Positions 1 through 64,000 are shown, numbered from the stretch's first letter. The stretch: DNA of 64,000 bases from an uncultured SAR116 cluster alpha proteobacterium (GCA_902523435.1 CABYZM010000002.1:1-64000); one strand, 5' to 3'. Notes: generated by a model not told the origin, from the sequence alone. Numbers and translations: made by a program.

Positions 1-587
1 TGCGGGTACTGATCGCGGCTGCCGAAAATGCGATTTCTGCGCAGTCTATGCGCCCGCTTGATGTAATTGACACAGCGGCCGGGATCCCTGTCGAGGTTGG
101 AAATACAGATGCAGAAGGCCGACTTGTGCTAGCTGATGCGCTATATCATGCTTTGCATGATGATGACCATCCAGAGCCTGACTTCCTACTTGATTTTGCC
201 ACACTGACAGGTGCCGCCCGCATTGCATTAGGCACCGAATGTCCTGCCCTGTTCTGTAACCTAAAACAGACCGCCCGTGACATGATGGATCTTAGCGAAG
301 ATGTTGATGATCCAGTGTGGCAGCTGCCTTTATTTGATGCGTATGATCGCTATCTTGATGCTGGTCAGGCAGGCCTATCCAGTACAGGAAATGCAGGCGG
401 TTATGGTGGGGCTATCACAGCAGCTTTATTCCTGAGACGTTTTATAGGCAAAGAGGTAAACTGGGCCCATATTGATGTTATGGCGTGGAATTTATCTGCG
501 AGGCCAGGAAGGCCAAAAGGCGGCGAAGCGATGGGTCTTCGAACCAGCTTTGCTTATATCAAACGGCTTGCAAAAGTCGGTCAGTAG
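1..587 (+). CDS. pepA: Leucyl aminopeptidase (M17 family), C-terminal part
   Basis: This is the carboxy-terminal 194 or so residues of a cytosolic M17 aminopeptidase, which removes N-terminal residues from peptides using two divalent metal ions. The frame is open from base 3 at the window edge, so the start lies outside. The family signature NTDAEGRL is at bases 99-122; its Asp and Glu bind the metals and its Arg is catalytic. DFATLTGAARIALG follows, as in the E. coli enzyme. The frame ends with TAG and overlaps the convergent reductase gene by 7 bases. The ATG at 48 is internal, not the start. The identification is secure from the signature; the exact substrate range is not visible. Confidence 0.93.
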   Translation, partial: RVLIAAAENAISAQSMRPLDVIDTAAGIPVEVGNTDAEGRLVLADALYHALHDDDHPEPDFLLDFATLTGAARIALGTECPALFCNLKQTARDMMDLSEDVDDPVWQLPLFDAYDRYLDAGQAGLSSTGNAGGYGGAITAALFLRRFIGKEVNWAHIDVMAWNLSARPGRPKGGEAMGLRTSFAYIKRLAKVGQ

Positions 588-1522
588 CCCCTGACCTTAT
601 CAACAATATGTTCAGGTTGCCCTCCAGCCAGAACTATTGAAATAGCCTGAGCAACTTGATCAGCGGCTGTATCGGGGTTAGTTTGCGCAGCAACATGAGG
701 CCAGATGGCAATGCGGGTTTCTTTCCAGAACGGATGTGTGTCTGGCAGCGGTTCTTCGACAAAAACATCCAACGCTGCCCCAGCAAGATGACCTGTACGG
801 ACAGCGTTTAGCAGGGCATCTTCTTCTACCTGATGGCCACGTCCAGCATTGATAAAATAAGATCCAGCCGGCATCGCTGCAAAAACATCCGCTGAAAATA
901 GGTTTGTTGTATGCGCAGTCAGAGGCAGAATACAGATATGAGCTCTACAGCTGGACACTATGTTTTGAAAACCCTGCTCACCGTGATAAGTATGTATAGA
1001 TCGCCCCAAATCACGGGGGCGGCGTGACCAACCTTGCACAGCAAACCCGAGGGCCGCCAGACGATGGGCAATCACTCTGCCAATCGCCCCAAGCCCATAA
1101 ACCGCAACAGGCATTTGTGCTGTCTGGCGTTGAGGCAGACTGTCAAAACGGCGTTCTGCAGCAGCCAATCTGTAGGCAGGCCCATCACGCAGATGATCTA
1201 GTAGGGCCAGAATTACCCAGTGCGACAGTGCATGTGACATATCTGGGTCAACTAGCCGCACCACAGGCACGTTATCAGGCAAATGCGGGTCACTGAACAA
1301 ATGGTCAACCCCCTGACCAAGAGAGACAATCAGGCGCAATTGGTTTAGCTGGCGCAAGCGTCCTGCAGGTGGACGCCAGACCAGCGCGATATCAGCATTT
1401 TCCGCATGTGGGGCGGACAGCGGTACCAGCCTGATATGCTTCAGACGTGCGGTCAGCCGTTCTGCCCATAAGATCTGTTTTTCATTCTCTGGCGTGCCAT
1501 CATGATAAGCAATGGTAATCAT
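581..1522 (-). CDS. ghrA: Glyoxylate/hydroxypyruvate reductase A-type 2-hydroxyacid dehydrogenase
   Basis: A 313-residue member of the D-isomer 2-hydroxyacid dehydrogenase family that reduces glyoxylate or hydroxypyruvate with NAD(P)H. The Rossmann motif GLGAIG is at residues 143-148. The NAGRG segment carries the catalytic Arg, followed by the EEPLP and WPHVAAQT segments that supply the Glu and His. The length and the form of the C-terminal half match E. coli GhrA more than the longer GhrB/SerA types. It is transcribed alone, convergent with pepA. Glyoxylate released by the purine pathway further along could be a substrate, but that link is inference. Confidence 0.87.
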   Translation of the reverse strand: MITIAYHDGTPENEKQILWAERLTARLKHIRLVPLSAPHAENADIALVWRPPAGRLRQLNQLRLIVSLGQGVDHLFSDPHLPDNVPVVRLVDPDMSHALSHWVILALLDHLRDGPAYRLAAAERRFDSLPQRQTAQMPVAVYGLGAIGRVIAHRLAALGFAVQGWSRRPRDLGRSIHTYHGEQGFQNIVSSCRAHICILPLTAHTTNLFSADVFAAMPAGSYFINAGRGHQVEEDALLNAVRTGHLAGAALDVFVEEPLPDTHPFWKETRIAIWPHVAAQTNPDTAADQVAQAISIVLAGGQPEHIVDKVRGY

Positions 1523-1564
1523 CTTAACTGCCTAAGCTTTCAATATGATTTAAGACAAACTCAT

Positions 1565-2353
1565 TTAGTTGATCACATCAAGTGCAGCTTTATGCAGCTC
1601 AGGCGTAGCTGCCACCAGGAGCGAGCCATCAGAAGATAAATCAGGCGGCTGCCCGGACCAGTCTGTCACAATAGCTCCAGCCCCTTTTAAAACTGGGATC
1701 AATGCCATGAAATCATGTGTTGCCAATTGATGTTCCATCACCAGATCAAGATGCCCTGCGGCTAGAAGCGCATAATTATAACAATCACCACCATAATGGG
1801 TTGATCGGCAGGTCTTGCCCAATCTGTTAAACCTATTAAGACCTTCTGTTGTGAATGCCTCTGGGCTGGTGGTGGCTATCTGAGCCTGGTCAAGCTCGCG
1901 GCAACTGCTGACAGATAGAGCTGACTGTGTTGCCCCCATGATAAGGTAGCTGCGCTTATCTTGGGTTAAGTAAGTTTCATTTAGGGCCGGCATGTCAATA
2001 AGGCCAGCAAAAGGTTGGCCATCGCAGGCAACACCAACAAGGGTGCCAAATAACGGTTTGCCAATCACAAATGCACGAGTCCCGTCGATCGGGTCAATCA
2101 CCCAGCAGATTTGCCGATCCGCAAGACCACCTTGTTCTTCGCCAATAATTGCATGATGAGGAAACGCCGCTAAGATAGCCTGTCTCAATTCAGTTTCAAC
2201 AGATTTGTCCGCAATAGTAACTGGGCTATTATCAGCTTTTTGTTCAACGGAAAAGTCAGAACGGAAATGCCGGTCGATTAAAGGGCGGCTGAGGGAGGGA
2301 AGCGTCAACAAAAACGAATCTATCTCTACCCAATCCGGCCTTTTATCTGTCAT
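1565..2353 (-). CDS. hisN: Inositol monophosphatase-family phosphatase, HisN-type histidinol-phosphatase
   Basis: A 262-residue Mg-dependent phosphatase of the inositol monophosphatase superfamily. The metal-binding motifs are present: GEEQGG at 71-76 and WVIDPIDGTRAF at 84-95, where D87 and D90 are ligands, plus THDFMA with the third Asp. The way the DPIDGT motif runs into a short RAF loop resembles the HisN histidinol-phosphatase branch used by alphaproteobacteria, which would make this the penultimate step of histidine synthesis. A general inositol-1-phosphatase or CysQ-like role is the alternative. Its ATG overlaps the stop of the upstream cytochrome gene in an ATGA arrangement, so the two are co-transcribed. 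Confidence 0.8.
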   Translation of the reverse strand: MTDKRPDWVEIDSFLLTLPSLSRPLIDRHFRSDFSVEQKADNSPVTIADKSVETELRQAILAAFPHHAIIGEEQGGLADRQICWVIDPIDGTRAFVIGKPLFGTLVGVACDGQPFAGLIDMPALNETYLTQDKRSYLIMGATQSALSVSSCRELDQAQIATTSPEAFTTEGLNRFNRLGKTCRSTHYGGDCYNYALLAAGHLDLVMEHQLATHDFMALIPVLKGAGAIVTDWSGQPPDLSSDGSLLVAATPELHKAALDVIN

Positions 2354-2916
2354 TGGGCCTCAGCAGCTATCTCATCACTAGTCGGCAACGCTGCTGGCTG
2401 GTCAGCCTTACTACGCATATAGGCAATCAGATTGGCCCTGTCTGCCGGCTTTTTCAGGCCAGCGAAATTCATCTTTGTGCCTGAGATGTACGCTTTTGGC
2501 TTGTAAAAGAATTGGTTCAGAGACTGATAATCCCATTCCCCGCCAAACCCGGCCAGTGCTTCAGAATACGCATAGCCATCGATTTGACCCTTACTTGTAT
2601 TTACAATGTTCCATAGGGCAGGCCCAACTTTGTTCTGACCACCCTTGTCAAACACATGACAGGCTGTGCATTTCTTGGCAACTTTCTGCCCAGCGGCAAT
2701 ATCAGCATCCGCTAGCATAGCCAAAATTGGTTCAGGACCAACAGGTGCGGCACCAGCGGATGAAGATGCAAGCTGTTCGGTGATTTGAATCGGATACGAA
2801 TTTTCCGCCAGCTTCTGATGCGGGACCAGAATTTCTGCAATTTTATATCCGCCCAAAGCGATTAGGCCAGCCATAAGAAAACCAGCTGCAGCTTTATTAA
2901 ATTTTAAATCATCCAT
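2350..2916 (-). CDS. Membrane-anchored class I cytochrome c (CycM type)
   Basis: This 188-residue protein has one N-terminal membrane anchor (about residues 8-30) and a periplasmic cytochrome c domain. The haem-binding CTACH motif is at 83-87, and the axial Met is in SGTKMNFAG near the C terminus. The layout is that of CycM/cytochrome c552, which carries electrons from the bc1 complex to terminal oxidase. I chose the ATG at 2916 because a GGGGAA ribosome site precedes it and the anchor then begins at once; an upstream ATG at 2994 would add 26 unlikely residues. The cytochrome-kdsB-pheA neighbourhood is a conserved alphaproteobacterial arrangement. The first gene of a pair with hisN. Confidence 0.88.
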   Translation of the reverse strand: MDDLKFNKAAAGFLMAGLIALGGYKIAEILVPHQKLAENSYPIQITEQLASSSAGAAPVGPEPILAMLADADIAAGQKVAKKCTACHVFDKGGQNKVGPALWNIVNTSKGQIDGYAYSEALAGFGGEWDYQSLNQFFYKPKAYISGTKMNFAGLKKPADRANLIAYMRSKADQPAALPTSDEIAAEAQ

Positions 2917-3166
2917 ACTTTTGTATTCCCCAGAGCTGTTAAAGAACAGTTGAAACCAGTGTTCAAGCTGATTATCTCTCGCGCTTAAAAACATCTCCTG
3001 TCAACGCAGGCGTTCCTCATGAGTTTTGTGATACCGCAATTTTCAGATTGTCTCAAGTCCTGCAAGCCAATCAGCACTGGTCCTTTTTCTTTGCCAGCCA
3101 GACCAAAATATGAAACCTTATGTTCAGCTTCATTAGCAATTTAATTGATTGAAAAAACAGCCTGTT

Positions 3167-3907
3167 ATGACGACTGATATTCTCACACTTATACCTGCTC
3201 GCATAAAGGCAACAAGACTCCCAGGAAAACCGCTAGCGGAAATTGCTGGAAAACCTATGATTTGCCATGTGTGGGAAAAGGCTGTAAAGGCTGATTTAGG
3301 GCCTGTATTTGTGGCCACAGATAGTCCAGAAATTGTTCAAACCATTGAGGCAGTTGGTGGGCAGGCTGTATTGACAGCTGCAAGCCATCCTTCAGGATCT
3401 GACAGAATCTATGAGGCATTATGCCACATAGATTCTGAAGGCAGGTATGAGGAGGTCATTAATCTGCAGGGGGATTTACCTGAACTGGACCCGGCGCTAT
3501 TGGAAAAGCTGGCTGAGATGCTGCGTGACCCAAACTGGGACTTAACCACCCTTGCCGCCCCCGCCAGCCAGGAAGAGGCTGTCAAATCGCAGATTGTTAA
3601 AGCTGTTGTTAGCTTTACAGATAACAGCAAGCGCGCCGGCCAAGCCCTTTATTTCAGCCGCGCAGCTGTTCCAGATGGGCCAGAGGGTTTTCTACATCAT
3701 ATTGGCCTTTATGGCTGGCGGCGAAAGGCCCTTTCCACATTTGTCAAACTGCCACCTTCGCCACTGGAATTATCTGAAAAGCTGGAACAACTTCGTGCAT
3801 TGGAAGCAGGCATGAAAATTGGCATTGCCGTAGTTGACCATGCGCCTGGCGGCATTGATACGGCGGATGATCTAGCGGAAGTCAGACTGCGCCTAGGAAC
3901 AGATTAA
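3167..3907 (+). CDS. kdsB: 3-deoxy-manno-octulosonate cytidylyltransferase
   Basis: KdsB activates Kdo as CMP-Kdo for lipid A inner-core assembly in the cytoplasm, so it marks a Gram-negative outer membrane. From ATG 3167 the protein is 246 residues and opens with the nucleotide-binding signature IPARIKATRLPGKPL at 9-23, lining up with the E. coli N terminus. GSDRI and LQGDLPEL follow as expected. A TTG at 3149 would add six residues; neither start has a clear ribosome site, so the start is set by homology. The gene is divergent from the cytochrome gene and is followed by pheA on the same strand. Confidence 0.92.
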   Translation: MTTDILTLIPARIKATRLPGKPLAEIAGKPMICHVWEKAVKADLGPVFVATDSPEIVQTIEAVGGQAVLTAASHPSGSDRIYEALCHIDSEGRYEEVINLQGDLPELDPALLEKLAEMLRDPNWDLTTLAAPASQEEAVKSQIVKAVVSFTDNSKRAGQALYFSRAAVPDGPEGFLHHIGLYGWRRKALSTFVKLPPSPLELSEKLEQLRALEAGMKIGIAVVDHAPGGIDTADDLAEVRLRLGTD

Positions 3908-3975
3908 ATAGTGGATTTGAAAAGCCTGTTAAAAAAGCGTAAAAAAAGCGCAGATGAAGGAAAAAGAGGCTGGAC

Positions 3976-4815
3976 ATGGCAGATAAGAGAAAAATAGCCT
4001 TCCAGGGTGTACCTGGGGCTTATTCCCATATGGCCTGCAACACACATGCGCCTAAGCACATACCGCTGCCTTGCGAGAGTTTTTCAGAAATGATCGCTGC
4101 AGTACAGAACGGCGACGCCGAACTGGCCATGGTTCCAGTAGAAAATTCTACTGCTGGACGTGTAGCTGATATTCACCATCTACTTCCTGAATCAGGCCTT
4201 TACATTATCGATGAGCATTACCAACCTGTTCACCATAAGCTGTTGGGTCTCAAAGGCGTCAGACCAGAGCAAATAACAGAAGTACACAGTCATGAGCAGG
4301 GGCTGGCTCAATGCCGTAAATCCTTGCGGGCTCATGGCATAAAACCAGTTATTCACACGGATACAGCAGGAGCGGCCAAGGATATTGCAGCCCGTGGCGA
4401 ACCGCATATTGGGGCAGTTGCGTCTGCATTAGCCGCAGAGATTTACAACCTTGATATTCTAGATGCAGACATTCTGGATGAAAACACAAACACAACACGC
4501 TTTCTTATTATGTCACGTGATTTCCAAAAGGCCCCTGACCCGACTTTGCCTACCATAACGACACTTATTTTTGAGGTCAGGTCAGTTCCTGCTGTCTTAT
4601 ATAAATGTCTCGGCGGATTTGCGACCAACAATATCAATTTAACAAAGCTAGAATCGTACATGCTAAACGGGTCATTGAAAGCGGCTCGTTTCTATGCTGA
4701 TTGTGAAGGACATATTGACAGTCCAGCAATGAAACAAGCGTTGGAAGAGCTTCAATTTTACTGCACAGATGGAGGTATCACTGTGCTGGGAAGCTATCCT
4801 GCTAATCGCGACTGA
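3976..4815 (+). CDS. pheA: Prephenate dehydratase
   Basis: A 279-residue monofunctional prephenate dehydratase that converts prephenate to phenylpyruvate for phenylalanine synthesis. The catalytic half starts with FQGVPGAYSH and contains the NTTRFLIM motif near residue 175, whose Thr-Arg-Phe is required for activity. Residues from about 195 form the ACT domain that binds phenylalanine for feedback control, with LTKLESY in place of the enteric ESRP form, as is usual in alphaproteobacteria. No chorismate mutase domain is fused. It stands 68 bases after kdsB, with AGAGG before the ATG. Confidence 0.93.
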   Translation: MADKRKIAFQGVPGAYSHMACNTHAPKHIPLPCESFSEMIAAVQNGDAELAMVPVENSTAGRVADIHHLLPESGLYIIDEHYQPVHHKLLGLKGVRPEQITEVHSHEQGLAQCRKSLRAHGIKPVIHTDTAGAAKDIAARGEPHIGAVASALAAEIYNLDILDADILDENTNTTRFLIMSRDFQKAPDPTLPTITTLIFEVRSVPAVLYKCLGGFATNNINLTKLESYMLNGSLKAARFYADCEGHIDSPAMKQALEELQFYCTDGGITVLGSYPANRD

Positions 4816-4821
4816 AAAAAC

Positions 4822-4850
4822 TTGTTTATGCAGTACATTTCAAGCATAAT
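4822..4850 (+). promoter_or_regulatory. Sigma70-type promoter of the SRP RNA gene
   Basis: TTGTTT at 4822-4827 and CATAAT at 4845-4850 are separated by exactly 17 bases. The expected transcription start, about 7-12 bases after the -10, falls just before the first paired base of the SRP RNA at 4862. The promoter lies directly behind the pheA stop. The match in spacing and position makes it convincing even though neither hexamer is perfect. Confidence 0.7.
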
Positions 4851-4857
4851 TTGGAAC

Positions 4858-4948
4858 GGAAGGTTGGGTGGACGAATGGACAGGGTGACTAGGCCAGGTC
4901 CGAAAGGAAGCAGCCACAGTCTGCACCAAGCGGGTCATCCAGCCTTTC
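4858..4948 (+). ncRNA. ffs: Signal recognition particle RNA (small 4.5S type)
   Basis: The conserved SRP domain IV loop is visible as CAGGTCCGAAAGGAAGCAGC around 4895-4914; it binds Ffh. The ends pair: GGTTGGGTGG from 4862 is complementary, with G-U pairs, to the CATCCAGCC segment ending near 4944. This gives the hairpin of about 90 nucleotides usual for the short bacterial SRP RNA that guides membrane proteins to SecYEG. Placement just ahead of dnaX is a common arrangement. The exact ends are estimates: the 5' end from the promoter, the 3' end from pairing. An open frame across this stretch (from 4822) is not a gene. Confidence 0.88.
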
Positions 4949-5083
4949 ATGCTTTGCCACATGATTTACGATATGAACTGCCCGACCATCTGACCTTTCT
5001 GCCGAAAAAATACGAGATGAGGGCTAACCGCAAGGCAGAACAGGATCTGGTCAGGCCAGCAATAAACCGATAGTCTTTTCCCT

Positions 5084-6823
5084 ATGAAAAACCTCGCCAA
5101 CCAGCCTTACCGTGTTCTAGCCCGCAAATACCGCCCTGCCACTTTTGAGCAAATGATCGGCCAAGATGCGCTTGTGCAGACACTGACGAATGCAATTGCT
5201 CTAGGAAGGTTGGCGCATGCCTTTATTCTCACTGGCGTGCGCGGAATTGGCAAAACATCAACGGCTCGCATCTTGGCAAAAGGTCTGAATTGTGAGGGAG
5301 CAGACGGGGCAGGCGGGCCTACTATGTCGCCCTGCGGGACCTGCAACCCATGCAAGGATATTAATGAAGGGTGCCATATTGATGTTCTGGAAATGGATGC
5401 CGCCAGCAACACAGGCGTTGATGATGTGCGCGATATTATTGATGGTGCGGCCTACAGACCTGTATCCGCCCGTTTTAAAATTTATATCGTCGATGAAGTT
5501 CACATGCTGTCACGCAATGCGTTTAATGCCTTGCTGAAGACGCTTGAAGAGCCACCAGATAATGTGAAATTTATCTTCGCCACAACTGAAATCCGGAAAG
5601 TGCCTGTGACCATCCTGTCCAGATGTCAGCGTTTTGACCTACGCCGAGTTCCCGTTGATGTGATGACACATCACCTGCAGACCATTGCAGACTCAGAACA
5701 GATAAAGGCGGCGGCAAACACGCTTGTACATATTGCCAAAGCCTCTGAGGGCTCTGTCAGAGACGCTTTGTCCCTACTTGACCAGGCCGCAGCGATGAAT
5801 GCCGATGAAATTTCAGAACAGGCTGTTCTGGATATGCTGGGCCAGGCCAATACTGATTTGGTCCTGAAGACCCTGCAAGCCTGTCTTAACGGACAGACGG
5901 CAGCGGCACTCAACCTGTTTGCAACAGCAGATGCTTGCGGAGCAGAACCTGATGTCTTTATCGCTGATATGCTAGATAATATCCATCTGGCCAGCCTGAT
6001 AGCAGGCGGGGCAGGCTCATCTGACCAGCCTGAAGCGCAAAGTCAGATGCTTACAGCAATCGCAACCGCAGGCATTGCTCGTCTAGGGCGGGCCTGGCAG
6101 TTACTGCTGAACGGACACCATGAAATCAAAGACGCACCGAACCCGAAAACAGCTGCTCAGATGGTTCTGATCAGGTTGGCCCATATAGCGCCTATGCCGA
6201 CTCCAGCTGAAATTATCAAGTCTCTCACCGAGGAACCAATGGACGCCCCTGCCGCGCAGACACCAACAGCAATATTGTCATCCGAGGCACCGCGCACAGA
6301 ATCTGAACTCGTTCCCGCTCAGGTTGCGCCTACTCAGATACCACAGACAGAAACGTCCCCGGTAGAAACTGACATCCCTTCGCAACTTGCTAATGAGAAG
6401 AACAGCCCAGCAGGAACAGTATTTTCCAGCCTGCAGGATATTGCCATAAGCCTAAATGAGGCTGGAGAGAAAATTCTGGCCGCACGCCTACGCCAACATC
6501 TGCGCCCTGTCAGTCTTGCAGATGGTAAGTTGGAAGTGCAAATAGATGGCGATGTGAAACACGAAAATTTTCTGGGTGACCTGGCCCGATTCATGAGTCA
6601 GAAAAGCGGTCAGCCCTGGCTGGTCTCCCAAGCATCTCAAGGGGGCGGGCAAACATTGGCAGAGCTGGACAGCCAGGCAGATGAGCAGAAAAAAAAGGCC
6701 GCAGCTGAACATCCTATTGTTGCTGCGATTCTGGACAAATTTGATAGCGCTGAAATCACAGCTGTGCGCCCACAAAACGCCGAAGACGAAATACATTCAG
6801 ATGATGAGGTGAAAAATGCGTAA
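5084..6823 (+). CDS. dnaX: DNA polymerase III subunit gamma/tau
   Basis: DnaX is the ATPase of the clamp loader, which places the beta clamp on primed DNA. The 579-residue protein has the Walker A motif GVRGIGKTS at 51-59, a four-Cys zinc module in residues 69-96, the Walker B segment IYIVDEVHML, and LSRCQRFDLRR with the sensor Ser-Arg-Cys. A Pro/Thr-rich linker (about 385-450) leads to the C-terminal tau region, ending with HPIVAAILDKF, which is conserved in alphaproteobacteria. Bases 6691-6697 read A-AAA-AAG in frame, the E. coli dnaX slippery heptamer, and a -1 shift would stop three codons later (see findings). The gene overlaps ybaB by 8 bases. Confidence 0.95.
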   Translation: MKNLANQPYRVLARKYRPATFEQMIGQDALVQTLTNAIALGRLAHAFILTGVRGIGKTSTARILAKGLNCEGADGAGGPTMSPCGTCNPCKDINEGCHIDVLEMDAASNTGVDDVRDIIDGAAYRPVSARFKIYIVDEVHMLSRNAFNALLKTLEEPPDNVKFIFATTEIRKVPVTILSRCQRFDLRRVPVDVMTHHLQTIADSEQIKAAANTLVHIAKASEGSVRDALSLLDQAAAMNADEISEQAVLDMLGQANTDLVLKTLQACLNGQTAAALNLFATADACGAEPDVFIADMLDNIHLASLIAGGAGSSDQPEAQSQMLTAIATAGIARLGRAWQLLLNGHHEIKDAPNPKTAAQMVLIRLAHIAPMPTPAEIIKSLTEEPMDAPAAQTPTAILSSEAPRTESELVPAQVAPTQIPQTETSPVETDIPSQLANEKNSPAGTVFSSLQDIAISLNEAGEKILAARLRQHLRPVSLADGKLEVQIDGDVKHENFLGDLARFMSQKSGQPWLVSQASQGGGQTLAELDSQADEQKKKAAAEHPIVAAILDKFDSAEITAVRPQNAEDEIHSDDEVKNA

Positions 6824-7139
6824 TTTTGGTGGCATGATGAAAAAGGTTCAGGAAATGCAGAGCCGCATGGAGGAAATAACCCGTGAAATCGAATCTAGCC
6901 GGTTCCAGAGTTCAGTAGGCGGCGGCGCTGTCGTTGCCACCCTGTCTGGAAAAGGCGAGATTATCGCGTTGGAACTCTCGCCAGAGCTGATGGCTGACGG
7001 TGATGCAGATACGCTTGCTGAACTTGTTATGCTGGCAGTGAACAATGCCAAGTCGGAAGCGGATGCCAAAAAGGCGGATGCCTTAAAAGAAATGACAGGC
7101 GGCTTGCCTTTGCCACCAGGCCTGTCGCTACCTTTTTGA
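6816..7139 (+). CDS. ybaB: YbaB/EbfC-family nucleoid-associated protein
   Basis: A 107-residue member of the YbaB/EbfC family, small dimeric DNA-binding proteins found on the nucleoid. The family pattern is clear: an N-terminal helix [15 protein letters not shown], the core strand containing [16 protein letters not shown], and a Gly/Pro-rich C terminus ending [11 protein letters not shown]. The ATG overlaps the end of dnaX by 8 bases, and recR follows 28 bases later; dnaX-ybaB-recR is a widely conserved operon linked to replication and repair. The molecular role of YbaB is still not well defined. Confidence 0.93.
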
Positions 7140-7167
7140 GCCACCCATCCGGAAAAGGGATATTTTT

Positions 7168-7827
7168 ATGGCCCAGCACCCACTTGACCAGCTGATCCAA
7201 AGGCTTTCCCGCCTTCCTGGGCTGGGCCCGCGTTCTGCCCGACGGACAGCTTTATATCTTTTAAAAAACCGGGACCAGGTTATGCTGCCTCTGGCAAATG
7301 AGCTTGATCATGCTGCTCGTAAGGTACGAACCTGTGTAGATTGCGGGAATCTCGATTTAAGTGATCTCTGCACAATTTGCCAGGATAGTCGGCGTGATAG
7401 CCGACGCATCTGTGTGGTTGAGGATGTGTCAGATTTGTGGGCAATTGAACGAGCTGGTATTTATTCAGGCCTTTATCATATTCTTGGGGGCACATTGAGC
7501 GCACTGGACGGTAGGGGTCCGAGTGAACTAGGCATCGACAGACTAGTTCAGAGAGCGAGCCATTTATCTGAAAGCCAATCTGATGGCCAGTTTGAAACAA
7601 TAGAGCCCCTATCAATAGACCGTCTTTCAGCTCAGATGGGTGAGATTATTCTAGCAACATCTGCAACTGTAGATGGCCAAACCACCGCCCATTATATTGC
7701 CGAAAGGCTTGAAAACCTGCCAGTTCAGATTACCCGTCTTGCACATGGCGTTCCTGTTGGTGGCGAGTTGAATTATCTGGATGATGGCACATTAGCTCAA
7801 GCCATGAAGGCCAGAAGCCGCCTATAA
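7168..7827 (+). CDS. recR: Recombination protein RecR
   Basis: RecR works with RecO (and RecF) to load RecA on single-stranded gaps. The 219-residue product has the helix-hairpin-helix region [14 protein letters not shown], a four-Cys zinc finger at C56, C59, C68 and C71, and a Toprim domain from about residue 80 with [10 protein letters not shown]. It is some 18-20 residues longer than the usual 200-residue RecR; the excess lies within the Toprim domain, around residues 132-155 (the stretch with [12 protein letters not shown]). The start ATG follows an AAAAGGGA ribosome site. It ends four bases before the convergent rmuC. Confidence 0.93.
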
Positions 7828-7831
7828 TGGC

Positions 7832-8965
7832 TCAGACAGTTTTGTCAGCAGCCTTTGTGTCTGTTTCGTCTGGCAGCAGATCAGCCTGTGCGGGCAGGAC
7901 CGAGCCAGGCGGAGTTTCTGAAACCTCATAATCTTCGATACGTTTCCCTCTGGAAGTGATTTTGCCAGTTGAGGTTTTGATCTCTCGCACATCGCGCTGA
8001 GCCAAATCAAAATGCTTGTCCAAATTATCTACCCGCTTATCCAGACGTTCGATATCTGTAATCAGAACACCGATTTCCTTTTGAATAAGCGCCGTCTGTT
8101 CACGCATCCGCGCATCACGCAAAACAGCCCTCACTGTGTTTAATGTTGCCATCATTGTTGTCGGGGAAACAATCCAGACGCGGGAACTATAAGATTTTTC
8201 GACGATATCCGGAAGATGAGCATGAAGTTCGGCGTAGACCGCCTCTGAGGGCAGAAACATACAGGCTGACTCAGCTGTTTCACCAGTAATAATGTAGCGC
8301 TCATGGATATCACGAACGTGTTTGAGAACATCTGCACCCAGCTTTTTACGAGCAGCCCGCCGCGCTGCCTCATCGTCCGCCTGCCGCAGGTGATGCCAAG
8401 CCTCTAGCGGAAACTTTGAATCAATAACAATATCCCCAGGTGGATTCGGCAATTTCAGCACACAATCTGCCCGCTTCCCATTGGACAGCTGAACCTGAAA
8501 GTCATACGCATTGGGCGGCAGGACGGTCCGCACTAAATTTTCCAGCTGCACCTCGCCAAAGGCTCCCCGATCTGTCTTGTTCGCCAAGATATTATGAAGC
8601 TGTGTAACCTGCCCAGTCAGCTCACTAATCTTCGCATTCGCCGCATCTATGACTGCCAGCCGTGCGGAGAGGTCGGTTAAGTTCTGATGTGTTTTTTCTG
8701 TCTGTTGCTGCAGCGACTGGCCCATCCGCTGGGACATCCCAGCAAGCGATTCCTCAAGCCTCTTTGACAACGCAGACATTTGCTCAATCTGGGCTTGCTG
8801 CTGTTGCTGGCTGGTCTGACTTAACATGGACAGCTGGCCCCGCAAATCAACTAGTTCAGGAGCAGTAGTCCGAACATCTGTCCCGCGCTTAGCAAGCACA
8901 AAGAAAAAGCCAACCACACAGCCGCCCAAAAGCCCCCAGGGCAAAATAAGAAGAAAATCTGTCAT
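7832..8965 (-). CDS. rmuC: DNA recombination protein RmuC
   Basis: RmuC is a membrane-tethered protein with a predicted nuclease-like core that limits recombination at inverted repeats. From ATG 8965 the product is 377 residues: an N-terminal membrane segment (about residues 3-23, FLLILPWGLLGGCVVGFFF), a Gln-rich coiled coil to about residue 110, and the RmuC domain with VIDSKFPLEAW and YIITGETAESACMFLPSEAVYAEL-type sequence. The upstream codon at 9037 would put 24 polar residues ahead of the anchor, so 8965 is preferred, although no strong ribosome site is seen at either. Confidence 0.9.
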   Translation of the reverse strand: MTDFLLILPWGLLGGCVVGFFFVLAKRGTDVRTTAPELVDLRGQLSMLSQTSQQQQQAQIEQMSALSKRLEESLAGMSQRMGQSLQQQTEKTHQNLTDLSARLAVIDAANAKISELTGQVTQLHNILANKTDRGAFGEVQLENLVRTVLPPNAYDFQVQLSNGKRADCVLKLPNPPGDIVIDSKFPLEAWHHLRQADDEAARRAARKKLGADVLKHVRDIHERYIITGETAESACMFLPSEAVYAELHAHLPDIVEKSYSSRVWIVSPTTMMATLNTVRAVLRDARMREQTALIQKEIGVLITDIERLDKRVDNLDKHFDLAQRDVREIKTSTGKITSRGKRIEDYEVSETPPGSVLPAQADLLPDETDTKAADKTV

Positions 8966-9117
8966 GACACTTAGTCTATCAGCATTATGTCTGCGTTTCA
9001 TCTGAAATGACTGTCTGGCGATGCTTGCACAATCCAAGACAAATCTTCATAGTGCGGTTATTTACAGTATAGGCCGATTTGGTCTGAACTTATTTTTAAG
9101 GAAAAGGTCTCTTTCCC

Positions 9118-9633
9118 ATGGCCGTGATGTCTCTTGTTCTGCTTCCCCAGCCTGTCTTGCGTCAGGTTGCGCAGCCTGTTGATGATATTACAGATGAAAT
9201 TCTGCAGCTTGCAAATAACATGGCAGAGACCATGTATGCTGCACCGGGAATTGGTCTTGCTGCCAACCAAGTTGGCTTGCTGAAGCGCGTGATCGTGATG
9301 GACTGTGCGCGTGATGATGAGCCGCCAGCCTTATGGAAAATGATTAACCCAGAAATTATTTGGCTTTCAAAAGAAAATACAAAAATGGAAGAAGGCTGCT
9401 TGTCGATACCTGGTCACAATGCCGAAGTGGTGCGGCCATCTGAAGTTCACGTATCCTATCTTGATATTGAAGGGCAGAAGCAGGAGATGCAGGCAACAGG
9501 CTTGCTAGCCGCCTGTGTTCAGCATGAGATTGATCATTTGAACGGCGTTTTGTTCCTTGACCATCTCTCCCGGCTGAAACGTGATATGATTATGCGCAAG
9601 GTAATAAAGGAAAACCGCACACAAAATGACTAA
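9118..9633 (+). CDS. def: Peptide deformylase
   Basis: Def removes the formyl group from nascent protein N termini. The 171-residue protein carries all three metal-site motifs: GIGLAANQVG at 44-53, EEGCLSIPG at 91-99 with metal ligand C94, and HEIDHLNG from 136 with ligands H136 and H140 and catalytic E137. A second ATG three codons in (MSLVLLPQP) is an equally possible start. It is the first gene of def-fmt-truA and overlaps fmt by 8 bases, pairing removal and addition of the formyl group in one transcript. Confidence 0.95.
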   Translation: MAVMSLVLLPQPVLRQVAQPVDDITDEILQLANNMAETMYAAPGIGLAANQVGLLKRVIVMDCARDDEPPALWKMINPEIIWLSKENTKMEEGCLSIPGHNAEVVRPSEVHVSYLDIEGQKQEMQATGLLAACVQHEIDHLNGVLFLDHLSRLKRDMIMRKVIKENRTQND

Positions 9634-10645
9634 ACAGCTTCAGACTGAACCAATAAAGCCAGCTGACAGCCTATCGGTGATTTTCATGGGAAGCCCGGCT
9701 TTTTCTGTACCCAGCCTGCAACGTCTGGCAGACAGATATTCTGTAAAGGCTGTGTATACCCAGCCGCCCCGCAAATCAGGTCGCGGCATGAAGTTACGGC
9801 AAACAGATGTTGGCGCAGCCGCCGAGAAAATGGACCTGCCCTGCTTCTGGCCAGAAACGTTGAAAGATTCGGCCATATGCGAAGAGCTGGCTGCCCATGA
9901 GGCTGATATTTTTGTGGTGGTAGCTTACGGACTTTTATTGCCACAGGCGATTCTGGACCTGCCCAGATTCGGGTGTGTAAATGGTCATGCGTCTCTTCTG
10001 CCCAGATGGCGCGGAGCCGCTCCCATCCAGCGGGCGATAGAGGCAGGAGACCGCAAGACAGGCGTCTGCACAATGCTAATGGAAAAGGGGCTTGATACCG
10101 GCCCAGTATTTGATTGTTGTGAGACAGATATACCAGCTAATATAACAGCTGGTCAGCTGCATGACCGTCTCTGTCTAATAACAGCTGATTTGTTATGCAC
10201 AACACTGGATAAAATTGCTGCAGGAACAGCCATGACCACACCCCAGGCTGCAGATGGAGTAGTCTATGCCCCTAAAATATCAACTGAAGAAGCGCGTCTT
10301 GACCTTACCCTGACAGCAGGGCACCTACAGGGTAAGATCAATGCCTTTAACCCATCACCAGGCGCGTTCATTGACACAGTTTTAGGTCGACTAAAACTAC
10401 TTTCAGGACAAAGTGTATCTGAGGCTTATTCTGTTTTACCTTCAGGATGCTTTTTACCAGGATACTTTCTAGGCCTTTCTACCTCTGGTGGCCTGATCCT
10501 TTCCTGTGGCGGGCAAACAGCCCTTGAGATTAACACGCTGCAACCTACAGGAAAACAGGCTATGGCTGCCCGTGACTGGCTGAATGGCGTTCAGCTATCT
10601 CCTGGACAACTACTTGTCACACCTCTCCAGGGCGGTTTGGCATGA
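9626..10645 (+). CDS. fmt: Methionyl-tRNA formyltransferase
   Basis: Fmt transfers formyl from 10-formyltetrahydrofolate to initiator Met-tRNA. The 339-residue protein has the N-terminal formyltransferase fold with FMGSPAFSVPSL, the catalytic set N119, H121 and D157 in CVNGHASLLPRWRG and GLDTGP, and a C-terminal OB-fold domain that binds tRNA. It is slightly longer than the usual 310-315 residues because of about 15 extra N-terminal residues. It overlaps def by 8 bases and truA by 4, so translation of the three is coupled. Confidence 0.94.
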   Translation: MTKQLQTEPIKPADSLSVIFMGSPAFSVPSLQRLADRYSVKAVYTQPPRKSGRGMKLRQTDVGAAAEKMDLPCFWPETLKDSAICEELAAHEADIFVVVAYGLLLPQAILDLPRFGCVNGHASLLPRWRGAAPIQRAIEAGDRKTGVCTMLMEKGLDTGPVFDCCETDIPANITAGQLHDRLCLITADLLCTTLDKIAAGTAMTTPQAADGVVYAPKISTEEARLDLTLTAGHLQGKINAFNPSPGAFIDTVLGRLKLLSGQSVSEAYSVLPSGCFLPGYFLGLSTSGGLILSCGGQTALEINTLQPTGKQAMAARDWLNGVQLSPGQLLVTPLQGGLA

Positions 10646-11415
10646 CCTATACCAACCCTGCCCGAGCTCTACAACGTATGCTCATTCGCGTCGAATATGA
10701 CGGCACCGGTCTTGTGGGCTGGCAACGCCAAGATAACGGGCCATCTGTTCAGGCCATCCTTGAGCAGGCTGCCGAAAAACTCACAACACAGCCAACCCCA
10801 GTGCAGGGATCAGGACGCACAGATGCCGGTGTACATGCAACTGGACAAGCTGCCCACCTTGATGTGCCCACCCAACTTACAGCGACAGATGTCATGCGTG
10901 GTCTGAATGCCTTGCTGGAAACACATCAGGTCTCTGTTGTTTCAGCACAGCCTGTTGCAGCCGCGTTCAACGCGCGATTTGATGCGGTTCAGCGCAGCTA
11001 TCTTTACCGTATCCTGACCCGTCCCGCCCCCTCAGCGCTGCGCCGAAATGCAGTCTGGCATCACCGTGCAAAACTGGATGCTACTGCGATGCATGAAGCT
11101 GCACAGACCCTGATCGGCAGATTTGATTTTTCCAGTTTCCGGGCAGCCGGTTGTCAGGCCGATTCGCCTATCAGGACAATGGATTATCTGTCTGTTCTGC
11201 AGGCAGATGATGAAATACACATTACCGCTAGGGCCAGATCCTTTCTGTATCACCAAATCAGAAATATCACCGGAAGTCTGGTTCAGGTCGGTATAGGCAA
11301 ATGGGATGTCTCCGCCTTTACCCGGGTTCGTGATGCGAAGGATCGGGCTGAAGCTGGCCCCACAGCCCCGCCACAGGGCTTGTATCTGACGCACATTGAT
11401 TATGAGCTAGACTGA
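10642..11415 (+). CDS. truA: tRNA pseudouridine(38-40) synthase
   Basis: TruA makes pseudouridine at positions 38-40 of the anticodon arm in many tRNAs. The 257-residue protein shows the catalytic motif GSGRTDAGVHATGQA with D61 as nucleophile, the N-terminal VEYDGTGLVGWQRQ, and the C-terminal FLYHQIRNITGSLVQVG. The ATG lies in an ATGA overlap with the fmt stop. A second ATG at codon 13 would begin nearer the first conserved strand, but the overlap favours the first. The gene ends the def-fmt-truA operon, convergent with the dap group. Confidence 0.94.
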   Translation: MTYTNPARALQRMLIRVEYDGTGLVGWQRQDNGPSVQAILEQAAEKLTTQPTPVQGSGRTDAGVHATGQAAHLDVPTQLTATDVMRGLNALLETHQVSVVSAQPVAAAFNARFDAVQRSYLYRILTRPAPSALRRNAVWHHRAKLDATAMHEAAQTLIGRFDFSSFRAAGCQADSPIRTMDYLSVLQADDEIHITARARSFLYHQIRNITGSLVQVGIGKWDVSAFTRVRDAKDRAEAGPTAPPQGLYLTHIDYELD

Positions 11416-11435
11416 TATCAGGTCGAAAAAATAAA

Positions 11436-11999
11436 TTAACCAAGTCCAATTCCAGTCTGCACACCTGCCAGCAACCCAATGGCCAGTTCCACTGCAAAAC
11501 GGCCAACCACAAAGCAAATTGCCGCAAATGTACTGACACCTATTTGGTCACGTGCTAGCCTGAACAGCCAAATCAAAATCCAGACCGCAACAGGCAGAAT
11601 CACAATTTGTAACATGCCAATTCCTGTCATCTGCATGGCTATTGTGATGAGCCCAAACAGCACCACCTGAAGTGATCCTACCCATAAATACGGTACAAGA
11701 AATCGGGTAAACCGATCTGCCTTACCCATCCAGACCAGCGCATGCCACACCATCAGTGCATATAAAAGGATTGATACCAAAGAGATGATCACGAATAGAA
11801 CAATAAATTTGACGCCCAGGGCAAACAGGGGAAAAACAGCTAGAACAATACCCAAAATCCAGTTGCCAAAGACAGCTTGCCAGAAACCATAAGCAGAAAA
11901 ATCAAAAACATCATCAGGCTTCACCCGCCCGGCAACCACATCAAAGGCGGAGGTCAAACACTGAACAACGGAATGCGGTGAGTAGGGATTTGTCTGCAT
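11436..11999 (-). CDS. Hypothetical multi-spanning membrane protein downstream of dapE
   Basis: A 187-residue integral membrane protein with about four or five hydrophobic spans, roughly at residues 37-58, 62-84, 102-122, 128-146 and 158-178. A short polar N terminus includes VKPDDVFDFSAYGFW. The pattern of paired spans after a short soluble lead resembles Yip1-type domains, but I cannot assign a family firmly. It starts four bases after the dapE stop and is therefore the last gene of dapD-dapE; position suggests co-expression, not a shared function. Confidence 0.7.
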   Translation of the reverse strand: MQTNPYSPHSVVQCLTSAFDVVAGRVKPDDVFDFSAYGFWQAVFGNWILGIVLAVFPLFALGVKFIVLFVIISLVSILLYALMVWHALVWMGKADRFTRFLVPYLWVGSLQVVLFGLITIAMQMTGIGMLQIVILPVAVWILIWLFRLARDQIGVSTFAAICFVVGRFAVELAIGLLAGVQTGIGLG

Positions 12000-12003
12000 A
12001 ATG

Positions 12004-13158
12004 CTAGCTGTCCATCTGCCTGATCATTTGAAAATATATCTCTGTTAATGTTTCAATATCCGCCAGCCTGACATGTTCATCAACCTGATGCATGGTCTGA
12101 CCAACCAAACCAAATTCCGCTACCGGACAAATTTTTGCGATGAACCGGGCATCTGACGTGCCGCCTGTAGTTGATAAGTCTGGTTGCTGACCCGTAACTT
12201 GTTCAACCGTTTCTCTAACAATATTTAAATGGTCACTGGCTTCAGTGATGAATGGCAAAGCATTCGACCAGAATTGCGCCTCATAACTCACCTGTAACTT
12301 TTCTGCTAAACGGCCAAAATGTTCATCCAGCCATCCTTGCAAGCTGTCAACGGTATGTTCAGTGTTAAAACGGATATTGAACTGTGCTGTCACCTGATCA
12401 GGAATAACATTGCTAGCTGAATCGTTGATTTTGAGGCCCGTGACCTCTGCTGTGCTGGGGCCAAAATAAGCCGTGCCATTATCAAGTTCGGTAGAATTGA
12501 CAGGGGCCAACATAGCAAACAGGGCCGGTATCGGATTATTCGCGAGATGCGGATATGCGACATGACCCTGACGACCTGTAACTGTCAGTTCACAGCTGAG
12601 TGACCCGCGCCGTCCATTCTTGATAGTCTGTCCCATAACAGAAGGGTTTGTTGGCTCACCCACCATACAAAAGTCAGGAATATTCTCTGTTACAGTCATC
12701 CAGTCAACCATCTTCACGGTGCCATTGACTGCTTCAGCTTCCTCATCCCCTGTAATAATCAGGCTGAGACTGCCATTTAGCTGTTCTGCTTCGAGATAAC
12801 GTTTGGCGGCAGCAACAAAGGCAGCAATTCCGCCTTTCATATCCGCAGCCCCGCGTCCATAAATACAACCATCCTTTATATCACCAGAAAACGGTCCATA
12901 TGACCAGGCTGCTTCGTTCCCAACAGGCACAACGTCAATATGACCAGCAAACGCAAAATGCGGACTTGCCGAACCCAGACGCGCAAATAGGTTATCAATG
13001 CGGGCCGCCCCTTCACCAAAAGGCAGACGCGTGCATTCAAACCCCATATGGCCTAACTCAACCTGCAACAGGTCAAGTGCACCACCTTCTTTCGGGGTGA
13101 CAGACGGGCATCTAATCAAATCCCGCGTCAGCCTGATTTCATAAGGCATTTCGGCCAT
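12004..13158 (-). CDS. dapE: Succinyl-diaminopimelate desuccinylase
   Basis: DapE hydrolyses N-succinyl-LL-diaminopimelate in lysine and peptidoglycan synthesis. The 384-residue M20-family metallohydrolase has AGHIDVVPVG with metal ligands H73 and D75, ITGDEEAEAVNG with the catalytic Glu and the bridging Glu next to it, and GGTSDARFI towards the C terminus, which is typical of DapE rather than ArgE. A ribosome site AGGACAAAA precedes the ATG. It lies 18 bases after dapD, and the pair gives consecutive branch enzymes of the succinylase route. Confidence 0.95.
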   Translation of the reverse strand: MAEMPYEIRLTRDLIRCPSVTPKEGGALDLLQVELGHMGFECTRLPFGEGAARIDNLFARLGSASPHFAFAGHIDVVPVGNEAAWSYGPFSGDIKDGCIYGRGAADMKGGIAAFVAAAKRYLEAEQLNGSLSLIITGDEEAEAVNGTVKMVDWMTVTENIPDFCMVGEPTNPSVMGQTIKNGRRGSLSCELTVTGRQGHVAYPHLANNPIPALFAMLAPVNSTELDNGTAYFGPSTAEVTGLKINDSASNVIPDQVTAQFNIRFNTEHTVDSLQGWLDEHFGRLAEKLQVSYEAQFWSNALPFITEASDHLNIVRETVEQVTGQQPDLSTTGGTSDARFIAKICPVAEFGLVGQTMHQVDEHVRLADIETLTEIYFQMIRQMDS

Positions 13159-13176
13159 TACGTTTTGTCCTGCCTT

Positions 13177-14037
13177 TCAGTCACGCAACAAATCATTAAC
13201 AGAAGTTTTCGACCGTGTCTTCTCATCCACCTGTTTGATTATCACAGCACAGGACAGAGACGGAGAGACGCTGCCATCAGTGCGGGTCTTGCCAGACAGA
13301 GACCCTGGCACAACCACTGAATAGGCAGGTACACGTCCTATATGAATTTCACCTGTTTCGCGATTCACAATTTTTGTTGAAGCGCCAATGAATACGCCCA
13401 TTGACAACACCGCCCCTTGTTCCACAACCACGCCTTCAACGACCTCTGAGCGGGCACCTATGAAACAGTCATCTTCAATAATCACCGGGCCAGCCTGAAG
13501 TGGTTCAAGCACGCCGCCAATACCAGCCCCACCTGATAAATGCACATTCTTGCCAATCTGCGCGCAAGACCCCACGGTTGCCCAAGTATCTACCATTGTG
13601 CCTCTATCTACATATGCCCCTAAATTCACAAAACTGGGCATGAGAACGACAGACGGCGCAATGAAGGCAGATTGTCTGACAACTGAACCGGGAACAGCTC
13701 TAAAGCCAGCCTCTTCAAAACGGGCAGCGTCCCAGCCGCTGAATTTTGAAGGTACCTTATCCCACCAGACAGACTGACCTGCATCCGGATGGCTGGCTCC
13801 ACCGCCCATAACGACCATGTCATTCAGACGAAAGGACAGAAGCACAGCTTTTTTTAGCCACTGATTGACTTGCCATTGGTGATTCCCAACCGACTCTGCC
13901 ACGCGGGCCTGACCAGCATCAAGGCGGGCCAGCGCCTCAGTAACCGCGTCCCTTATTTCACCTTTAGTCTGGGCATTCACCATGTCTTTTTCGTCAAACG
14001 CCTTGTTTATGACAATTTCAAGATCTGTGTTGCTCAT
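13177..14037 (-). CDS. dapD: 2,3,4,5-tetrahydropyridine-2,6-dicarboxylate N-succinyltransferase
   Basis: DapD succinylates tetrahydrodipicolinate, the first step of the succinylase branch to diaminopimelate and lysine. The 286-residue protein has the N-terminal helical domain and, from about residue 110 to 240, the repeating hexapeptides of a left-handed beta helix (for example [21 protein letters not shown]), ending with [16 protein letters not shown] strong ribosome site AGGAGA lies eight bases before the ATG. It is the first gene of dapD-dapE and the downstream membrane protein. Confidence 0.95.
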
Positions 14038-14097
14038 GATTGGGGTCTCCTGTGAGTTAAAAACATTTCGGCAGCTACGCAGCTCTGCGTCTATGGG

Positions 14098-14790
14098 TCA
14101 CGTCAAATCTGACAGACATTGTTTTACATCATCTGCAATAAAGTGGACAAAGTTATTCTCCGCTCCCCTTGCTGCCCAGTCATGATCGCTAACCAGCCAG
14201 ATGGTCTGCATGCCCAAAGCAGCGGCCGGTTCAAGATTGCGGGCCATATCTTCTATCATGACAGATGTGTGAGGAACAATACCACTCTGTTCAACAAAAA
14301 GAGCATAAGGTTGCGGGTTCGGTTTGGGGATATGATCGGATGCCACAATATCAAAAATAAAGTCAAAATGACCCCGGATGCCAAAGGCGTCCAGAATGCG
14401 CGTTGCATGGCGGACAGTGCCATTAGTATAAATATGTTTGCGCCCGCCAAGACGAGCTAGCAGACTGTCCAGTTCTGGATCAGCCACCACATCAGATAAG
14501 TCAATTTCATGCACAAAATGGAGAAATTCATCTGGTTCCATATCATATTCTGACATCAGGCCGCGCATGGTTGTTCCATAGGCCCGGAATAAGCGTGTTT
14601 TCATCTCAGCAGCTTCTTTCTCTGCCAGATCAAAATGGGCCATGATAAATTCTGTCATCCGTGCCGCAACTCTTGGAAACAGGCTGGATCGTGCTGGATA
14701 GATGGTATTGTCAAGATCAAACACCCAGTCTGTGACAACTGCAGCGTTCAGACCTGTAACAGCTTTGCCATTTTTTAAATCAGCAGTCAT
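14098..14790 (-). CDS. HAD-superfamily hydrolase, pyrimidine 5'-nucleotidase type
   Basis: A HAD phosphohydrolase of about 230 residues with the nucleophile motif VFDLDNTIYPA near the N terminus, a helical cap, motif II as YTNGT, and motifs III/IV in KPNPQPYA and MIEDMARN. The DNTLYP-type motif and its place between argB and dapD match the alphaproteobacterial proteins annotated as pyrimidine 5'-nucleotidases (SDT1/YjjG-like). Physiological substrate unknown. I take the ATG at 14790; a GTG at 14826 would add 12 basic residues and has no ribosome site, while AAAGGA lies about 16 bases before the ATG. Confidence 0.82.
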   Translation of the reverse strand: MTADLKNGKAVTGLNAAVVTDWVFDLDNTIYPARSSLFPRVAARMTEFIMAHFDLAEKEAAEMKTRLFRAYGTTMRGLMSEYDMEPDEFLHFVHEIDLSDVVADPELDSLLARLGGRKHIYTNGTVRHATRILDAFGIRGHFDFIFDIVASDHIPKPNPQPYALFVEQSGIVPHTSVMIEDMARNLEPAAALGMQTIWLVSDHDWAARGAENNFVHFIADDVKQCLSDLT

Positions 14791-14937
14791 ATTTATAACT
14801 TTATGTCCTTTTTTTCTGCTGATCACTTTAGCTGAGCTTCAGTCGCGAGAACAGATAGGTTATGCTAGCTGTCATATCAAGAACCAGATATTCATGCTGC
14901 TTGTGATATGAAGGTCTGAAGTTCTGTCTCACTTAAA

Positions 14938-15852
14938 CTAGTCTCTTGTGATCAGAGTGCCAATCCCATGCTCTGTAAAAAGCTCAACCAGAACAGCGTG
15001 GGGATCCCGGCCGTCAAGAATTACTGCAGCTTCTGCACCCTCGCGGACAGCGGCGATACAAGTTTCCAGTTTAGGAATCATACCACCCTGTACAGTGCCA
15101 TCTGTGATCAGCTGCTGTGCTGTATTAACGGTAAGGTGGGTGATGAGCTCACCATTCTTGTCTTTAACACCAGCTACATTTGTCAGCATCAAAAGCCGGG
15201 TTGCAGTCATCGCGCTGGCAACCGCACCAGCAGCTGTATCTGCATTTATGTTATAGGTCTGACCGTCAAGCCCAAGCCCCACAGGAGCTACAACAGGGAT
15301 CATCCCCACCCCGAGCAGAGCATGAAGAACAGTTGGATCAACCTTTTCCGGCCGACCAACAAAACCCAAATCAACGCGTTCAATTTCACTGTCTGACGGT
15401 TTTGAGAGCTCAGCCATTTTTGATACTGTTATCAGCTGACCATCTTTGCCAGACAAACCGACAGCCCGCCCACCGGCAGAATGAATCGCTGCCACAAGTG
15501 CTTTATTGATACCGCCTGCCAGCACCATTTCAACAACCGATATGGTGGCTGCGTCTGTTACCCGCAAACCATTCACAAAATTTGATTTAATCTGCAATCT
15601 GCTTAGCATATCGCCAATCTGCGGGCCGCCGCCATGCACAATAATCGGCTCTGCCCCCACCTGGCGCAGCAAGGTCATATCCGCGGCAAAACTCTCCACA
15701 TATTCCTGTTCTCCCATAGCGTGACCACCAAACTTCACCACAACAGGCTTGTTGGCATAGCGCTTCATGTAGGGTAAGGCTTCGATCAGAAGGCCTGCTT
15801 TATTCAGCCAGTCTTCGGAATGTGCTGATGTTTTTGCCTCCACCTTACTCAC
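14938..15852 (-). CDS. argB: Acetylglutamate kinase
   Basis: ArgB phosphorylates N-acetylglutamate, the second and usually feedback-controlled step of arginine synthesis. The 304-residue protein has [10 protein letters not shown] and [11 protein letters not shown], the two glycine-rich loops of the amino-acid kinase fold, then [22 protein letters not shown] for substrate binding and [10 protein letters not shown]. The extended N-terminal helix ahead of the first strand is the type seen in arginine-sensitive hexameric enzymes. It stands in the conserved engB-argB-HAD-dapD order. Confidence 0.95.
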
Positions 15853-15978
15853 TCTCTCTTTTTCTTTATTGTTACTCTACGGGCGTTATTGCTAAAACTA
15901 AACTCAAGGACCCAGCCTGACTATAATTTAGTCCTCAGCCAAATACCAGACAACAAATCTGCTACAGAAGATCCCTGC

Positions 15979-16638
15979 CTATCGGTCAGTCCGTGGCAGA
16001 CTGAGGCTAACTAGGTGCGCACGCAGATCTGCAATACCTGCACCAGTCTGCGAAGATATTTTCCAGATATGTGGATAGGCTGCCACATGGAGGCTGATCT
16101 CCTGCTGGGTTTTATCACAAATCTTTTGAAGCTGTTCCGACTTAATTTTATCTACTTTTGTTAACACAACAGCCCAGGAAACCGCAGAATCATCCATCAG
16201 TTTCATCATTTCCTTATCCGCCTGGCCAATCCCTCGCCTGCTATCAATCAACAGAAACATCCGCTGAAGGCTCTGCCGGCCGACTAGAAATTTACGGGTC
16301 AGCTTTGTCCAGGCTTTGATATCTGTCTTAGAAGCCTTGGCATAACCGTAGCCAGGCAGGTCAACAAGTTGCAGACGGCTTGCAAGGGAAAAAAAGATCA
16401 ATTGTCTTGTTCGGCCAGGGGTTTGCGATGTTCTGGCCAGTGTTGTACGGCCCGTCAAAGCGTTTACGAGAGATGATTTGCCAACATTTGAGCGACCTGC
16501 AAATGCTATTTCAGGTAAACTGATAGGCGGCAAAGCTGTCAGATTCTGAGCTGCAGCAATAAAATCACAGGGACCAGCAAACAAAAGCCGGCCTGCTTCT
16601 ATTTCTTCATCATCAAAAGTGAATAAATCCTCTTTCAT
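15979..16638 (-). CDS. engB: Ribosome biogenesis GTPase EngB (YihA/YsxC)
   Basis: An essential GTPase for late 50S subunit assembly. From ATG 16638 it has 219 residues, with G1 loop GRSNVGKSS, the switch region with a Thr (SQTPGRTRQ), G3 DLPGYGYAK and G4 TKVDK. An alternative upstream ATG at 16695 would overlap yidC by 43 bases and add 19 residues not typical of the family, so the shorter form is preferred. The gene follows yidC by 14 bases and is presumably co-transcribed from the rpmH side. Confidence 0.92.
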   Translation of the reverse strand: MKEDLFTFDDEEIEAGRLLFAGPCDFIAAAQNLTALPPISLPEIAFAGRSNVGKSSLVNALTGRTTLARTSQTPGRTRQLIFFSLASRLQLVDLPGYGYAKASKTDIKAWTKLTRKFLVGRQSLQRMFLLIDSRRGIGQADKEMMKLMDDSAVSWAVVLTKVDKIKSEQLQKICDKTQQEISLHVAAYPHIWKISSQTGAGIADLRAHLVSLSLPRTDR

Positions 16639-16652
16639 TAGAAGTGCCAGAG

Positions 16653-18404
16653 TCAGGCATTGCTCTGTTTTTCCAGATTTCTTGTAATCCACCACTGCTG
16701 AGCAATGGATAGGATATTATTCCATGTCCAGTAAATCACAAGACCTGCCGGAAACCCGGCAAGAAGAAAGGTGAAAAAAACCGGCATCCACTGGAAGATT
16801 TTCGCCTGTATTGGGTCAGGAGGAGGCGGGTTCAGACGCATCTGGACCGCCATGGAAATCCCCATCAAAATTGGCCAGACGCCTATGGACAGAAATTGTG
16901 GAATGAAGTCAGTTGAATAGGGCAAGAGTCCAAAAAGATTGAAAACAGAAGTTGGATCGACTGCTGACAAGTCCTGAATCCAGCCGTAAAAAGGCGCATG
17001 GCGCATTTCAATGGAAACATAAAGCACTTTATATAAAGCGAAAAATATTGGGATCTGAAGCAGGATCGGCAAACAGCCTGCAGCCGGATTGACCTTCTCG
17101 CGCTTATACAGCTCCATCATTTCTTTATTCAGACGCTGACGATCATCACCATAATCTTCGCGCATCTGCTGTATTTTTGGCGATAACTGGCGCATTTTTG
17201 CCATTGATTTATATGACTTATTGGCCAATGGGAACAAGAGCAGTCGGACAATAATTGTAAAGACAATAATCGCCAATCCAAAATTCCCAAACATACCAAA
17301 CAACCAGGAGATGGCGTAAAAGAACGGCTTAGTCAAAAAATAGAACCAGCCAAAATCAATCGCCAGATCAAAATTTGTAATGTTCAAATCTTCAGCATAT
17401 TGGTCAAGGGCCGTCACCTTTTTTGCTCCTGAAAACAGATATGTCTGCCAACTGATCTGCTTGCCGGGATCAAGGCGCATAACCTCACCAAGCATATCTG
17501 TTTGATAGATATCTTGTGGTCCGGTCGGCGTCGCTGAAGCAAAAGAACGCATCGAAAAATATGCTTTATTAGACTGAACTGGCATCAAAGCGGCCAGCCA
17601 GTATTTGTCTGTAATTCCTATCCACCCTCCAGGCTGTTGTGGTGAAAAGGTAAGGCCCTGACGCCCCGCATCACGCACATCATCATAATCCTCTTCGGAG
17701 AGGGTTTCATCGAAAACGCCAAGGGGGCCTTCATGTAGAATATAAAGCCCCAATGTATCTGGCGTATCAGAGCGGCGCAGCAGGCTGTAAGCACTAAGTG
17801 TGATTGAGTCATTCCGGTTAGACCTCACATTGTCTGTGACTGTAATTAGATAATCTTCATCAATGGAAAAAGTGCGGTAAAAAATCAGACCTTCATTATT
17901 ATCATAAGTCAATGTGACTGGTGAATCTGGTGACAGAATTTGGCTACTGGCCTGCCATAAGGTGGATTCATCAGGCAAAAGAATGGATTCACCAGAACTA
18001 GCAACCCAGCCAAATTCTGCAAAATATGGAGAGTCTGAATCGAAGCGCTTGAATAAATGAATTTGACTGGCATCATTATCTTGGGTTTCGTAATAGCCTT
18101 TGAGAACGACATCATCAAGACGTCCGCCCATTGTCGAAAAAGAGCCGGTGAGCTGCGGGGCTTCTATTTTTATTCTGACCCCACTGTCCTGAACGACCGT
18201 ATTTGTTGAAGTTTGTCCTGCTCCTACATCTGTTTGCGCGATCTGACCTGTTGTGGCTGTCTGGTTCTTCTGGGCTTGCTGCTGAGCTTCATAAGCGGCG
18301 CGATCAGCCTGGAGATCAGGTTCAACAACATAAAGCTGCCAGCCAATCAGGATCGCTAGTGACAAAGACATAGCGGCAATAAGATTTCGTGTTTCAGGTG
18401 CCAT
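16653..18404 (-). CDS. yidC: Membrane protein insertase YidC
   Basis: YidC inserts and folds inner-membrane proteins alone or with SecYEG. The 583-residue protein has the Gram-negative layout: an N-terminal membrane segment (about 7-27), a large periplasmic domain to about residue 355, and five C-terminal membrane segments, including the conserved hydrophilic-groove Arg region FTIIVRLLLFPL and the cytoplasmic loop MRQLSPKIQQMREDYGDDRQ. The last span ends in WTWNNILSIAQQWWI. It lies after yidD in the rpmH-rnpA-yidD-yidC-engB run. Confidence 0.96.
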   Translation of the reverse strand: MAPETRNLIAAMSLSLAILIGWQLYVVEPDLQADRAAYEAQQQAQKNQTATTGQIAQTDVGAGQTSTNTVVQDSGVRIKIEAPQLTGSFSTMGGRLDDVVLKGYYETQDNDASQIHLFKRFDSDSPYFAEFGWVASSGESILLPDESTLWQASSQILSPDSPVTLTYDNNEGLIFYRTFSIDEDYLITVTDNVRSNRNDSITLSAYSLLRRSDTPDTLGLYILHEGPLGVFDETLSEEDYDDVRDAGRQGLTFSPQQPGGWIGITDKYWLAALMPVQSNKAYFSMRSFASATPTGPQDIYQTDMLGEVMRLDPGKQISWQTYLFSGAKKVTALDQYAEDLNITNFDLAIDFGWFYFLTKPFFYAISWLFGMFGNFGLAIIVFTIIVRLLLFPLANKSYKSMAKMRQLSPKIQQMREDYGDDRQRLNKEMMELYKREKVNPAAGCLPILLQIPIFFALYKVLYVSIEMRHAPFYGWIQDLSAVDPTSVFNLFGLLPYSTDFIPQFLSIGVWPILMGISMAVQMRLNPPPPDPIQAKIFQWMPVFFTFLLAGFPAGLVIYWTWNNILSIAQQWWITRNLEKQSNA

Positions 18405-18475
18405 TGTGCACTTTCCCTATTTTCACTTTTTTAAAAGCAGACATGATACAACCCGCATCGTCAGCCTGGTTTTTG

Positions 18476-18724
18476 TCAAGGAACCGGGTCATGCCCAGAA
18501 CCACCAAACGGATGACATCTGACAATACGTTTAACGGCTAACCATCCGCCACGCAATGCTCCATATTTTTCAATTGCCTCTATTGTGTAGGCAGAACAAC
18601 TTGGTGTGAACCGGCAATTCACCCCAAGCAGAGGTGAGATTAAATAGCGGTAAATATATACAGGTGTAAGCAACACTCGTGCAATAAATTTTCTGAAGTG
18701 CGATGAACCTGTTTTAATGCCCAA
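18476..18724 (-). CDS. yidD: Membrane protein insertion efficiency factor YidD
   Basis: An 82-residue YidD protein with the family core LISPLLGVNCRFTPSCSAYT, EAIEKYGALRGGWLAVKRI and RCHPFGGSGHDPVP. YidD associates with the inner membrane and aids YidC-dependent insertion. It begins five bases after the rnpA stop and precedes yidC by 71 bases. The three conserved Cys residues of the family are present. Confidence 0.94.
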   Translation of the reverse strand: MGIKTGSSHFRKFIARVLLTPVYIYRYLISPLLGVNCRFTPSCSAYTIEAIEKYGALRGGWLAVKRIVRCHPFGGSGHDPVP

Positions 18725-18729
18725 GGGCT

Positions 18730-19164
18730 TTACTCCTGAGCCGCAGTTTTAATAAGTTTTTTATGGATGCGCTTTGCTGCTATGGAGAAATCTGCCGACA
18801 ATTCTGTCCATGCTGCCTGAACAAGGCTGTGACGGGCCACAAGCACATAATCTGTGCCAGACGGCGCATGGTCACACTTCAGCTTGCGGAATAGGGCGCG
18901 CATTCGTCGCTTCGCCCTATTGCGAGCCACTGCATTGCCCACTTTTTTTGAGGCTGTTACACCCGTTCTGAAACTAAAAGCTGGCTGCGATGCCGTTGAA
19001 GCTGGTTTTACAGCCGCCTGCAGAATGAAATGAGTCATCACTTGACGGACGCCTTTTTGCTGTACAAACAGAAAATCGCGTCGCTGCCGCAATGCGCCAA
19101 AAAGTTGACTTTGCGATTTATTTTCTAATGTATGATTGATTTTGTCAAAACCGCTATCTGTCAT
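18730..19164 (-). CDS. rnpA: Ribonuclease P protein component
   Basis: RnpA is the protein subunit of RNase P, which matures tRNA 5' ends. The 144-residue basic protein has the signature RTGVTASKKVGNAVARNRAKRR (given here as the region at about residues 66-87), followed by MRALFRKL. There are about 25 residues before the first conserved strand, LRQRRDFLFVQQKG, so a later start is possible, but no in-frame ATG fits better. It is directly downstream of rpmH, the universal arrangement. Confidence 0.93.
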   Translation of the reverse strand: MTDSGFDKINHTLENKSQSQLFGALRQRRDFLFVQQKGVRQVMTHFILQAAVKPASTASQPAFSFRTGVTASKKVGNAVARNRAKRRMRALFRKLKCDHAPSGTDYVLVARHSLVQAAWTELSADFSIAAKRIHKKLIKTAAQE

Positions 19165-19230
19165 AAGCTCGACCTGACCAAGCAGTGCTTTGCTGACCTT
19201 TATTTGTCAGCCGGACCAATAACAATCCTG

Positions 19231-19365
19231 TTAGGCAGACAATTTGGCACGACCCTTGGCACGGCGGGAACGTATCACGCGTCGTCCACCAACGGTGGCC
19301 ATTCTTGATCTAAAACCATGGCGACGTTTACGCACAAGTACGCTTGGCTGATAAGTGCGTTTCAT
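19231..19365 (-). CDS. rpmH: 50S ribosomal protein L34
   Basis: A 44-residue protein read from ATG at 19365 to TAA at 19231. It starts [18 protein letters not shown] and ends [10 protein letters not shown], the standard L34 sequence, rich in Arg and Lys. An excellent AAGGAG ribosome site lies seven bases ahead. It is the first gene of the rpmH-rnpA-yidD-yidC-engB run and is preceded by a TTGACA promoter element. Confidence 0.97.
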
Positions 19366-19412
19366 TTTGTCGCTCCTTTGTCTTTGGTTTCACTATTAAT
19401 TTATCAGCAAGC

Positions 19413-19441
19413 TTCTTACGGTGCATCAAGTAAATTGTCAA
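19413..19441 (-). promoter_or_regulatory. Probable rpmH promoter
   Basis: On the minus strand a perfect TTGACA (19436-19441) is followed after 17 bases by TAAGAA (19413-19418), with the rpmH ATG about 48 bases further on. The -35 is consensus and the spacing ideal; the -10 is poor (three of six), so the assignment rests on position and the -35. Confidence 0.5.
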
Positions 19442-19480
19442 GATTATTTAGCTGATTTATTCCGAGTTCTAACAGATTGA

Positions 19481-19963
19481 CTAGGGCTGATTGTCAACCA
19501 ACGGCCGCGATGGACGCGGTTCAAGATCCCAGGGAAAGAAAATCCAAGTGTCCTGAGAAACTTCGGTAATAAATGTATCCACCACAGGCCGGCCAAGCGG
19601 TTTTGCATAAACTGTTGCAAAATGCGCCTTTGGTAGCAGTTGTCGTAACATCTTGCCGGTCTCACCTGTATCCACAAGATCATCAATGATGAGCCATCCT
19701 TCTCCATCACCTGCCATTTCGGGGGCTTTCATCACCTCAACTTCCCCTCTTTCTTGCGCTTGATATGACGCAAGACAAGCTGTCTCTAGGAGCCTAACTT
19801 CTAGCTCGCGCGCTACAATAGCTGCCGGCACAAGCCCACCTCTGGTCACCGCGATAATTCCAGTGAATGGGCCAAGTTCCAATAAACGCCAAGCCAATGC
19901 CTTTGAGGTCCTATGTAATTCCTCCCAAGAGACCGGAAAATTTTTGTTCTGATCATATGTCAC
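19481..19963 (-). CDS. gpt: Xanthine-guanine phosphoribosyltransferase
   Basis: Gpt salvages guanine and xanthine to GMP and XMP using PRPP. The 160-residue protein matches the E. coli family in length, with the PRPP-binding segment [18 protein letters not shown] near residue 95, the N-terminal [18 protein letters not shown], and the C-terminal WIFFPWDLE for purine binding. It is a single gene between rpmH and the divergent tRNA-Arg. Xanthine salvage here would compete with the oxidative purine pathway encoded at 37-49 kb. Confidence 0.93.
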
Positions 19964-20134
19964 GCTTTACCCGCCTTTACCTCACTCAGTTGGACTTTTC
20001 CTGTCAGGGCCTTTTTACAACCAAAGCTCCTATCCTGTCCAAAATTTTATCTCAGAATTGAATCAAAGGCTCAATTTAAAACTGGACAGACAGTCGCATT
20101 GTGGATTATCGTCCCCCAATATTTCGAACAAGAT

Positions 20135-20211
20135 GCGCTCGTAGCTCAGCTGGATAGAGCACTAGACTACGAATCTAGGGGTCAGGGGTTCGAATCCTCT
20201 CGAGCGCGCCA
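20135..20211 (+). tRNA. tRNA-Arg, anticodon ACG
   Basis: A complete 77-base cloverleaf. The acceptor stem GCGCTCG pairs with CGAGCGC, followed by G73 and encoded CCA. The D arm has GCTC/GAGC, the anticodon stem CTAGA/TCTAG encloses the loop CTACGAA with anticodon ACG (read as inosine after TadA editing, for CGN codons), and the T loop is TTCGAAT. A decayed second copy lies at 20828-20902. tRNA-Arg genes are frequent integration targets, but no integrase is seen here. Confidence 0.97.
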
Positions 20212-20301
20212 ATTTCTATTTACAATTTAAATTCATTATCAACAAATATCATGATACTCTCTTCCTAATAAATCGACCTATCAGTCGAATAGGAGGAGCG
20301 A

Positions 20302-20763
20302 ATGAAAAAACATAGCATGCCATTTTTGCTTTTGTTGTGGTTCTGTCTTTGGTGGGCACCAGCAAACGCTGAAACAAATAAATTAGATAATATTGCTGCA
20401 TGTGCAGGCGTCATTATAGGCAATGGCGCAATCGACTTTTTCATGGGCGATGAAGCAGCTTTTGACGGGGCAGCTGACATAGCTTATTCAGCTTATTTAT
20501 CAGAAGTTTTCACAGGTCAAGCAGCACAAAACGACATACAAATTGCTGACCAAATACTCGCAAGTAATTTGGATAAAGTTATCGCAGCCTATAACAGCGA
20601 AACTTTTGATACTGAAATGTATGAAGAGGTAGTAGGTTGCTATCGAGCTTTATCGTTGCAATTGCTAAAAGCTGCTCAGGTTATTATTGATAATCAAGAA
20701 AAATGGAGTGAGATAAAAAGCACCTCAATAAAAACTATAAAAAGAGTGCTTAGTGCTGGCTAG
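20302..20763 (+). CDS. Hypothetical secreted protein
   Basis: A 153-residue protein I do not recognise. It has a clear signal peptide (KKH, then LLLLWFCLWW and cleavage after PANA), so the mature 130 or so residues should be periplasmic. Two Cys residues of the mature part (in AACAGV and VVGCYR) could form a disulfide; the rest is Ala/Ile/Asp-rich and helical. An ideal AGGAGG ribosome site lies eight bases upstream. Just before it is the small palindrome TCGAC-CTATCA-GTCGA (20273-20288). The codon use is AT-richer than the housekeeping genes, and the gene lies alone between tRNA-Arg and a decayed copy of that tRNA, which hints at acquisition by transfer. Confidence 0.8.
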   Translation: MKKHSMPFLLLLWFCLWWAPANAETNKLDNIAACAGVIIGNGAIDFFMGDEAAFDGAADIAYSAYLSEVFTGQAAQNDIQIADQILASNLDKVIAAYNSETFDTEMYEEVVGCYRALSLQLLKAAQVIIDNQEKWSEIKSTSIKTIKRVLSAG

Positions 20764-20827
20764 TTGTTACTCCATTAATGTTCAAGTATGCGTTATTTAG
20801 GTTAAACTAATCGCACTTCCCTTTACA

Positions 20828-20902
20828 GTCGTTAAATGCATCTAGATAGAACACTAGAATCCGAATCTACGGTCAGGGGTTCCAATTCTCTCGAACGTAC
20901 CA
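20828..20902 (+). pseudogene. Decayed copy of tRNA-Arg
   Basis: From about 20848 to 20902 this repeats the tRNA-Arg at 20135 with scattered substitutions, including the blocks CGAATCTA, GGTCAGGGGTTC and CTCTCGA and a terminal CCA. The 5' acceptor strand and D arm are badly altered: two mismatches appear in the acceptor stem and the D stem is lost. The T loop reads TTCCAAT, losing the conserved purine. The anticodon loop now reads CCG. It is very unlikely to be a working tRNA and is best seen as a relic of duplication or of an attachment-site repeat. Confidence 0.78.
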
Positions 20903-20963
20903 ATCTTGTCAAATTCTAGCCTCATTTTAGTTATCAGATATTGACGCAAGTTTTGTTACACAG

Positions 20964-21863
20964 ATGATGTTGATACTTATGAGAGCGTTAATTCGCACTA
21001 TTACGTTCGGCATAACGATATTATGCACGGCAGCTTTACAGGCACATGAAATTCCCGATTCATCCACCAGTGCTTTTTTGATTTCGGTTAAAAATTTAAA
21101 CAATTTAATAGATATAAAACAAACTGCAAACACAGTGAGCATAAAATCAAACGGCATTCCCAATCATGAAACTGGGGACTTTCCTAGACGAGGAAATCCA
21201 CACAAAATGAAGGAACAAACACACATTTTGTACTTCACTAAAAAACCCAAAAAAACGGGCTATTTAATCCCAAGCAAATTTTTTGGTGTCGCTGTGAATG
21301 GTGTCATGTTTGTACCCGAAACAGCAGAATGCTGGAGTCCTGAAAAACAGGCAGCTCAATCAATAACAAAAAAAAGGTTATCTGCTCCGAATAGAGCCAG
21401 ACCACGAACAAGAAACAATGGACCGTGCGGTTGGCGTGAGGAAGCGATTGTATCATCCCAAAAAAGACTAGGCTTAGATATGAATAATGCACATGTTCAG
21501 CCAAACGGAATGTATCATTATCACGGCTTACCCATAGGTCTTATTCAGACACAAAAAAAACCTGATGACTTAATTCATGTGGGATTTGCTGGCGACGGAT
21601 TTAAAATTTACGCATCTATGAAAAATAAATTTAAATCAAGTTATCAATTGAAAAAAGGTTCAAGAAGCGGAGGGCCTGGTGGTTTGCATGATGGAACCTA
21701 TACACAGGATTTTGAGTTTGAACATGGCGCTGGCGACTTAGATGAGTGCAACGGAATTAATACCAGTGAGCATGGATACATTTATTTAATCACACAAGAA
21801 TTTCCGTTCATCCCAAGATGCTGGAAAGGCTCCCCCCACCCATCATTCAAATCCCGTCCATGA
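20964..21863 (+). CDS. YHYH-domain secreted protein
   Basis: A 299-residue exported protein carrying the YHYH domain, named for the motif seen here in NGMYHYHGLPIGL (about residue 189). The domain runs on through HVGFAGDGFKIY and GGLHDGTYTQDFEFEHGAGDLDECNG, and has a FFGVAVNGVMF segment before it. The N terminus is a signal peptide ending near LQAHE; an internal ATG at 20979 is the alternative start and no ribosome site decides. The His and acidic clusters suggest metal binding, but the biochemical role of the family is not established. The AT-rich composition and position downstream of the tRNA relic mark it as accessory. Confidence 0.8.
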   Translation: MMLILMRALIRTITFGITILCTAALQAHEIPDSSTSAFLISVKNLNNLIDIKQTANTVSIKSNGIPNHETGDFPRRGNPHKMKEQTHILYFTKKPKKTGYLIPSKFFGVAVNGVMFVPETAECWSPEKQAAQSITKKRLSAPNRARPRTRNNGPCGWREEAIVSSQKRLGLDMNNAHVQPNGMYHYHGLPIGLIQTQKKPDDLIHVGFAGDGFKIYASMKNKFKSSYQLKKGSRSGGPGGLHDGTYTQDFEFEHGAGDLDECNGINTSEHGYIYLITQEFPFIPRCWKGSPHPSFKSRP

Positions 21864-21872
21864 AAAAGCCTG

Positions 21873-22028
21873 TTAAGCGCTTGTGTCTGTGAGCTTTGTC
21901 AGGCCGGGCATAACAACAATTTCATAGGTCAGAATAAATCCAGCTACAAGTCCACAGGATAATGCTGAAACGATTAATGAAGCATCGAACAAGGCTAAAT
22001 TATAAATTAATGTATTCGTTACCCGATA
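21873..22028 (-). pseudogene. N-terminal fragment of a DUF1772-type membrane protein
   Basis: A minus-strand open stretch translates to a membrane segment, LIVSALSCGLVAGFILTYE, followed by IVVMPGLTKLTD and then a stop. This is the beginning of a DUF1772 (anthrone oxygenase-like) protein, normally about 150 residues, cut off after its first span. No ATG is in frame upstream. I take it as a broken gene in an eroded zone. The match is from memory of the family pattern, so moderately sure. Confidence 0.45.
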
Positions 22029-22062
22029 TTATTCAGGGTCATCCTCAGTTAACCCTTTTTTG

Positions 22063-22182
22063 TCAGATAATGTAGGGCAGGTTTACAGCTGCTATTATAA
22101 CTGCACAAGTGATAGCCACTAGACTAAAGCGTTTTGTCCAATTTATGTCTTCAGGCGGCTGTTTAAGCATTTTTAATCCCAT
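22063..22182 (-). CDS. Possible 39-residue single-span membrane peptide
   Basis: The frame encodes a polar start (QPPEDINWTKR) and one strong hydrophobic segment, FSLVAITCAVIIAAVNL, ending six residues later. A GAGGAG sequence stands close before the ATG at 22182, closer than is normal; the ATG at 22170 is the alternative. It could equally be a remnant, as it lies between two gene fragments. No family recognised. Confidence 0.3.
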   Translation of the reverse strand: MGLKMLKQPPEDINWTKRFSLVAITCAVIIAAVNLPYII

Positions 22183-22372
22183 CTGCTCCTCGATAATATA
22201 ATCAGGCATCCAAAAAGTACAAGATGTAGTGGTTTGGGACGCGAGCAATGGTCACATGTGGTCAAAGCTACAGTATTCTAGATAATGAGGCTCTGCTTTT
22301 GCTCTATAGCTGTCTGTAGGCACATGATTGAAAAATCAATGCATTCAAATTGAGTAAAAAATTGTCTAATTT

Positions 22373-22501
22373 TCATATTCGACGTTGCGCTGCCAACCTA
22401 AAGGGGGCATTAGCTGCACCGAAACCGCGATAACCTGATCGTTGTTCAATGAATTCAAAGAACAAACCATTACCAGCGCAGGCCACGTCAAAGGGCCCAC
22501 A
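22373..22501 (-). pseudogene. C-terminal fragment of a QuiC-type 3-dehydroshikimate dehydratase
   Basis: The last 42 codons of a degraded gene. The fragment NGLFFEFIEQRSGYRGFGAA and NAPFRLAAQRR, then stop, is the ending of the two-domain (TIM barrel plus HPPD-like) dehydroshikimate dehydratases of quinate/shikimate catabolism. The frame is closed by a TAA at 22502-22504, and more stops interrupt the upstream bases to 22620, so the gene is dead. It lies on the same strand as the Liv and enzyme genes, just downstream of livG, and so is probably the lost end of that operon. Confidence 0.62.
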
Positions 22502-22679
22502 TTATAGCTTTGATGACACTCCGAAGGTTATGGCCTAAGAAAACTCACATGATGCTTGATTTCATCATAGAGAGCCTAGACTTCTACACAAAAGATTACT
22601 GATTCTGCTTGAGCAAAATTATTCTAACAACTGTTGAATAGCTGAAGTCTTGGCATTAACCTGATAAAGCATATTTAGA

Positions 22680-23480
22680 TTATGCATCCATTGCCGCCCG
22701 AATATCCTCATCCGCCATCTCGCGACCCAAATAAGCTTCGACAACGGCCGGGTCACCCTTTACGAATTCCGGAGCACCTTCTGATATTTTTTGGCCATGA
22801 TCAAGCACACTAATTGTATCGCAGGTTGACATAACAACCTTGAGAATATGCTCGACCACAATGATTGTGAGGTTATAACGCTTCTTGAGAGTCATAATTG
22901 TCGACATAAGGTTGTCTACATTTACAGGCGAAAGGCCGGCCCCAGGTTCATCAAGGAGCAACATCTTTGGGCGCATCGCGATAGCCCGCCCAAGTGCCAA
23001 CAGTCGGCGTTGACCTCCTGACAATTCAGCAGCAGGAATCTCTGCATATTCAGCAAGGCCTATAAATTCCAGAAGCTCCTCCATTTCTTCACGAACGACC
23101 TTATCCTGTCGCCTCACCTCAGCGCCATTAATAAGTGGCGCTAGGGGCCCATATTTTGTATGTGGATGGTAGCCCACCATTACATTGTCTAGGACGCTCA
23201 ATTCGCCGTATAAACGAAGAAGCTGAAATGTCCTAGCTAGCCCAAGTTCAGCAATTTTATGCGCAGGACTCCTGGTAATATCTATGCCATTAAAGCTAAT
23301 ATGGCTGCCTTCATCCGGTTGATAAACTCCGGTAAGAAGGTTGAAAAACGTCGATTTACCTGATCCATTGGGCCCAATAAGTCCATGAACTGTATTTGGT
23401 TCAACCTTCAGGCTCACCTTATCGATCGCCTGCAAACCTCCAAAACTTTTACTAAGATTGCGAGTTTCTAGCAGTGCCAC
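22680..23480 (-). CDS. livG: Branched-chain-type ABC importer, ATP-binding protein LivG
   Basis: A 266-residue ATPase of the Liv (HAAT) importer class. Walker A GPNGSGKST is at 36-44, the ABC signature LSGGQRR near 153, and Walker B MLLLDEPGAGLS follows; the LivG-specific insert (ITRSPAHKIAELGLARTFQ) is present. Translation starts with GTG at 23480, supported by AGGAG seven bases ahead, and overlaps livM by 29 bases. It is the last intact gene of the importer operon. The substrate may not be an amino acid, given the neighbouring catabolic genes; many such systems carry aromatic or alicyclic acids. Confidence 0.9.
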   Translation of the reverse strand: MALLETRNLSKSFGGLQAIDKVSLKVEPNTVHGLIGPNGSGKSTFFNLLTGVYQPDEGSHISFNGIDITRSPAHKIAELGLARTFQLLRLYGELSVLDNVMVGYHPHTKYGPLAPLINGAEVRRQDKVVREEMEELLEFIGLAEYAEIPAAELSGGQRRLLALGRAIAMRPKMLLLDEPGAGLSPVNVDNLMSTIMTLKKRYNLTIIVVEHILKVVMSTCDTISVLDHGQKISEGAPEFVKGDPAVVEAYLGREMADEDIRAAMDA

Positions 23481-24543
23481 CTAACTTCTCCTCACTTCTC
23501 TTTATAAATCTGCGGTTCCGAAGCACGCCCTCGAACCAGCCACCAATCCCCCTTGGCATAAATAGCACCAACAAAACCATTGAAAGTCCGAAGACGAGCG
23601 GCTGAACAACTATGGGACGATCCATAAAATATACCACTAAATCTTTGGTCTGGTCGTAAGCAATAGTCACAACGATCGCGCCTATAACACCGCCCCAAAC
23701 ATTACCTATGCCACCTAAGACTACCATGAGCAGTAAAGTCACCATTTCAATTACTGTAAAATTGTTATGGTGAAGGTAACCTGGCGGCATATGAGCAAAT
23801 AAAGCACCAGCGAGGCCTGCGTAAATCGCGCTAAGTACAAATGCAAGTAGCTTGTATTTAATAACATTGATGCCGTTTACTGAAGCAGCAATGGTATCTT
23901 CCCGTATTGCCTGAAATGCTCGTCCTGTAGCCGAGCGCAGGATCGAAAAAGAGAAATAGATCCCAACAAGCGCAGCCGTCATTACCAAATAGTAATAGCT
24001 TGTGAAGGAATCGAAAACAAAACTGCCAATACTTGGTGCAGGGATCATCATCAAGCCTGTGCTAGATCCTAGTGCCGGAGTAACGGCAATAAAAATACGC
24101 ACTGACTCGCCAAGCCCAAGTGTGGCCAGAGCCAAATATGCGCCCTCTAGCCGGACAGAAGGCAACCCAACGATGAGACCGGCAAAGGCAGTTACTAGAA
24201 TTGCTATTGGAATTGATACCCAGACCGGCAGGCCAAATCCAAGCGCTCCCCCAAATCCCCCAGGCTCAAGTGATAGAACAGCCGAAGTAACTGCGCCGAT
24301 GGCGTAAAGGCCAATATGACCGACTGTAACTTGGCCACAAAATCCTTTAACAATATTTAGGCCAACTGCAAGCAAAATAAACAGACAAGCTCGGTTTGCT
24401 AAGTCGATTAAATAACTGTTGAAAAAGGTCGACATAATGAATGGAAGGGGTAGCAGCATGACATATGCAATCAACCAAGGCAGAAGTCTATGACGACTTG
24501 CAAGCGCATCTATGAGGTCAGCAATACGCGATAGAAATACCAT
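23452..24543 (-). CDS. livM: Liv-type ABC importer permease LivM
   Basis: A 363-residue membrane permease with about nine or ten spans. The conserved LivM stretch GFCGQVTVGHIGLYAIGA is near residue 70, and EDTIAASVNGINVIKYKLLAFVLSAIYAGLAG-type sequence lies in the middle, near the ATPase-coupling loop. It pairs with LivH to form the channel. The gene starts 95 bases after the binding-protein gene, and the gap contains a strong hairpin, which suggests lower expression than the binding protein. Confidence 0.9.
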   Translation of the reverse strand: MVFLSRIADLIDALASRHRLLPWLIAYVMLLPLPFIMSTFFNSYLIDLANRACLFILLAVGLNIVKGFCGQVTVGHIGLYAIGAVTSAVLSLEPGGFGGALGFGLPVWVSIPIAILVTAFAGLIVGLPSVRLEGAYLALATLGLGESVRIFIAVTPALGSSTGLMMIPAPSIGSFVFDSFTSYYYLVMTAALVGIYFSFSILRSATGRAFQAIREDTIAASVNGINVIKYKLLAFVLSAIYAGLAGALFAHMPPGYLHHNNFTVIEMVTLLLMVVLGGIGNVWGGVIGAIVVTIAYDQTKDLVVYFMDRPIVVQPLVFGLSMVLLVLFMPRGIGGWFEGVLRNRRFIKRSEEKLGGTARNSQS

Positions 24544-24597
24544 ATGTAGCTGTTCCTTGTGGTGTATTTAAATATTAATTACTAAAAACAAAAAGAA

Positions 24598-24626
24598 AAT
24601 GGTCGGGAACACGTTTCCCGACCATT
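24598..24626 (-). terminator. Hairpin after the Liv binding-protein gene (terminator or attenuator)
   Basis: AATGGTCGGGAA (24598-24609) and TTCCCGACCATT (24615-24626) form a perfect 12-base-pair stem around a CACGT loop. On the minus strand the stem is followed by TTTTCTTTTTGTTTTT-like sequence, as in an intrinsic terminator. It sits 12 bases after the binding-protein stop and before livM, so it probably attenuates transcription into livMG and protects the upstream mRNA. Confidence 0.75.
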
Positions 24627-24638
24627 GATTTTTTATGC

Positions 24639-25844
24639 TTACTCAAGTCCGAAATCAGGCTCCATCGTTACACGCGCAAGAACCTCAGTTTCAAAGTTCT
24701 CACCACCCTTGGTGTAACCAATGAGCACAGCAGTGCGGTTACCATCACGGCACTGTGGTGTCGGAGCAGCGCAGAAGCTGATTGGGCCTGAGGCTAAACC
24801 TTCATAACCCTCTACACTTGCAATTGCATCGCGTATAGCAGTTCGATCTTGTTTAAGTGACCACTGCTCTAATTGCAGGTCGGCGTTGTTCAGCGCAATT
24901 TCCATTATCCGAACGAGATCATAAGCCTGTGAGAAATCATGATCTGGCGCATGAATGCCATAACGCTTACGGGTCATCTCGTTAAACAATTTAGCGATTG
25001 GGCGATTGTCAGCAGCAGCATAGGCAGCTGTGAAGAACACGCCCTTAGCAGCATCACCTGCAATCTTCGGAACTGGCGCGTTAGAAGCTGAAGACGAACC
25101 AATACGGCGCACATCCTCACCAATGCCTGCTTCATAGGACTGTATGAGTGCTCGAGCCATAGTTTCAGCGAGAGCCGCAACTAAAATACCATCGACATTC
25201 ATGGACTTGATCTTCTGCATGTGGGAACGGAAATCCACTTCTTTTTCTTGCACATCAGCTCGGTAAGCAGGGTCGACCCCAAAGCGAGCGCGCATTTGCT
25301 TTTCCATGTTTGCGCAGTCACCCACAGAGGCTGCGTCAGCAGCACATATATAGGCTATCTTTGAACCAATGTTCTCACCAACATATTTTGCATTGACACC
25401 TCCGTAGTAACGGCCTGACACCGGAATACGGAATACCCATTCACTTCCTTTTTGTGTAATTTTTGCGTTAGTGGAATGCGGGATCATTTGCGGAACACCA
25501 GCCTTTGCTGTCACGTCAACAATCGGCAAAGACACAGATGAGCATGTTGAACCGATAAGAAGATGAATGTTTTCCTGGAAGATCAGCTTATTGGCGTTTG
25601 CTACGCCTTTGTCAGACTTACATTCATCATTCATAAGTGTGGCTTTGATCATATTGCCGTTGATGCCTCCAGCATCATTGATTGCCTTGATCTCATCCAT
25701 CACCATCTGGCCGTATGCTTGGCCATTTTCACTCACCATTCGCATTGTGATCCCAACACGAATGTCACCAGCAAAAGCAGCGGTAGTGGCAAGACCAACA
25801 CCTGTAGCTACTAAACCGGCGAAAACTTTATTCATTAGTTTCAT
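24639..25844 (-). CDS. Liv-type ABC importer periplasmic substrate-binding protein
   Basis: A 401-residue type I periplasmic binding protein. A signal peptide (KLMNKVFAGLVATGVGLATT, cleaved near AAFA) precedes a mature protein starting DIRVGITMRMVSENGQ, with LIGSTCSSVSLPIVDVTAKAG typical of the LivK fold. Four Cys residues lie in the second half. A perfect AAAGGAGG ribosome site precedes the ATG, consistent with high output. The ligand cannot be read from sequence; the neighbouring enzymes suggest an organic acid rather than leucine. Confidence 0.88.
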   Translation of the reverse strand: MKLMNKVFAGLVATGVGLATTAAFAGDIRVGITMRMVSENGQAYGQMVMDEIKAINDAGGINGNMIKATLMNDECKSDKGVANANKLIFQENIHLLIGSTCSSVSLPIVDVTAKAGVPQMIPHSTNAKITQKGSEWVFRIPVSGRYYGGVNAKYVGENIGSKIAYICAADAASVGDCANMEKQMRARFGVDPAYRADVQEKEVDFRSHMQKIKSMNVDGILVAALAETMARALIQSYEAGIGEDVRRIGSSSASNAPVPKIAGDAAKGVFFTAAYAAADNRPIAKLFNEMTRKRYGIHAPDHDFSQAYDLVRIMEIALNNADLQLEQWSLKQDRTAIRDAIASVEGYEGLASGPISFCAAPTPQCRDGNRTAVLIGYTKGGENFETEVLARVTMEPDFGLE

Positions 25845-25897
25845 GTTTTCCTCCTTTTAATTTTGGGCTTCGCCCGTATTCATAGCGAAACTAGCCG

Positions 25898-26809
25898 CTA
25901 TGCCTTTACTTTTGCCTCAACCCCAAACAAGCCTGATGGCCTGAACATCAAAACTAGGATTAAAAGCAAAAATGCGTAAATGTCTTTATGACTCGCTGAA
26001 ATATAAGCGGCGCCAAGATTTTCAAAAATGCCAACCATGATGCCGCCAAGTATCGCACCAGGAAGCGAACCAAACCCGCCAACAACAGCGGCAGCAAACG
26101 CTTTCATTAACATCAAGTAACCCATTTCCACCTGCACTGATTGCATTGGGCCAATCAACACCCCGGCGGCGGCGGCAAGACCGCAGGCAAGGCCAAAAAT
26201 CAGTGAAATCATCAAGGGTACATTTATGCCCATTAGATAAGCTATGTCCTTGTTATGAGCGACCGCACGAACAGCTAGCCCGGTCTTTGTGTGCCGCAAA
26301 AAATAATGTAGTCCAGCCATTAGTAATACTGAGATGATCGCTGTTAATACATAGCTTTCAGGAACATTGATATCTCCTGGAAAGGTTAACCGCGGTATGT
26401 AGTCAAGATTGGCTCGAAAGGGCTCTGCTTCTGCGCCAAAGAAAAAATAAGCAGCATTAACTAGAGCGACTGACATACCAAAACCGCAGATGATCATTCC
26501 CATACCGGCAACCGTATATCCACCACCAGCACGTGTAAGTCTTCGGTAGAAAACTCTTTCCACTAACATCCCAAGTATGGCCGTAAGTATCATCGCCCCA
26601 ATTAGTGCAACTGGGTAAGGCACACCAACGTTGTGTGCGAGCACAAGCCCAAAAAAGGCGCCAAACATATACATTTCACCATGAGCAAAATGCACAATAT
26701 CTAATCCAGAATAAATCAGCGAGATTCCAAGCGCCACAATTCCATAAACTACGCCAATGGTGACACCAAAAATAATGAAAGCTAGCAACGAGTTAAAATC
26801 AAATCCCAT
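25898..26809 (-). CDS. livH: Liv-type ABC importer permease LivH
   Basis: A 303-residue permease with about eight spans. It has the LivH hallmarks GLDIVHFAHGEMYMFGAF near residue 35, YLMGINVPLMISLIFGLACG in the coupling region, and LMKAFAAAVVGGFGSLPGAI near residue 235. It lies between livF (26 bases) and the binding-protein gene (53 bases, containing a small GGGC-TTC-GCCC hairpin). Together with LivM it forms the transmembrane pore. Confidence 0.9.
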   Translation of the reverse strand: MGFDFNSLLAFIIFGVTIGVVYGIVALGISLIYSGLDIVHFAHGEMYMFGAFFGLVLAHNVGVPYPVALIGAMILTAILGMLVERVFYRRLTRAGGGYTVAGMGMIICGFGMSVALVNAAYFFFGAEAEPFRANLDYIPRLTFPGDINVPESYVLTAIISVLLMAGLHYFLRHTKTGLAVRAVAHNKDIAYLMGINVPLMISLIFGLACGLAAAAGVLIGPMQSVQVEMGYLMLMKAFAAAVVGGFGSLPGAILGGIMVGIFENLGAAYISASHKDIYAFLLLILVLMFRPSGLFGVEAKVKA

Positions 26810-26835
26810 AATTTTTAATTCCTACAATTAGCTGT

Positions 26836-27573
26836 CTAATTCCTAAGAGCTTTTGTGGTGTCAGACACAGAACCGCCAAGGAACGATTCCTTAACTGCTG
26901 GGTCACTAATTAGCTTTTTGGCTTCACCTTTCATCATAATCACTCCATCACGAATGATGTAACCATATTGGGCTAATATCAGTGCCATCCTGACATTCTG
27001 TTCAACAACCAAGACCGTCACACCAGATTTCGCGATCCGGTTGATATTAGCAAAAATCTCCAGAACCACTTTCGGAGCTAGTGCAGCGCTTGGCTCATCA
27101 AGCATAAGCATCTTTGGTGATGCCATTAGGCCGCGGCCAATTACCAACATTTGCACCTCACCACCAGACAGCGTTCCAGAAAGCTGCTTTCGTCGCTCGC
27201 GAAGAACTGGAAAAAAATCATAAACCTTTTGAAGATCAGCCTTTGTGGCCTCACGGTCTTTGCGTGTGTAAGCACCAAGGACGAGATTTTCCTCAACTGT
27301 CATAGCCGGGTAGGCTTCTTTTGCTTGGGTTACCTGAACGAGGCCAAGGCGCATGCGCTCGTGAGGCTTCAATTTCGAGACACTCACGCCATCAAAAATG
27401 ATCTCACCTTCCATCAGAGGGATCAATCCTGAAATAGCTTTAAGCAGAGTAGACTTTCCAGTGCCATTCCCTCCTAGGAGGGTAACAATACCGCCACTTG
27501 GCACTTGCATATCTATACCACGCAGGATTTTTAGATTGCCATAGCCCGCGTGCACACCCTTGATCTCAAGCAA
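26836..27573 (-). CDS. livF: Liv-type ABC importer ATP-binding protein LivF
   Basis: The second ATPase of the importer, 245 residues from TTG 27573, with Walker A LLGGNGTGKST, signature LSGGEVQML and Walker B MLMLDEPSAAL. I prefer the TTG at 27573 because AGGGGGG stands five bases ahead and the product then begins with LEIKGVHAGYG, as in other LivF proteins; an upstream TTG at 27594 would add seven residues. It is the first gene of livF-livH-binding protein-livM-livG, behind a 182-base gap with a conspicuous palindrome. Confidence 0.9.
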   Translation of the reverse strand: MLEIKGVHAGYGNLKILRGIDMQVPSGGIVTLLGGNGTGKSTLLKAISGLIPLMEGEIIFDGVSVSKLKPHERMRLGLVQVTQAKEAYPAMTVEENLVLGAYTRKDREATKADLQKVYDFFPVLRERRKQLSGTLSGGEVQMLVIGRGLMASPKMLMLDEPSAALAPKVVLEIFANINRIAKSGVTVLVVEQNVRMALILAQYGYIIRDGVIMMKGEAKKLISDPAVKESFLGGSVSDTTKALRN

Positions 27574-27602
27574 TATTCCCCCCTGCAGCTTCAAAAAAAT
27601 GA

Positions 27603-27684
27603 ATACCTTTTTGAATTATTAATAGCTTAATTCAAGGTATACATTTAACTTTAAGAGTAAAATGATATGATACCTTTTGAGATA
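27603..27684 (-). promoter_or_regulatory. Candidate operator palindrome upstream of livF
   Basis: TTGAATTA (27611-27618) and TAATTCAA (27628-27635) are perfect inverted arms, and outside them ATACC (27603) faces GGTAT (27636-27640), with a three-base offset. A third partial copy, ATACCTTTTGAGATA, starts at 27670. Repeated half-sites in the gap ahead of the importer genes look like a regulator site, but no local regulator gene is present to pair with it. Confidence 0.35.
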
Positions 27685-27755
27685 CGCAAACACTTATTTG
27701 ATGAAAAATCATCATTATTTCACACATAGAAAACCCAGCTTTTTTATAATGTTTA

Positions 27756-28589
27756 TTAGAAGGCAGAGTTCATCCTTTGTATGATTTCCTCTATCATCTT
27801 TTCGGCTGGAGTCTTCCACCAACGGTCACGTGAGAAAATTTCGACTTCAATTGGGCCAAAATAGCCAGCTGCTTCAATCATGTGGCGCCAGTCACAAAGC
27901 GCGATCTGGCCGTCGCCTGGCATTCCACGATCAAGCCGAAGATCCCTTGTGTCAGCAAGCCAATCGGAAACATGGTAATTCAGAATACGCCTACCAGCAC
28001 GTTTCAACTTTTCCTGCAAATCATGTTCCCACCAAAGGGCATAGGTGTCGATGGCAAGGCCTATGTCATGAGAATCATCCATTTGATCAAGAATATCGAG
28101 TGATTCTTGAAGAGTTGAGACAATTGACCGAAAGCCACAGACCATTGGGTGCAGAGGCTCAAAGGCCAGTCTGACCCGATAACTGTCAGCAAGCTCCGCT
28201 GCCAAAGCAAGCCGTTCTACTAATAAACTTCGGGCATAATCGATATCACCATCGTGGCCTGCAGACTTCAGTGCCTCAAATCCACCAGTAATTATCACAA
28301 GAGTTCGGGCACCAAACATATCAGAAAGATCAAGCTGCTCGCGAAGCAACGCTTCATCTTCGAAGAGGCATGCAACACAAAGAGACTCAGCCGTCATACC
28401 AGCGCTATCCCATATCCGTTTGGCTTCGGAAATACCACAAGAGTTGATCATTGGCGTCCATAGCGCGGTTCTTTTGATGCCTGCATTTCTAAGCACTGCC
28501 AGTGAATTAGCGAAATCACATTGGCCTGAAAGTGTCACTTGATGCACGCAAAGGTCATCAAGCTGCAGCTGACGAAGTGCGTTTACCAT
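27756..28589 (-). CDS. TIM-barrel sugar phosphate isomerase/epimerase-family protein
   Basis: A 277-residue AP-endonuclease-2-type TIM barrel. The probable metal ligands are visible in order: Glu in RLAFEPLHPM, Asp in GLAIDTYALWWE, His in LNYHVSDW and Glu in PIEVEIFSRDRWW. The fold covers xylose/inosose/hydroxypyruvate isomerases and also single-domain 3-dehydroshikimate dehydratases of AsbF type. Given a dehydroquinase in the same operon and a dead QuiC remnant nearby, a dehydratase role is possible, but residues alone do not decide. The ATG overlaps the preceding SDR by 7 bases; last gene of the ten-gene enzyme run. Confidence 0.8.
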   Translation of the reverse strand: MVNALRQLQLDDLCVHQVTLSGQCDFANSLAVLRNAGIKRTALWTPMINSCGISEAKRIWDSAGMTAESLCVACLFEDEALLREQLDLSDMFGARTLVIITGGFEALKSAGHDGDIDYARSLLVERLALAAELADSYRVRLAFEPLHPMVCGFRSIVSTLQESLDILDQMDDSHDIGLAIDTYALWWEHDLQEKLKRAGRRILNYHVSDWLADTRDLRLDRGMPGDGQIALCDWRHMIEAAGYFGPIEVEIFSRDRWWKTPAEKMIEEIIQRMNSAF

Positions 28590-29320
28590 GTGGCCCTCCC
28601 GCCAGTCACATCAAAAATTTGACCGGTGGTAAAACTGCATGCTGGGGAAGCAATAAACGCTGCTACACTGGCAATCTCTTCAGGTGTACATAGACGCCCC
28701 ATGGGGATCCGGCCTTTCTTATCTGCAATATATTCCGCACTCATCTCATCCAGCAAGTCCGTCATTGCCATCGAAGGCGCAATACAATTTACCGTAATCT
28801 CTGATGGTAGCAATTCACGCGCCAGCCCCTTCGCAAGTCCTATGACGCCGGCTTTTGCTGCGCCATAGGGCACGGCACCCGGGTTGCCTTCCTTTCCTGC
28901 GATAGAGGAAATAATGATAATACGGCCTCGTTCCCGTTCCCTCAAATGACCAAGAGCGGCCTGCACAGTCAGAAATACCCCTGTCAGATCAACCGACATC
29001 ACCATTTGCCATTCTGACAGCGAATAATCCCACAACGGTTTTGTTGGCCCATTCACCCCAGCATTTGCAATAACGCCATCAATATCACCAAGAGCTGCGA
29101 GGCTGGCAGCGAACCCCTCCTTTGTCTGCAATGGGTTGCTGACATCAACAATCTGACTGTCAGCGAAAACTGAATTGTTCTTCATACCAGAATCATCAAG
29201 ATCCCAACCAGAAACCTTTGCCCCTAGACTGTTAAAAAGCGAACTGATAGCTAAACCAATGCCTTTGGCTGCACCAGTTACAATGAAGTTTTGACCGGCA
29301 ATATCGACCAGACTTTTCAA
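28583..29320 (-). CDS. Short-chain dehydrogenase/reductase (FabG-like)
   Basis: A 245-residue classical SDR with cofactor loop VTGAAKGIGLA near residue 17, NAGVNG, the catalytic Ser in IIISSIAG and the Tyr-Lys pair in VPYGAAKAG. The C terminus TGQIFDVTGGRATW is typical. It could be a 3-hydroxyacyl-CoA or ring-alcohol dehydrogenase. I take TTG 29320 as start because GGGGAG lies six bases before it; an ATG at 29371 would overlap the MaoC gene by 19 bases and add 17 polar residues. Confidence 0.86.
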   Translation of the reverse strand: MKSLVDIAGQNFIVTGAAKGIGLAISSLFNSLGAKVSGWDLDDSGMKNNSVFADSQIVDVSNPLQTKEGFAASLAALGDIDGVIANAGVNGPTKPLWDYSLSEWQMVMSVDLTGVFLTVQAALGHLRERERGRIIIISSIAGKEGNPGAVPYGAAKAGVIGLAKGLARELLPSEITVNCIAPSMAMTDLLDEMSAEYIADKKGRIPMGRLCTPEEIASVAAFIASPACSFTTGQIFDVTGGRATW

Positions 29321-29352
29321 TTTGATCTCCCCATTTTGAGTTCCACTAGTAA

Positions 29353-29784
29353 TTAGTTGTTCGGCACCCATTGAAGAATATGGCTGGCAACCGCGACAAG
29401 CTCATCATTCTGATTCGTAACCTCAATACCAGCTGTCGACCGGCGCCGCACAACATCGATTTCGCTTACAGTATATGCGACGGTAATCGTATCGCCCAGG
29501 AAGACTGGCTTTAAAAATCTAACCTTGTCATACCCAACTGAGACCGGAGTTTCTTCTGCCTCACGACTATGAGCGATTATCTGGGTCGAGACTGTAGACA
29601 TAAATCCAATGATTAGAGCACCATGTGCCATCAACCGACCATAACTAGATTTTTCCATATAAGCCTTATTGACATGGTTTGGAGAAAAATCACCTGTTAT
29701 GCCCGCAAACTGGTAGACATCACTTTCTGAGACCGTCTTGGTGAAGCTAGTGGTATCGCCAATTTTAAGATAGAAATCCGTCAT
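29353..29784 (-). CDS. MaoC-like (R)-specific enoyl-CoA hydratase
   Basis: A 143-residue single hot-dog MaoC dehydratase. The catalytic Asp-His pair of R-hydratases is seen in FAGITGDFSPNHVN near residue 30, followed by GRLMAHGALIIGF. Such enzymes hydrate 2-enoyl-CoA to 3-hydroxyacyl-CoA. A perfect AGGAGG ribosome site precedes the ATG. In this operon it would act between the acyl-CoA dehydrogenase and an SDR; that order is inference from context. Confidence 0.86.
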   Translation of the reverse strand: MTDFYLKIGDTTSFTKTVSESDVYQFAGITGDFSPNHVNKAYMEKSSYGRLMAHGALIIGFMSTVSTQIIAHSREAEETPVSVGYDKVRFLKPVFLGDTITVAYTVSEIDVVRRRSTAGIEVTNQNDELVAVASHILQWVPNN

Positions 29785-29806
29785 TTTAATCCCTCCTAAA
29801 TTTCAT

Positions 29807-30847
29807 TTAATTTGAGAGTTGAATGCGCTTTCCACCCGTCGCTGCGCGCGCAGCTGCGAGTGTAGCATCAAGTGATCTGCTCCCATTTAGCGCATCGACA
29901 ATAGGTGTTTCATAGCCGCATGCAACGGCCCGCAAATGTTCGCACTGCGCCACATAGGCATCAATGAACGGCGCCTCAATTACTTCAGGCGCGATCTCCT
30001 GGTGCCAGTTACCATTATCATCAGCATGCTTCCACAGCACCAGATTCGGAAATTCCAGCGCACCTTGAACACCCAAAAAGCGAATGCTATTCATGCCAGT
30101 CTTAGGAAATTTTACACTTTCACCAAGCGCCATTTCCCAGGTCCAGGGGGACGGCGTTCGATCCGAAAGCAAAAAACTTCCAACCGCCTGATTGGCAAAT
30201 TTCAAGCTTATTGCAACCGCATCTTCCTTCTCAAAATTTTGATCATGATTAGTCATCTCAGCAGAAACCGACGCGATGTCACCACAAATAAAACGCAAGA
30301 GATCAATTTCATGAATTAGGTTGGTCAGAATTGGGCCAGCCTCGAAATTACGGCGCCACGCTGGAGCGAAATAGTCTTCATCCTTGCGCGTTGTCCACTG
30401 ACCAGTTACCGCCATAAGCCTGCCGATGCGGCCATTTTGAATAATATCTCGCGCTATTTGCGCGCAAGGATAATATCGCCTCTGATGGCCAACAAGAACT
30501 TGGCATCCCTGTTCAGCTGCATAGTTAGTCACCTCGTCAGCCTCTTTCGTGGTCGCAGTAATCGGCTTTTCAACCAATACCGTCTTGCGATACTTGAGAA
30601 CCATCATCAAATCAGCATGGTGACGCTCTGTTGGGGTGGCAATGATAACTGCATCAACATCTGTTTTTGAGAGCATGCTCTCAGCATTAGCAAAAGCCTC
30701 AAGGCCGCGAGATTCCGCAAGCTTTGCCGCTGCGGGCGCTGGGTCTGCAATAGCTACAAGCTCGATCAGCGCCAACTCATCAATGGCCTTAATATGCCTC
30801 GTGCCAATCGAACCAGCACCAATCAGCCCAATTCTGAATACATCCAT
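29807..30847 (-). CDS. Gfo/Idh/MocA-family NAD(P)-dependent oxidoreductase
   Basis: A 346-residue oxidoreductase with the nucleotide-binding loop GLIGAGSIGTRH (8-19), the EKPIT motif at 93-97 whose Lys is catalytic, and NLIHEIDLLRFICG with the catalytic His-Asp region. The family oxidises cyclic polyols and sugar derivatives such as inositol, and some members act on quinate-like substrates. From ATG 30847 a GGGGA ribosome site is well placed; an ATG at 30868 (ATGA overlap with the CoA-transferase stop) would add seven residues. Substrate unknown. Confidence 0.85.
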   Translation of the reverse strand: MDVFRIGLIGAGSIGTRHIKAIDELALIELVAIADPAPAAAKLAESRGLEAFANAESMLSKTDVDAVIIATPTERHHADLMMVLKYRKTVLVEKPITATTKEADEVTNYAAEQGCQVLVGHQRRYYPCAQIARDIIQNGRIGRLMAVTGQWTTRKDEDYFAPAWRRNFEAGPILTNLIHEIDLLRFICGDIASVSAEMTNHDQNFEKEDAVAISLKFANQAVGSFLLSDRTPSPWTWEMALGESVKFPKTGMNSIRFLGVQGALEFPNLVLWKHADDNGNWHQEIAPEVIEAPFIDAYVAQCEHLRAVACGYETPIVDALNGSRSLDATLAAARAATGGKRIQLSN

Positions 30848-30864
30848 TGACGGTCCCCACTTCA

Positions 30865-32394
30865 TCATTTTTTAAAATAATTACCGTCCATTTCAGACAG
30901 AGGTGAATTCATGTTTGGTACAAACCCCATTCGGTCAAGCAAATCTGTTTGCAAGTCAATTCCTGGGGCGATCTCAATTATGTGCAAGCCATTTTCTCGC
31001 AACTCAAAAACCGCGCGCTCAGTAATGTAAATAACTTTCTGACCTTGCACTAATGATTGGGGACCTGAAAAGGTTATCTGGTCGACCTTATCGACCAGCT
31101 TAGAGATCCGCCCATGCTCTGTCACTCGCATGACGCCAGAACCCACCTCAGTGCGGGCGCCACCTGTATCAAAAGTACCGCAAAACACCACCTTACGTGC
31201 GTTTTGGGCAATATCAATAAAACCACCCGGCCCAACAGTATTGCCACCGAGCTTGGAAACATTGACATTGCCGACAGCGTCTATCTCACCAAAACCGAGA
31301 AAGGCTATGTCCAGTCCACCGCCCGAATAAAAATCAAACTGCGAAGGACCGTCGATCATACAACTTGGATTCATAGCATACCCAAACAGATCTCCATCCA
31401 TTAGCCTGCCGCCATAGGTGCCATGCTCAATAGTCTGAAAATATCGCGCCGATTTGCCGTCATGGTCGATCAACTTGGCAATCTGGTCGGGGATACCGAA
31501 GCCAAAATTTATCACAGCATTATCATAAAGCTCCTGTTGAGCGCGGCGTGCTATTACCAAACGTGATGAAAACAACGGCTCAGGTTGAGCAAAACCCTCT
31601 CTACGTTTCTGACCAGACAACGCTGCGTCATAGACCACTTCGTAGCCCTGCTGCTGTGTTTCATCAACAACAACAGCATCGACCAGCGCTCCCGGAATAC
31701 GTACTTCGCGTGCCTTCATGCTATGGCGTGGAACCATTCCTCGTACCTGGAAAATTACTTTTCCACCACTGTTATGTGCTGCGGCGGCTATCGCATAAAT
31801 GTCAAGATTAGCCGGCTCTTCCTCCAATGAAATATTACCCTCTTCATCGGCGTAACTACCACGAAGAAGAGCTACCGTTACTGGAATTGGCAGATAGCGT
31901 AAATAATCTCTACCTTCTATGGTTATAATTTCCGTCAGATTTTGCTTTGCAGCCTCGTTCATGCGTCCACCATCCAGCCGCGGATCAACAAAGGTACCAA
32001 GCCCAACATGAGTGATTAACCCAGGACGACCAGCGGCTACCTCGCGCATCAATTGCATGATCACCCCACCAGGCAGCACATAAGCCTCAATATCGTTATT
32101 CCGCGCCATCTGCTGCATCCGTGGTGACCATACCCAATGCCCCCCAATCACACGGCTGGTCATGCCTACATGAGCAAATCGGTTCATGCCACGCTCCTGC
32201 CTATCGCCTATACCAAGCGCATGAATACAAGTTAAATTTTGGGGATGGCCAGTTTCAAGAAAACTTCGCTCCACAGCAGCATGTAGTGCGCTCGCCTCAA
32301 CCAAACCGCCACCGCCACCAGCAAGACCAATCGTATCACCATCCTTAATCATGGCTGCAGCTTCGTCCGCAGAAAGGAATTTTACTTTTGTCAT
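30865..32394 (-). CDS. Family I acyl-CoA:carboxylate CoA-transferase (YdiF type)
   Basis: A 509-residue fused alpha-beta CoA-transferase. GLAGGGGGLVEASAL at the N terminus is the glycine-rich first half, and the catalytic glutamate that forms the CoA thioester is E323 in FQTIEHGTYGG. Size and layout match propionate/acetate CoA-transferase and E. coli YdiF. It would activate a pathway acid by swapping CoA with a short-chain acyl-CoA. Translation is coupled by ATGA overlap to the acyl-CoA dehydrogenase before it. Confidence 0.88.
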   Translation of the reverse strand: MTKVKFLSADEAAAMIKDGDTIGLAGGGGGLVEASALHAAVERSFLETGHPQNLTCIHALGIGDRQERGMNRFAHVGMTSRVIGGHWVWSPRMQQMARNNDIEAYVLPGGVIMQLMREVAAGRPGLITHVGLGTFVDPRLDGGRMNEAAKQNLTEIITIEGRDYLRYLPIPVTVALLRGSYADEEGNISLEEEPANLDIYAIAAAAHNSGGKVIFQVRGMVPRHSMKAREVRIPGALVDAVVVDETQQQGYEVVYDAALSGQKRREGFAQPEPLFSSRLVIARRAQQELYDNAVINFGFGIPDQIAKLIDHDGKSARYFQTIEHGTYGGRLMDGDLFGYAMNPSCMIDGPSQFDFYSGGGLDIAFLGFGEIDAVGNVNVSKLGGNTVGPGGFIDIAQNARKVVFCGTFDTGGARTEVGSGVMRVTEHGRISKLVDKVDQITFSGPQSLVQGQKVIYITERAVFELRENGLHIIEIAPGIDLQTDLLDRMGFVPNMNSPLSEMDGNYFKK

Positions 32395-33572
32395 CTTGCT
32401 TGTTCATAGATGTCGAAAAGGCCGACATCCCCCTTCATCATCTGTCGAGCCATAACCATACGGTGAATTTCTGAAGTTCCGTCATATATCCGCGCGATGC
32501 GCGCATCTCTGTAATAACGCTCAATCGGCAAATCACAGCAATATCCAGCACCACCATAGATTTGAACCGCTCGGTCAACAACCCGCCCAAGCATTTCTGA
32601 AGCCTGCACTTTTAGCATCGATATCGCACCCCGTGCCTCTTCTCCAGCATCAATACGGCTTGCCGTCTGCCAGAGGGCCAGTCGGCAAGCGTTGATCTCC
32701 ATCGCCGAGTCGGCAAGCATATGCTGGATCATCTGGAATTCCCCAATTGGTGAGCCAAATTGCCTCCTATCCTTAGAATAACGAAGACAGCTATCGAGGA
32801 TCATGCTGCCCCTGCCCACGGCTCGTGCGGACACCTGCGCTAACCGCACACGACCAAGAGTTGCTAGCGCCAACTTTAAGCCTTGGCCCTCCTTTCCAAG
32901 AAGGCAGCCTTCATTAAGTTTCACATTCTCAAAGTGCATTTCTACGTGTGAAGTACCCTTTAGCCCCATCATCGGCTGATCTCGACCAACGGTGAACCCT
33001 GCAAGCCCCTTGTCGAGAATAAATGTGGAAATTCCACGCGCACCTGCGTCGGGGTTTGTGACTGCGGTAACAATGAAGAAGTCAGAATACAAACCATCCG
33101 AGATGAAATGCTTGGAACCGTTCAGCACCCAACCGTCATTCTTTCGGACTGCTCTAGTTTTTATAGCAGCAGCATCAGACCCCGCCTCAGGTTCAGTGAA
33201 GGCTACAGAGAAGGTTCGGTCACCACGAACCGCAGGAATTAGATATGTCTCGATCTGCGCGTCTGTGCCTTCTAGCAAAATTTCGTAAACATTGCCGAAG
33301 GCACGGCGAACCAAAATGTCACTAGTGCGGCCAAACTGCTCTTCAGCGATCATCCAGTCCAAAACCGACAGACCACCACCGCCGTATTTAGTTGGAATAT
33401 TAACTGCATAAAGACCGAGTTCCTGTGATTTAGCTCGGATCTCAGAGGCCACATCATCAGCAAGTCGACCAGTCTTTTCGATGCCTTCCTCTAACGGCCG
33501 TAACTCAGACTCAATGAAACCTCGGATGCTAGAAACAAGCAGATGCTGCTCCTCAGACAAAGAAAAATCCAT
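32391..33572 (-). CDS. Acyl-CoA dehydrogenase
   Basis: A 393-residue FAD acyl-CoA dehydrogenase, with VAFTEPEAGSDAAAIKTRA in the middle domain and the C-terminal helical domain QIYGGAGYCCDLPIERYYRDARI. The segment that carries the catalytic Glu in medium-chain enzymes reads IYDGTSEIH, so Asp 364 stands where Glu is usual; several uncharacterised relatives share this, so it need not mean inactivity. The start overlaps the SDR stop by one base and the end overlaps the CoA-transferase by four. Confidence 0.88.
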   Translation of the reverse strand: MDFSLSEEQHLLVSSIRGFIESELRPLEEGIEKTGRLADDVASEIRAKSQELGLYAVNIPTKYGGGGLSVLDWMIAEEQFGRTSDILVRRAFGNVYEILLEGTDAQIETYLIPAVRGDRTFSVAFTEPEAGSDAAAIKTRAVRKNDGWVLNGSKHFISDGLYSDFFIVTAVTNPDAGARGISTFILDKGLAGFTVGRDQPMMGLKGTSHVEMHFENVKLNEGCLLGKEGQGLKLALATLGRVRLAQVSARAVGRGSMILDSCLRYSKDRRQFGSPIGEFQMIQHMLADSAMEINACRLALWQTASRIDAGEEARGAISMLKVQASEMLGRVVDRAVQIYGGAGYCCDLPIERYYRDARIARIYDGTSEIHRMVMARQMMKGDVGLFDIYEQAR

Positions 33573-34357
33573 TAAAAATACCCCTTTGTCGCGCCACCAT
33601 CTACAGCAATGCCCGCACCATGGATATGGCGTGCCTCGTTACTACAGAGAAATGCAACAAGCGCTGCAGTATCCTCTGGCTGCCCAAGACGGCGAATGCC
33701 TTCGGCCTGCATACGCTCAGCTCGGACATCATCGACGCTCCGATTCTCATCACGCGCCCGTGTCTCGAGAAGTTGTTGCAAGCGCTCGGTCTCCGTCTGA
33801 CCCGGATTAATCCAATTTACATTTACATCATCTTGAAGGCCTTGACCCGCCAGTGCCTTGCTGAAATTTGCAAGCGCCGCATTGACTGCACCACCAACCA
33901 TAAATTTGGCATCAGGATTGCGCGACGCGCCACCCACAATCATTATCACATTACCGCGCGCGGCAACAAGCGACGGCCAGAAGAGGCGTGACAGCCGGAC
34001 CCCGGCATGGAATTTAAGCGCAAAACCATCAATGAAATCAGTATCGTCTTGGTCAGGGAATACACCACCCTTAGTTGCGCCTGCGCTATGAACTAAAATA
34101 TCACAAGAATTAAAAGCTTTACCTTGCGCGTCGAACACAGACTGGCACCCTTCAAATGTTCGCAGGTCGGCAGCACAGGCCTCAACGCGGCCACCAGAAT
34201 TGGAAGCAATTCTCTTAACCGCTACATCGCAATTGGATTGACTGCTGCCGCTAACCATAACATCTGCACCTTCTCTTGCTAAACGCTCAGCGATAGCAAG
34301 CCCAATGCCCCTCGTTCCACCAGACACAAAGGCAGTCTTCCCTGTCAATAAACCCAT
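33572..34357 (-). CDS. SDR-fold protein lacking the catalytic Ser-Tyr-Lys
   Basis: A 261-residue short-chain dehydrogenase-fold protein. The cofactor loop GGTRGIGLAIAE (13-24), the NAG-equivalent HSAG and the C-terminal INPGQTETERL and IHGAGIAVDGG are all normal. The active-site stretch is not: where classical SDRs have Ser, then Tyr-x-x-x-Lys, this one has GG (about 142-143), G155 and N159 in FMVGGAVNAALANFSKALA. Alignment is fixed by the equal distance to the following NPG motif. It may bind nucleotide without redox activity or use other chemistry. Coupled directly to the acyl-CoA dehydrogenase. Confidence 0.82.
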   Translation of the reverse strand: MGLLTGKTAFVSGGTRGIGLAIAERLAREGADVMVSGSSQSNCDVAVKRIASNSGGRVEACAADLRTFEGCQSVFDAQGKAFNSCDILVHSAGATKGGVFPDQDDTDFIDGFALKFHAGVRLSRLFWPSLVAARGNVIMIVGGASRNPDAKFMVGGAVNAALANFSKALAGQGLQDDVNVNWINPGQTETERLQQLLETRARDENRSVDDVRAERMQAEGIRRLGQPEDTAALVAFLCSNEARHIHGAGIAVDGGATKGYF

Positions 34358-34360
34358 TTT

Positions 34361-35323
34361 TTATCCTCCCTCGCGGTGGTAAGAGCCGACATAATGTGTT
34401 TCGATACCCTTCACAAACCCATAAAGACTACGCAATGTTGGAACAGCGAGGCCAGCCTCGTCGGCAAGCTGCAGTGGCACGCCATAAATAAATTCGACTT
34501 CGCTAGGCCGGCGCGCCAACACATCCAAGCAAAGAGAAGATTTGTTGTCACCGGTACCGCCCGGTGCTGTCATCAACTCAAGTCCCTTTACCACAACGTC
34601 GCGATCAAGATTAATATCTTGAGAGCGCGCAATTGAAATTGCCTCGTCAAGCGCGGCATAACAGACTTTGCGGAGTGGCTCCAGTCTCAGGATTTCAACA
34701 CTAGTCAGATTAGTTACTCCAGAGACAGCACTCATCGCCATATTGCCAATAAGCTTTTTCCAGATGTCCATTCTGATGTCAGTACTCGCATATGTCTCCA
34801 ACCCGGCCGCTGTAAATGCAGCGGCAACCGCTTCAGCGCGCACAGAAATGCCGCCACCCCATTCACCAATGTAGGAAGGCACTCGGTCAAAATCGCGGAT
34901 CTGCCCAGGACCTGTTTGAGCGCCAGCCATCGAGGTCAACCCGCCCAGGACATTCTCAAGACCAAGAATGTCCGCAAGAACATCCTCGTTGCCTAGGCCA
35001 TTTTGAAAACTTATAAAAACGGCACCTGCATCTGCAAGATGCGTCATTGCAAGCGCCGCCTGATGAGTTGCTGTTCCCTTACATTGTACCAGCACAATAT
35101 CAGTTTGCTCAATCTGTTTAACGTCATGTGTTGCCTTCAGCATGAGCCGACTGTTGTCGCCATATCCAGAGACCAGAAGTCCATTCTTTTGAATTGCATT
35201 GATGTGTTCGCGATTAGTATCCACAAGCGTTACCTCAAGACCCCCTTCAGAGAGGATTGCGCCAAACAGGGCCCCCATACCACCAGCACCAACGACGGTC
35301 ACATGATGAATTTGTTTTGTCAT
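34361..35323 (-). CDS. 2-dehydropantoate 2-reductase (PanE/ApbA) family protein
   Basis: A 320-residue protein of the ketopantoate reductase fold, with TVVGAGGMGALFGAIL at the N terminus, the catalytic Lys in IWKKLIGNMAMSAVSGVTNL, and the C-terminal DNKSSLCLDVLARRPSEVEFIYG. The start is ATG 35323, which has AAGGGAAG ahead; a TTG at 35359 would overlap the dehydroquinase gene. Inside a catabolic operon it more likely reduces or oxidises a pathway 2-oxo/2-hydroxy acid than serves pantothenate synthesis, but this is inference. Confidence 0.83.
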   Translation of the reverse strand: MTKQIHHVTVVGAGGMGALFGAILSEGGLEVTLVDTNREHINAIQKNGLLVSGYGDNSRLMLKATHDVKQIEQTDIVLVQCKGTATHQAALAMTHLADAGAVFISFQNGLGNEDVLADILGLENVLGGLTSMAGAQTGPGQIRDFDRVPSYIGEWGGGISVRAEAVAAAFTAAGLETYASTDIRMDIWKKLIGNMAMSAVSGVTNLTSVEILRLEPLRKVCYAALDEAISIARSQDINLDRDVVVKGLELMTAPGGTGDNKSSLCLDVLARRPSEVEFIYGVPLQLADEAGLAVPTLRSLYGFVKGIETHYVGSYHREGG

Positions 35324-35355
35324 GTCATCTTCCCTTTCTGCACGAGCTAGTTCAC

Positions 35356-35805
35356 TCAAGCCCCTTCTCTTTTTCGCAAGAGACGATGCACGGCATTAAG
35401 CCCCAAGTAAAAGGAGTCTGCACCAAACCCAACAACGCTGCCATCACTGACTCCTGCTGTAAGGCTCACCTGCCTGAAATTTTCTCGACTATCGTTGTTC
35501 GATAGATGTACCTCGACCTTAGGGCCATCAAACATTGCCAGCGCATCACGAAGTGCTATCGAAGTGTGCGTATAGGCAACCAAGTTGAACAGAATCGACG
35601 TGGCTTTATCGCGCGCCTCCTGAAGCGCAGTTACTAGAACTCCCTCTTCATTCGATTGTATGATTTCTATACTTCGGCCGAGCCGCTCAGCTTCAACGAC
35701 AAGCTCTTTCAAAATATCAGCCATGCTATCTGCACCATAAATTTCCGGTTCACGTGTCCCGAGAAAATTCAGGTTGGGCCCAAAGATGACCAGTATATCA
35801 ACCAT
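35356..35805 (-). CDS. aroQ: Type II 3-dehydroquinate dehydratase-like protein
   Basis: A 149-residue member of the type II dehydroquinase family, which interconverts 3-dehydroquinate and 3-dehydroshikimate. The substrate-site residues are mostly kept: N11 in FGPNLN, R18 and Y23 in GTREPEIYG, AYTHTSIALRD with the catalytic His, and EVHLSN plus RENFR. Two positions differ from the usual form: NLVA instead of NPGA and SNNDSRE instead of SNIHARE. Its place in a catabolic operon beside an importer suggests quinate/shikimate use rather than biosynthesis; a biosynthetic copy would be expected elsewhere. Confidence 0.82.
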   Translation of the reverse strand: MVDILVIFGPNLNFLGTREPEIYGADSMADILKELVVEAERLGRSIEIIQSNEEGVLVTALQEARDKATSILFNLVAYTHTSIALRDALAMFDGPKVEVHLSNNDSRENFRQVSLTAGVSDGSVVGFGADSFYLGLNAVHRLLRKREGA

Positions 35806-35834
35806 TTTACTTTTATCCCCACTTTATATTCAGA

Positions 35835-36635
35835 TTATTCGAATGTTACTTTTATCTCGCCAAGCTCACCAAAATTAGCGTGTACATAATCTCCAGATGA
35901 AAAGGATTGTGGCACCGATGCAGCGCCCGTAGAGATAAAATCTCCTATCTGCAATTCGTAGCCACGCAACGCCAAATGATTAACCAGGTCGGCCGCGGCT
36001 TGCTCTGGAACACAACGCATTTCACCAAGGAAATTATCAGCAGGCGTGCCATCACTCACTGTAAGTTCGATTAGATGCTGTCGATAATCTATCCCCTGCC
36101 AATCTTCTACAGGGTCGCCGAATATAAAGCCTATGCCGCCGCCATTGTCTGCAATCGTCATAAGCGAAGTTTCTGCTTTTCTGGCATCTTCTAGCTTAAA
36201 GCGATTACCTATAATCTCTATCGCGGGATGAAGCACCATCATGGTTTCCATCTCAGAGGCAGTCCAAGGCTTCTGGCGAAGATGCGGTTTGGCAGTCAGC
36301 TGGAAGGCGAATTCAGCCTCGGCTCGAGCACTAGGAAAATATTTAATTGGCAGGTTATGATAAGCTCCAAAATAACTTCTGGACTGAAATATGCGACCAG
36401 GAATTACATCCTCATGACCGTCAAGCTCACGCATTCTTGCGCTAGTCGCGCCAACTTTCCAACCAACCACGCCCTGTTGGAGCTCCTCATACATACAATC
36501 CTGGACAAAATAGGCCTCTACTCGATTAAGTGGAAAAAAACGAGAATCAATATTGATGAAGTTTCCTGGATCACGCCATGAATTTGCTAGCATATTAGCT
36601 AACTCGACTAGTACGGGCTTACGCGTTTCTTCCAT
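35835..36635 (-). CDS. 2-keto-4-pentenoate hydratase-family protein
   Basis: A 266-residue member of the MhpD/HpaH hydratase group within the fumarylacetoacetase superfamily. The family stretch GVVGWKVGATSARMRELDG is near residue 75, followed by ARAEAEFAFQL with the acidic metal ligands and IEIIGNRF. Such enzymes hydrate 2-hydroxypenta-2,4-dienoates in meta-cleavage pathways; decarboxylase relatives are similar. It is the first gene of the ten-gene run and has GAGGC seven bases before the ATG. The substrate is not known, and no ring-cleavage dioxygenase is present nearby. Confidence 0.83.
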   Translation of the reverse strand: MEETRKPVLVELANMLANSWRDPGNFINIDSRFFPLNRVEAYFVQDCMYEELQQGVVGWKVGATSARMRELDGHEDVIPGRIFQSRSYFGAYHNLPIKYFPSARAEAEFAFQLTAKPHLRQKPWTASEMETMMVLHPAIEIIGNRFKLEDARKAETSLMTIADNGGGIGFIFGDPVEDWQGIDYRQHLIELTVSDGTPADNFLGEMRCVPEQAAADLVNHLALRGYELQIGDFISTGAASVPQSFSSGDYVHANFGELGEIKVTFE

Positions 36636-36719
36636 ATATTTGCCTCCTCAACAACCTAAATGGCTGTCGATAGTAAACTTCAAACGTACAGGCAATGTGC
36701 TGAGCTAGAAAGAGCAAAT

Positions 36720-36737
36720 ATGATGAAATAACATCAT
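36720..36737 (-). promoter_or_regulatory. Candidate operator palindrome upstream of the enzyme operon
   Basis: ATGATG-AAATAA-CATCAT is a perfect inverted repeat, about 85 bases ahead of the first gene of the minus-strand catabolic operon, within AT-rich sequence where a promoter is expected. The half-site and spacing are those of a dimeric repressor site, but this is a short motif and could arise by chance. Confidence 0.33.
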
Positions 36738-37205
36738 GACGAAATATTCGCTTGCAAATCATTAAATGCTGTGTGCTGAAGGCAAGTTTTCTGAATTTTA
36801 AACAGGAGATTCATTCAAGAATGTATCCTATCATTTCACTATAATCATAGACCAACTCATCGACCGCAGAAGCAGTGCGCTCCTTGTCATTCAAGCATCA
36901 ACCCCTCCGCCATTACTTATCCAACAGGAAAAATACAGATTCGAAAAGAGAAAAATGATCGCAAGAAATCAAGTGATGCCTGGGTCAGGCTCACTTAATC
37001 AAGTAAATTAACTTAGAGGCCATTCTTTATTAACGTCGAAGACGCGAGTGCAAGATGGCGGAGAAATGAGACAAGTCCTGAACCCGAATTTTACAATTCG
37101 GGATTTGTTGACTGCTCAAACCGAAACAGCTTGATTGCTTCTATGGTTTTGATACCGTTGATGATGGAGAGCTTTTGCATCTGCGCAACAGCAACGAGGT
37201 AATTT
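36738..37205. other. Divergent intergenic region between the catabolic operon and xdhA
   Basis: No intact gene is seen in these bases. Two hairpins are present: AAGTGA-T-GCCTG facing CAGGC-TCACTT at 36971-36996 (11 pairs, one bulged T) and CCCGAATT-TTAC-AATTCGGG at 37083-37102 (8 perfect pairs). A short minus-strand stretch near 36820-36900 and a plus-strand stretch at 37110-37200 (GFDTVDDGELLHLRN) read like bits of protein with no start, possibly gene remnants. GAGG six bases before 37206 is the xdhA ribosome site. Confidence 0.4.
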
Positions 37206-38741
37206 ATGTCAGCTGCGTTAGGCCCGCAAAAATACCGGCCAATTCATTTTATGCTCAACGGACAGGCGCATGAGATCGAAAGACTCCGCCCTGATACAAC
37301 CCTACTGCAATTGCTGCGCGGTCCGCATAACCTGACCGGTACAAAAGAGGGTTGTGCTGAAGGCGATTGCGGGGCTTGCACGATTTTGGTGGGGCGGTTG
37401 CAAGCAGGCCAGATAGTTTGGCAACCTGTGAACGCTTGCATACTGTTGCTCCCAATGGCTGATAAATCTGTCATCCGAACAGTTGAGGGTGTTGCAAAGG
37501 AAGATGGGACGCTACACCCGGTTCAACAGGCGATGGTAGACCATCACGGCTCACAATGCGGGTTCTGCACCCCAGGGTTTGTAATGTCTTTATATGGAGG
37601 CTGGCTAAACAGATCTTCTTTTAGTGCCTCTGACCTTGATGATTTGCTTGCAGGAAATCTTTGCCGTTGCACTGGATATGGCCCAATTATTAAAGCTGGC
37701 GAATCATTGGCAGGACAACCTCTTGCTGAATGGGAAACAGTTCTGCTAGATGAAGAAAAAGCCTATTTAGAGACATGTGAGGCACTTCCAGGGCTGGTTT
37801 ATGCGGCAGAAGGAGCCTCATTTATTGCTCCTCTTTCAAAGGATAGTTTCGCGCGAGCCTTTATGGAACAGCCTGGGGCACAGATTATCGCAGGGGCAAC
37901 AGATATTGGCTTATGGATCACTAAGCAAAATCAGAAATTGCTTTCATTTATATCTGTTCAGGATGTGAGTGGGCTGGATGATGTAACAGAGCAAAAGGAC
38001 GGCTTTTATATTGGCGCCGCCGCTACACATCATAAAGCAGCTGATTTTCTGGCGGCACATTTTCCATCTTTAAAGGAATTATGGCGACGTTTTGGTTCAG
38101 TCCAAGTAAGGGCAAGTGGGACGATAGGCGGCAATATTGCCAACGGCTCTCCAATTGGTGACCTAGCACCTGCCTTTATCGCTCTGGATGCCGACCTGCT
38201 TCTTCGACGTGGAAAAGAAGAGCGAAGGCTGAAACTAGAAGATTTCTTTTTGTCTTACGGTCAGCAGGACCGGCAACAAAGTGAATGGGTGGATGGCCTG
38301 TTTATTCCGAAATTATCAACGGATTGGAAATTCAATTGTTACAAACTTTCCCGTAGGTTTGACCAAGACATTTCAGCCGTAATGGGAGCTTTTGCTCTCA
38401 AAATAGAGGATGGCAAGATTACAGCTGCACGAATAGCCTTTGGGGGCATGGCCGGTGTTCCGCAACGCGCCCGCTCACTTGAAACAGCTCTTATTGGACA
38501 GGCTTTGGAGCCAGACAAGATAAATGAACCAGCAATCGATTCAGCCCTGGCAGATGATTTTACACCGATAAGTGATGTCAGAGCCTCAGCAGAGTATCGA
38601 TTGCTTGGCGCCCGCAATCTCTTACAGAAATGCCGTTTGGAAATGATAGTAGACAAGCCTGTAAGGCTCGCAGGAGAGGGATTAGCATCGGCAGGGTTGT
38701 CCCCCTTGTGCAGCATCGCCTCCAGCGAGGCAAGACAATGA
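37206..38741 (+). CDS. xdhA: Xanthine dehydrogenase small subunit (Fe-S/FAD)
   Basis: XdhA carries the electron-transfer half of xanthine dehydrogenase, which oxidises hypoxanthine and xanthine to urate. The 511-residue protein has the plant-type 2Fe-2S site with C50, C55, C58 and C78 ([15 protein letters not shown]), the second 2Fe-2S domain with [16 protein letters not shown] and [12 protein letters not shown], and a FAD domain from about residue 200 with [11 protein letters not shown] and [18 protein letters not shown] lies six bases before the ATG. The stop overlaps the xdhB ATG (ATGA). Confidence 0.94.
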
Positions 38742-41056
38742 CCCTGCCTGTAAAATCCAGGCAAGTTCACGCAGCCCTACGCCATGAAAGTGCCGCCCTT
38801 CATGTCACTGGGCAAGCTCGCTATGTAGATGATATGGCCCTACCAGAAAACTCTGTACATATTGCACTTGGGTTAAGTGCTGTCGCGCATGGCCGGCTAA
38901 TCTCAATTGATGCTGAAGCTGCTTTGCGCATGCCAGGAGTGCGGGCAGTGCTTACGGCTGCTGATATTCCCGGAAAAAACGACTGCAGCCCGGTAAAGGG
39001 TGATGACCCTATATTTGCCAAAGATGAGATTATGTATCATGGACAGACGCTATTCGCGGTAGTTGCTAATACACGAGCACAAGCCAGAGACGCAGTAGAA
39101 CAGGTGAAGACTAAAATTACACCGCTTGCCCCTATCTTAAACATCGATGCAGCTATTGAGCAGGAAAGTTTTCTTGAAAAACCACTGACTCTATCATCCG
39201 GACAGGCAGATAATGCCTATGCGGCAGCCCCCTGCCAGCTGGCAGGAGAGCTGTATGCCGGTGGGCAAGAGCATTTTTATCTGGAAGGCCAGGCCGCCAT
39301 TGCCCAGGCAGATGAAAATGGAGGCATTCAGTTATTTGTATCTACACAGCACCCAAGTGAAATTCAGCATAAGGTTGCTGGCATGTTGGGGCTAACTTAT
39401 GGTGATATTCAGGTTGATGTCAGACGGATGGGCGGAGGCTTTGGAGGCAAGGAAAGCCAGAGCAATCTAACCGCCTGCATTGCTGCACTTGCTGCTCATA
39501 AAACAGGGCGCCCAGCCCGCCTTGTCTATGACCGAGATGATGACATGCGGGTCACAGGTAAGCGCCATGATATCAAGTTGGTCTATAAAGTTGGCTTTGA
39601 TCAGGATGGGCGATTAATTGCGCTAATTATTGACCAGTATCTGCGATGTGGAATGTCTTATGATCTGTCAAAGGCTATTGCCATCCGGGCGATGACACAC
39701 GCTGAAAATGCCTACGCCATCCCTCACACCCGCATTACCGCCCATTTATGCAAAACACATACCCCTTCGAATACAGCATTTAGGGGATTTGGCGGCCCAC
39801 AGGGCATGATCGGTATCGAACAGATCATGGATAAAATCGCTACTCATCTGAACTTGGACCCAATCGCCCTCAGACAGCTGAATTACTATCCTGATTATGA
39901 AGCCGGCACGCCGTGCTGCACACCCTATGGCCAGATTGTCAAAGATGGGCTGCTTGGAAAGATAACAAAACAGCTCTTAGAAACCGCTGATTATCAAAAC
40001 AGACGACAACAGATCGACACCCACAACCAGACTAATCCGGTGCTACGACGTGGCCTAGGATTTGCACCAGTTAAATTTGGGATCTCCTTTAACAGAACCA
40101 TGTTGAATCAAGGTGGTGCTCTTGTTAATGTCTATTCAGATGGCTCAGTGCACCTCAATCATGGCGGTACTGAGATGGGCCAAGGGCTACATACAAAGAT
40201 CATCCAAATTGTAGCTGATGTGTTTGGACTAGCACATGAAGATGTCCGAATTTCAGCCACGACCACAGGCAAAGTGCCAAACACATCTGCGACAGCGGCT
40301 TCATCCGGAACTGACCTGAACGGGATGGCTGCTGCACGCGCAGCTGATGCCATCAAACAGCGCATGACCGCCCATCTAGCTGAGCTTTATCAGTGTAAAG
40401 CGGATAGGATTACTTTTCAGGATAGACAGGTCAACCTGCCTTCTAGTGAATATCTGTCTTTTTCTAAAGCCGTCGGATTATGTTATGAGGGACGGGTCTC
40501 GCTCTCTGCAACAGGCTTTTATGCTACACCTGATATCCATTGGGATGATGCCAGCCTGACCGGCTCACCCTATTATTATTTTGCTTATGGTGCCGCATTA
40601 TGTGAGGTCGCGATTGACAGGCTAACAGGTGAGTCTCGAATCCTACGCACAGATATTCTTCATGATGCTGGTCATTCCATTAATCCAGCGCTTGATAAGG
40701 GCCAAATTGAAGGCGGGTTTGTTCAAGGCGCTGGCTGGCTGACCACTGAGGAACTTGTCTACGGACAGGATGGGGCGTTGCTGACACATGCGCCATCCAC
40801 CTATAAAATTCCAGCTTGTTCAGACAGACCTTATCTTCTCAACATCAACCTTTATGAAGGGGACGGTAATCGTTCAGAGACCATTCACAGATCAAAAGCT
40901 GTTGGTGAGCCTCCTTTCATGCTTGGAATATCTGTTTTTCTTGCCTGCGGGGATGCACTAAGAGGCCTGAGCTCAACAAAAAGCTACCCTGAGCTGCACG
41001 CGCCCGCTACTGCAGAACGTCTATTGATGGCTGCACAGGCGCAGCAAAAATTATGA
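38738..41056 (+). CDS. xdhB: Xanthine dehydrogenase large (molybdopterin) subunit
   Basis: The 772-residue molybdenum-cofactor subunit, where xanthine is hydroxylated. Conserved stretches include [13 protein letters not shown], the Moco-site [36 protein letters not shown] and, near the C terminus, [11 protein letters not shown] with the catalytic Glu. The true start is the ATG at 38738 in the ATGA overlap; an in-frame codon at 38630 would overlap xdhA by over 100 bases. The C terminus overlaps xdhC by four bases. Confidence 0.95.
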
Positions 41057-41970
41057 AAATTGGCACTGTTTTGCAGAATTGGGCGCAGGCAGCGTTAGCG
41101 AAGCTTGACGAGGGCTATGTCTGTCTGGTTGCTGTTTGCGAAGCAAAGGGCTCTGCACCACGTGAAGCTGGGGCAGCCATGCTGGTATATAAGAACAATA
41201 TTGATGGCAGTATTGGAGGCGGTGAGCTCGAGTTTCAAGCCATCAAAACTGCCCGGAAAGATATACCGGAAACAGCTTTTGCGCGCGAAGTGAGATCCTA
41301 TCCTCTCGGGCCAGCGCTTGGTCAGTGCTGCGGCGGTCATGTCAAGCTAATGTTTGAATGGTATGGGCCGAGCAGCCAATCCGTTTTGGCGCAGCTTGCA
41401 GCACAGAAACAGGGTTACAGCCTGCATCCAGCCACTTCACAAGACAACCCAATAATTGCAATACATCCATCCGAAGAGATGCTGTGTCTGCCCTTATGCG
41501 CGCATCAGCAGCCTGTATTTTTATATGGTGCAGGTCATGTTGGCAGGGCTGTTGTTCAAATTGCCCGTCACCTGCCCTGCCAGATTTATTGGGTAGATAC
41601 AGATGATGAGCGTTTTCCGAAGGACATTGCTGAGGGGGTGACCAAACTGCCTGCGCGTCATCCAGAGACTATTGCACAACGCGCACCAAGTGACACTATA
41701 CATCTTATAATGACTTATTCCCATCAGCTTGATTTTGAAATTGTCTCCACAGTATTAAGTAACGGCAATTTTGCTAGATGTGCCCTGATAGGGTCAGAAA
41801 CCAAGGCAGCGCGGTTCAACAAGCGTCTGAGAGATGCAGGTGTAAAGTCTGATGCAGTAAAAAGGCTTACCTGTCCAATTGGTCTGCCTGAAATTAATGG
41901 CAAAAAACCTATCCAAGTTGCTTTATCAGTTACAGCACAACTTTCCAACTGGCTAATATCTTCAGATTAG
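41053..41970 (+). CDS. xdhC: Xanthine dehydrogenase accessory protein XdhC
   Basis: XdhC binds molybdenum cofactor, promotes its sulfuration and inserts it into XdhB. The 305-residue protein has the N-terminal XdhC/CoxI domain (EAKGSAPREAGAAMLV, SIGGGELEF and LGPALGQCCGGHV with the paired Cys) and a C-terminal Rossmann domain with VFLYGAGHVGRAVV. Order xdhA-xdhB-xdhC with four-base overlaps indicates one operon. It ends in a four-base convergent overlap with the ABC permease gene on the other strand. Confidence 0.94.
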   Translation: MKIGTVLQNWAQAALAKLDEGYVCLVAVCEAKGSAPREAGAAMLVYKNNIDGSIGGGELEFQAIKTARKDIPETAFAREVRSYPLGPALGQCCGGHVKLMFEWYGPSSQSVLAQLAAQKQGYSLHPATSQDNPIIAIHPSEEMLCLPLCAHQQPVFLYGAGHVGRAVVQIARHLPCQIYWVDTDDERFPKDIAEGVTKLPARHPETIAQRAPSDTIHLIMTYSHQLDFEIVSTVLSNGNFARCALIGSETKAARFNKRLRDAGVKSDAVKRLTCPIGLPEINGKKPIQVALSVTAQLSNWLISSD

Positions 41971-42722
41971 TCAGCCTGACGTTCTGCCCATCCTGCAAAT
42001 ATACGTTCCAAAAAGACGACAACATAATAGAGTGCTATCCCCAAAATTGCCAAAGCAATCAGAACCGCAAACATTAGCGGATAATCTGAATTAGTTTTTC
42101 CACTGTCAAATAGAGCGCCTAAGCCTCTGCCGTGAGGCGAGACAATTTCCATCAAGTTTGTGCCAATAAATGCAAGGGTGACAGCTACTTTCAATGCTCC
42201 AAAAAATTCTGGAAGTGTTTTGGGCAGTGCAATTTTCCAGAAAATAGTAAATTTTGAAGCTCCAAGCGCCCGCAGAATATCACGATATTCTGGCTCCAAT
42301 GTAGACAAGCCAATAGAAACTGAAACAGCAATTGGAAAAAATGAAATCATAAAAGCGATCAAAACCGTATTCAGATCGTGCTGCCCAACAAACATTAGAG
42401 CAACAATTGGGACGACGGTTGCTTTCGGAATAGCATTAAAACCAACAAGAAGGGGATAAAGTCCCTCCCGGACAACCTTTGAAAATCCCATAACCATGCC
42501 CAACAAAACACCGATTATGATGGCAATAATTAACCCTAGGACAGTTCGCCATAAGGTTTCCCACCCAAAGGTAAAGAAAAGCCACTTGAAACGCCAAAAG
42601 GCAGGCCAAAGGTCACTGGGGGAGGCCATTTTGTAATTGGGCCAACCATTTACCCATACAAGCATTTCCCAAAACAAAAGAAACAGTATGATAGCAAATA
42701 AGGGAACAGCCAACTGTCTCAT
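41967..42722 (-). CDS. NitT/TauT-family ABC importer permease
   Basis: A 251-residue permease with about six spans and the coupling loop LRALGASKFTIFWKIALPKT of SsuC/TauC/ThiX-type importers. It overlaps the ATPase gene by four bases and makes a complete importer with the two genes upstream. Since the system lies between xdhABC and the urate/allantoin genes, purines or ureides are the likely cargo; a thiamine-precursor role, suggested by the binding-protein fold, is the alternative. Confidence 0.87.
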   Translation of the reverse strand: MRQLAVPLFAIILFLLFWEMLVWVNGWPNYKMASPSDLWPAFWRFKWLFFTFGWETLWRTVLGLIIAIIIGVLLGMVMGFSKVVREGLYPLLVGFNAIPKATVVPIVALMFVGQHDLNTVLIAFMISFFPIAVSVSIGLSTLEPEYRDILRALGASKFTIFWKIALPKTLPEFFGALKVAVTLAFIGTNLMEIVSPHGRGLGALFDSGKTNSDYPLMFAVLIALAILGIALYYVVVFLERIFAGWAERQAD

Positions 42723-43534
42723 AATTTGTCCTCTTCATCTTTACGGGCAATTTTTATCTGCTCACGAAGAATATTCAGAGTTTCAATAGCCTTAGGCGTA
42801 TAGAGTTGGTCAAGACTTTTTGGCCCCCGCTGTTTTAATTTCTGACAATATTGAACAGTTGCTGGCCGCCCTGATAACACCACAACCTCATCAGCAAGAA
42901 AAATGGACTCACGTAAATCATGTGTAATCAGAACACCTGTGAAGGGTTCTTCCTCCCGAAGTCTGTGCATCGTCTGCCATAGGTCTTCACGAGTGAAAGC
43001 ATCAAGAGCACCAAAAGGTTCGTCCAGAATAAGCACTTCAGGCCGATGCACAAGTGCGCGGCATAAAGATGCACGTTGTCGCATGCCGCCAGATAATTCA
43101 GACGGTCGTTTCTGTTCAAAACCAGACAATCCAACCAATTTCAAAAGATCCTGCGCACGGGCCTCACGTTCTGCGGAACTCATCGCGTTTGGCACAATCT
43201 CAAGGGGCAGCATAACATTTTGCAATATTGTTCGCCATTCCAACAGAACAGGATTCTGAAAGGCCATACCAACAGTATCCCGCGGCTTATTTACTTTCTG
43301 CCCTTGCAACCAGACCGTGCCTTTATCTGGCTTGAGCAGCCCTGCCACCAAACGCGTCACTGTTGATTTACCGCAACCGGAAGGCCCAACAATTGCCGTA
43401 AAGCCATTTTTGGGCACACTTAGCGTCAAATCGTCAAGTACTGGGAGAACGCCGGTATCTGTATTAAACGTGTGAGAGACGTTTTCAATCCGAATAAGGC
43501 CTGTATTTTTTCTAACCGTCATAAGACCAGCCAA
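42719..43534 (-). CDS. NitT/TauT-family ABC importer ATP-binding protein
   Basis: A 271-residue ATPase with Walker A GPSGCGKST, Q-loop GMAFQNPVLLEWRTILQNVMLP (the LLEWRT form is usual in this family), signature LSGGMRQR and Walker B VLILDEPFGALD. It follows the binding-protein gene after a gap filled by a 16-pair hairpin, and overlaps the permease by four bases. Confidence 0.88.
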   Translation of the reverse strand: MAGLMTVRKNTGLIRIENVSHTFNTDTGVLPVLDDLTLSVPKNGFTAIVGPSGCGKSTVTRLVAGLLKPDKGTVWLQGQKVNKPRDTVGMAFQNPVLLEWRTILQNVMLPLEIVPNAMSSAEREARAQDLLKLVGLSGFEQKRPSELSGGMRQRASLCRALVHRPEVLILDEPFGALDAFTREDLWQTMHRLREEEPFTGVLITHDLRESIFLADEVVVLSGRPATVQYCQKLKQRGPKSLDQLYTPKAIETLNILREQIKIARKDEEDKL

Positions 43535-43536
43535 TC

Positions 43537-43573
43537 CATCAAAACAGCCTGCATTAAGCAGGCTGTTTTGATG
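43537..43573 (-). terminator. Perfect 16-pair hairpin between binding-protein and ATPase genes
   Basis: CATCAAAACAGCCTGC (43537-43552) and GCAGGCTGTTTTGATG (43558-43573) pair perfectly around ATTAA. The stem begins seven bases after the binding-protein stop and ends just before the ATPase start. There is no T run after it on the minus strand, so it is more likely a 3' mRNA stabiliser or partial terminator than a full stop. Confidence 0.65.
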
Positions 43574-43579
43574 TTATTT

Positions 43580-44593
43580 TCAGTTTAAAGATATGCCGCT
43601 GGCTGGCAAATACTCGTCTGTGAAATATAGAGCTGCATTTGGTGCTGCTTTATATTCATAAGTTTCGCTGAGCTGCTCAATTGCTGCAGCGAAGCGCGAG
43701 GAGTCAACGCCACCCATACCATTTGCCCTCACATAGTCTGTCAGGACATTCGCATCAATGGCCAATTGAAGACGTCTCTGCTCTAATGCTGCGTCAGCTG
43801 CCGGATTACGTTTCACGAGTGCTGCTGCTGCTGCCTTTGGGTCTTTTATGGCATCTCTCCAGCCAGCCCCAATAGCGACAAGAAACTTTTTCACCATATC
43901 TGAGTTATTTTTTGCATAGTCAGTATTCACAATAACTGCATTGCCGTAGAGTTTTAGGCCATGGTCTGCCATCAGAATCGTTGAAATATCCTCTTCAGGT
44001 ACGCCAAGACGGACAAGGTTTAGATAAGAAGAAAAGGAAAACCCTGTGACTGAATCAACCTTACCTTCAGCTAGCATGGGCTCTCTAGTTGGGAACCCAA
44101 CTGGCTCGACTTTCACTTTACTAATGTCAATGCCATTTGCCTTAGCAAAAGATGGGAATTGAGCCCAAGCCCCATCAGGTGGAGGAGCGCCAAGAACTGA
44201 GCCTTCTAGGTCACCGGGCCCGCTTACACCTCTGGACTTTCTTCCAATCACAGCAAAAGGAGGCTTGTCATAGACCATCATAACGGCTGTTACAGGCGCG
44301 CCTGGGTTCTGATCAAGAAATTTGATAAGCGAATTAATATCTGCGAAGCCAAAAGGGAACGAACCAGTAGCAACCTTGGGGATGGCATCTAAAGAGCCCT
44401 TGCCCGGGGTAATTTCCACATCCATGCCTGCTGACTTGAAATGTCCTTTATCAATGGCAAGGAAGTAAGGTGCTGAGGGACCCTCAAATTTCCAGTCTAG
44501 AGCAAATTGCACTTTTGTATCCGCATGACTTGAGGCAGCCATCAACATTGAAGCTAGTCCGATCGCTAGATACTTAGTTATTTTATTTATCAT
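43580..44593 (-). CDS. NMT1/THI5-like periplasmic substrate-binding protein
   Basis: A 337-residue ABC binding protein with a signal peptide cleaved near SSHA, and the family opening VQFALDWKFEGPSAPYFLAI followed by GHFKSAGMDVEI. ThiY-like proteins with this ALDW opening bind pyrimidine or purine-like rings stacked on aromatic residues, which fits a purine or ureide ligand given the neighbours, but the ligand cannot be read directly. CAGGAG precedes the ATG. First gene of the importer operon. Confidence 0.87.
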   Translation of the reverse strand: MINKITKYLAIGLASMLMAASSHADTKVQFALDWKFEGPSAPYFLAIDKGHFKSAGMDVEITPGKGSLDAIPKVATGSFPFGFADINSLIKFLDQNPGAPVTAVMMVYDKPPFAVIGRKSRGVSGPGDLEGSVLGAPPPDGAWAQFPSFAKANGIDISKVKVEPVGFPTREPMLAEGKVDSVTGFSFSSYLNLVRLGVPEEDISTILMADHGLKLYGNAVIVNTDYAKNNSDMVKKFLVAIGAGWRDAIKDPKAAAAALVKRNPAADAALEQRRLQLAIDANVLTDYVRANGMGGVDSSRFAAAIEQLSETYEYKAAPNAALYFTDEYLPASGISLN

Positions 44594-44813
44594 AATGTTT
44601 CTCCTGTATTTACAGCGTCCGTCAAAACGGCACTATAGTATTGGCAAATACTGAAGCATAATTGTACAGCGTTGAAATAACAGCTCTATGCTGAATTTTT
44701 TGCATCAGCAACCCAATTTAATGAGTGTCTCCTAAAAATTCTGAAATGTAAATGAAACGAGACAAATTCGAACGTTTCCTTAAATTCACTTATGCCTGTG
44801 ATAATATTGAGTA

Positions 44814-45299
44814 CTAATCTGTGATGATATAGGTTTCCTCAAACCAGTATTCTTCAAGATTCGTCCCTGACCCAATTCTATCAATAACAGAAAATCGTCC
44901 AGGCTTAGATAGAGGTGTAAGTACACCGTGCCAAATGTTGGCATGATAATTTACACCCATGTAAGGTTCAGTCAGGAACGCTATAGGGTGGCCAGGTCGG
45001 CCATTTTGGTCCTCAGCTACAGTCACCAAAAAAGATGCTTCGGTCATCGGCAAAAAGGCTTGTGAGCCGAGAGGGTGACGTTCCATCATTTCTAATCTGT
45101 AAGGCAATTGGCGAGGAACAGAATCAAACAGGCTAATGCCACTTTGCCCATCAATATGAGTGACCTTGGCGCGATCATGAAAACGACCACACATACCTTG
45201 ATTTATTATTTTGTCCGGTTTACCCGCAAAATCGAGTACATCGCCAAAAGGGGCAAAGCGAGTTGCTGTCAGCACTTCTGCCTTAATCTGAACAGGCAC
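44814..45299 (-). CDS. allA: Ureidoglycolate lyase
   Basis: AllA splits ureidoglycolate into glyoxylate and urea, the last step of allantoin breakdown. The 161-residue cupin-fold protein has the family stretches FAPFGDVLDF, HPLGSQAFLPM, VNYHANIWHGVLTPL and DRIGSGTNLEEYWF. It lies three bases after allE and is the last gene of puuE-uraD, allE, allA. Glyoxylate from it could be reduced by the GhrA-like enzyme at the start of the window. Confidence 0.92.
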   Translation of the reverse strand: MPVQIKAEVLTATRFAPFGDVLDFAGKPDKIINQGMCGRFHDRAKVTHIDGQSGISLFDSVPRQLPYRLEMMERHPLGSQAFLPMTEASFLVTVAEDQNGRPGHPIAFLTEPYMGVNYHANIWHGVLTPLSKPGRFSVIDRIGSGTNLEEYWFEETYIITD

Positions 45300-45302
45300 A
45301 GG

Positions 45303-46127
45303 CTAAAGCTCCAGCTTGGCATGGCGGTTTACGTCTTTGTAAAGCAGATAGCGAAATGGCTCTGGACCGCCAGCATAGCAGGCTTGCGGACAAAAGGCCC
45401 GCAACCACATATAGTCACCTGCCTCAACCTCTATCCAGTTCTGGTTAAGATGATAAACGGCCTTTCCCTGCAAAACATATAAACCATGTTCCATGACATG
45501 TGTTTCAGCAAAGGGGATCACGCCACCTGGCTGAAAGGTGACAATATTCACATGCATATCATGGCGGATATCTTCTGGGTCAACAAAACGGCTTGTTGCC
45601 CAGACACCATTTGTATCCGGCATGTCAACAGCCTTTATATCCTGGTCTGAACTCACAAACGCCTCTGGTCGATCAATGCCTTCGATGCTCTGATAACGCT
45701 TCCGGATCCAGTGAAATCGGCAGGGATGTGAAGAACGGTTCTGAACAGACCAGTCTGACCCGGAAGGAACATAGGCATATCCACCTGTTTTCAGGTCATA
45801 TATATGACCATCAATAATTACTTGAAGCTCTCCCGACACAATGAATATAACCGACTGTGCCTCGCTGTCATTTTCAGGTCGCACGGAACCACCACCTGCA
45901 TCAACCACCATGATGTAATGTGAGAAAGTTTCCGCAAAACCAGTTAATGGCCGGGCCAATACCCACAACCGGGTTTTATCCCAAAACGGCAGGTAGCTTG
46001 TCGTAATGTCTGATAATGTGCTTTTCGGAATGAAGGCGTAAGCGTCTGTAAAAATAGCCCGGTCAGTCAGTAATTGTGACTGCGGCGGTAGTCCGCCATC
46101 TGGAGCATAATAAGGCGGTGAGGTCAT
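45303..46127 (-). CDS. allE: (S)-ureidoglycine aminohydrolase
   Basis: A 274-residue bicupin that converts S-ureidoglycine to S-ureidoglycolate with release of ammonia (E. coli YlbA/AllE, plant UGlyAH). It has YYAPDGGLPPQ near the start, ETFSHYIMVVDAGGGS, and the C-terminal cupin with the Mn ligands in PFAETHVMEHGLYVLQG. The presence of AllE implies an allantoate amidohydrolase route (AllC), whose gene is not in the window. It sits between puuE-uraD (32 bases) and allA (3 bases). Confidence 0.92.
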   Translation of the reverse strand: MTSPPYYAPDGGLPPQSQLLTDRAIFTDAYAFIPKSTLSDITTSYLPFWDKTRLWVLARPLTGFAETFSHYIMVVDAGGGSVRPENDSEAQSVIFIVSGELQVIIDGHIYDLKTGGYAYVPSGSDWSVQNRSSHPCRFHWIRKRYQSIEGIDRPEAFVSSDQDIKAVDMPDTNGVWATSRFVDPEDIRHDMHVNIVTFQPGGVIPFAETHVMEHGLYVLQGKAVYHLNQNWIEVEAGDYMWLRAFCPQACYAGGPEPFRYLLYKDVNRHAKLEL

Positions 46128-46159
46128 ATCTTTATTATGTCTTGTCTATCTATTTTTAT

Positions 46160-47620
46160 TTAGTTGATCTGCGCTGACATCTGGGCGAAAAAATCATCCA
46201 CACGCAATCGTGCTATTTTTTCAACCTGTTGGCAAGCCTCTGCAAATTCCTCTTCTTGTGTATTGTTTAGGCGTTGTTCAAAGATGGTTTGTATTTCCGG
46301 CGCTGACAGGCCCCTCACAGCGATGATAAAAGGAAAGGAGAATCTTTTTTTGTATGTGTCATTCAGATTTTTGAAAGCACCTTGCTGCTCTTGGGTTAAT
46401 AGGTCCAGACCAGCTGATGCCTGCTCAGCTGATGAGGCATCAGTCAGCTGTTTTGCTTTTGCAAGTTTGCCAGCCAAATCAGGATGTGCCATTAAAACGG
46501 AAAGGCGTTTTTCAAAAGAGGCTAAACGGAACTGCTGGCACAGTGCGGCATGCAAACCTGCAGGTGTATCCATGGCCGGGCTTGTTTCTGTATCATAGAC
46601 GTTTTCGGCAATCCAAGAGGAGTGTTCAAACACAGACCCAAATGCTGAAACAAAGTCTTTGTTTGACATTTGTGAAGGACGGTCGACTGGCTGATAAGGA
46701 TAAGCCGCTTGCCAGCATTCAGCAATAGACAGGCGACTTGCAAACCACACACCTGTTTTCTGAGCAGCATAATCTATAAAGGATTTAACTGCCTGCAACC
46801 TGCCTGGCCTGCCAGCAAGCCGGCAATGTAGACCAATATTCATAATCCGAGCCTTACCAGCTTTGCCTTCTGCATACAAAACATCGAATGTATCTTTTAA
46901 GTAGTCAAAAAACTGCTGTCCAGAATTAAAGCCCTGGGGTGTAGCGAAGCGCATATCATTCGCATCAAGCGTATAAGGAACCATCAGCTGTGGGCCTGAC
47001 GGAGTGTCCTGATAATAGGGCAAATCATCCGCGTAGCTATCTGCCTGATAGGTACAGATGCCCTGTTCAGCAACTAAATCAACTGTGTTTTCTGAGCAGC
47101 GACCTGTATACCAACCACTTGGTGGTGTGCCGACCACAGCTTCATGCATCCTTATCGCTTGCACAATTTCAGCTCGCTCTTCCGTAGGCGTATAGTCCTT
47201 GTAATCGATCCATTTCAGCCCATGCGAGGCAATTTCCCAGCCGGCCTGCTTCATCGCTGCAACCTGTTCAGGGGCACGTGCAAGCGCGGTTGCCACACCA
47301 AAAACAGTGACAGGTATATTTTGAGCTGTGAACAAATCAAAAAGCCGCCAAAAGCCTGTGCGTGCCCCATATTCATATATGGATTCCATGTTCCAATGCC
47401 GCTGGCCAGGCCAAGGTGCAGCACCGACGATTTCTGACAGAAAGGCTTCTGATTCAGAATCGCCATGTAAAAGACAGCGCTCACCCCCTTCTTCATAATT
47501 GACAACAAACTGGACAGCCAGTTTTGCATCATCTGGCCAAGGCGGGGCAGGGACATGTCTGCCAAAACCTGTCATATCACGTGGATAATAAACCATTGCT
47601 GTTTTGTCCCTATCTGTCAA
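46160..47620 (-). CDS. Fused allantoinase (PuuE) and OHCU decarboxylase (UraD)
   Basis: A 486-residue bifunctional protein. Residues 1-310 form a polysaccharide deacetylase-fold PuuE allantoinase, with FVVNYEEGGERCLLHGD, EIASHGLKWIDY, ADDLPYYQD, LDANDMRFATP and LHCRLAGRPGR. Residues from about 315 form UraD, which decarboxylates OHCU to S-allantoin; H379 in AHPDLAGK and the RFSFPFIIAVRG segment are its active-site features. The fusion joins the enzyme that makes S-allantoin to the one that opens it. Several bacteria have the same fusion. Divergent from uraH-puuD. Confidence 0.93.
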   Translation of the reverse strand: MTDRDKTAMVYYPRDMTGFGRHVPAPPWPDDAKLAVQFVVNYEEGGERCLLHGDSESEAFLSEIVGAAPWPGQRHWNMESIYEYGARTGFWRLFDLFTAQNIPVTVFGVATALARAPEQVAAMKQAGWEIASHGLKWIDYKDYTPTEERAEIVQAIRMHEAVVGTPPSGWYTGRCSENTVDLVAEQGICTYQADSYADDLPYYQDTPSGPQLMVPYTLDANDMRFATPQGFNSGQQFFDYLKDTFDVLYAEGKAGKARIMNIGLHCRLAGRPGRLQAVKSFIDYAAQKTGVWFASRLSIAECWQAAYPYQPVDRPSQMSNKDFVSAFGSVFEHSSWIAENVYDTETSPAMDTPAGLHAALCQQFRLASFEKRLSVLMAHPDLAGKLAKAKQLTDASSAEQASAGLDLLTQEQQGAFKNLNDTYKKRFSFPFIIAVRGLSAPEIQTIFEQRLNNTQEEEFAEACQQVEKIARLRVDDFFAQMSAQIN

Positions 47621-47743
47621 TTTTCATCAAACTGTTGATAATATCGAGACAGACCAGCGCCAGTCAATCAAGAAAAAGATAGAAACCAATGGTTAAAAAC
47701 AGTTAAATGAGAGCAATGAAATTTGCAGCCTAAGGATATATCG

Positions 47744-48103
47744 ATGCAGACAGGTTTTTTGACTACCCATGTATTGGATACGGCACGGGGCAGTCCCGCA
47801 GGCGGCCTTCACATCACTTTATTCAGACTGGACAACCACAACTACAAAGCTGTCAGCACAGCAGTAACTAATGAGGATGGCCGCACAGACAGCCCTATCC
47901 TGGCAACTGACGACTTTCAAACAGGACAATACCGACTGGTCTTTCATGCCGGACCTTATCTGGATTTGCATTTTTCTGAACTTCCAGAACCAAAATTCCT
48001 TTCAGATATCCCAATAGATTTCGCGATAGCAGATGCGGCGTCTCATTATCATGTTCCCCTGCTGCTCTCGCCTTTCGGCTATTCGACCTATCGCGGCAGC
48101 TGA
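47744..48103 (+). CDS. uraH: 5-hydroxyisourate hydrolase
   Basis: UraH hydrolyses 5-hydroxyisourate made by urate oxidation. The 119-residue transthyretin-like protein starts MQTGFLTTHVLDTARGSPA with the catalytic His, has HYHVPLLLSPFGYSTYRGS at the end, and its C-terminal tetrapeptide YRGS is the family mark. ATG 47744 has AAGGA seven bases upstream; a TTG at 47723 is rejected. puuD follows after 12 bases, so the two are one operon. Confidence 0.95.
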   Translation: MQTGFLTTHVLDTARGSPAGGLHITLFRLDNHNYKAVSTAVTNEDGRTDSPILATDDFQTGQYRLVFHAGPYLDLHFSELPEPKFLSDIPIDFAIADAASHYHVPLLLSPFGYSTYRGS

Positions 48104-48115
48104 CGGGGTTTTCAG

Positions 48116-49384
48116 ATGGATGCTGAACTGATTTACCTTATTGGATTGGACTGGGCTGAATTTGCCTTACGATGGCTGCATGTTGTCACCGCTATTGCCT
48201 GGATTGGATCCTCTTTTTATTTTATCGCTCTTGATCTGGGGCTGCGCAAGGGCAGCAATTTGCCTGATGGCGTTCATGGTGAAGAATGGCAGGTTCATGG
48301 AGGCGGCTTCTACCACATTCAGAAATATCTGGTTGCTCCAGCTGCCCTGCCTGAGCATTTGACCTGGTTTAAATGGGAATCTTATGCGACCTGGCTGTCC
48401 GGCTTTGCGCTAATGGTTGTGGTTTATTATTTAGGCGCTGACCTGTATCTGGTTGACCTAGATAAATCAGAGCTGCCTGCTTGGTCAGCCATTCTAATCT
48501 CGCTTGGCGTTCTAGCTGTTGGCTGGGTGGGATATGATGTTTTATGTAAATCCAGCTTCGGCCAGCAACCAACAGCCCTGATGCTTACTCTATATATTTT
48601 ACTGGTCATTATGGCTTATTCTCTGGATCAGATATTTACAGGACGGGCTGCCTTTTTGCACCTGGGCGCAGTTACCGCCACAATCATGTCTTTTAACGTA
48701 CTGATGATCATTATCCCTAATCAGCGTATTGTTGTTGCTGAACTGAAAGCCGGTCATACGCCTGATGCCCGCTATGGCCAGATCGCAAAACAAAGGTCAA
48801 CACATAATAATTATCTAACACTTCCTGTTATTTTCTTTATGCTGTCCAATCATTATCCGCTGGCCTATTCAACTGATTATAGCTGGGTTATCGCTGCATT
48901 GGTGTTTTTGATGGGCGTATCAATCCGCCATTATTTTAACAGCCGTCACGCTCGCCAAGGCAATCCGATCTGGACATGGGCCATAACCGCTGGCCTATTT
49001 GTCGCTATCATTATCCTATCGCTACTGCCTGCCTTTTTGGACAACAGTGAGGCAGAGAAGACGGCTTCAACCAAGCAAAAATTTACAACTGAACAAATTA
49101 CACTTGCCAATGCAGATGAATTTGAAGAGGTCAGGGATATTGTTCTTGGCCGCTGCAGCATGTGCCATGCGAGCGAGCCGTATTATGAGCGCATCCTCTG
49201 GCCACCAAAGGGGGTCATGCTTGAAACCGATCAGCAGATCATCACACAGGCAAAATCCATCATCATGCAGTCTGCCCTGTCCCATGCCATGCCACCTGCA
49301 AATGTCAGCTATATGGAACCAGAAGAACGCCGGATACTACTGCGCTGGTTTAAAGCCAGCCTATCATCACAAGCTAATCAGTAA
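48116..49384 (+). CDS. puuD: Membrane urate oxidase PuuD with cytochrome c domain
   Basis: PuuD oxidises urate to 5-hydroxyisourate in the inner membrane and passes electrons to its own cytochrome domain, so no hydrogen peroxide is made. The 422-residue protein has about eight membrane spans (WLHVVTAIAWIGSSFYF is the first conserved one), and a C-terminal cytochrome c domain with the haem motif CSMCH in LGRCSMCHASEP near residue 347 and a Met in HAMPPANVSYM. It joins XdhABC and UraH/UraD into a full xanthine-to-allantoin route. Confidence 0.93.
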   Translation: MDAELIYLIGLDWAEFALRWLHVVTAIAWIGSSFYFIALDLGLRKGSNLPDGVHGEEWQVHGGGFYHIQKYLVAPAALPEHLTWFKWESYATWLSGFALMVVVYYLGADLYLVDLDKSELPAWSAILISLGVLAVGWVGYDVLCKSSFGQQPTALMLTLYILLVIMAYSLDQIFTGRAAFLHLGAVTATIMSFNVLMIIIPNQRIVVAELKAGHTPDARYGQIAKQRSTHNNYLTLPVIFFMLSNHYPLAYSTDYSWVIAALVFLMGVSIRHYFNSRHARQGNPIWTWAITAGLFVAIIILSLLPAFLDNSEAEKTASTKQKFTTEQITLANADEFEEVRDIVLGRCSMCHASEPYYERILWPPKGVMLETDQQIITQAKSIIMQSALSHAMPPANVSYMEPEERRILLRWFKASLSSQANQ

Positions 49385-49595
49385 GGTGAGGATGCAGTGT
49401 GTTTTTCATGGTGAACCCACAAGCAAAGACATGCCTTAAGCAGGCATAAACAAAGCCTATAAATGCTTTTGAAACGCTATTGCGCTGTCAGGACCACCCA
49501 AACTTGCATGGGGTTAAAAACAACACAAATGACGCTAGAGCATAAGAAAATAGGTCAGTGGTATTCAAGCTCAAACACTCGTCTTTCACGCTAAA

Positions 49596-49763
49596 TTAGT
49601 TTTTAAGATTATTGTGATAATCACTCTGTTTCTTTTTCTGATTTTCATGGAGGTATTCAATTAGATAGAAAAAGGCCATAACACCAACAAACCAGGCCAC
49701 AAACTGATCCTGCAGATGTTCCGTTAACACTGAATCATTCTTATTATTCTGGTCAGATGGCAT
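49596..49763 (-). CDS. Possible small single-span membrane protein downstream of fRMsr
   Basis: A 55-codon frame starting with ATG 49763, which overlaps the fRMsr gene's end by 11 bases, with AGGG eight bases upstream. The protein has a polar N terminus (SDQNNKNDSVLTEHLQD), one hydrophobic segment FVAWFVGVMAFFYLIEYL and a Lys-rich tail. The overlap looks like translational coupling. No family recognised; a larger reading of the same frame from 49889 runs through fRMsr and is not credible. Confidence 0.45.
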   Translation of the reverse strand: MPSDQNNKNDSVLTEHLQDQFVAWFVGVMAFFYLIEYLHENQKKKQSDYHNNLKN

Positions 49764-50223
49764 CTTCGACCCTGGCAGTAAACAAATCGCGCAGCAGGCT
49801 GTCCAACTTTTCTGCATATTGCTTGTTGAAAAAAGCATATTGATCAGAATCAATATCCAATACAGCAAACAACCGAGCTGAACTGTCAAAAATCGGTACC
49901 ACCAATTCAGATCGAGTGCTGCTAGAACAAGCTATGTGCCCGTCAAACTGATCAACGTCATCAACAATCTGTATCTGTTTTGATCTGGCGGCAGCCCCAC
50001 AAACCCCCTTATCAAAGGGAATAACAAGACAGCCATGACCACCCTGATACGGGCCAATTTTCAGGATATCTTTATCGACAAGTCGGTAAAACCCTACCCA
50101 ATCAAAGCCCTCTATCTGCTGATATAAATGACATGAAATTGTCGCCATCAGCGCAATTTCATCTGTCTCACCCGCACACAAAGATCTGACTTCATGAATG
50201 GTCTGTTGAAAATCAAGAGTCAT
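49753..50223 (-). CDS. msrC: Free methionine-R-sulfoxide reductase (GAF domain)
   Basis: A 156-residue GAF-domain enzyme that reduces free L-methionine-R-sulfoxide in the cytoplasm. The family core FDWVGFYRL, PYQGGHGCLVIPFDKGVCGAAA and HIACSSSTRSELVVPI includes the two Cys residues used for catalysis and resolution, and DIDSDQYAFF closes the GAF fold. It follows the DUF6285 gene by 24 bases, likely in the same transcript, though a functional link is not evident. Confidence 0.9.
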   Translation of the reverse strand: MTLDFQQTIHEVRSLCAGETDEIALMATISCHLYQQIEGFDWVGFYRLVDKDILKIGPYQGGHGCLVIPFDKGVCGAAARSKQIQIVDDVDQFDGHIACSSSTRSELVVPIFDSSARLFAVLDIDSDQYAFFNKQYAEKLDSLLRDLFTARVEDAI

Positions 50224-50247
50224 CTTCCTGACCTATTCTTGTTGCAC

Positions 50248-50607
50248 CTAATCAGGCTTCGACAAGGTCTTGGGGTTTGCCTGCCAGCGCCGATGCATAA
50301 CATCACTTTTTAAATCCTCACGCAACTTATCATGGGAAACACTGATATCCTGTCTATCCCGAAGTGCTTTCGCAAGCTGAGAACTGGAAAAGGTCTGACC
50401 TGACAGCTTGAACTTATCATCTGCTTGTTCTCGGTTATCCAGCTGCAGATGTGCTGCTAATATTTCGAGGCTGCGTCTAATCATTGCAGCATTATATTTC
50501 TGATTTTCTGGCAATGCAGATGCGATCTGACCTGTGAAATCAGCATAAAGCGCATCTACAAGCCCTTTTATCTGCGAAGATTTTTTGTCTAGTTCATTTT
50601 CTACCAT
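50248..50607 (-). CDS. DUF6285 small protein, LvaB-like kinase partner
   Basis: A 119-residue helical protein that I match to DUF6285, with NQKYNAAMIRRSLEILAAHL as the core. Relatives are found next to a phosphotransferase and an acyl-CoA dehydrogenase, as here. In Pseudomonas putida levulinate catabolism the small LvaB protein is needed with kinase LvaA to phosphorylate 4-hydroxyvaleryl-CoA. The gene order dehydrogenase-kinase-this protein matches that set. The family match is from memory of sequence pattern and context. Confidence 0.68.
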   Translation of the reverse strand: MVENELDKKSSQIKGLVDALYADFTGQIASALPENQKYNAAMIRRSLEILAAHLQLDNREQADDKFKLSGQTFSSSQLAKALRDRQDISVSHDKLREDLKSDVMHRRWQANPKTLSKPD

Positions 50608-50624
50608 AACGCAAACTCCCTTTC

Positions 50625-51713
50625 TCAGCTGTCAAGATCCGCCCATATGCCTTGTTCAATCTCATCAATCAGATTCAGCATATTCATCTCCATTTCTGGG
50701 ACGAGATAACCTGACAAGGCCAGTTCCAAGGATAATTCCTGTCCAGAATTGTTGCGGGCTGCCTGTTGCAGCGCAATAACTGCCCACCTTATTTCAGCCA
50801 TAACCTGCCAATAGCCGATTGCGGTTACATTCAATAACTGCCCACTTGCGGCTTCATAGGCTCTTTGGAAGGCTGAAAACGTGCCTAAGCCGCCAACAGG
50901 TAGCTTTTCATTTCCAAACCGCCAACATCGAGCACACAGCCAACCAATATCTTCATGCCGATCGCTCCAGCCAGCAAATTCCCAGTCAAGAAGAGCGGTA
51001 CATTTCCCATCTTCAATCAGAAAATTACCTGTTCTGAAATCACGGTGACACAAAACTGGCGAGGCAGCATCAGCCCAAATTGGGAGATGGTCCTCAAGCC
51101 AGTTCAAACTGTATTCCAAAACAGGATGAGCTGTTCCTAAACTATCAAGGGCCGCCCGCATCTGAGCGATTTGAAAACTGGCAGCAGACCCTTCATGGCG
51201 TGGCAAAAAAAACAACAAATCTTCTGATCCTAATCCCTTTGTCTTAAACTTTGTCTGCGGTGTAATTGAATGAAGCTTTGCCATAATATGGCCAAGCTGG
51301 GCTACAAGCTCCGAGCCCTGTTCTGCAAGTCCCGGACTGCGGACAAGCTTGCGGGCCTGTGCCTGACCAGGCATGGCTGTCATGATAAAAAATGGTTGGC
51401 CCAGAACGGCATTATCAGAACAAAAATACAAGGGCTCAGGAACAGTGACCCCCTGCAGAAAAGCTGCCCGCAGTAGCCTGAATTCATCTGGTCTGCTATT
51501 GGATACCGCTACAGCTGATGCCGCATCTGTTCGCAGCACCCAACTCTGGTGTCCGTCATGTGACCCCCCTGTAATCTGCAGCTCTAACAGCCAGTTTTCC
51601 TGAATCGCACCACCTGATAGTTTTTCAATGCGCAAACACTCAAGTCTATCAGCGCCTGTTCGAGTCTGCAGCCATGATAGAACAGGCCCACAATCCTCTG
51701 CCAAGCTGGTCAT
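50625..51713 (-). CDS. Phosphotransferase (APH) family kinase, LvaA/ACAD10-11 type
   Basis: A 362-residue aminoglycoside-phosphotransferase-fold kinase. IEKLSGGAIQENW is the N-lobe loop; VLCHRDFRTGNFLI holds the catalytic Asp and the Asn, and ALLDWEFAGW the metal-binding Asp. In this group (LvaA, and the kinase part of ACAD10/11) the substrate is a hydroxyacyl-CoA rather than an antibiotic. The ATG at 51713 begins after the dehydrogenase stop; the frame upstream to 51860 lies within that gene and is not used. ATG 51743 is an alternative. Confidence 0.82.
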   Translation of the reverse strand: MTSLAEDCGPVLSWLQTRTGADRLECLRIEKLSGGAIQENWLLELQITGGSHDGHQSWVLRTDAASAVAVSNSRPDEFRLLRAAFLQGVTVPEPLYFCSDNAVLGQPFFIMTAMPGQAQARKLVRSPGLAEQGSELVAQLGHIMAKLHSITPQTKFKTKGLGSEDLLFFLPRHEGSAASFQIAQMRAALDSLGTAHPVLEYSLNWLEDHLPIWADAASPVLCHRDFRTGNFLIEDGKCTALLDWEFAGWSDRHEDIGWLCARCWRFGNEKLPVGGLGTFSAFQRAYEAASGQLLNVTAIGYWQVMAEIRWAVIALQQAARNNSGQELSLELALSGYLVPEMEMNMLNLIDEIEQGIWADLDS

Positions 51714-51720
51714 ACCGATA

Positions 51721-52917
51721 TCAACCCCACTGCCAGTAATCATTGCCCTGTTCAGCATAGTGACGTGCCAGCACCATCTTATGCACTTCATCAGCGCCAT
51801 CAACAAGACGGGCCTGACGGGCGTAACGATAAATCCATTCCAGAGGTGTGTCCTTGGCATAACCCCGCGCCCCGTTCAGCTGTATTGCTGTGTCCACTGC
51901 CTTATGCAGAGTATTCGCGACATGAATTTTTGCTGATGATATTTCCTTGCGGGCAAAGCGACCCTCATCAAGACTCCAGGCCGCATGCATCACCAAGAGT
52001 CGGCCAATCTGAATTTCATGTGCCAGTTCTCCCATTTTGATTTGGATAGATTCGCGCTCAGCTAGCTTGATGCCAAAACCTTCGCGATGAGCTATATAAT
52101 CTGCCGCAATTTCCATGGACCGCTTGGCGAGGCCCAGCCAGCGCATGCAATGGGTTAACCGTGCAGGTCCCAATCTGATTTGAGTGACTTTCAGCCCGTC
52201 ACCAACCTCCATCAGCCGGTTTTCATCCGGTATCTCAAGTCCCTCAAAGATCAGCTCACAATGCCCGCCATGCTCTTCAGGCCCCATAATCGGGATGCGC
52301 CGCTTAATATGCCAGCCCGGCTGATCTTTGTGAAACAAGAAAGCTGTTAGGCCTTTTCGTGTGTCATTTGAGGTTCTGGCCACAAGAATAAAATGAGCCG
52401 CCTCTTCTGCACCTGTAATGTACCATTTATGGCCGTTTACAACCCATTTATCTCCTTTTTTTTCTGCCGTTGTTCGCATCATTGATGGATCAGATCCGCT
52501 GCCTGGTGCCGGCTCTGTCATGGCAAAAGATGATCTGACTTTCCCATCAATAACTGGCTGTAAAAACCAGTCCTTTTGAGCATCAGTTCCAATCTTGGAC
52601 AACAGATTGATGTTACCATCGTCAGGCGCGGCACAATTCAGGATGACCGGTCCAAAAATTGATCTATTGGCCTCCTCATAAAAGGCTGCCCACGCGCTGA
52701 CAGGCAAGCCAAGCCCACCTCTGTCTTTTGGAGCCTGCGGAGCCCAGAGGCCAGCTGCCTTTGCAGCAGCTCGCTTTTCTTCTAAAACTGGTAGTGCAAT
52801 ATTTTCATGATCATCATAATACGCACGGTCTTCTTCCAGATAAAGAACCTCATCTCCAATAAAGTCTCTGACTTGAGTGCGTAAATCTTCCCATTCAGGG
52901 GTGAGTGTAAAATCCAT
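51721..52917 (-). CDS. Acyl-CoA dehydrogenase, LvaC/ACAD10-11 type
   Basis: A 398-residue acyl-CoA dehydrogenase-fold protein with FAMTEPAPGSGSDPSMMRTT, NGHKWYITGAEEAAHFILVA and the C-terminal YARQARLVDGADEVHKMVLA. The VDGADEVH motif in place of IYEGTSEI, and the directly following kinase and DUF6285 genes, place it with LvaC and ACAD10/11, which remove phosphate from 4-phosphoacyl-CoA and lead to 3-hydroxyacyl-CoA. Its own substrate is unknown. It follows the beta-keto acid cleavage gene by 60 bases. Confidence 0.85.
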   Translation of the reverse strand: MDFTLTPEWEDLRTQVRDFIGDEVLYLEEDRAYYDDHENIALPVLEEKRAAAKAAGLWAPQAPKDRGGLGLPVSAWAAFYEEANRSIFGPVILNCAAPDDGNINLLSKIGTDAQKDWFLQPVIDGKVRSSFAMTEPAPGSGSDPSMMRTTAEKKGDKWVVNGHKWYITGAEEAAHFILVARTSNDTRKGLTAFLFHKDQPGWHIKRRIPIMGPEEHGGHCELIFEGLEIPDENRLMEVGDGLKVTQIRLGPARLTHCMRWLGLAKRSMEIAADYIAHREGFGIKLAERESIQIKMGELAHEIQIGRLLVMHAAWSLDEGRFARKEISSAKIHVANTLHKAVDTAIQLNGARGYAKDTPLEWIYRYARQARLVDGADEVHKMVLARHYAEQGNDYWQWG

Positions 52918-52977
52918 TCTTTTAATTCCTGTTAATGCAATTGCACCCTTTTCTTTCTATCTGCCTGATAATCCGAA

Positions 52978-53904
52978 TTAAAACCCAACCTTATCTGCCC
53001 CTTTTAGTTTAAGCATGCCTCTGGCTTCGGCAGGAGTGGCAATTTCGAGCCCCATGCCTTCGATTAATTTCCTTACCTGTGTGACCTGTTCGGCATTTGA
53101 TGTAGCCAGCTGTTTTGGTTTAATCCATAAACTGTCCTCAAGGCCAACCCGCACATTTCCACCCATACCGGCAGCCATCGCCGCGATGCGCATCTGATGC
53201 CGTCCAGCCCCTATGACTGACCAGTGAAACTGATCCCCAAACAAGCGATCAGCTGTGCGTTTCATATGCATGACATCTTCAGGATCTGTGCCTATGCCCC
53301 CCAGAATGCCAAAAACTGACTGGATAAAGAACGGAGGTTTAACAATGCCCCGATCTGCAAAATGTGCCAGAGTATACAAATGGCCAATATCATAACATTC
53401 AATTTCAAAGCGAGTGCCATTTTCTGCACAGGTGGTCAGAATATATTCAATATCAGCGAATGTATTTTTAAAAATCAGATTAGTAGAGCCCGCCAGATAG
53501 GGCTCTTCCCAATCATGTTTGAATTCACTGAACCGGCTGAGCATCGGGTAAAGGCCAAAATTCATCGATCCCATATTCAATGAGGCTACTTCTGGCCTGA
53601 ATTGTTCTGCAGGACGCACACGTTCCTGAACCGTCATTGTTGGAGCGCCGCCTGTGGTGATGTTAACAACCGCATCTGTTGACTGTTTGACAACCTGCAA
53701 AATGGGTGCAAACGCCTCAGGGCTTTGATCAGGTCGGCCCGTTTCCGGGTCACGAGCATGAATGTGAACGAGAGCTGCACCTGCTTCTGCGGCTTCAATC
53801 GCTGCTGTAGCAACCTGCTGCGGCGTAATAGGCAAATGCGGAGACATAGAGGGAGTATGAATTGCGCCCGTAACCGCGCAGGTAATCATCACTTTTTTTG
53901 CCAT
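52978..53904 (-). CDS. Beta-keto acid cleavage enzyme (BKACE, DUF849)
   Basis: A 308-residue Zn-dependent TIM-barrel enzyme of the family founded by 3-keto-5-aminohexanoate cleavage enzyme. It condenses a beta-keto acid with acetyl-CoA and splits it to acetoacetate plus a new CoA ester. The zinc-site motif VHIHARDP has H47 and H49, followed by VNITTGG, and VRVGLEDSLW near the C terminus carries the conserved Glu. The neighbouring 3-hydroxy acid dehydrogenase would supply the beta-keto acid. Substrates in this family include dehydrocarnitine; the ligand here is not decided by the sequence. Confidence 0.9.
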   Translation of the reverse strand: MAKKVMITCAVTGAIHTPSMSPHLPITPQQVATAAIEAAEAGAALVHIHARDPETGRPDQSPEAFAPILQVVKQSTDAVVNITTGGAPTMTVQERVRPAEQFRPEVASLNMGSMNFGLYPMLSRFSEFKHDWEEPYLAGSTNLIFKNTFADIEYILTTCAENGTRFEIECYDIGHLYTLAHFADRGIVKPPFFIQSVFGILGGIGTDPEDVMHMKRTADRLFGDQFHWSVIGAGRHQMRIAAMAAGMGGNVRVGLEDSLWIKPKQLATSNAEQVTQVRKLIEGMGLEIATPAEARGMLKLKGADKVGF

Positions 53905-53928
53905 GCACTCTCTCCTTCACCTGGGACG

Positions 53929-54867
53929 TTATACCTCTTCTTGGTTACGTTGTTTTTTCCATGCCGACAAGCTGGCCAAACGTTCGTTCCGCCACGCGGT
54001 ACGCCGCAGAATATCGTCCTTACCCAGCCTTGTCTGCCAGTTCTGAACAATGCTTTTGGTCACAGAAGGGTCAAACACTGTCTGCCCAGGAGGTTCTGCT
54101 GCCATATCGCGGAACAGACCGCAATAGCGCTGAAAATAATCTTCAGCCCCTTCAGGAGCATTCAGTTCTATGGTTTCAAACGGACCCATAAAGGCCCAGC
54201 GCATGCCCAGACCATCTTTCATAGTTTTGTCTAAATCCTCAACACTAATTACATCTTCATGCAGTAAGCGCAGGGCTTCTGCTAGCACAGCCCCTTGCAA
54301 ACGGTTAAGTACAAAGCCCTGCTTTTCGGATTTTATTCTGACAGGAACCATACCGCACTCTGCATAGATTTGATGAGCTTTATCCAGTATAGCTGATGAT
54401 GTCCAAGGCGAGCCGCACAGTTCAACAAGTGGAACCAGATGTGGAGGATTCACCGGATGCCCCACAAAACATCTATGCCGCCCAGATAGTTCTTCTGTAA
54501 ACTGAGATGCAATAATGGCAGATGTTGATGAGGCGATTGGTATATTAGACGGGGCTAGCTGGTCAAGTGCCTCAAACAAGCTGCGCTTTATTTCAATACG
54601 TTCAGGACCATTTTCCTGTATAAAATCAGCCCCTTTCAGAGCTGAAACCAAATCACCAGTAATCGTCAGCTTTTCTCGAACAGATTGAGGGTCTGCCAAA
54701 AGGCCATGCCGATGCAAAATTGCTGCTTCCTGCATTACGGTGTCTGATAGCTTATCTAGACAGGCCTCATTCGTATCCTGCATCACTACCTGATGGCCTG
54801 CATGCGCAAATACGACTGCCCAGGCACGCCCAATAAGTCCAGAGCCAATAATCGCAATTTTCATCAT
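53929..54867 (-). CDS. L-gulonate 3-dehydrogenase/lambda-crystallin-type 3-hydroxy acid dehydrogenase
   Basis: A 312-residue NAD-dependent dehydrogenase of the 3-hydroxyacyl-CoA dehydrogenase superfamily. IAIIGSGLIGRAWAVVFA is the Rossmann loop, SSTSAIIAS and HPVNPPHLVPLVELCG hold the catalytic region, and GFVLNRLQGAVLAEALRL begins the C-terminal domain, all close to lambda-crystallin/gulonate dehydrogenase and L-carnitine dehydrogenase. It should oxidise a free 3-hydroxy acid to the beta-keto acid used by the following BKACE. The start is ATG 54867, with AAGGA seven bases ahead; 54906 is rejected. Confidence 0.87.
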   Translation of the reverse strand: MMKIAIIGSGLIGRAWAVVFAHAGHQVVMQDTNEACLDKLSDTVMQEAAILHRHGLLADPQSVREKLTITGDLVSALKGADFIQENGPERIEIKRSLFEALDQLAPSNIPIASSTSAIIASQFTEELSGRHRCFVGHPVNPPHLVPLVELCGSPWTSSAILDKAHQIYAECGMVPVRIKSEKQGFVLNRLQGAVLAEALRLLHEDVISVEDLDKTMKDGLGMRWAFMGPFETIELNAPEGAEDYFQRYCGLFRDMAAEPPGQTVFDPSVTKSIVQNWQTRLGKDDILRRTAWRNERLASLSAWKKQRNQEEV

Positions 54868-54970
54868 CTGTTCATCCTTATTATCTTCTGCTAACTCAGA
54901 CTGCACAACTGTCTCAGCTGATTGTCAACCATTTGACTTATGCCCGGCAAACAAACACAGTGAGATTGTC

Positions 54971-54981
54971 CTGTCAGACAG
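54971..54981. promoter_or_regulatory. Candidate operator in the divergent gap
   Basis: CTGTC-A-GACAG is a perfect inverted repeat around one base, lying between the divergent gulonate-type dehydrogenase and the SDR, about 40 bases before the latter's ATG. It could serve both promoters. The motif is short, so chance is possible. Confidence 0.28.
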
Positions 54982-55021
54982 AACAGACATAAAAAATGTG
55001 AGAAGAAACAGGTGCGGAGAT

Positions 55022-55798
55022 ATGGAACTCGGGCTCAAGGGATTAAAACTATTTATCACTGCAGGGGCAAGTGGAATTGGCCGCCAAATTGTTGAAAGCT
55101 TTCTGTCTGAAGGTGCTGATGTGTCAACCTGTGACATTGACAACACTGCATTGGCTGAACTTAGGGCTGCACACCCATCTGTTTCGGCCCATCAGTGCGA
55201 TGTGTCCAACAGTTCAGCCATACAGGCCTTAATAAAGAACACGGCTGATGAGATGGGCGGGCTAGATTGCCTAGTGAACAATGCCGGCATTGCCGGGCCA
55301 ACAGCTCGCATCGAGGATATTGATGATGAGGCCTGGCATAACTGTGTCAATATCTGCCTAAGCAGCCAGTTTTACTGTATTAAGGCGGCTTTGCCCTACC
55401 TGCGTGACAGCAAAAATGCATCCATAGTCAATCTATCTTCTGCTGCTGGAAAATTTGGCTTTCCCCTGCGATCACCCTATGCCGCCGCAAAATGGGGTGT
55501 AGTTGGCCTAACAAAAACCCTGTCTATTGAACTGGGGCAAGATGATATTCGTGTGAATGCCATTTTACCCGGGCTTGTGGACGGCGACAGAATCAGACGC
55601 GTCATTGAGGCAAAATCTCAGCAGAGAGGGCTATCTTTTGCTGATGTTGAAGCAGAGGCTCTATCTTTTTCCTCAATAAAAGATTACGTCAGTCCGAAAC
55701 ATCTTGCTGACCAAATTCTTTTATTAGCAAGTACAAAAGGCCGCATGATAAGCGGGCAGGCTATTTCAATCGACGGAGATACAAAAATGCTTGTCTAG
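55022..55798 (+). CDS. Short-chain dehydrogenase/reductase
   Basis: A 258-residue classical SDR with TAGASGIGRQI as the cofactor loop, NNAGIAG, the catalytic Ser in VNLSSAAGKF and the Tyr-Lys pair in SPYAAAKWG; the C terminus is GQAISIDGDTKML. ATG 55022 has GGAGAT immediately ahead at suitable distance, while a GTG at 54998 would add eight residues. It is transcribed divergently from the BKACE module and probably acts on a related hydroxy acid or alcohol, but no substrate can be named. Confidence 0.87.
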   Translation: MELGLKGLKLFITAGASGIGRQIVESFLSEGADVSTCDIDNTALAELRAAHPSVSAHQCDVSNSSAIQALIKNTADEMGGLDCLVNNAGIAGPTARIEDIDDEAWHNCVNICLSSQFYCIKAALPYLRDSKNASIVNLSSAAGKFGFPLRSPYAAAKWGVVGLTKTLSIELGQDDIRVNAILPGLVDGDRIRRVIEAKSQQRGLSFADVEAEALSFSSIKDYVSPKHLADQILLLASTKGRMISGQAISIDGDTKMLV

Positions 55799-55911
55799 CA
55801 CCATTGAAAATTCACGTAACTGCCTGATGTTGAATTTTTGAGCAAAAAATTGGACTTCAAAAGTTCAATTGATTAGCCCTAGTATTGTCGAGTGACTGCT
55901 GTTCTAAATTT

Positions 55912-56805
55912 TTATCTCATGAGATCCGCAGCTTTCATCCCTTTTTGAATTTCATAAATAGATTTATTCATATCAGGCTGTGGCTGAGGGATGCGCAAAT
56001 GAATACTTTCTAGACGTGGTTCAAGAATTTGTTCACCGCATAGAATTTGTTGATTAAAATATTCTATATCCTTAAAGGCATCCATACTACCAAATATTGG
56101 AAAAGCATCGGAAGCCGTCATTTCAAAGAACATAAGACGGCGAGACCTATCAGACGTATTTTTTGCAGACCCATGCACGATTCGCCCATGGTGAATGGAC
56201 ACAGAGCCAGCAGGGCCTTTAAGCTCAACAGCGTCTTCTGACTTTAATCCAGCATCTAAAACACTCATACCACCTGCGAATACCCCATTGATGTGGTGGT
56301 TGTATATCGGCCCCTTATGCGTGCCTGGATAAACCATCAATGGTCCGTTTTTTGATTCCATATCATCGATAATAATACCTACCGCTAATACATCATCATT
56401 AGTATAGGGATAGAAAGCCAAATCCTGATGCCACTCAATGGGCGCACCATATTCAGCAGACTTCATGTTTAATTTTGTTGTCCGCAACCGGACATTTGGG
56501 CCAATCAGATCCCTAACAGGGGCAAGAATTGAGTCTGAATATAAAAGCTCTTTGACAACATCACTTTGTTTATGTGGCAACTTTATCCGCCGGATTCGTG
56601 GCACATCCGGCTCATGACTGTCTTCAAGATCAAACTTATCATCTGATTCCGTCATACCAACAGCTAGCAACTCCAGTCTAGCGATCTCGTTGCGAATATC
56701 CTGAATGACATCAAGTTCAAGGTGATTTTCAAGAACAAGATAGCCTGTATCATTAAAAAAACTGACCTGTTCCGCAGTGAGACATTCGCCTTGCATCTGA
56801 GTCAA
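55912..56805 (-). CDS. Phytanoyl-CoA dioxygenase (PhyH) family protein
   Basis: A 297-residue Fe(II)/2-oxoglutarate-dependent dioxygenase-fold protein. The iron ligands are visible as His and Asp in IEWHQDLAFYPY and His in SIHHGRIVHGSAKNTS, with the 2-oxoglutarate-binding Arg in DRSRRLMFF. Bacterial members hydroxylate diverse small molecules such as ectoine, so the substrate is open. It follows the UxaA-family gene by 59 bases and is likely in its transcript. Confidence 0.87.
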   Translation of the reverse strand: MTQMQGECLTAEQVSFFNDTGYLVLENHLELDVIQDIRNEIARLELLAVGMTESDDKFDLEDSHEPDVPRIRRIKLPHKQSDVVKELLYSDSILAPVRDLIGPNVRLRTTKLNMKSAEYGAPIEWHQDLAFYPYTNDDVLAVGIIIDDMESKNGPLMVYPGTHKGPIYNHHINGVFAGGMSVLDAGLKSEDAVELKGPAGSVSIHHGRIVHGSAKNTSDRSRRLMFFEMTASDAFPIFGSMDAFKDIEYFNQQILCGEQILEPRLESIHLRIPQPQPDMNKSIYEIQKGMKAADLMR

Positions 56806-56864
56806 ATCTTCCTCCTACTCCTTTTAATAAGTCTTTTCGAACAAACAAGCTCTCCTTAAAAAAT

Positions 56865-58376
56865 CTACATCGTTGCACCAATTTGCCAAGGGACAAATTC
56901 GTAATCACCCAATCCCTGAGCTTCAGATTTTGATTGCTGTCCAGAGGCGACATCCAGCAGTAACTGATAGATTTCACTTCCTTTTTCTTCAAGGCTCAAA
57001 TTTTCAGTCAACATAGCACCGGCGTTAATATCCATATCGTCAATTAATCTTTTATACATCTCTGTATTTGTGGCAATTTTCACGCAAGGAGACGGTTTTG
57101 AGCCAAAGGCAGAACCTCTGCCAGTGGTGAAGGTCACAAGATTGCAACCACTAGCAATTTGACCAGTGACAGATGCCGGATCATAGCCTGGCGAATCCAT
57201 GAAGGTAAAACCTTTTGCAGTTACTGGTTCGGCATATTTATAGACCCCATTCAGCGGTGTTGTTCCTCCCTTCGCTGCTGCACCAAGCGATTTTTCTAGA
57301 ATGGTCGTTAAGCCACCTTTTTTGTTTCCAGGGCTGGGATTGTTATCCATGGAGCCCCTATTACGAGCCGTATAATCCTCCCACCATTTAATCAGCTGGA
57401 CCAATTGCTGGCCTGTTATTTCATTACAGGCCCGCCTTGTCAGCAGATGTTCCGCGCCATAAATTTCAGGAGTTTCCGCCAGAACAGCTGTACCGCCTTG
57501 TGCAACCAGCAAATCACACGCATAGCCAAGAGCTGGGTTAGCTGTAATCCCTGAAAGGGCGTCAGAGCCCCCGCATTGCAAAGCCACCATGAGTTCAGAT
57601 ACCGGGCACGGTTCGCGTTGGCATTTGTTCGCTTCCGGCAGCATAGTTCGAACCATTTCGATGCCTGTCTCAACTGTTTTAGCAAGACCTTGTGTATCCT
57701 GGATATTCATCGCTTTGAATAGAGGACCTTGTTTCAAACCATATGCTTCCAGCAGCCAGTCTATCTGGTTCATCTCGCACCCTAGCCCAACCATCACAAT
57801 ACCAGCATGATTTGGGTTGCGTGCATATCCCCATAACACCCTCTGTAGCGCATCAAAACCCTCACCCTGACCAGCCATGCCGCACCCAGTACCGTGAACA
57901 AAAGCAACAACGCCATCAACATTGGGATATTTTGTCATCTCATCCGGGCCAAAGGCGGAGGCAATCATCCGAGCGGCTGTTGCTGAACAATTTACAGATG
58001 TCAAAATGCCAATATAGTTTCGTGTGCCAACTTTACCGTTTCCCCGCCGATAGCCCATAAAAGCATCTCTGGACGTTTCAGGCACCACAGCCACGGACTG
58101 CAAGTCTGTGGCAAATTCGTAATCAGCTGAAGTGTTGCGAAAATCAACATTATGCGTATGCACATGTTCACCGGGCTGAATATCTGTACTGGCATAGCCA
58201 ATTATCTGTGAATATTTTCGAATGGCTTGGCCTTGCTTGATTTTAGCCGTGGCGATTTTATGTGTGCAAGGCACGAGACCCACTGTTATCACCTGCTCAA
58301 CCTGAACGCCGGAATCAAGCTCAGCTGTAACAGTCACCACATTATCTATCTCACTAAGACGGATAAAGTTTTTCAT
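56865..58376 (-). CDS. UxaA-family hydrolyase (altronate/galactarate dehydratase type)
   Basis: A 503-residue full-length UxaA/GarD-family iron-dependent dehydratase. Residues 1-85 are a SAF domain (GLVPCTHKIATAKIKQGQ), and the rest is the core, with NYIGILTSVNCSATAARMIA, HGTGCGMAGQGEGFD, LGCEMNQIDWLL and QCGGSDALSGITANPALG. Known members dehydrate altronate, galactarate or sulfolactate. With a TRAP acid importer upstream on the same strand, a sugar acid or hydroxy acid is a fair guess, not a certainty. Confidence 0.88.
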   Translation of the reverse strand: MKNFIRLSEIDNVVTVTAELDSGVQVEQVITVGLVPCTHKIATAKIKQGQAIRKYSQIIGYASTDIQPGEHVHTHNVDFRNTSADYEFATDLQSVAVVPETSRDAFMGYRRGNGKVGTRNYIGILTSVNCSATAARMIASAFGPDEMTKYPNVDGVVAFVHGTGCGMAGQGEGFDALQRVLWGYARNPNHAGIVMVGLGCEMNQIDWLLEAYGLKQGPLFKAMNIQDTQGLAKTVETGIEMVRTMLPEANKCQREPCPVSELMVALQCGGSDALSGITANPALGYACDLLVAQGGTAVLAETPEIYGAEHLLTRRACNEITGQQLVQLIKWWEDYTARNRGSMDNNPSPGNKKGGLTTILEKSLGAAAKGGTTPLNGVYKYAEPVTAKGFTFMDSPGYDPASVTGQIASGCNLVTFTTGRGSAFGSKPSPCVKIATNTEMYKRLIDDMDINAGAMLTENLSLEEKGSEIYQLLLDVASGQQSKSEAQGLGDYEFVPWQIGATM

Positions 58377-58742
58377 CTAACAAACTTCCTAGATAGGCGA
58401 AATGACTGTCATTGTTACCTTACATAGTTTGAAACGTAATGTACAACGCAACAAAAATATTTTGTCGTATTGGAAACTCTGTAAAGGTTTCTTAGCCCCG
58501 ACCTGCTAATTCAGAGTAGCTGGTCCTAGTGTGCAGATCATTTTCAAAACGGTGCAAGATAAAAATGTTTTATGTTTAAAAACAATAGATAAATGAATTT
58601 ATCCAGTGCAATAAGTTTGCAAGGTAGAGCAAAGAACTGTACGACATTCTTCATAGTTGCGAGATTTTATTTGGTAGCGCCAAGCTGTAAAGTACCCATT
58701 TCATTGGTTTTGTTTGGCAAATGCTTTGCCTTTTGACTAAAT
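58377..58742. promoter_or_regulatory. Intergenic region upstream of the UxaA-family gene, candidate operator
   Basis: No gene is seen in these 366 AT-rich bases. GTTTGAAAC at 58427-58435 is palindromic around its central G and is flanked by ACAT (58422) and ATGT (58439-58442), about 50 bases ahead of the UxaA-family start; it may be a regulator site. TTTACA with AAATAT 17 bases later, further upstream on the minus strand, is a weak promoter candidate. GGCAAA-TGC-TTTGCC near 58718-58732 is a short hairpin behind the TRAP gene. Confidence 0.28.
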
Positions 58743-60044
58743 TCAAAACAAAGCCTCTGGTACAAGCAATACTATTTCCGGCCAAATAATTATAAACCCA
58801 ACTGTTAGCAGCATTGCCGCCACGAAAGGAAGAATTCCTCGATAGACATCCGCTAATTCTCCACGACCCCTAACAGCTTGAACTACATACAGATTCATTC
58901 CTACAGGTGGCGTGATTAAGGCTAGCTCCATCATAATTACTAGGAAGATACCAAACCAGACGGGATCGATTCCAAGATGTAGTATAACCGGCATCACAAT
59001 TGGGATGGTGCCCACCATCATCGATAAAGTTTCCAAAAAACACCCCATGACCAGATAAAACAATACGAGGATTAAAATCATTTGTGTGGCATTTAGGCCC
59101 AGATCAGTAACAGTCCTACTCATAGCTTGCGGAACTCCAAGCAAGCCAACTATGAAGTTCAAGAAAAATGCTGCAGTAATAATAAAAAGTAGCATTGCTG
59201 AAGTCTTTATTGTCGCTATGAAGGCTTCGTGTAGCATAGGAAAACTCAATTCACGATTAATTGCAGCAAGGCCAAATGCTAAGACGACCCCTAGAGCTGC
59301 CGCTTCTGTTGGAGTAGCCCAACCACCATAAATTGCACCCATAACGATTACAAAAATACCTAAGGGTGGAACGAGGTGCCGTAGACGAAATAGGCGCTCA
59401 TTTAATGGGGGTACTTCAGTAACTTGTTCGGCCAGTGATGGCTTCCAAAGAACCGCAATTACTATGATTGTCATGAAAACAACGGTAAGCAGGATCCCTG
59501 GCAAAATACCTGCTGCGAACAATTGGCCTATCGATGTATTCGTTAATGCACCATAAATAATTAGGTTGACTGAAGGAGGTATCAGAATCCCTAATGTAGC
59601 ACCAGCGGCAATTGAGCCTAAGACTAGAGGTTCATTGTAAGCGCGACGTTTGAACTCATCAAGTGCTACAGTTCCTATAGTAGCGGCTGTTGCAACTGAA
59701 GACCCTGAGACTGCCGAAAACATTGCACATGCTCCAATATTCGTATGTAAAAGACCACCAGGCATTCGGCTAAGCCAATCTGTAAGACTTTCGTACATGT
59801 TGCGAGTAATGCCAGCACGAAGCAAAATTTCTCCTAAAAGTACAAAGAGTGGAATAGTTGTTAGAAGAAAGTCATTCATAACTGCCCAAAGACTTGTTCC
59901 ATAAGAGAGCAGAACTGGTGGGCCAAAATAGATCATCGCACCGAGTACCCCTGTTGCAAGCATTGCTATGCCAACGTGCAGACCAACAAACATGAGACCC
60001 AACATTATAAAAAAACCAAAAACAGCTCCGGTAAGATCGATCAT
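58743..60044 (-). CDS. dctM: TRAP transporter large permease (DctM)
   Basis: The 433-residue large membrane subunit of a TRAP importer, with 12 or so spans and the signatures PLFVLLGEILLRAGI, SGSSVATAATIGTVALDE, GATLGILIPPSVNLIIYG and LALITPPVGMNLYVVQ. It moves substrate with Na+ using the periplasmic DctP. The start overlaps dctQ by four bases. The importer's cargo is probably an organic acid used by the flanking enzymes. Confidence 0.93.
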   Translation of the reverse strand: MIDLTGAVFGFFIMLGLMFVGLHVGIAMLATGVLGAMIYFGPPVLLSYGTSLWAVMNDFLLTTIPLFVLLGEILLRAGITRNMYESLTDWLSRMPGGLLHTNIGACAMFSAVSGSSVATAATIGTVALDEFKRRAYNEPLVLGSIAAGATLGILIPPSVNLIIYGALTNTSIGQLFAAGILPGILLTVVFMTIIVIAVLWKPSLAEQVTEVPPLNERLFRLRHLVPPLGIFVIVMGAIYGGWATPTEAAALGVVLAFGLAAINRELSFPMLHEAFIATIKTSAMLLFIITAAFFLNFIVGLLGVPQAMSRTVTDLGLNATQMILILVLFYLVMGCFLETLSMMVGTIPIVMPVILHLGIDPVWFGIFLVIMMELALITPPVGMNLYVVQAVRGRGELADVYRGILPFVAAMLLTVGFIIIWPEIVLLVPEALF

Positions 60045-60565
60045 TTGCGGACCTCTTCAATTTCTTCACTAATAGTAGGTGGGGCCAGCACATCTTCTGC
60101 TTCTTTGAGACCAATGCGAAGAGCCAAAACACCTCGAAATGCAGTCCATAATGCAGATAAACCGAAGATTATAAGGCCAGTCATCCAAAGTGATTGAGGT
60201 ATCCATAGAGGTACCTGAAGCGGACTCGAAGAAACTGATCCAAACGTAAGGCTCTCATCAAGAGTATGCCATCCCATATACCCCATAAAAGCAGCGCCAA
60301 TCCCTAATGCTATATATGAAATAAGGTTTAGAATAGCTTGAACCTTTTTTGGTAACCTAAAAAGTAGAACATCAATGCGCGTGTGAGCTCTTTCAACAGC
60401 TGCTAGTGCCATACCGAAGGTGCCTATGATAGCAACTACATAACCACCGATTTCATCCACTCCCTGAAGCGAGTGGTTGAAGAGTTTGCGTGCAATTATC
60501 TCAAAAAAAATTAAAAAGGATAAACCCAAACAGGCATATCCGCCACATATTCCAACAATGCGCAT
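60041..60565 (-). CDS. dctQ: TRAP transporter small permease (DctQ)
   Basis: The 174-residue small membrane subunit of the TRAP importer, with four predicted spans and the conserved IFFEIIARKLFNHSLQGVDE-like first loop and TFGMALAAVERAHTRIDVLL. It links DctP and DctM. It lies after the DctP gene, separated by 50 bases with a hairpin, and overlaps dctM by four bases. Confidence 0.9.
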   Translation of the reverse strand: MRIVGICGGYACLGLSFLIFFEIIARKLFNHSLQGVDEIGGYVVAIIGTFGMALAAVERAHTRIDVLLFRLPKKVQAILNLISYIALGIGAAFMGYMGWHTLDESLTFGSVSSSPLQVPLWIPQSLWMTGLIIFGLSALWTAFRGVLALRIGLKEAEDVLAPPTISEEIEEVRK

Positions 60566-60582
60566 ATGAACTCTCTTATTTT

Positions 60583-60608
60583 AGAGGCGCGCACTACTGC
60601 ACGCCTCT
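60583..60608 (-). terminator. Hairpin between dctP and dctQ
   Basis: AGAGGCGCGCA (60583-60593) faces TGCACGCCTCT (60598-60608), giving 11 pairs with one G-U around CTAC. It begins eight bases after the dctP stop. There is no T run on the minus strand, so it is more likely an mRNA-protecting or partly terminating stem that favours the binding protein over the permeases. Confidence 0.6.
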
Positions 60609-60615
60609 TTGTTGT

Positions 60616-61659
60616 TTATTTTAATTCAATGCCCCGAACTGCTCCAACAGTAGCATTCCATACTTTAGAGCAATCTGCATAACCAGCATTACAACTCTCT
60701 GCCCAACCAGGCAAAACCTTGTCCATTGTGGCAGCTGTGACCTTGGCTTGATCTTCCGGAGTCGGTTCGACTAAAGTCATGCCAAATTTTGTATAGTTTT
60801 CACACCCATCACCTCCAGTGTTACAAGCAATAGCCCAGCCATTGTTTTGTTTGGCCAGCGCCCAAAAAGCATTCTGGAAATCAGTAAATTCATTCTCTAG
60901 TTTTGCTTTTTCTGCGTCCGAAAAACTATTCCATTTATCAAGGTTTATAAAATGTGCATTCACAGACCAAGAAATTCCAAGAGGTAAAAAGTGTGTTGTT
61001 ACTTCAGGCCAGTTTCCAGTGTTACCAGATGTTGGAGATGTAATAGCACAATCTACTAAACCACGTTGAAGTGCAGGGTAAACTTCTTTGAAACTCATAG
61101 TCACTGGCGTGGCACCTAAGGCTTCAATCAAAGTTGACATAGATGACGTGTAAGACCTAATTTTTAAGCCCTCGAAGTCATTTAGGCTCTTTATTTCGGC
61201 ATTACAGTAAAAAACCTGTGGGCCATAGGGCCACACTGCTAAAGGTTTAGCATTAAATTTTTCTGCAACACGTTTTTCTAATTGCGGCATAAAAGCTTTT
61301 ACAACTTCTTCTAGTTGATCCATCGAGGTTGATACACCGATAAGATCAATTCCTTCAAGAAATGCATCGTCACGAGCGGCCGCACCTACGGTACTTTGAA
61401 CAATATCAAATGCACCTGTCCTTACCATCCTCAAAGTATCCTGCATATCGACACCAACAACGTCTAAAGGATTAAAGTTTATTGCGAGGTCAATACCGGT
61501 TTTATCCTCTAGTTCGGCGTAAAATTGCTTTTCTAGAGCAGTGTGGAATTTATGCGTAGAAACGAGCCCTGTAGCGCGGATTGTAGTCTCGCCTACTGCA
61601 GGCATGGCGCTCATTACCAATGTTGCCACTAGTGCAAAGAAACTGTATGTAAATTTCAT
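60616..61659 (-). CDS. dctP: TRAP transporter substrate-binding protein (DctP)
   Basis: A 347-residue periplasmic binding protein with a signal peptide cleaved near PAVG, and the DctP features LKIRSYTSSMSTLIEALGAT and EVYPALQRGLVDCAIT. The Arg in LKIRSY usually binds the carboxylate of the ligand, so an organic acid is likely. Several Cys residues occur in the C-terminal part. It is the first gene of dctP-dctQ-dctM and starts 18 bases after the deacetylase-family gene. Confidence 0.9.
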   Translation of the reverse strand: MKFTYSFFALVATLVMSAMPAVGETTIRATGLVSTHKFHTALEKQFYAELEDKTGIDLAINFNPLDVVGVDMQDTLRMVRTGAFDIVQSTVGAAARDDAFLEGIDLIGVSTSMDQLEEVVKAFMPQLEKRVAEKFNAKPLAVWPYGPQVFYCNAEIKSLNDFEGLKIRSYTSSMSTLIEALGATPVTMSFKEVYPALQRGLVDCAITSPTSGNTGNWPEVTTHFLPLGISWSVNAHFINLDKWNSFSDAEKAKLENEFTDFQNAFWALAKQNNGWAIACNTGGDGCENYTKFGMTLVEPTPEDQAKVTAATMDKVLPGWAESCNAGYADCSKVWNATVGAVRGIELK

Positions 61660-61677
61660 TCATTATCTCCATTTGAG

Positions 61678-62577
61678 TTAAGTTTTTGCTGTTTGAGATA
61701 CAGCTGCGAAGTGACGAGCTATGTCTATTCGACGCGCCCGCCAGATCTGAGCGTCTAAATCCGCCAGATATTCAAGAATTTTTGTAACAGCGCGAAATCG
61801 TGCAGGTCTGCCGCCTATACGCAGATGAAACCCGATCGATAATGTTGAAGACTTTCCTGCGCGCGCTTCAAGCAAAAGTTGCTCGACCGCATCACATACA
61901 TATTCATACATTTCCGCAGACCTAACAAAACCGTTAGGGTGAAAAAACTTCATATCATTAGTATCAAGATTATATGGAACAACGATAAGACCAGAACTAT
62001 CGTGGTAAGGTAAATCGTCATCAAAAGCGTTGGATGTATAAATATAGCCTTCATTTGCCAGAAGTTTTCGGGTCCAAGAACTCTCTGAACCCCGACAAAA
62101 AAATCCAACTGGTTTTTGACCAGTTGCCGCTTTAATCGCTTCACCAGCGCGAATCAGATCATTTTTTTCACTATCGATATCAGTGTAATCTGCATTCGGC
62201 CGCCATAACCATCCATGACATGCTGTTTCGTGCCCTGCGTCCGAGACAGCGCGAGCAAGTTGAGGGCTACGTTCGACTGCTCGTCCACACATGTAAAAAG
62301 TAGCAGGTGTATCGGTATTTTTTAATACGTCAAGAAAACGCCACAGACCGACTCGGGTGCCATAAGCAAAGATTTGCTCTTGACCTAGATCACGCTGCCC
62401 TTTTGGCACGACACTAATGATCTCCCCAACGAGTTCTGAAGCTGAATCACCATCTCCCACTTGAAGTTCGGCCCCTTCTTCGAAATTCACTACCACAGAA
62501 ATTGCTACGCGCGCTCCATTAGGCCAGATAATTTCTGGCCTAGAACCTGCGTATCCAATAAGATTTCGTTCAAACAT
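61678..62577 (-). CDS. PuuE-like polysaccharide deacetylase-fold amidohydrolase
   Basis: A 299-residue protein of the allantoinase PuuE group, without the UraD domain of the other copy at 46160-47620. Shared stretches are ISVVVNFEEGAELQVGDGD, HETACHGWLWRPN, DDDLPYHDSSG and LDTNDMKFFHPNGF; the last active-site block reads GFHLRIGGRPAR where PuuE has LHCRLAGRPGR. It may hydrolyse a cyclic or linear amide other than allantoin. I take ATG 62577, which overlaps the previous gene by eight bases with GGGGA ahead; ATG 62598 and 62658 are alternatives. Confidence 0.83.
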   Translation of the reverse strand: MFERNLIGYAGSRPEIIWPNGARVAISVVVNFEEGAELQVGDGDSASELVGEIISVVPKGQRDLGQEQIFAYGTRVGLWRFLDVLKNTDTPATFYMCGRAVERSPQLARAVSDAGHETACHGWLWRPNADYTDIDSEKNDLIRAGEAIKAATGQKPVGFFCRGSESSWTRKLLANEGYIYTSNAFDDDLPYHDSSGLIVVPYNLDTNDMKFFHPNGFVRSAEMYEYVCDAVEQLLLEARAGKSSTLSIGFHLRIGGRPARFRAVTKILEYLADLDAQIWRARRIDIARHFAAVSQTAKT

Positions 62578-63301
62578 CAAATAAGCGTCCCCAGCCATGG
62601 ATGGTTTTAGGTTCCCCTCCAGCCACCTTGATTGATTTCCAAAGTGCAGTTGAGACACTATCTAGAACTGTTATTCCAGTTTCTTCTTCAATAAGTGGAG
62701 CCAACTGGGCTCCTCTAAAGTTTGTACAAAAAATCAGTATTGCGTCGGGCTGTTCGTTAGCAACAGCTCGGCAAAGTTCTAGTATGTCTGCCTCGGCATA
62801 CGTTGCAAAAGAAAAATTACCAGGATCTCCAAGATGTTTTTCAGCAGCAATCTCATACCCTTCTAATCGATAGTTATTAAGGATTTTTTGTTGAATTTCA
62901 GTTAGGTAGGGCGTAACAAAACTAATCCTTTTTGCATTGAATTTCGCAAGCAACTCATTCATAGCTAAAATTGAAGAGCAAGCTTTGATACCGGTCCTGG
63001 CTTCGATCTCCGAAATTAAAGCAGAGTCTTTTTCAAAACCTAACCAGCCTGATGACGTACCATTCCAGCAGATAGATTGAACTTTCGCATCAGCTAGTAA
63101 ATCTGCTGCCTCTAACATTGGAACATTACTAAATTGGTCCACTGAGTCAGCTTCCAACGATATCTTTAGCACTCTGAAGCGGCTGAAATGGGCCGAGATG
63201 TCAGATTGATTGGCCAGCATAGAAAAAGTCAAAGGTTCAAGAACAGTGTTTGAGGAAGGCGTAAGCATTCCAAGACGAGTACTGGCCAAGTCAGATATCA
63301 T
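62570..63301 (-). CDS. Maleate isomerase/Asp-Glu racemase superfamily protein
   Basis: A 243-residue protein with the maleate isomerase/arylmalonate decarboxylase layout. It opens RLGMLTPSSNTVLEP, and two Cys residues stand in the expected places: C78 in ICWNGTSSG and C192 in LIFCTNFRGAQL, matching the two catalytic Cys of maleate isomerases (near 76 and 194). It may isomerise, racemise or decarboxylate a short dicarboxylate-like acid. Its last bases overlap the PuuE-like gene, and it starts 17 bases from the divergent racemase-fold gene. Confidence 0.84.
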   Translation of the reverse strand: MISDLASTRLGMLTPSSNTVLEPLTFSMLANQSDISAHFSRFRVLKISLEADSVDQFSNVPMLEAADLLADAKVQSICWNGTSSGWLGFEKDSALISEIEARTGIKACSSILAMNELLAKFNAKRISFVTPYLTEIQQKILNNYRLEGYEIAAEKHLGDPGNFSFATYAEADILELCRAVANEQPDAILIFCTNFRGAQLAPLIEEETGITVLDSVSTALWKSIKVAGGEPKTIHGWGRLFDV

Positions 63302-63318
63302 ATGAAATACTCCGTCCT

Positions 63319-63975
63319 ATGAAACCGGTTCTTATAATTAATCCAAATGGCTCCCAAAAAACGACACAAGACATGGTTGGCATAACCAGACGATATTTGC
63401 CTAATGTAATGGGCTGGACAAATCATAAGGGACCAGAAATGATTGTTGATCAAGACCAGCTTTACGAGGCCGCAAATCAAATATCTGAAGCAGTTTTTCC
63501 GGAGGCAAGTGCATTGATTGTGGCTGCTTTCGGCGATCCTGGTGCTAAGAGATTGGCTGGTAGTATGGATATTCCAGTAATAGGAATTGCAGCTGCTGCG
63601 GCGCGAGAAGCAGTGTTGAGTGGAGTGTCCTTTGCCGTAGTTACTACCACTCCAAAATTGGCCCCTTCTATAGATGAAATGATGCGAGCTGAGGGGGGTG
63701 ACACTTATCTTGGATGTCACACCACGGAGGAAGATCCATTGGTTCTGGCATCCAATTCTGATGCGTTGGATTATGCTTTGATAACTTCCTGTGAAATAGC
63801 GAAAAAAGCGGGAGCCAAGCGCGTTATCATCGGTGGTGGCCCACTTAGCCAAGCTGCGAGCAGAATTTCGTCTCAGGTAAAAGTTCCCTTGATACAGCCT
63901 TTGGTTGCTGCATGCAGCGAGGTAAGTGCTCTTATAGAACATCAGCTACCCCACGTTCAAGATATTGGCCGATAG
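63319..63975 (+). CDS. Hydantoin/Asp-Glu racemase-superfamily protein without catalytic cysteines
   Basis: A 218-residue protein with the hydantoin/allantoin racemase pattern: LIINPNGSQKTTQDM at the start, LIVAAFGDPGAKRLA, IPVIGIAAAAAREAVL and FAVVTTTPKLAPSIDEMM. The two catalytic Cys of this family are replaced: A70 stands where ACFGDPG-type proteins have Cys, and G173 (in VIIGGGPLS) where LGCAG has Cys. A two-base racemase mechanism therefore looks impossible. It may be a binding or regulatory protein or an enzyme with other chemistry. It is divergent from the maleate isomerase-like gene. Confidence 0.82.
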   Translation: MKPVLIINPNGSQKTTQDMVGITRRYLPNVMGWTNHKGPEMIVDQDQLYEAANQISEAVFPEASALIVAAFGDPGAKRLAGSMDIPVIGIAAAAAREAVLSGVSFAVVTTTPKLAPSIDEMMRAEGGDTYLGCHTTEEDPLVLASNSDALDYALITSCEIAKKAGAKRVIIGGGPLSQAASRISSQVKVPLIQPLVAACSEVSALIEHQLPHVQDIGR

Positions 63976-64000
63976 GTGAGCCAATTGGCTGGCCGTCTTT

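Follow-up and report, generated by a model that had tools for sequence, protein, structure and literature searches.

A conserved gene cluster of marine and soil proteobacteria, probably serving the breakdown of a carboxylated nitrogen ring other than allantoin

Which compound does an uncultured alphaproteobacterium of the SAR116 cluster degrade with a PuuE-like amidohydrolase encoded next to a TRAP importer and to racemase-fold proteins? The window, i.e. the whole stretch of 64,000 nucleotides analysed (G000:C2:1-64000), comes from a genome 64% complete, and probably includes one end of a conserved cluster that serves the catabolism of a carboxylated ring compound, be it a cyclic ureide, an imide or of the hydantoin type, but not allantoin. 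The proposal is built on gene content, synteny, family memberships and active-site substitutions, from which we infer all reactions, their order and the substrate.

The TRAP, PuuE-like, AMD-like and racemase-fold genes named in the preliminary description are all in place, with family matches far above chance. Genes for the large and small TRAP permeases, DctM (58743..60044; TIGR00786, 323.6 bits vs a cut-off of 268) and DctQ (60041..60565; PF04290, 89 bits, and synteny), overlap by 4 nt on the minus strand, which also carries the genes for the binding protein DctP (60616..61659; NF037995, 107.9 bits vs 50), the PuuE-like cyclic amidohydrolase PuuA (61678..62577, longest ORF to 62658) and AMD, a member of the arylmalonate decarboxylase/EutA/maleate isomerase superfamily (62570..63301; PF17645, 65 bits, cut-off 25.9, and alignments). 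RACw, a protein of the allantoin/hydantoin-racemase fold, is encoded on the plus strand (63319..63975). Profile matches to DctP, DctQ and DctM together identify a TRAP transporter; the DctM orthologue holds the same position in all marine loci, and DctP keeps the GLK-x-R carboxylate arginine region. The solved structures nearest to DctP, 2pfz, 4p47 and 2pfy, score 54-59 bits, and are too remote for a ligand call; 2pfz and 2pfy, which we take to be pyroglutamate binders, provide only a hint at <60 bits. The window closes on the 3' end of HYD (63932..64000, minus strand). In the DNA past 63975 this gene continues (full length G000:C2:63932-65326), and encodes a D-hydantoinase/dihydropyrimidinase (NF009941, 704 bits vs a curated cut-off of 647; TIGR02033, 492 vs 393) similar to 1nfg (E 3e-118), the metal ligands being retained in the alignment. 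ATZ (65868-67367, plus strand), an amidohydrolase of the AtzA/TrzN/8-oxoguanine-deaminase type, follows.

It is unlikely that these genes form a second, redundant allantoin or purine-ureide route, in which PuuA would be an allantoinase variant, the racemase-fold protein an allantoin racemase and the TRAP system an allantoate importer, even though allantoinase and allantoin racemase are the nearest characterised relatives of the two enzymes. The ordinary purine/allantoin route is already present in the window, since a PuuE-UraD fusion (46160-47620), which passes both curated cut-offs (482 vs 424.6 and 190 vs 96.25 bits), sits with (S)-ureidoglycine aminohydrolase (45303-46127), ureidoglycolate lyase (44814-45299) and the xanthine dehydrogenase subunits (37206-41056). 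The region 37206-47620 looks like a complete canonical purine/allantoin degradation locus of the SAR116 genome. PuuA, in contrast, scores 264.6 bits against the PuuE model TIGR03212, 160 bits below the cut-off of 424.6, and lacks any link to UraD. PuuA and a second PuuE-like family found in relatives, PuuB, are each monophyletic, and both are separate from canonical PuuE in the tree. That the cluster is distinct from the allantoin genes, and its PuuE-like protein devoid of UraD, had been correctly perceived in the preliminary description.

PuuA is similar to the allantoinase PuuE of Pseudomonas (3cl6/1z7a) in length and fold (E 8e-65 to 3cl6; TM 0.84 between the predicted model and 3cl6), and the two share the EEG, FDDDxPY, NDM and GRP blocks. 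The substrate-side motifs have been replaced: GFFCRGxESxWTR is found where PuuE has GWYTGR, and HLRIxGRP where PuuE has HCRLIGRP. The altered last active-site block, HLRIGGRP in the window, had been pointed out earlier, and the HLRI-x-GRP pattern is fixed throughout the PuuA clade. The reported overlap of PuuA and AMD is real, but reaches 89 nt only when the longest ORF is considered; from the likely start, the ATG at 62577 (MFERNLIGYAG), which matches PuuE and the homologues, it is 8 nt.

The racemase-fold proteins speak against allantoin as well. RACw has the fold (PF01177, 102.6 bits, cut-off 31); its AF2 model (pLDDT 92.7) is closest to allantoin racemases, with TM 0.88 to 5lg5, and the NPN and Thr (TTT) blocks, substrate contacts in KpAllR, are kept. 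In KpAllR catalysis depends on Cys79 and Cys184 (PMC12661438). RACw differs from KpAllR (3qvk) and PfAllR (5lg5) because both catalytic Cys residues are changed, to Ala and Gly, within the stretches A-F-G-D-P-G and G-G-G-P-L, a loss that the preliminary description does not mention. The same substitutions occur in 44 of the 45 distinct sequences of RACw, RACc and RAC1, the racemase-fold families of these clusters, the sole exception being a second copy in locus L015, which has both Cys; the Asp of AFGDPG is invariant. Since both catalytic Cys are absent, these proteins are not expected to be two-thiol racemases, and, judging from their sequences, should not be named racemases without an assay.

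When 385 alphaproteobacterial genomes were searched with the racemase-fold genes as the starting point, PuuA, PuuB, HYD, ATZ or amidase genes adjoined Cys-less copies in 8 of 9 loci, window included, vs 1 of 13 for Cys-bearing copies. The Fisher test applied to these counts was chosen post hoc, and the counts include the window and a weak amidase match (L096), 8 of the 30 loci being unclassifiable; leaving the window out, the one-sided p is ~5e-4. A third group of racemase-fold proteins (L095, L101, L103-L108, L110, L113, L115) retains the first Cys only (ACFGDPG, GGAGL), and is placed between the two-Cys and the Cys-less groups; ureide-hydrolase neighbours are mostly absent.

The preliminary description had taken the genes for one functional unit, a notion that would fall if they failed to occur together elsewhere. 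Eighty PuuA relatives were compared with flanks up to 10 kb, and neighbourhood maps were drawn by tblastn: in other families, too, PuuA, AMD, DctPQM, HYD and racemase-fold genes are found together. In Rhodobacteraceae (L005, L006, L008, L010-L012) the order is [ABC SBP-ATPase-permease-permease]-PuuB-amidase-RAC1-HYD-(RACw antisense or absent)-AMD-PuuA-DctP-DctQ-DctM-M20, and many junctions of this full operon are 4-nt overlaps. Most of the operon recurs in a Halieaceae MAG (L009), but not the amidase or a complete ABC set. A Salipiger plasmid carries PuuB-amidase-RAC1-HYD-AMD-TRAP and no PuuA, the genes being annotated as hydA, amidase, Asp/Glu racemases and TRAP. SAR116 loci keep AMD-PuuA-DctPQM, RACw and ATZ; in the 64% complete genome of the window, neither PuuB nor M20 was found. 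The UxaA-family (GalDH) and PhyH genes, which had been suggested to belong to the same regulon, come after DctM in just one relative, the near-identical L002, whereas L003, L004 and Rhodobacteraceae lack them at this place; both should be left out.

More distant PuuA loci, in Acetobacteraceae, Rhizobiales and others, often feature PuuA, PuuB, RACc and ATZ with an ABC importer, and a looser core of PuuA, PuuB, a racemase-fold gene and ATZ recurs in Acetobacteraceae and Rhizobiales. Within 6 kb of a PuuA-clade gene (n=76), ABC genes were found 40 times, ATZ 32, RACw or RACc 30, PuuB 29, DctP 14, AMD 13, M20 12 and HYD 11. About 30 of the 76 loci have no partner enzyme nearby, which weakens the case for a common pathway, though several of them are on short contigs. 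A match on S. meliloti pSymB was discarded as a cluster, because the PuuE-like gene stands alone, with no partners nearby. In L063 (5221-9051), and in some 15 other loci, PuuB-PuuA-RACc-ATZ is accompanied by genes for a DeoR regulator, a SIS protein, a PfkB-type kinase and BtpA, a hint that the substrate of the soil relatives may be linked to a sugar, Amadori- or nucleoside-like in kind. Genes for ATP-dependent HyuA/HyuB hydantoinase/oxoprolinase are located near PuuA-clade genes in Roseomonas-type loci (L018:3843-7588 and relatives), and also downstream of the L006 operon (L006:15401-19170). A BKACE-type cleavage enzyme and a 3-hydroxyacyl-CoA dehydrogenase are encoded at most about 10 kb from the cluster both in the SAR116 window (52978-54906) and in Salipiger (L086:20494-22371); the window copy passes the 3,5-dioxohexanoate:acetyl-CoA model (553 bits vs 430).

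The vicinity of HYD, M20, which is above the hydantoinase/carbamoylase curated cut-offs, and racemase-fold genes in the full operon recalls D-hydantoinase/N-carbamoylase operons of the hyu type. Yet the classical pathway leading from 5-substituted hydantoins to amino acids by a racemase, a D-hydantoinase and a carbamoylase is also an improbable function of the cluster. Two PuuE-like enzymes, AMD, ATZ, Cys-less racemase folds and the TRAP system are added to the hyu set; that pathway has no use for PuuA/PuuB, AMD or ATZ, and both racemase-fold families are Cys-less. Moreover, HYD is missing from most PuuA loci. Intact in the window and in L002, the gene has been deleted in L003 and L004 except for the final 43 codons, which contain a stop. 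The remnants (L003:8597-8724, L004:8597-8724) lie in two SAR116 relatives in which RACw, AMD, PuuA and TRAP stayed. The deletion in both loci implies that HYD is not indispensable.

A maleamate/maleimide-type route, related to nicotinate or cyclic imide breakdown, deserves still less credit. PuuA would open the imide, the AMD-like protein isomerise maleate, and DctPQM handle C4 acids. HxnM, a NodB-fold relative of PuuE, opens 3-hydroxypiperidine-2,6-dione in nicotinate breakdown, and with the P. putida CIH and the HP0310 group illustrates how small-ring amides may be hydrolyzed by the polysaccharide-deacetylase fold, to which PuuE-like enzymes conform (PMC9304392). PuuA is, however, much nearer in sequence to PuuE (222 bits) than to 3qbu (53 bits). 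Maleate isomerase does fall in the superfamily of AMD, but AMD has one Cys only, in F-C-T-N-F-R-G, and G-T-S replaces the first Cys used by the isomerase. In 17 of 17 AMD orthologues the alignments reveal just the second Cys (CTN), and NGTS at the position of the first. A single Cys at the second position combined with the GTS dioxyanion segment is the signature of arylmalonate decarboxylase, and this pattern favours a decarboxylation over a cis-trans isomerisation, making the isomerisation proposed earlier unlikely; AMD is nonetheless far under the equivalog cut-offs (57 vs 225 bits for arylmalonate decarboxylase, and 72 vs 318). The half-amidase expected in such a route was not seen, and ATZ, HYD and M20 would be left unexplained. 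As to a merely coincidental association of genes with no common pathway, gene content does differ among clades, but a synteny conserved with 4-nt overlaps in several genera and two classes makes it hardly credible.

RACw opposes the operon in seven loci from SAR116, Rhodobacteraceae and Halieaceae, and its start is exactly 17 nt from the AMD start; in loci lacking RACw (L007, L010-L012) the HYD to AMD gap is 12-36 nt. The operon-strand frame opposite to RACw, which in the window runs from the HYD 3' end to the AMD start (ATGA; 63298..63942, minus strand), is free of stops in 7 of 7 loci. The 214-222 aa ORF found between HYD and AMD was discarded as a conserved protein, as the peptides of different families share no more amino acids than expected by chance, and the variation follows the RACw frame. 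The good Shine-Dalgarno sequence and ATG at its opening can be ascribed to the HYD C-terminus REAPDVL, which is conserved, and present also where RACw is absent. In the low-GC SAR116 RACw, TTA, CTA and TCA account for 0 of 25 Leu/Ser codons vs ~40% in neighbours (Fisher 5e-6). Under window-wide codon usage the probability of such avoidance is 2.5e-4, and the run is the longest among 58 genes; the value is ~0.01 once corrected for the 58 genes, a moderate signal.

A bolder and rather doubtful hypothesis is that Cys-less racemase folds are a new enzyme type, in which non-thiol groups would catalyse a hydrolase, lyase or decarboxylase reaction. Together with PuuA/PuuB and ATZ, they would act on a ring with no known degradation, for instance an oxidised product of a purine or pyrimidine. 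The marine-clade gene would be kept antisense within the operon, its stop-free opposite frame letting ribosomes carry the HYD-AMD transcript across.

Catabolism of a carboxylated, non-allantoin ring may plausibly proceed as follows. The TRAP system, or the ABC importer in relatives, would import the acid with its ring closed or already opened. Where ATZ is present, an amino or imino substituent would be hydrolyzed. The cyclic amide bonds would be opened by HYD and by PuuA, joined in relatives by PuuB, to give ureido/amido acids; in the full operon, carbamoyl or amide nitrogen would be released by the carbamoylase-type M20 enzyme and the amidase. AMD would decarboxylate a malonate-like intermediate via one catalytic Cys. 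The Cys-less racemase-fold proteins may bind a ureide, two-thiol proton transfer being presumably impossible for them. Amide ring-opening and acid uptake, with a hydantoin, a cyclic imide or a similar N-heterocycle as substrate, had been put forward in the preliminary description, and gain support from the D-hydantoinase found directly past the edge and from the co-occurrence of the genes in other families.

A literature search, mostly of openly accessible papers, found no description of this gene set. The labels allantoinase PuuE, hydantoin racemase and maleate isomerase are probably wrong for these genes, as far as sequence comparisons tell. What emerges is a recurrent module, found in proteobacteria of the sea and of the soil, for the probable degradation of a nitrogen ring. 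The DctP binding protein offers a direct route to finding its substrate, and how the Cys-less racemase-fold families work is a well-defined question of mechanism.
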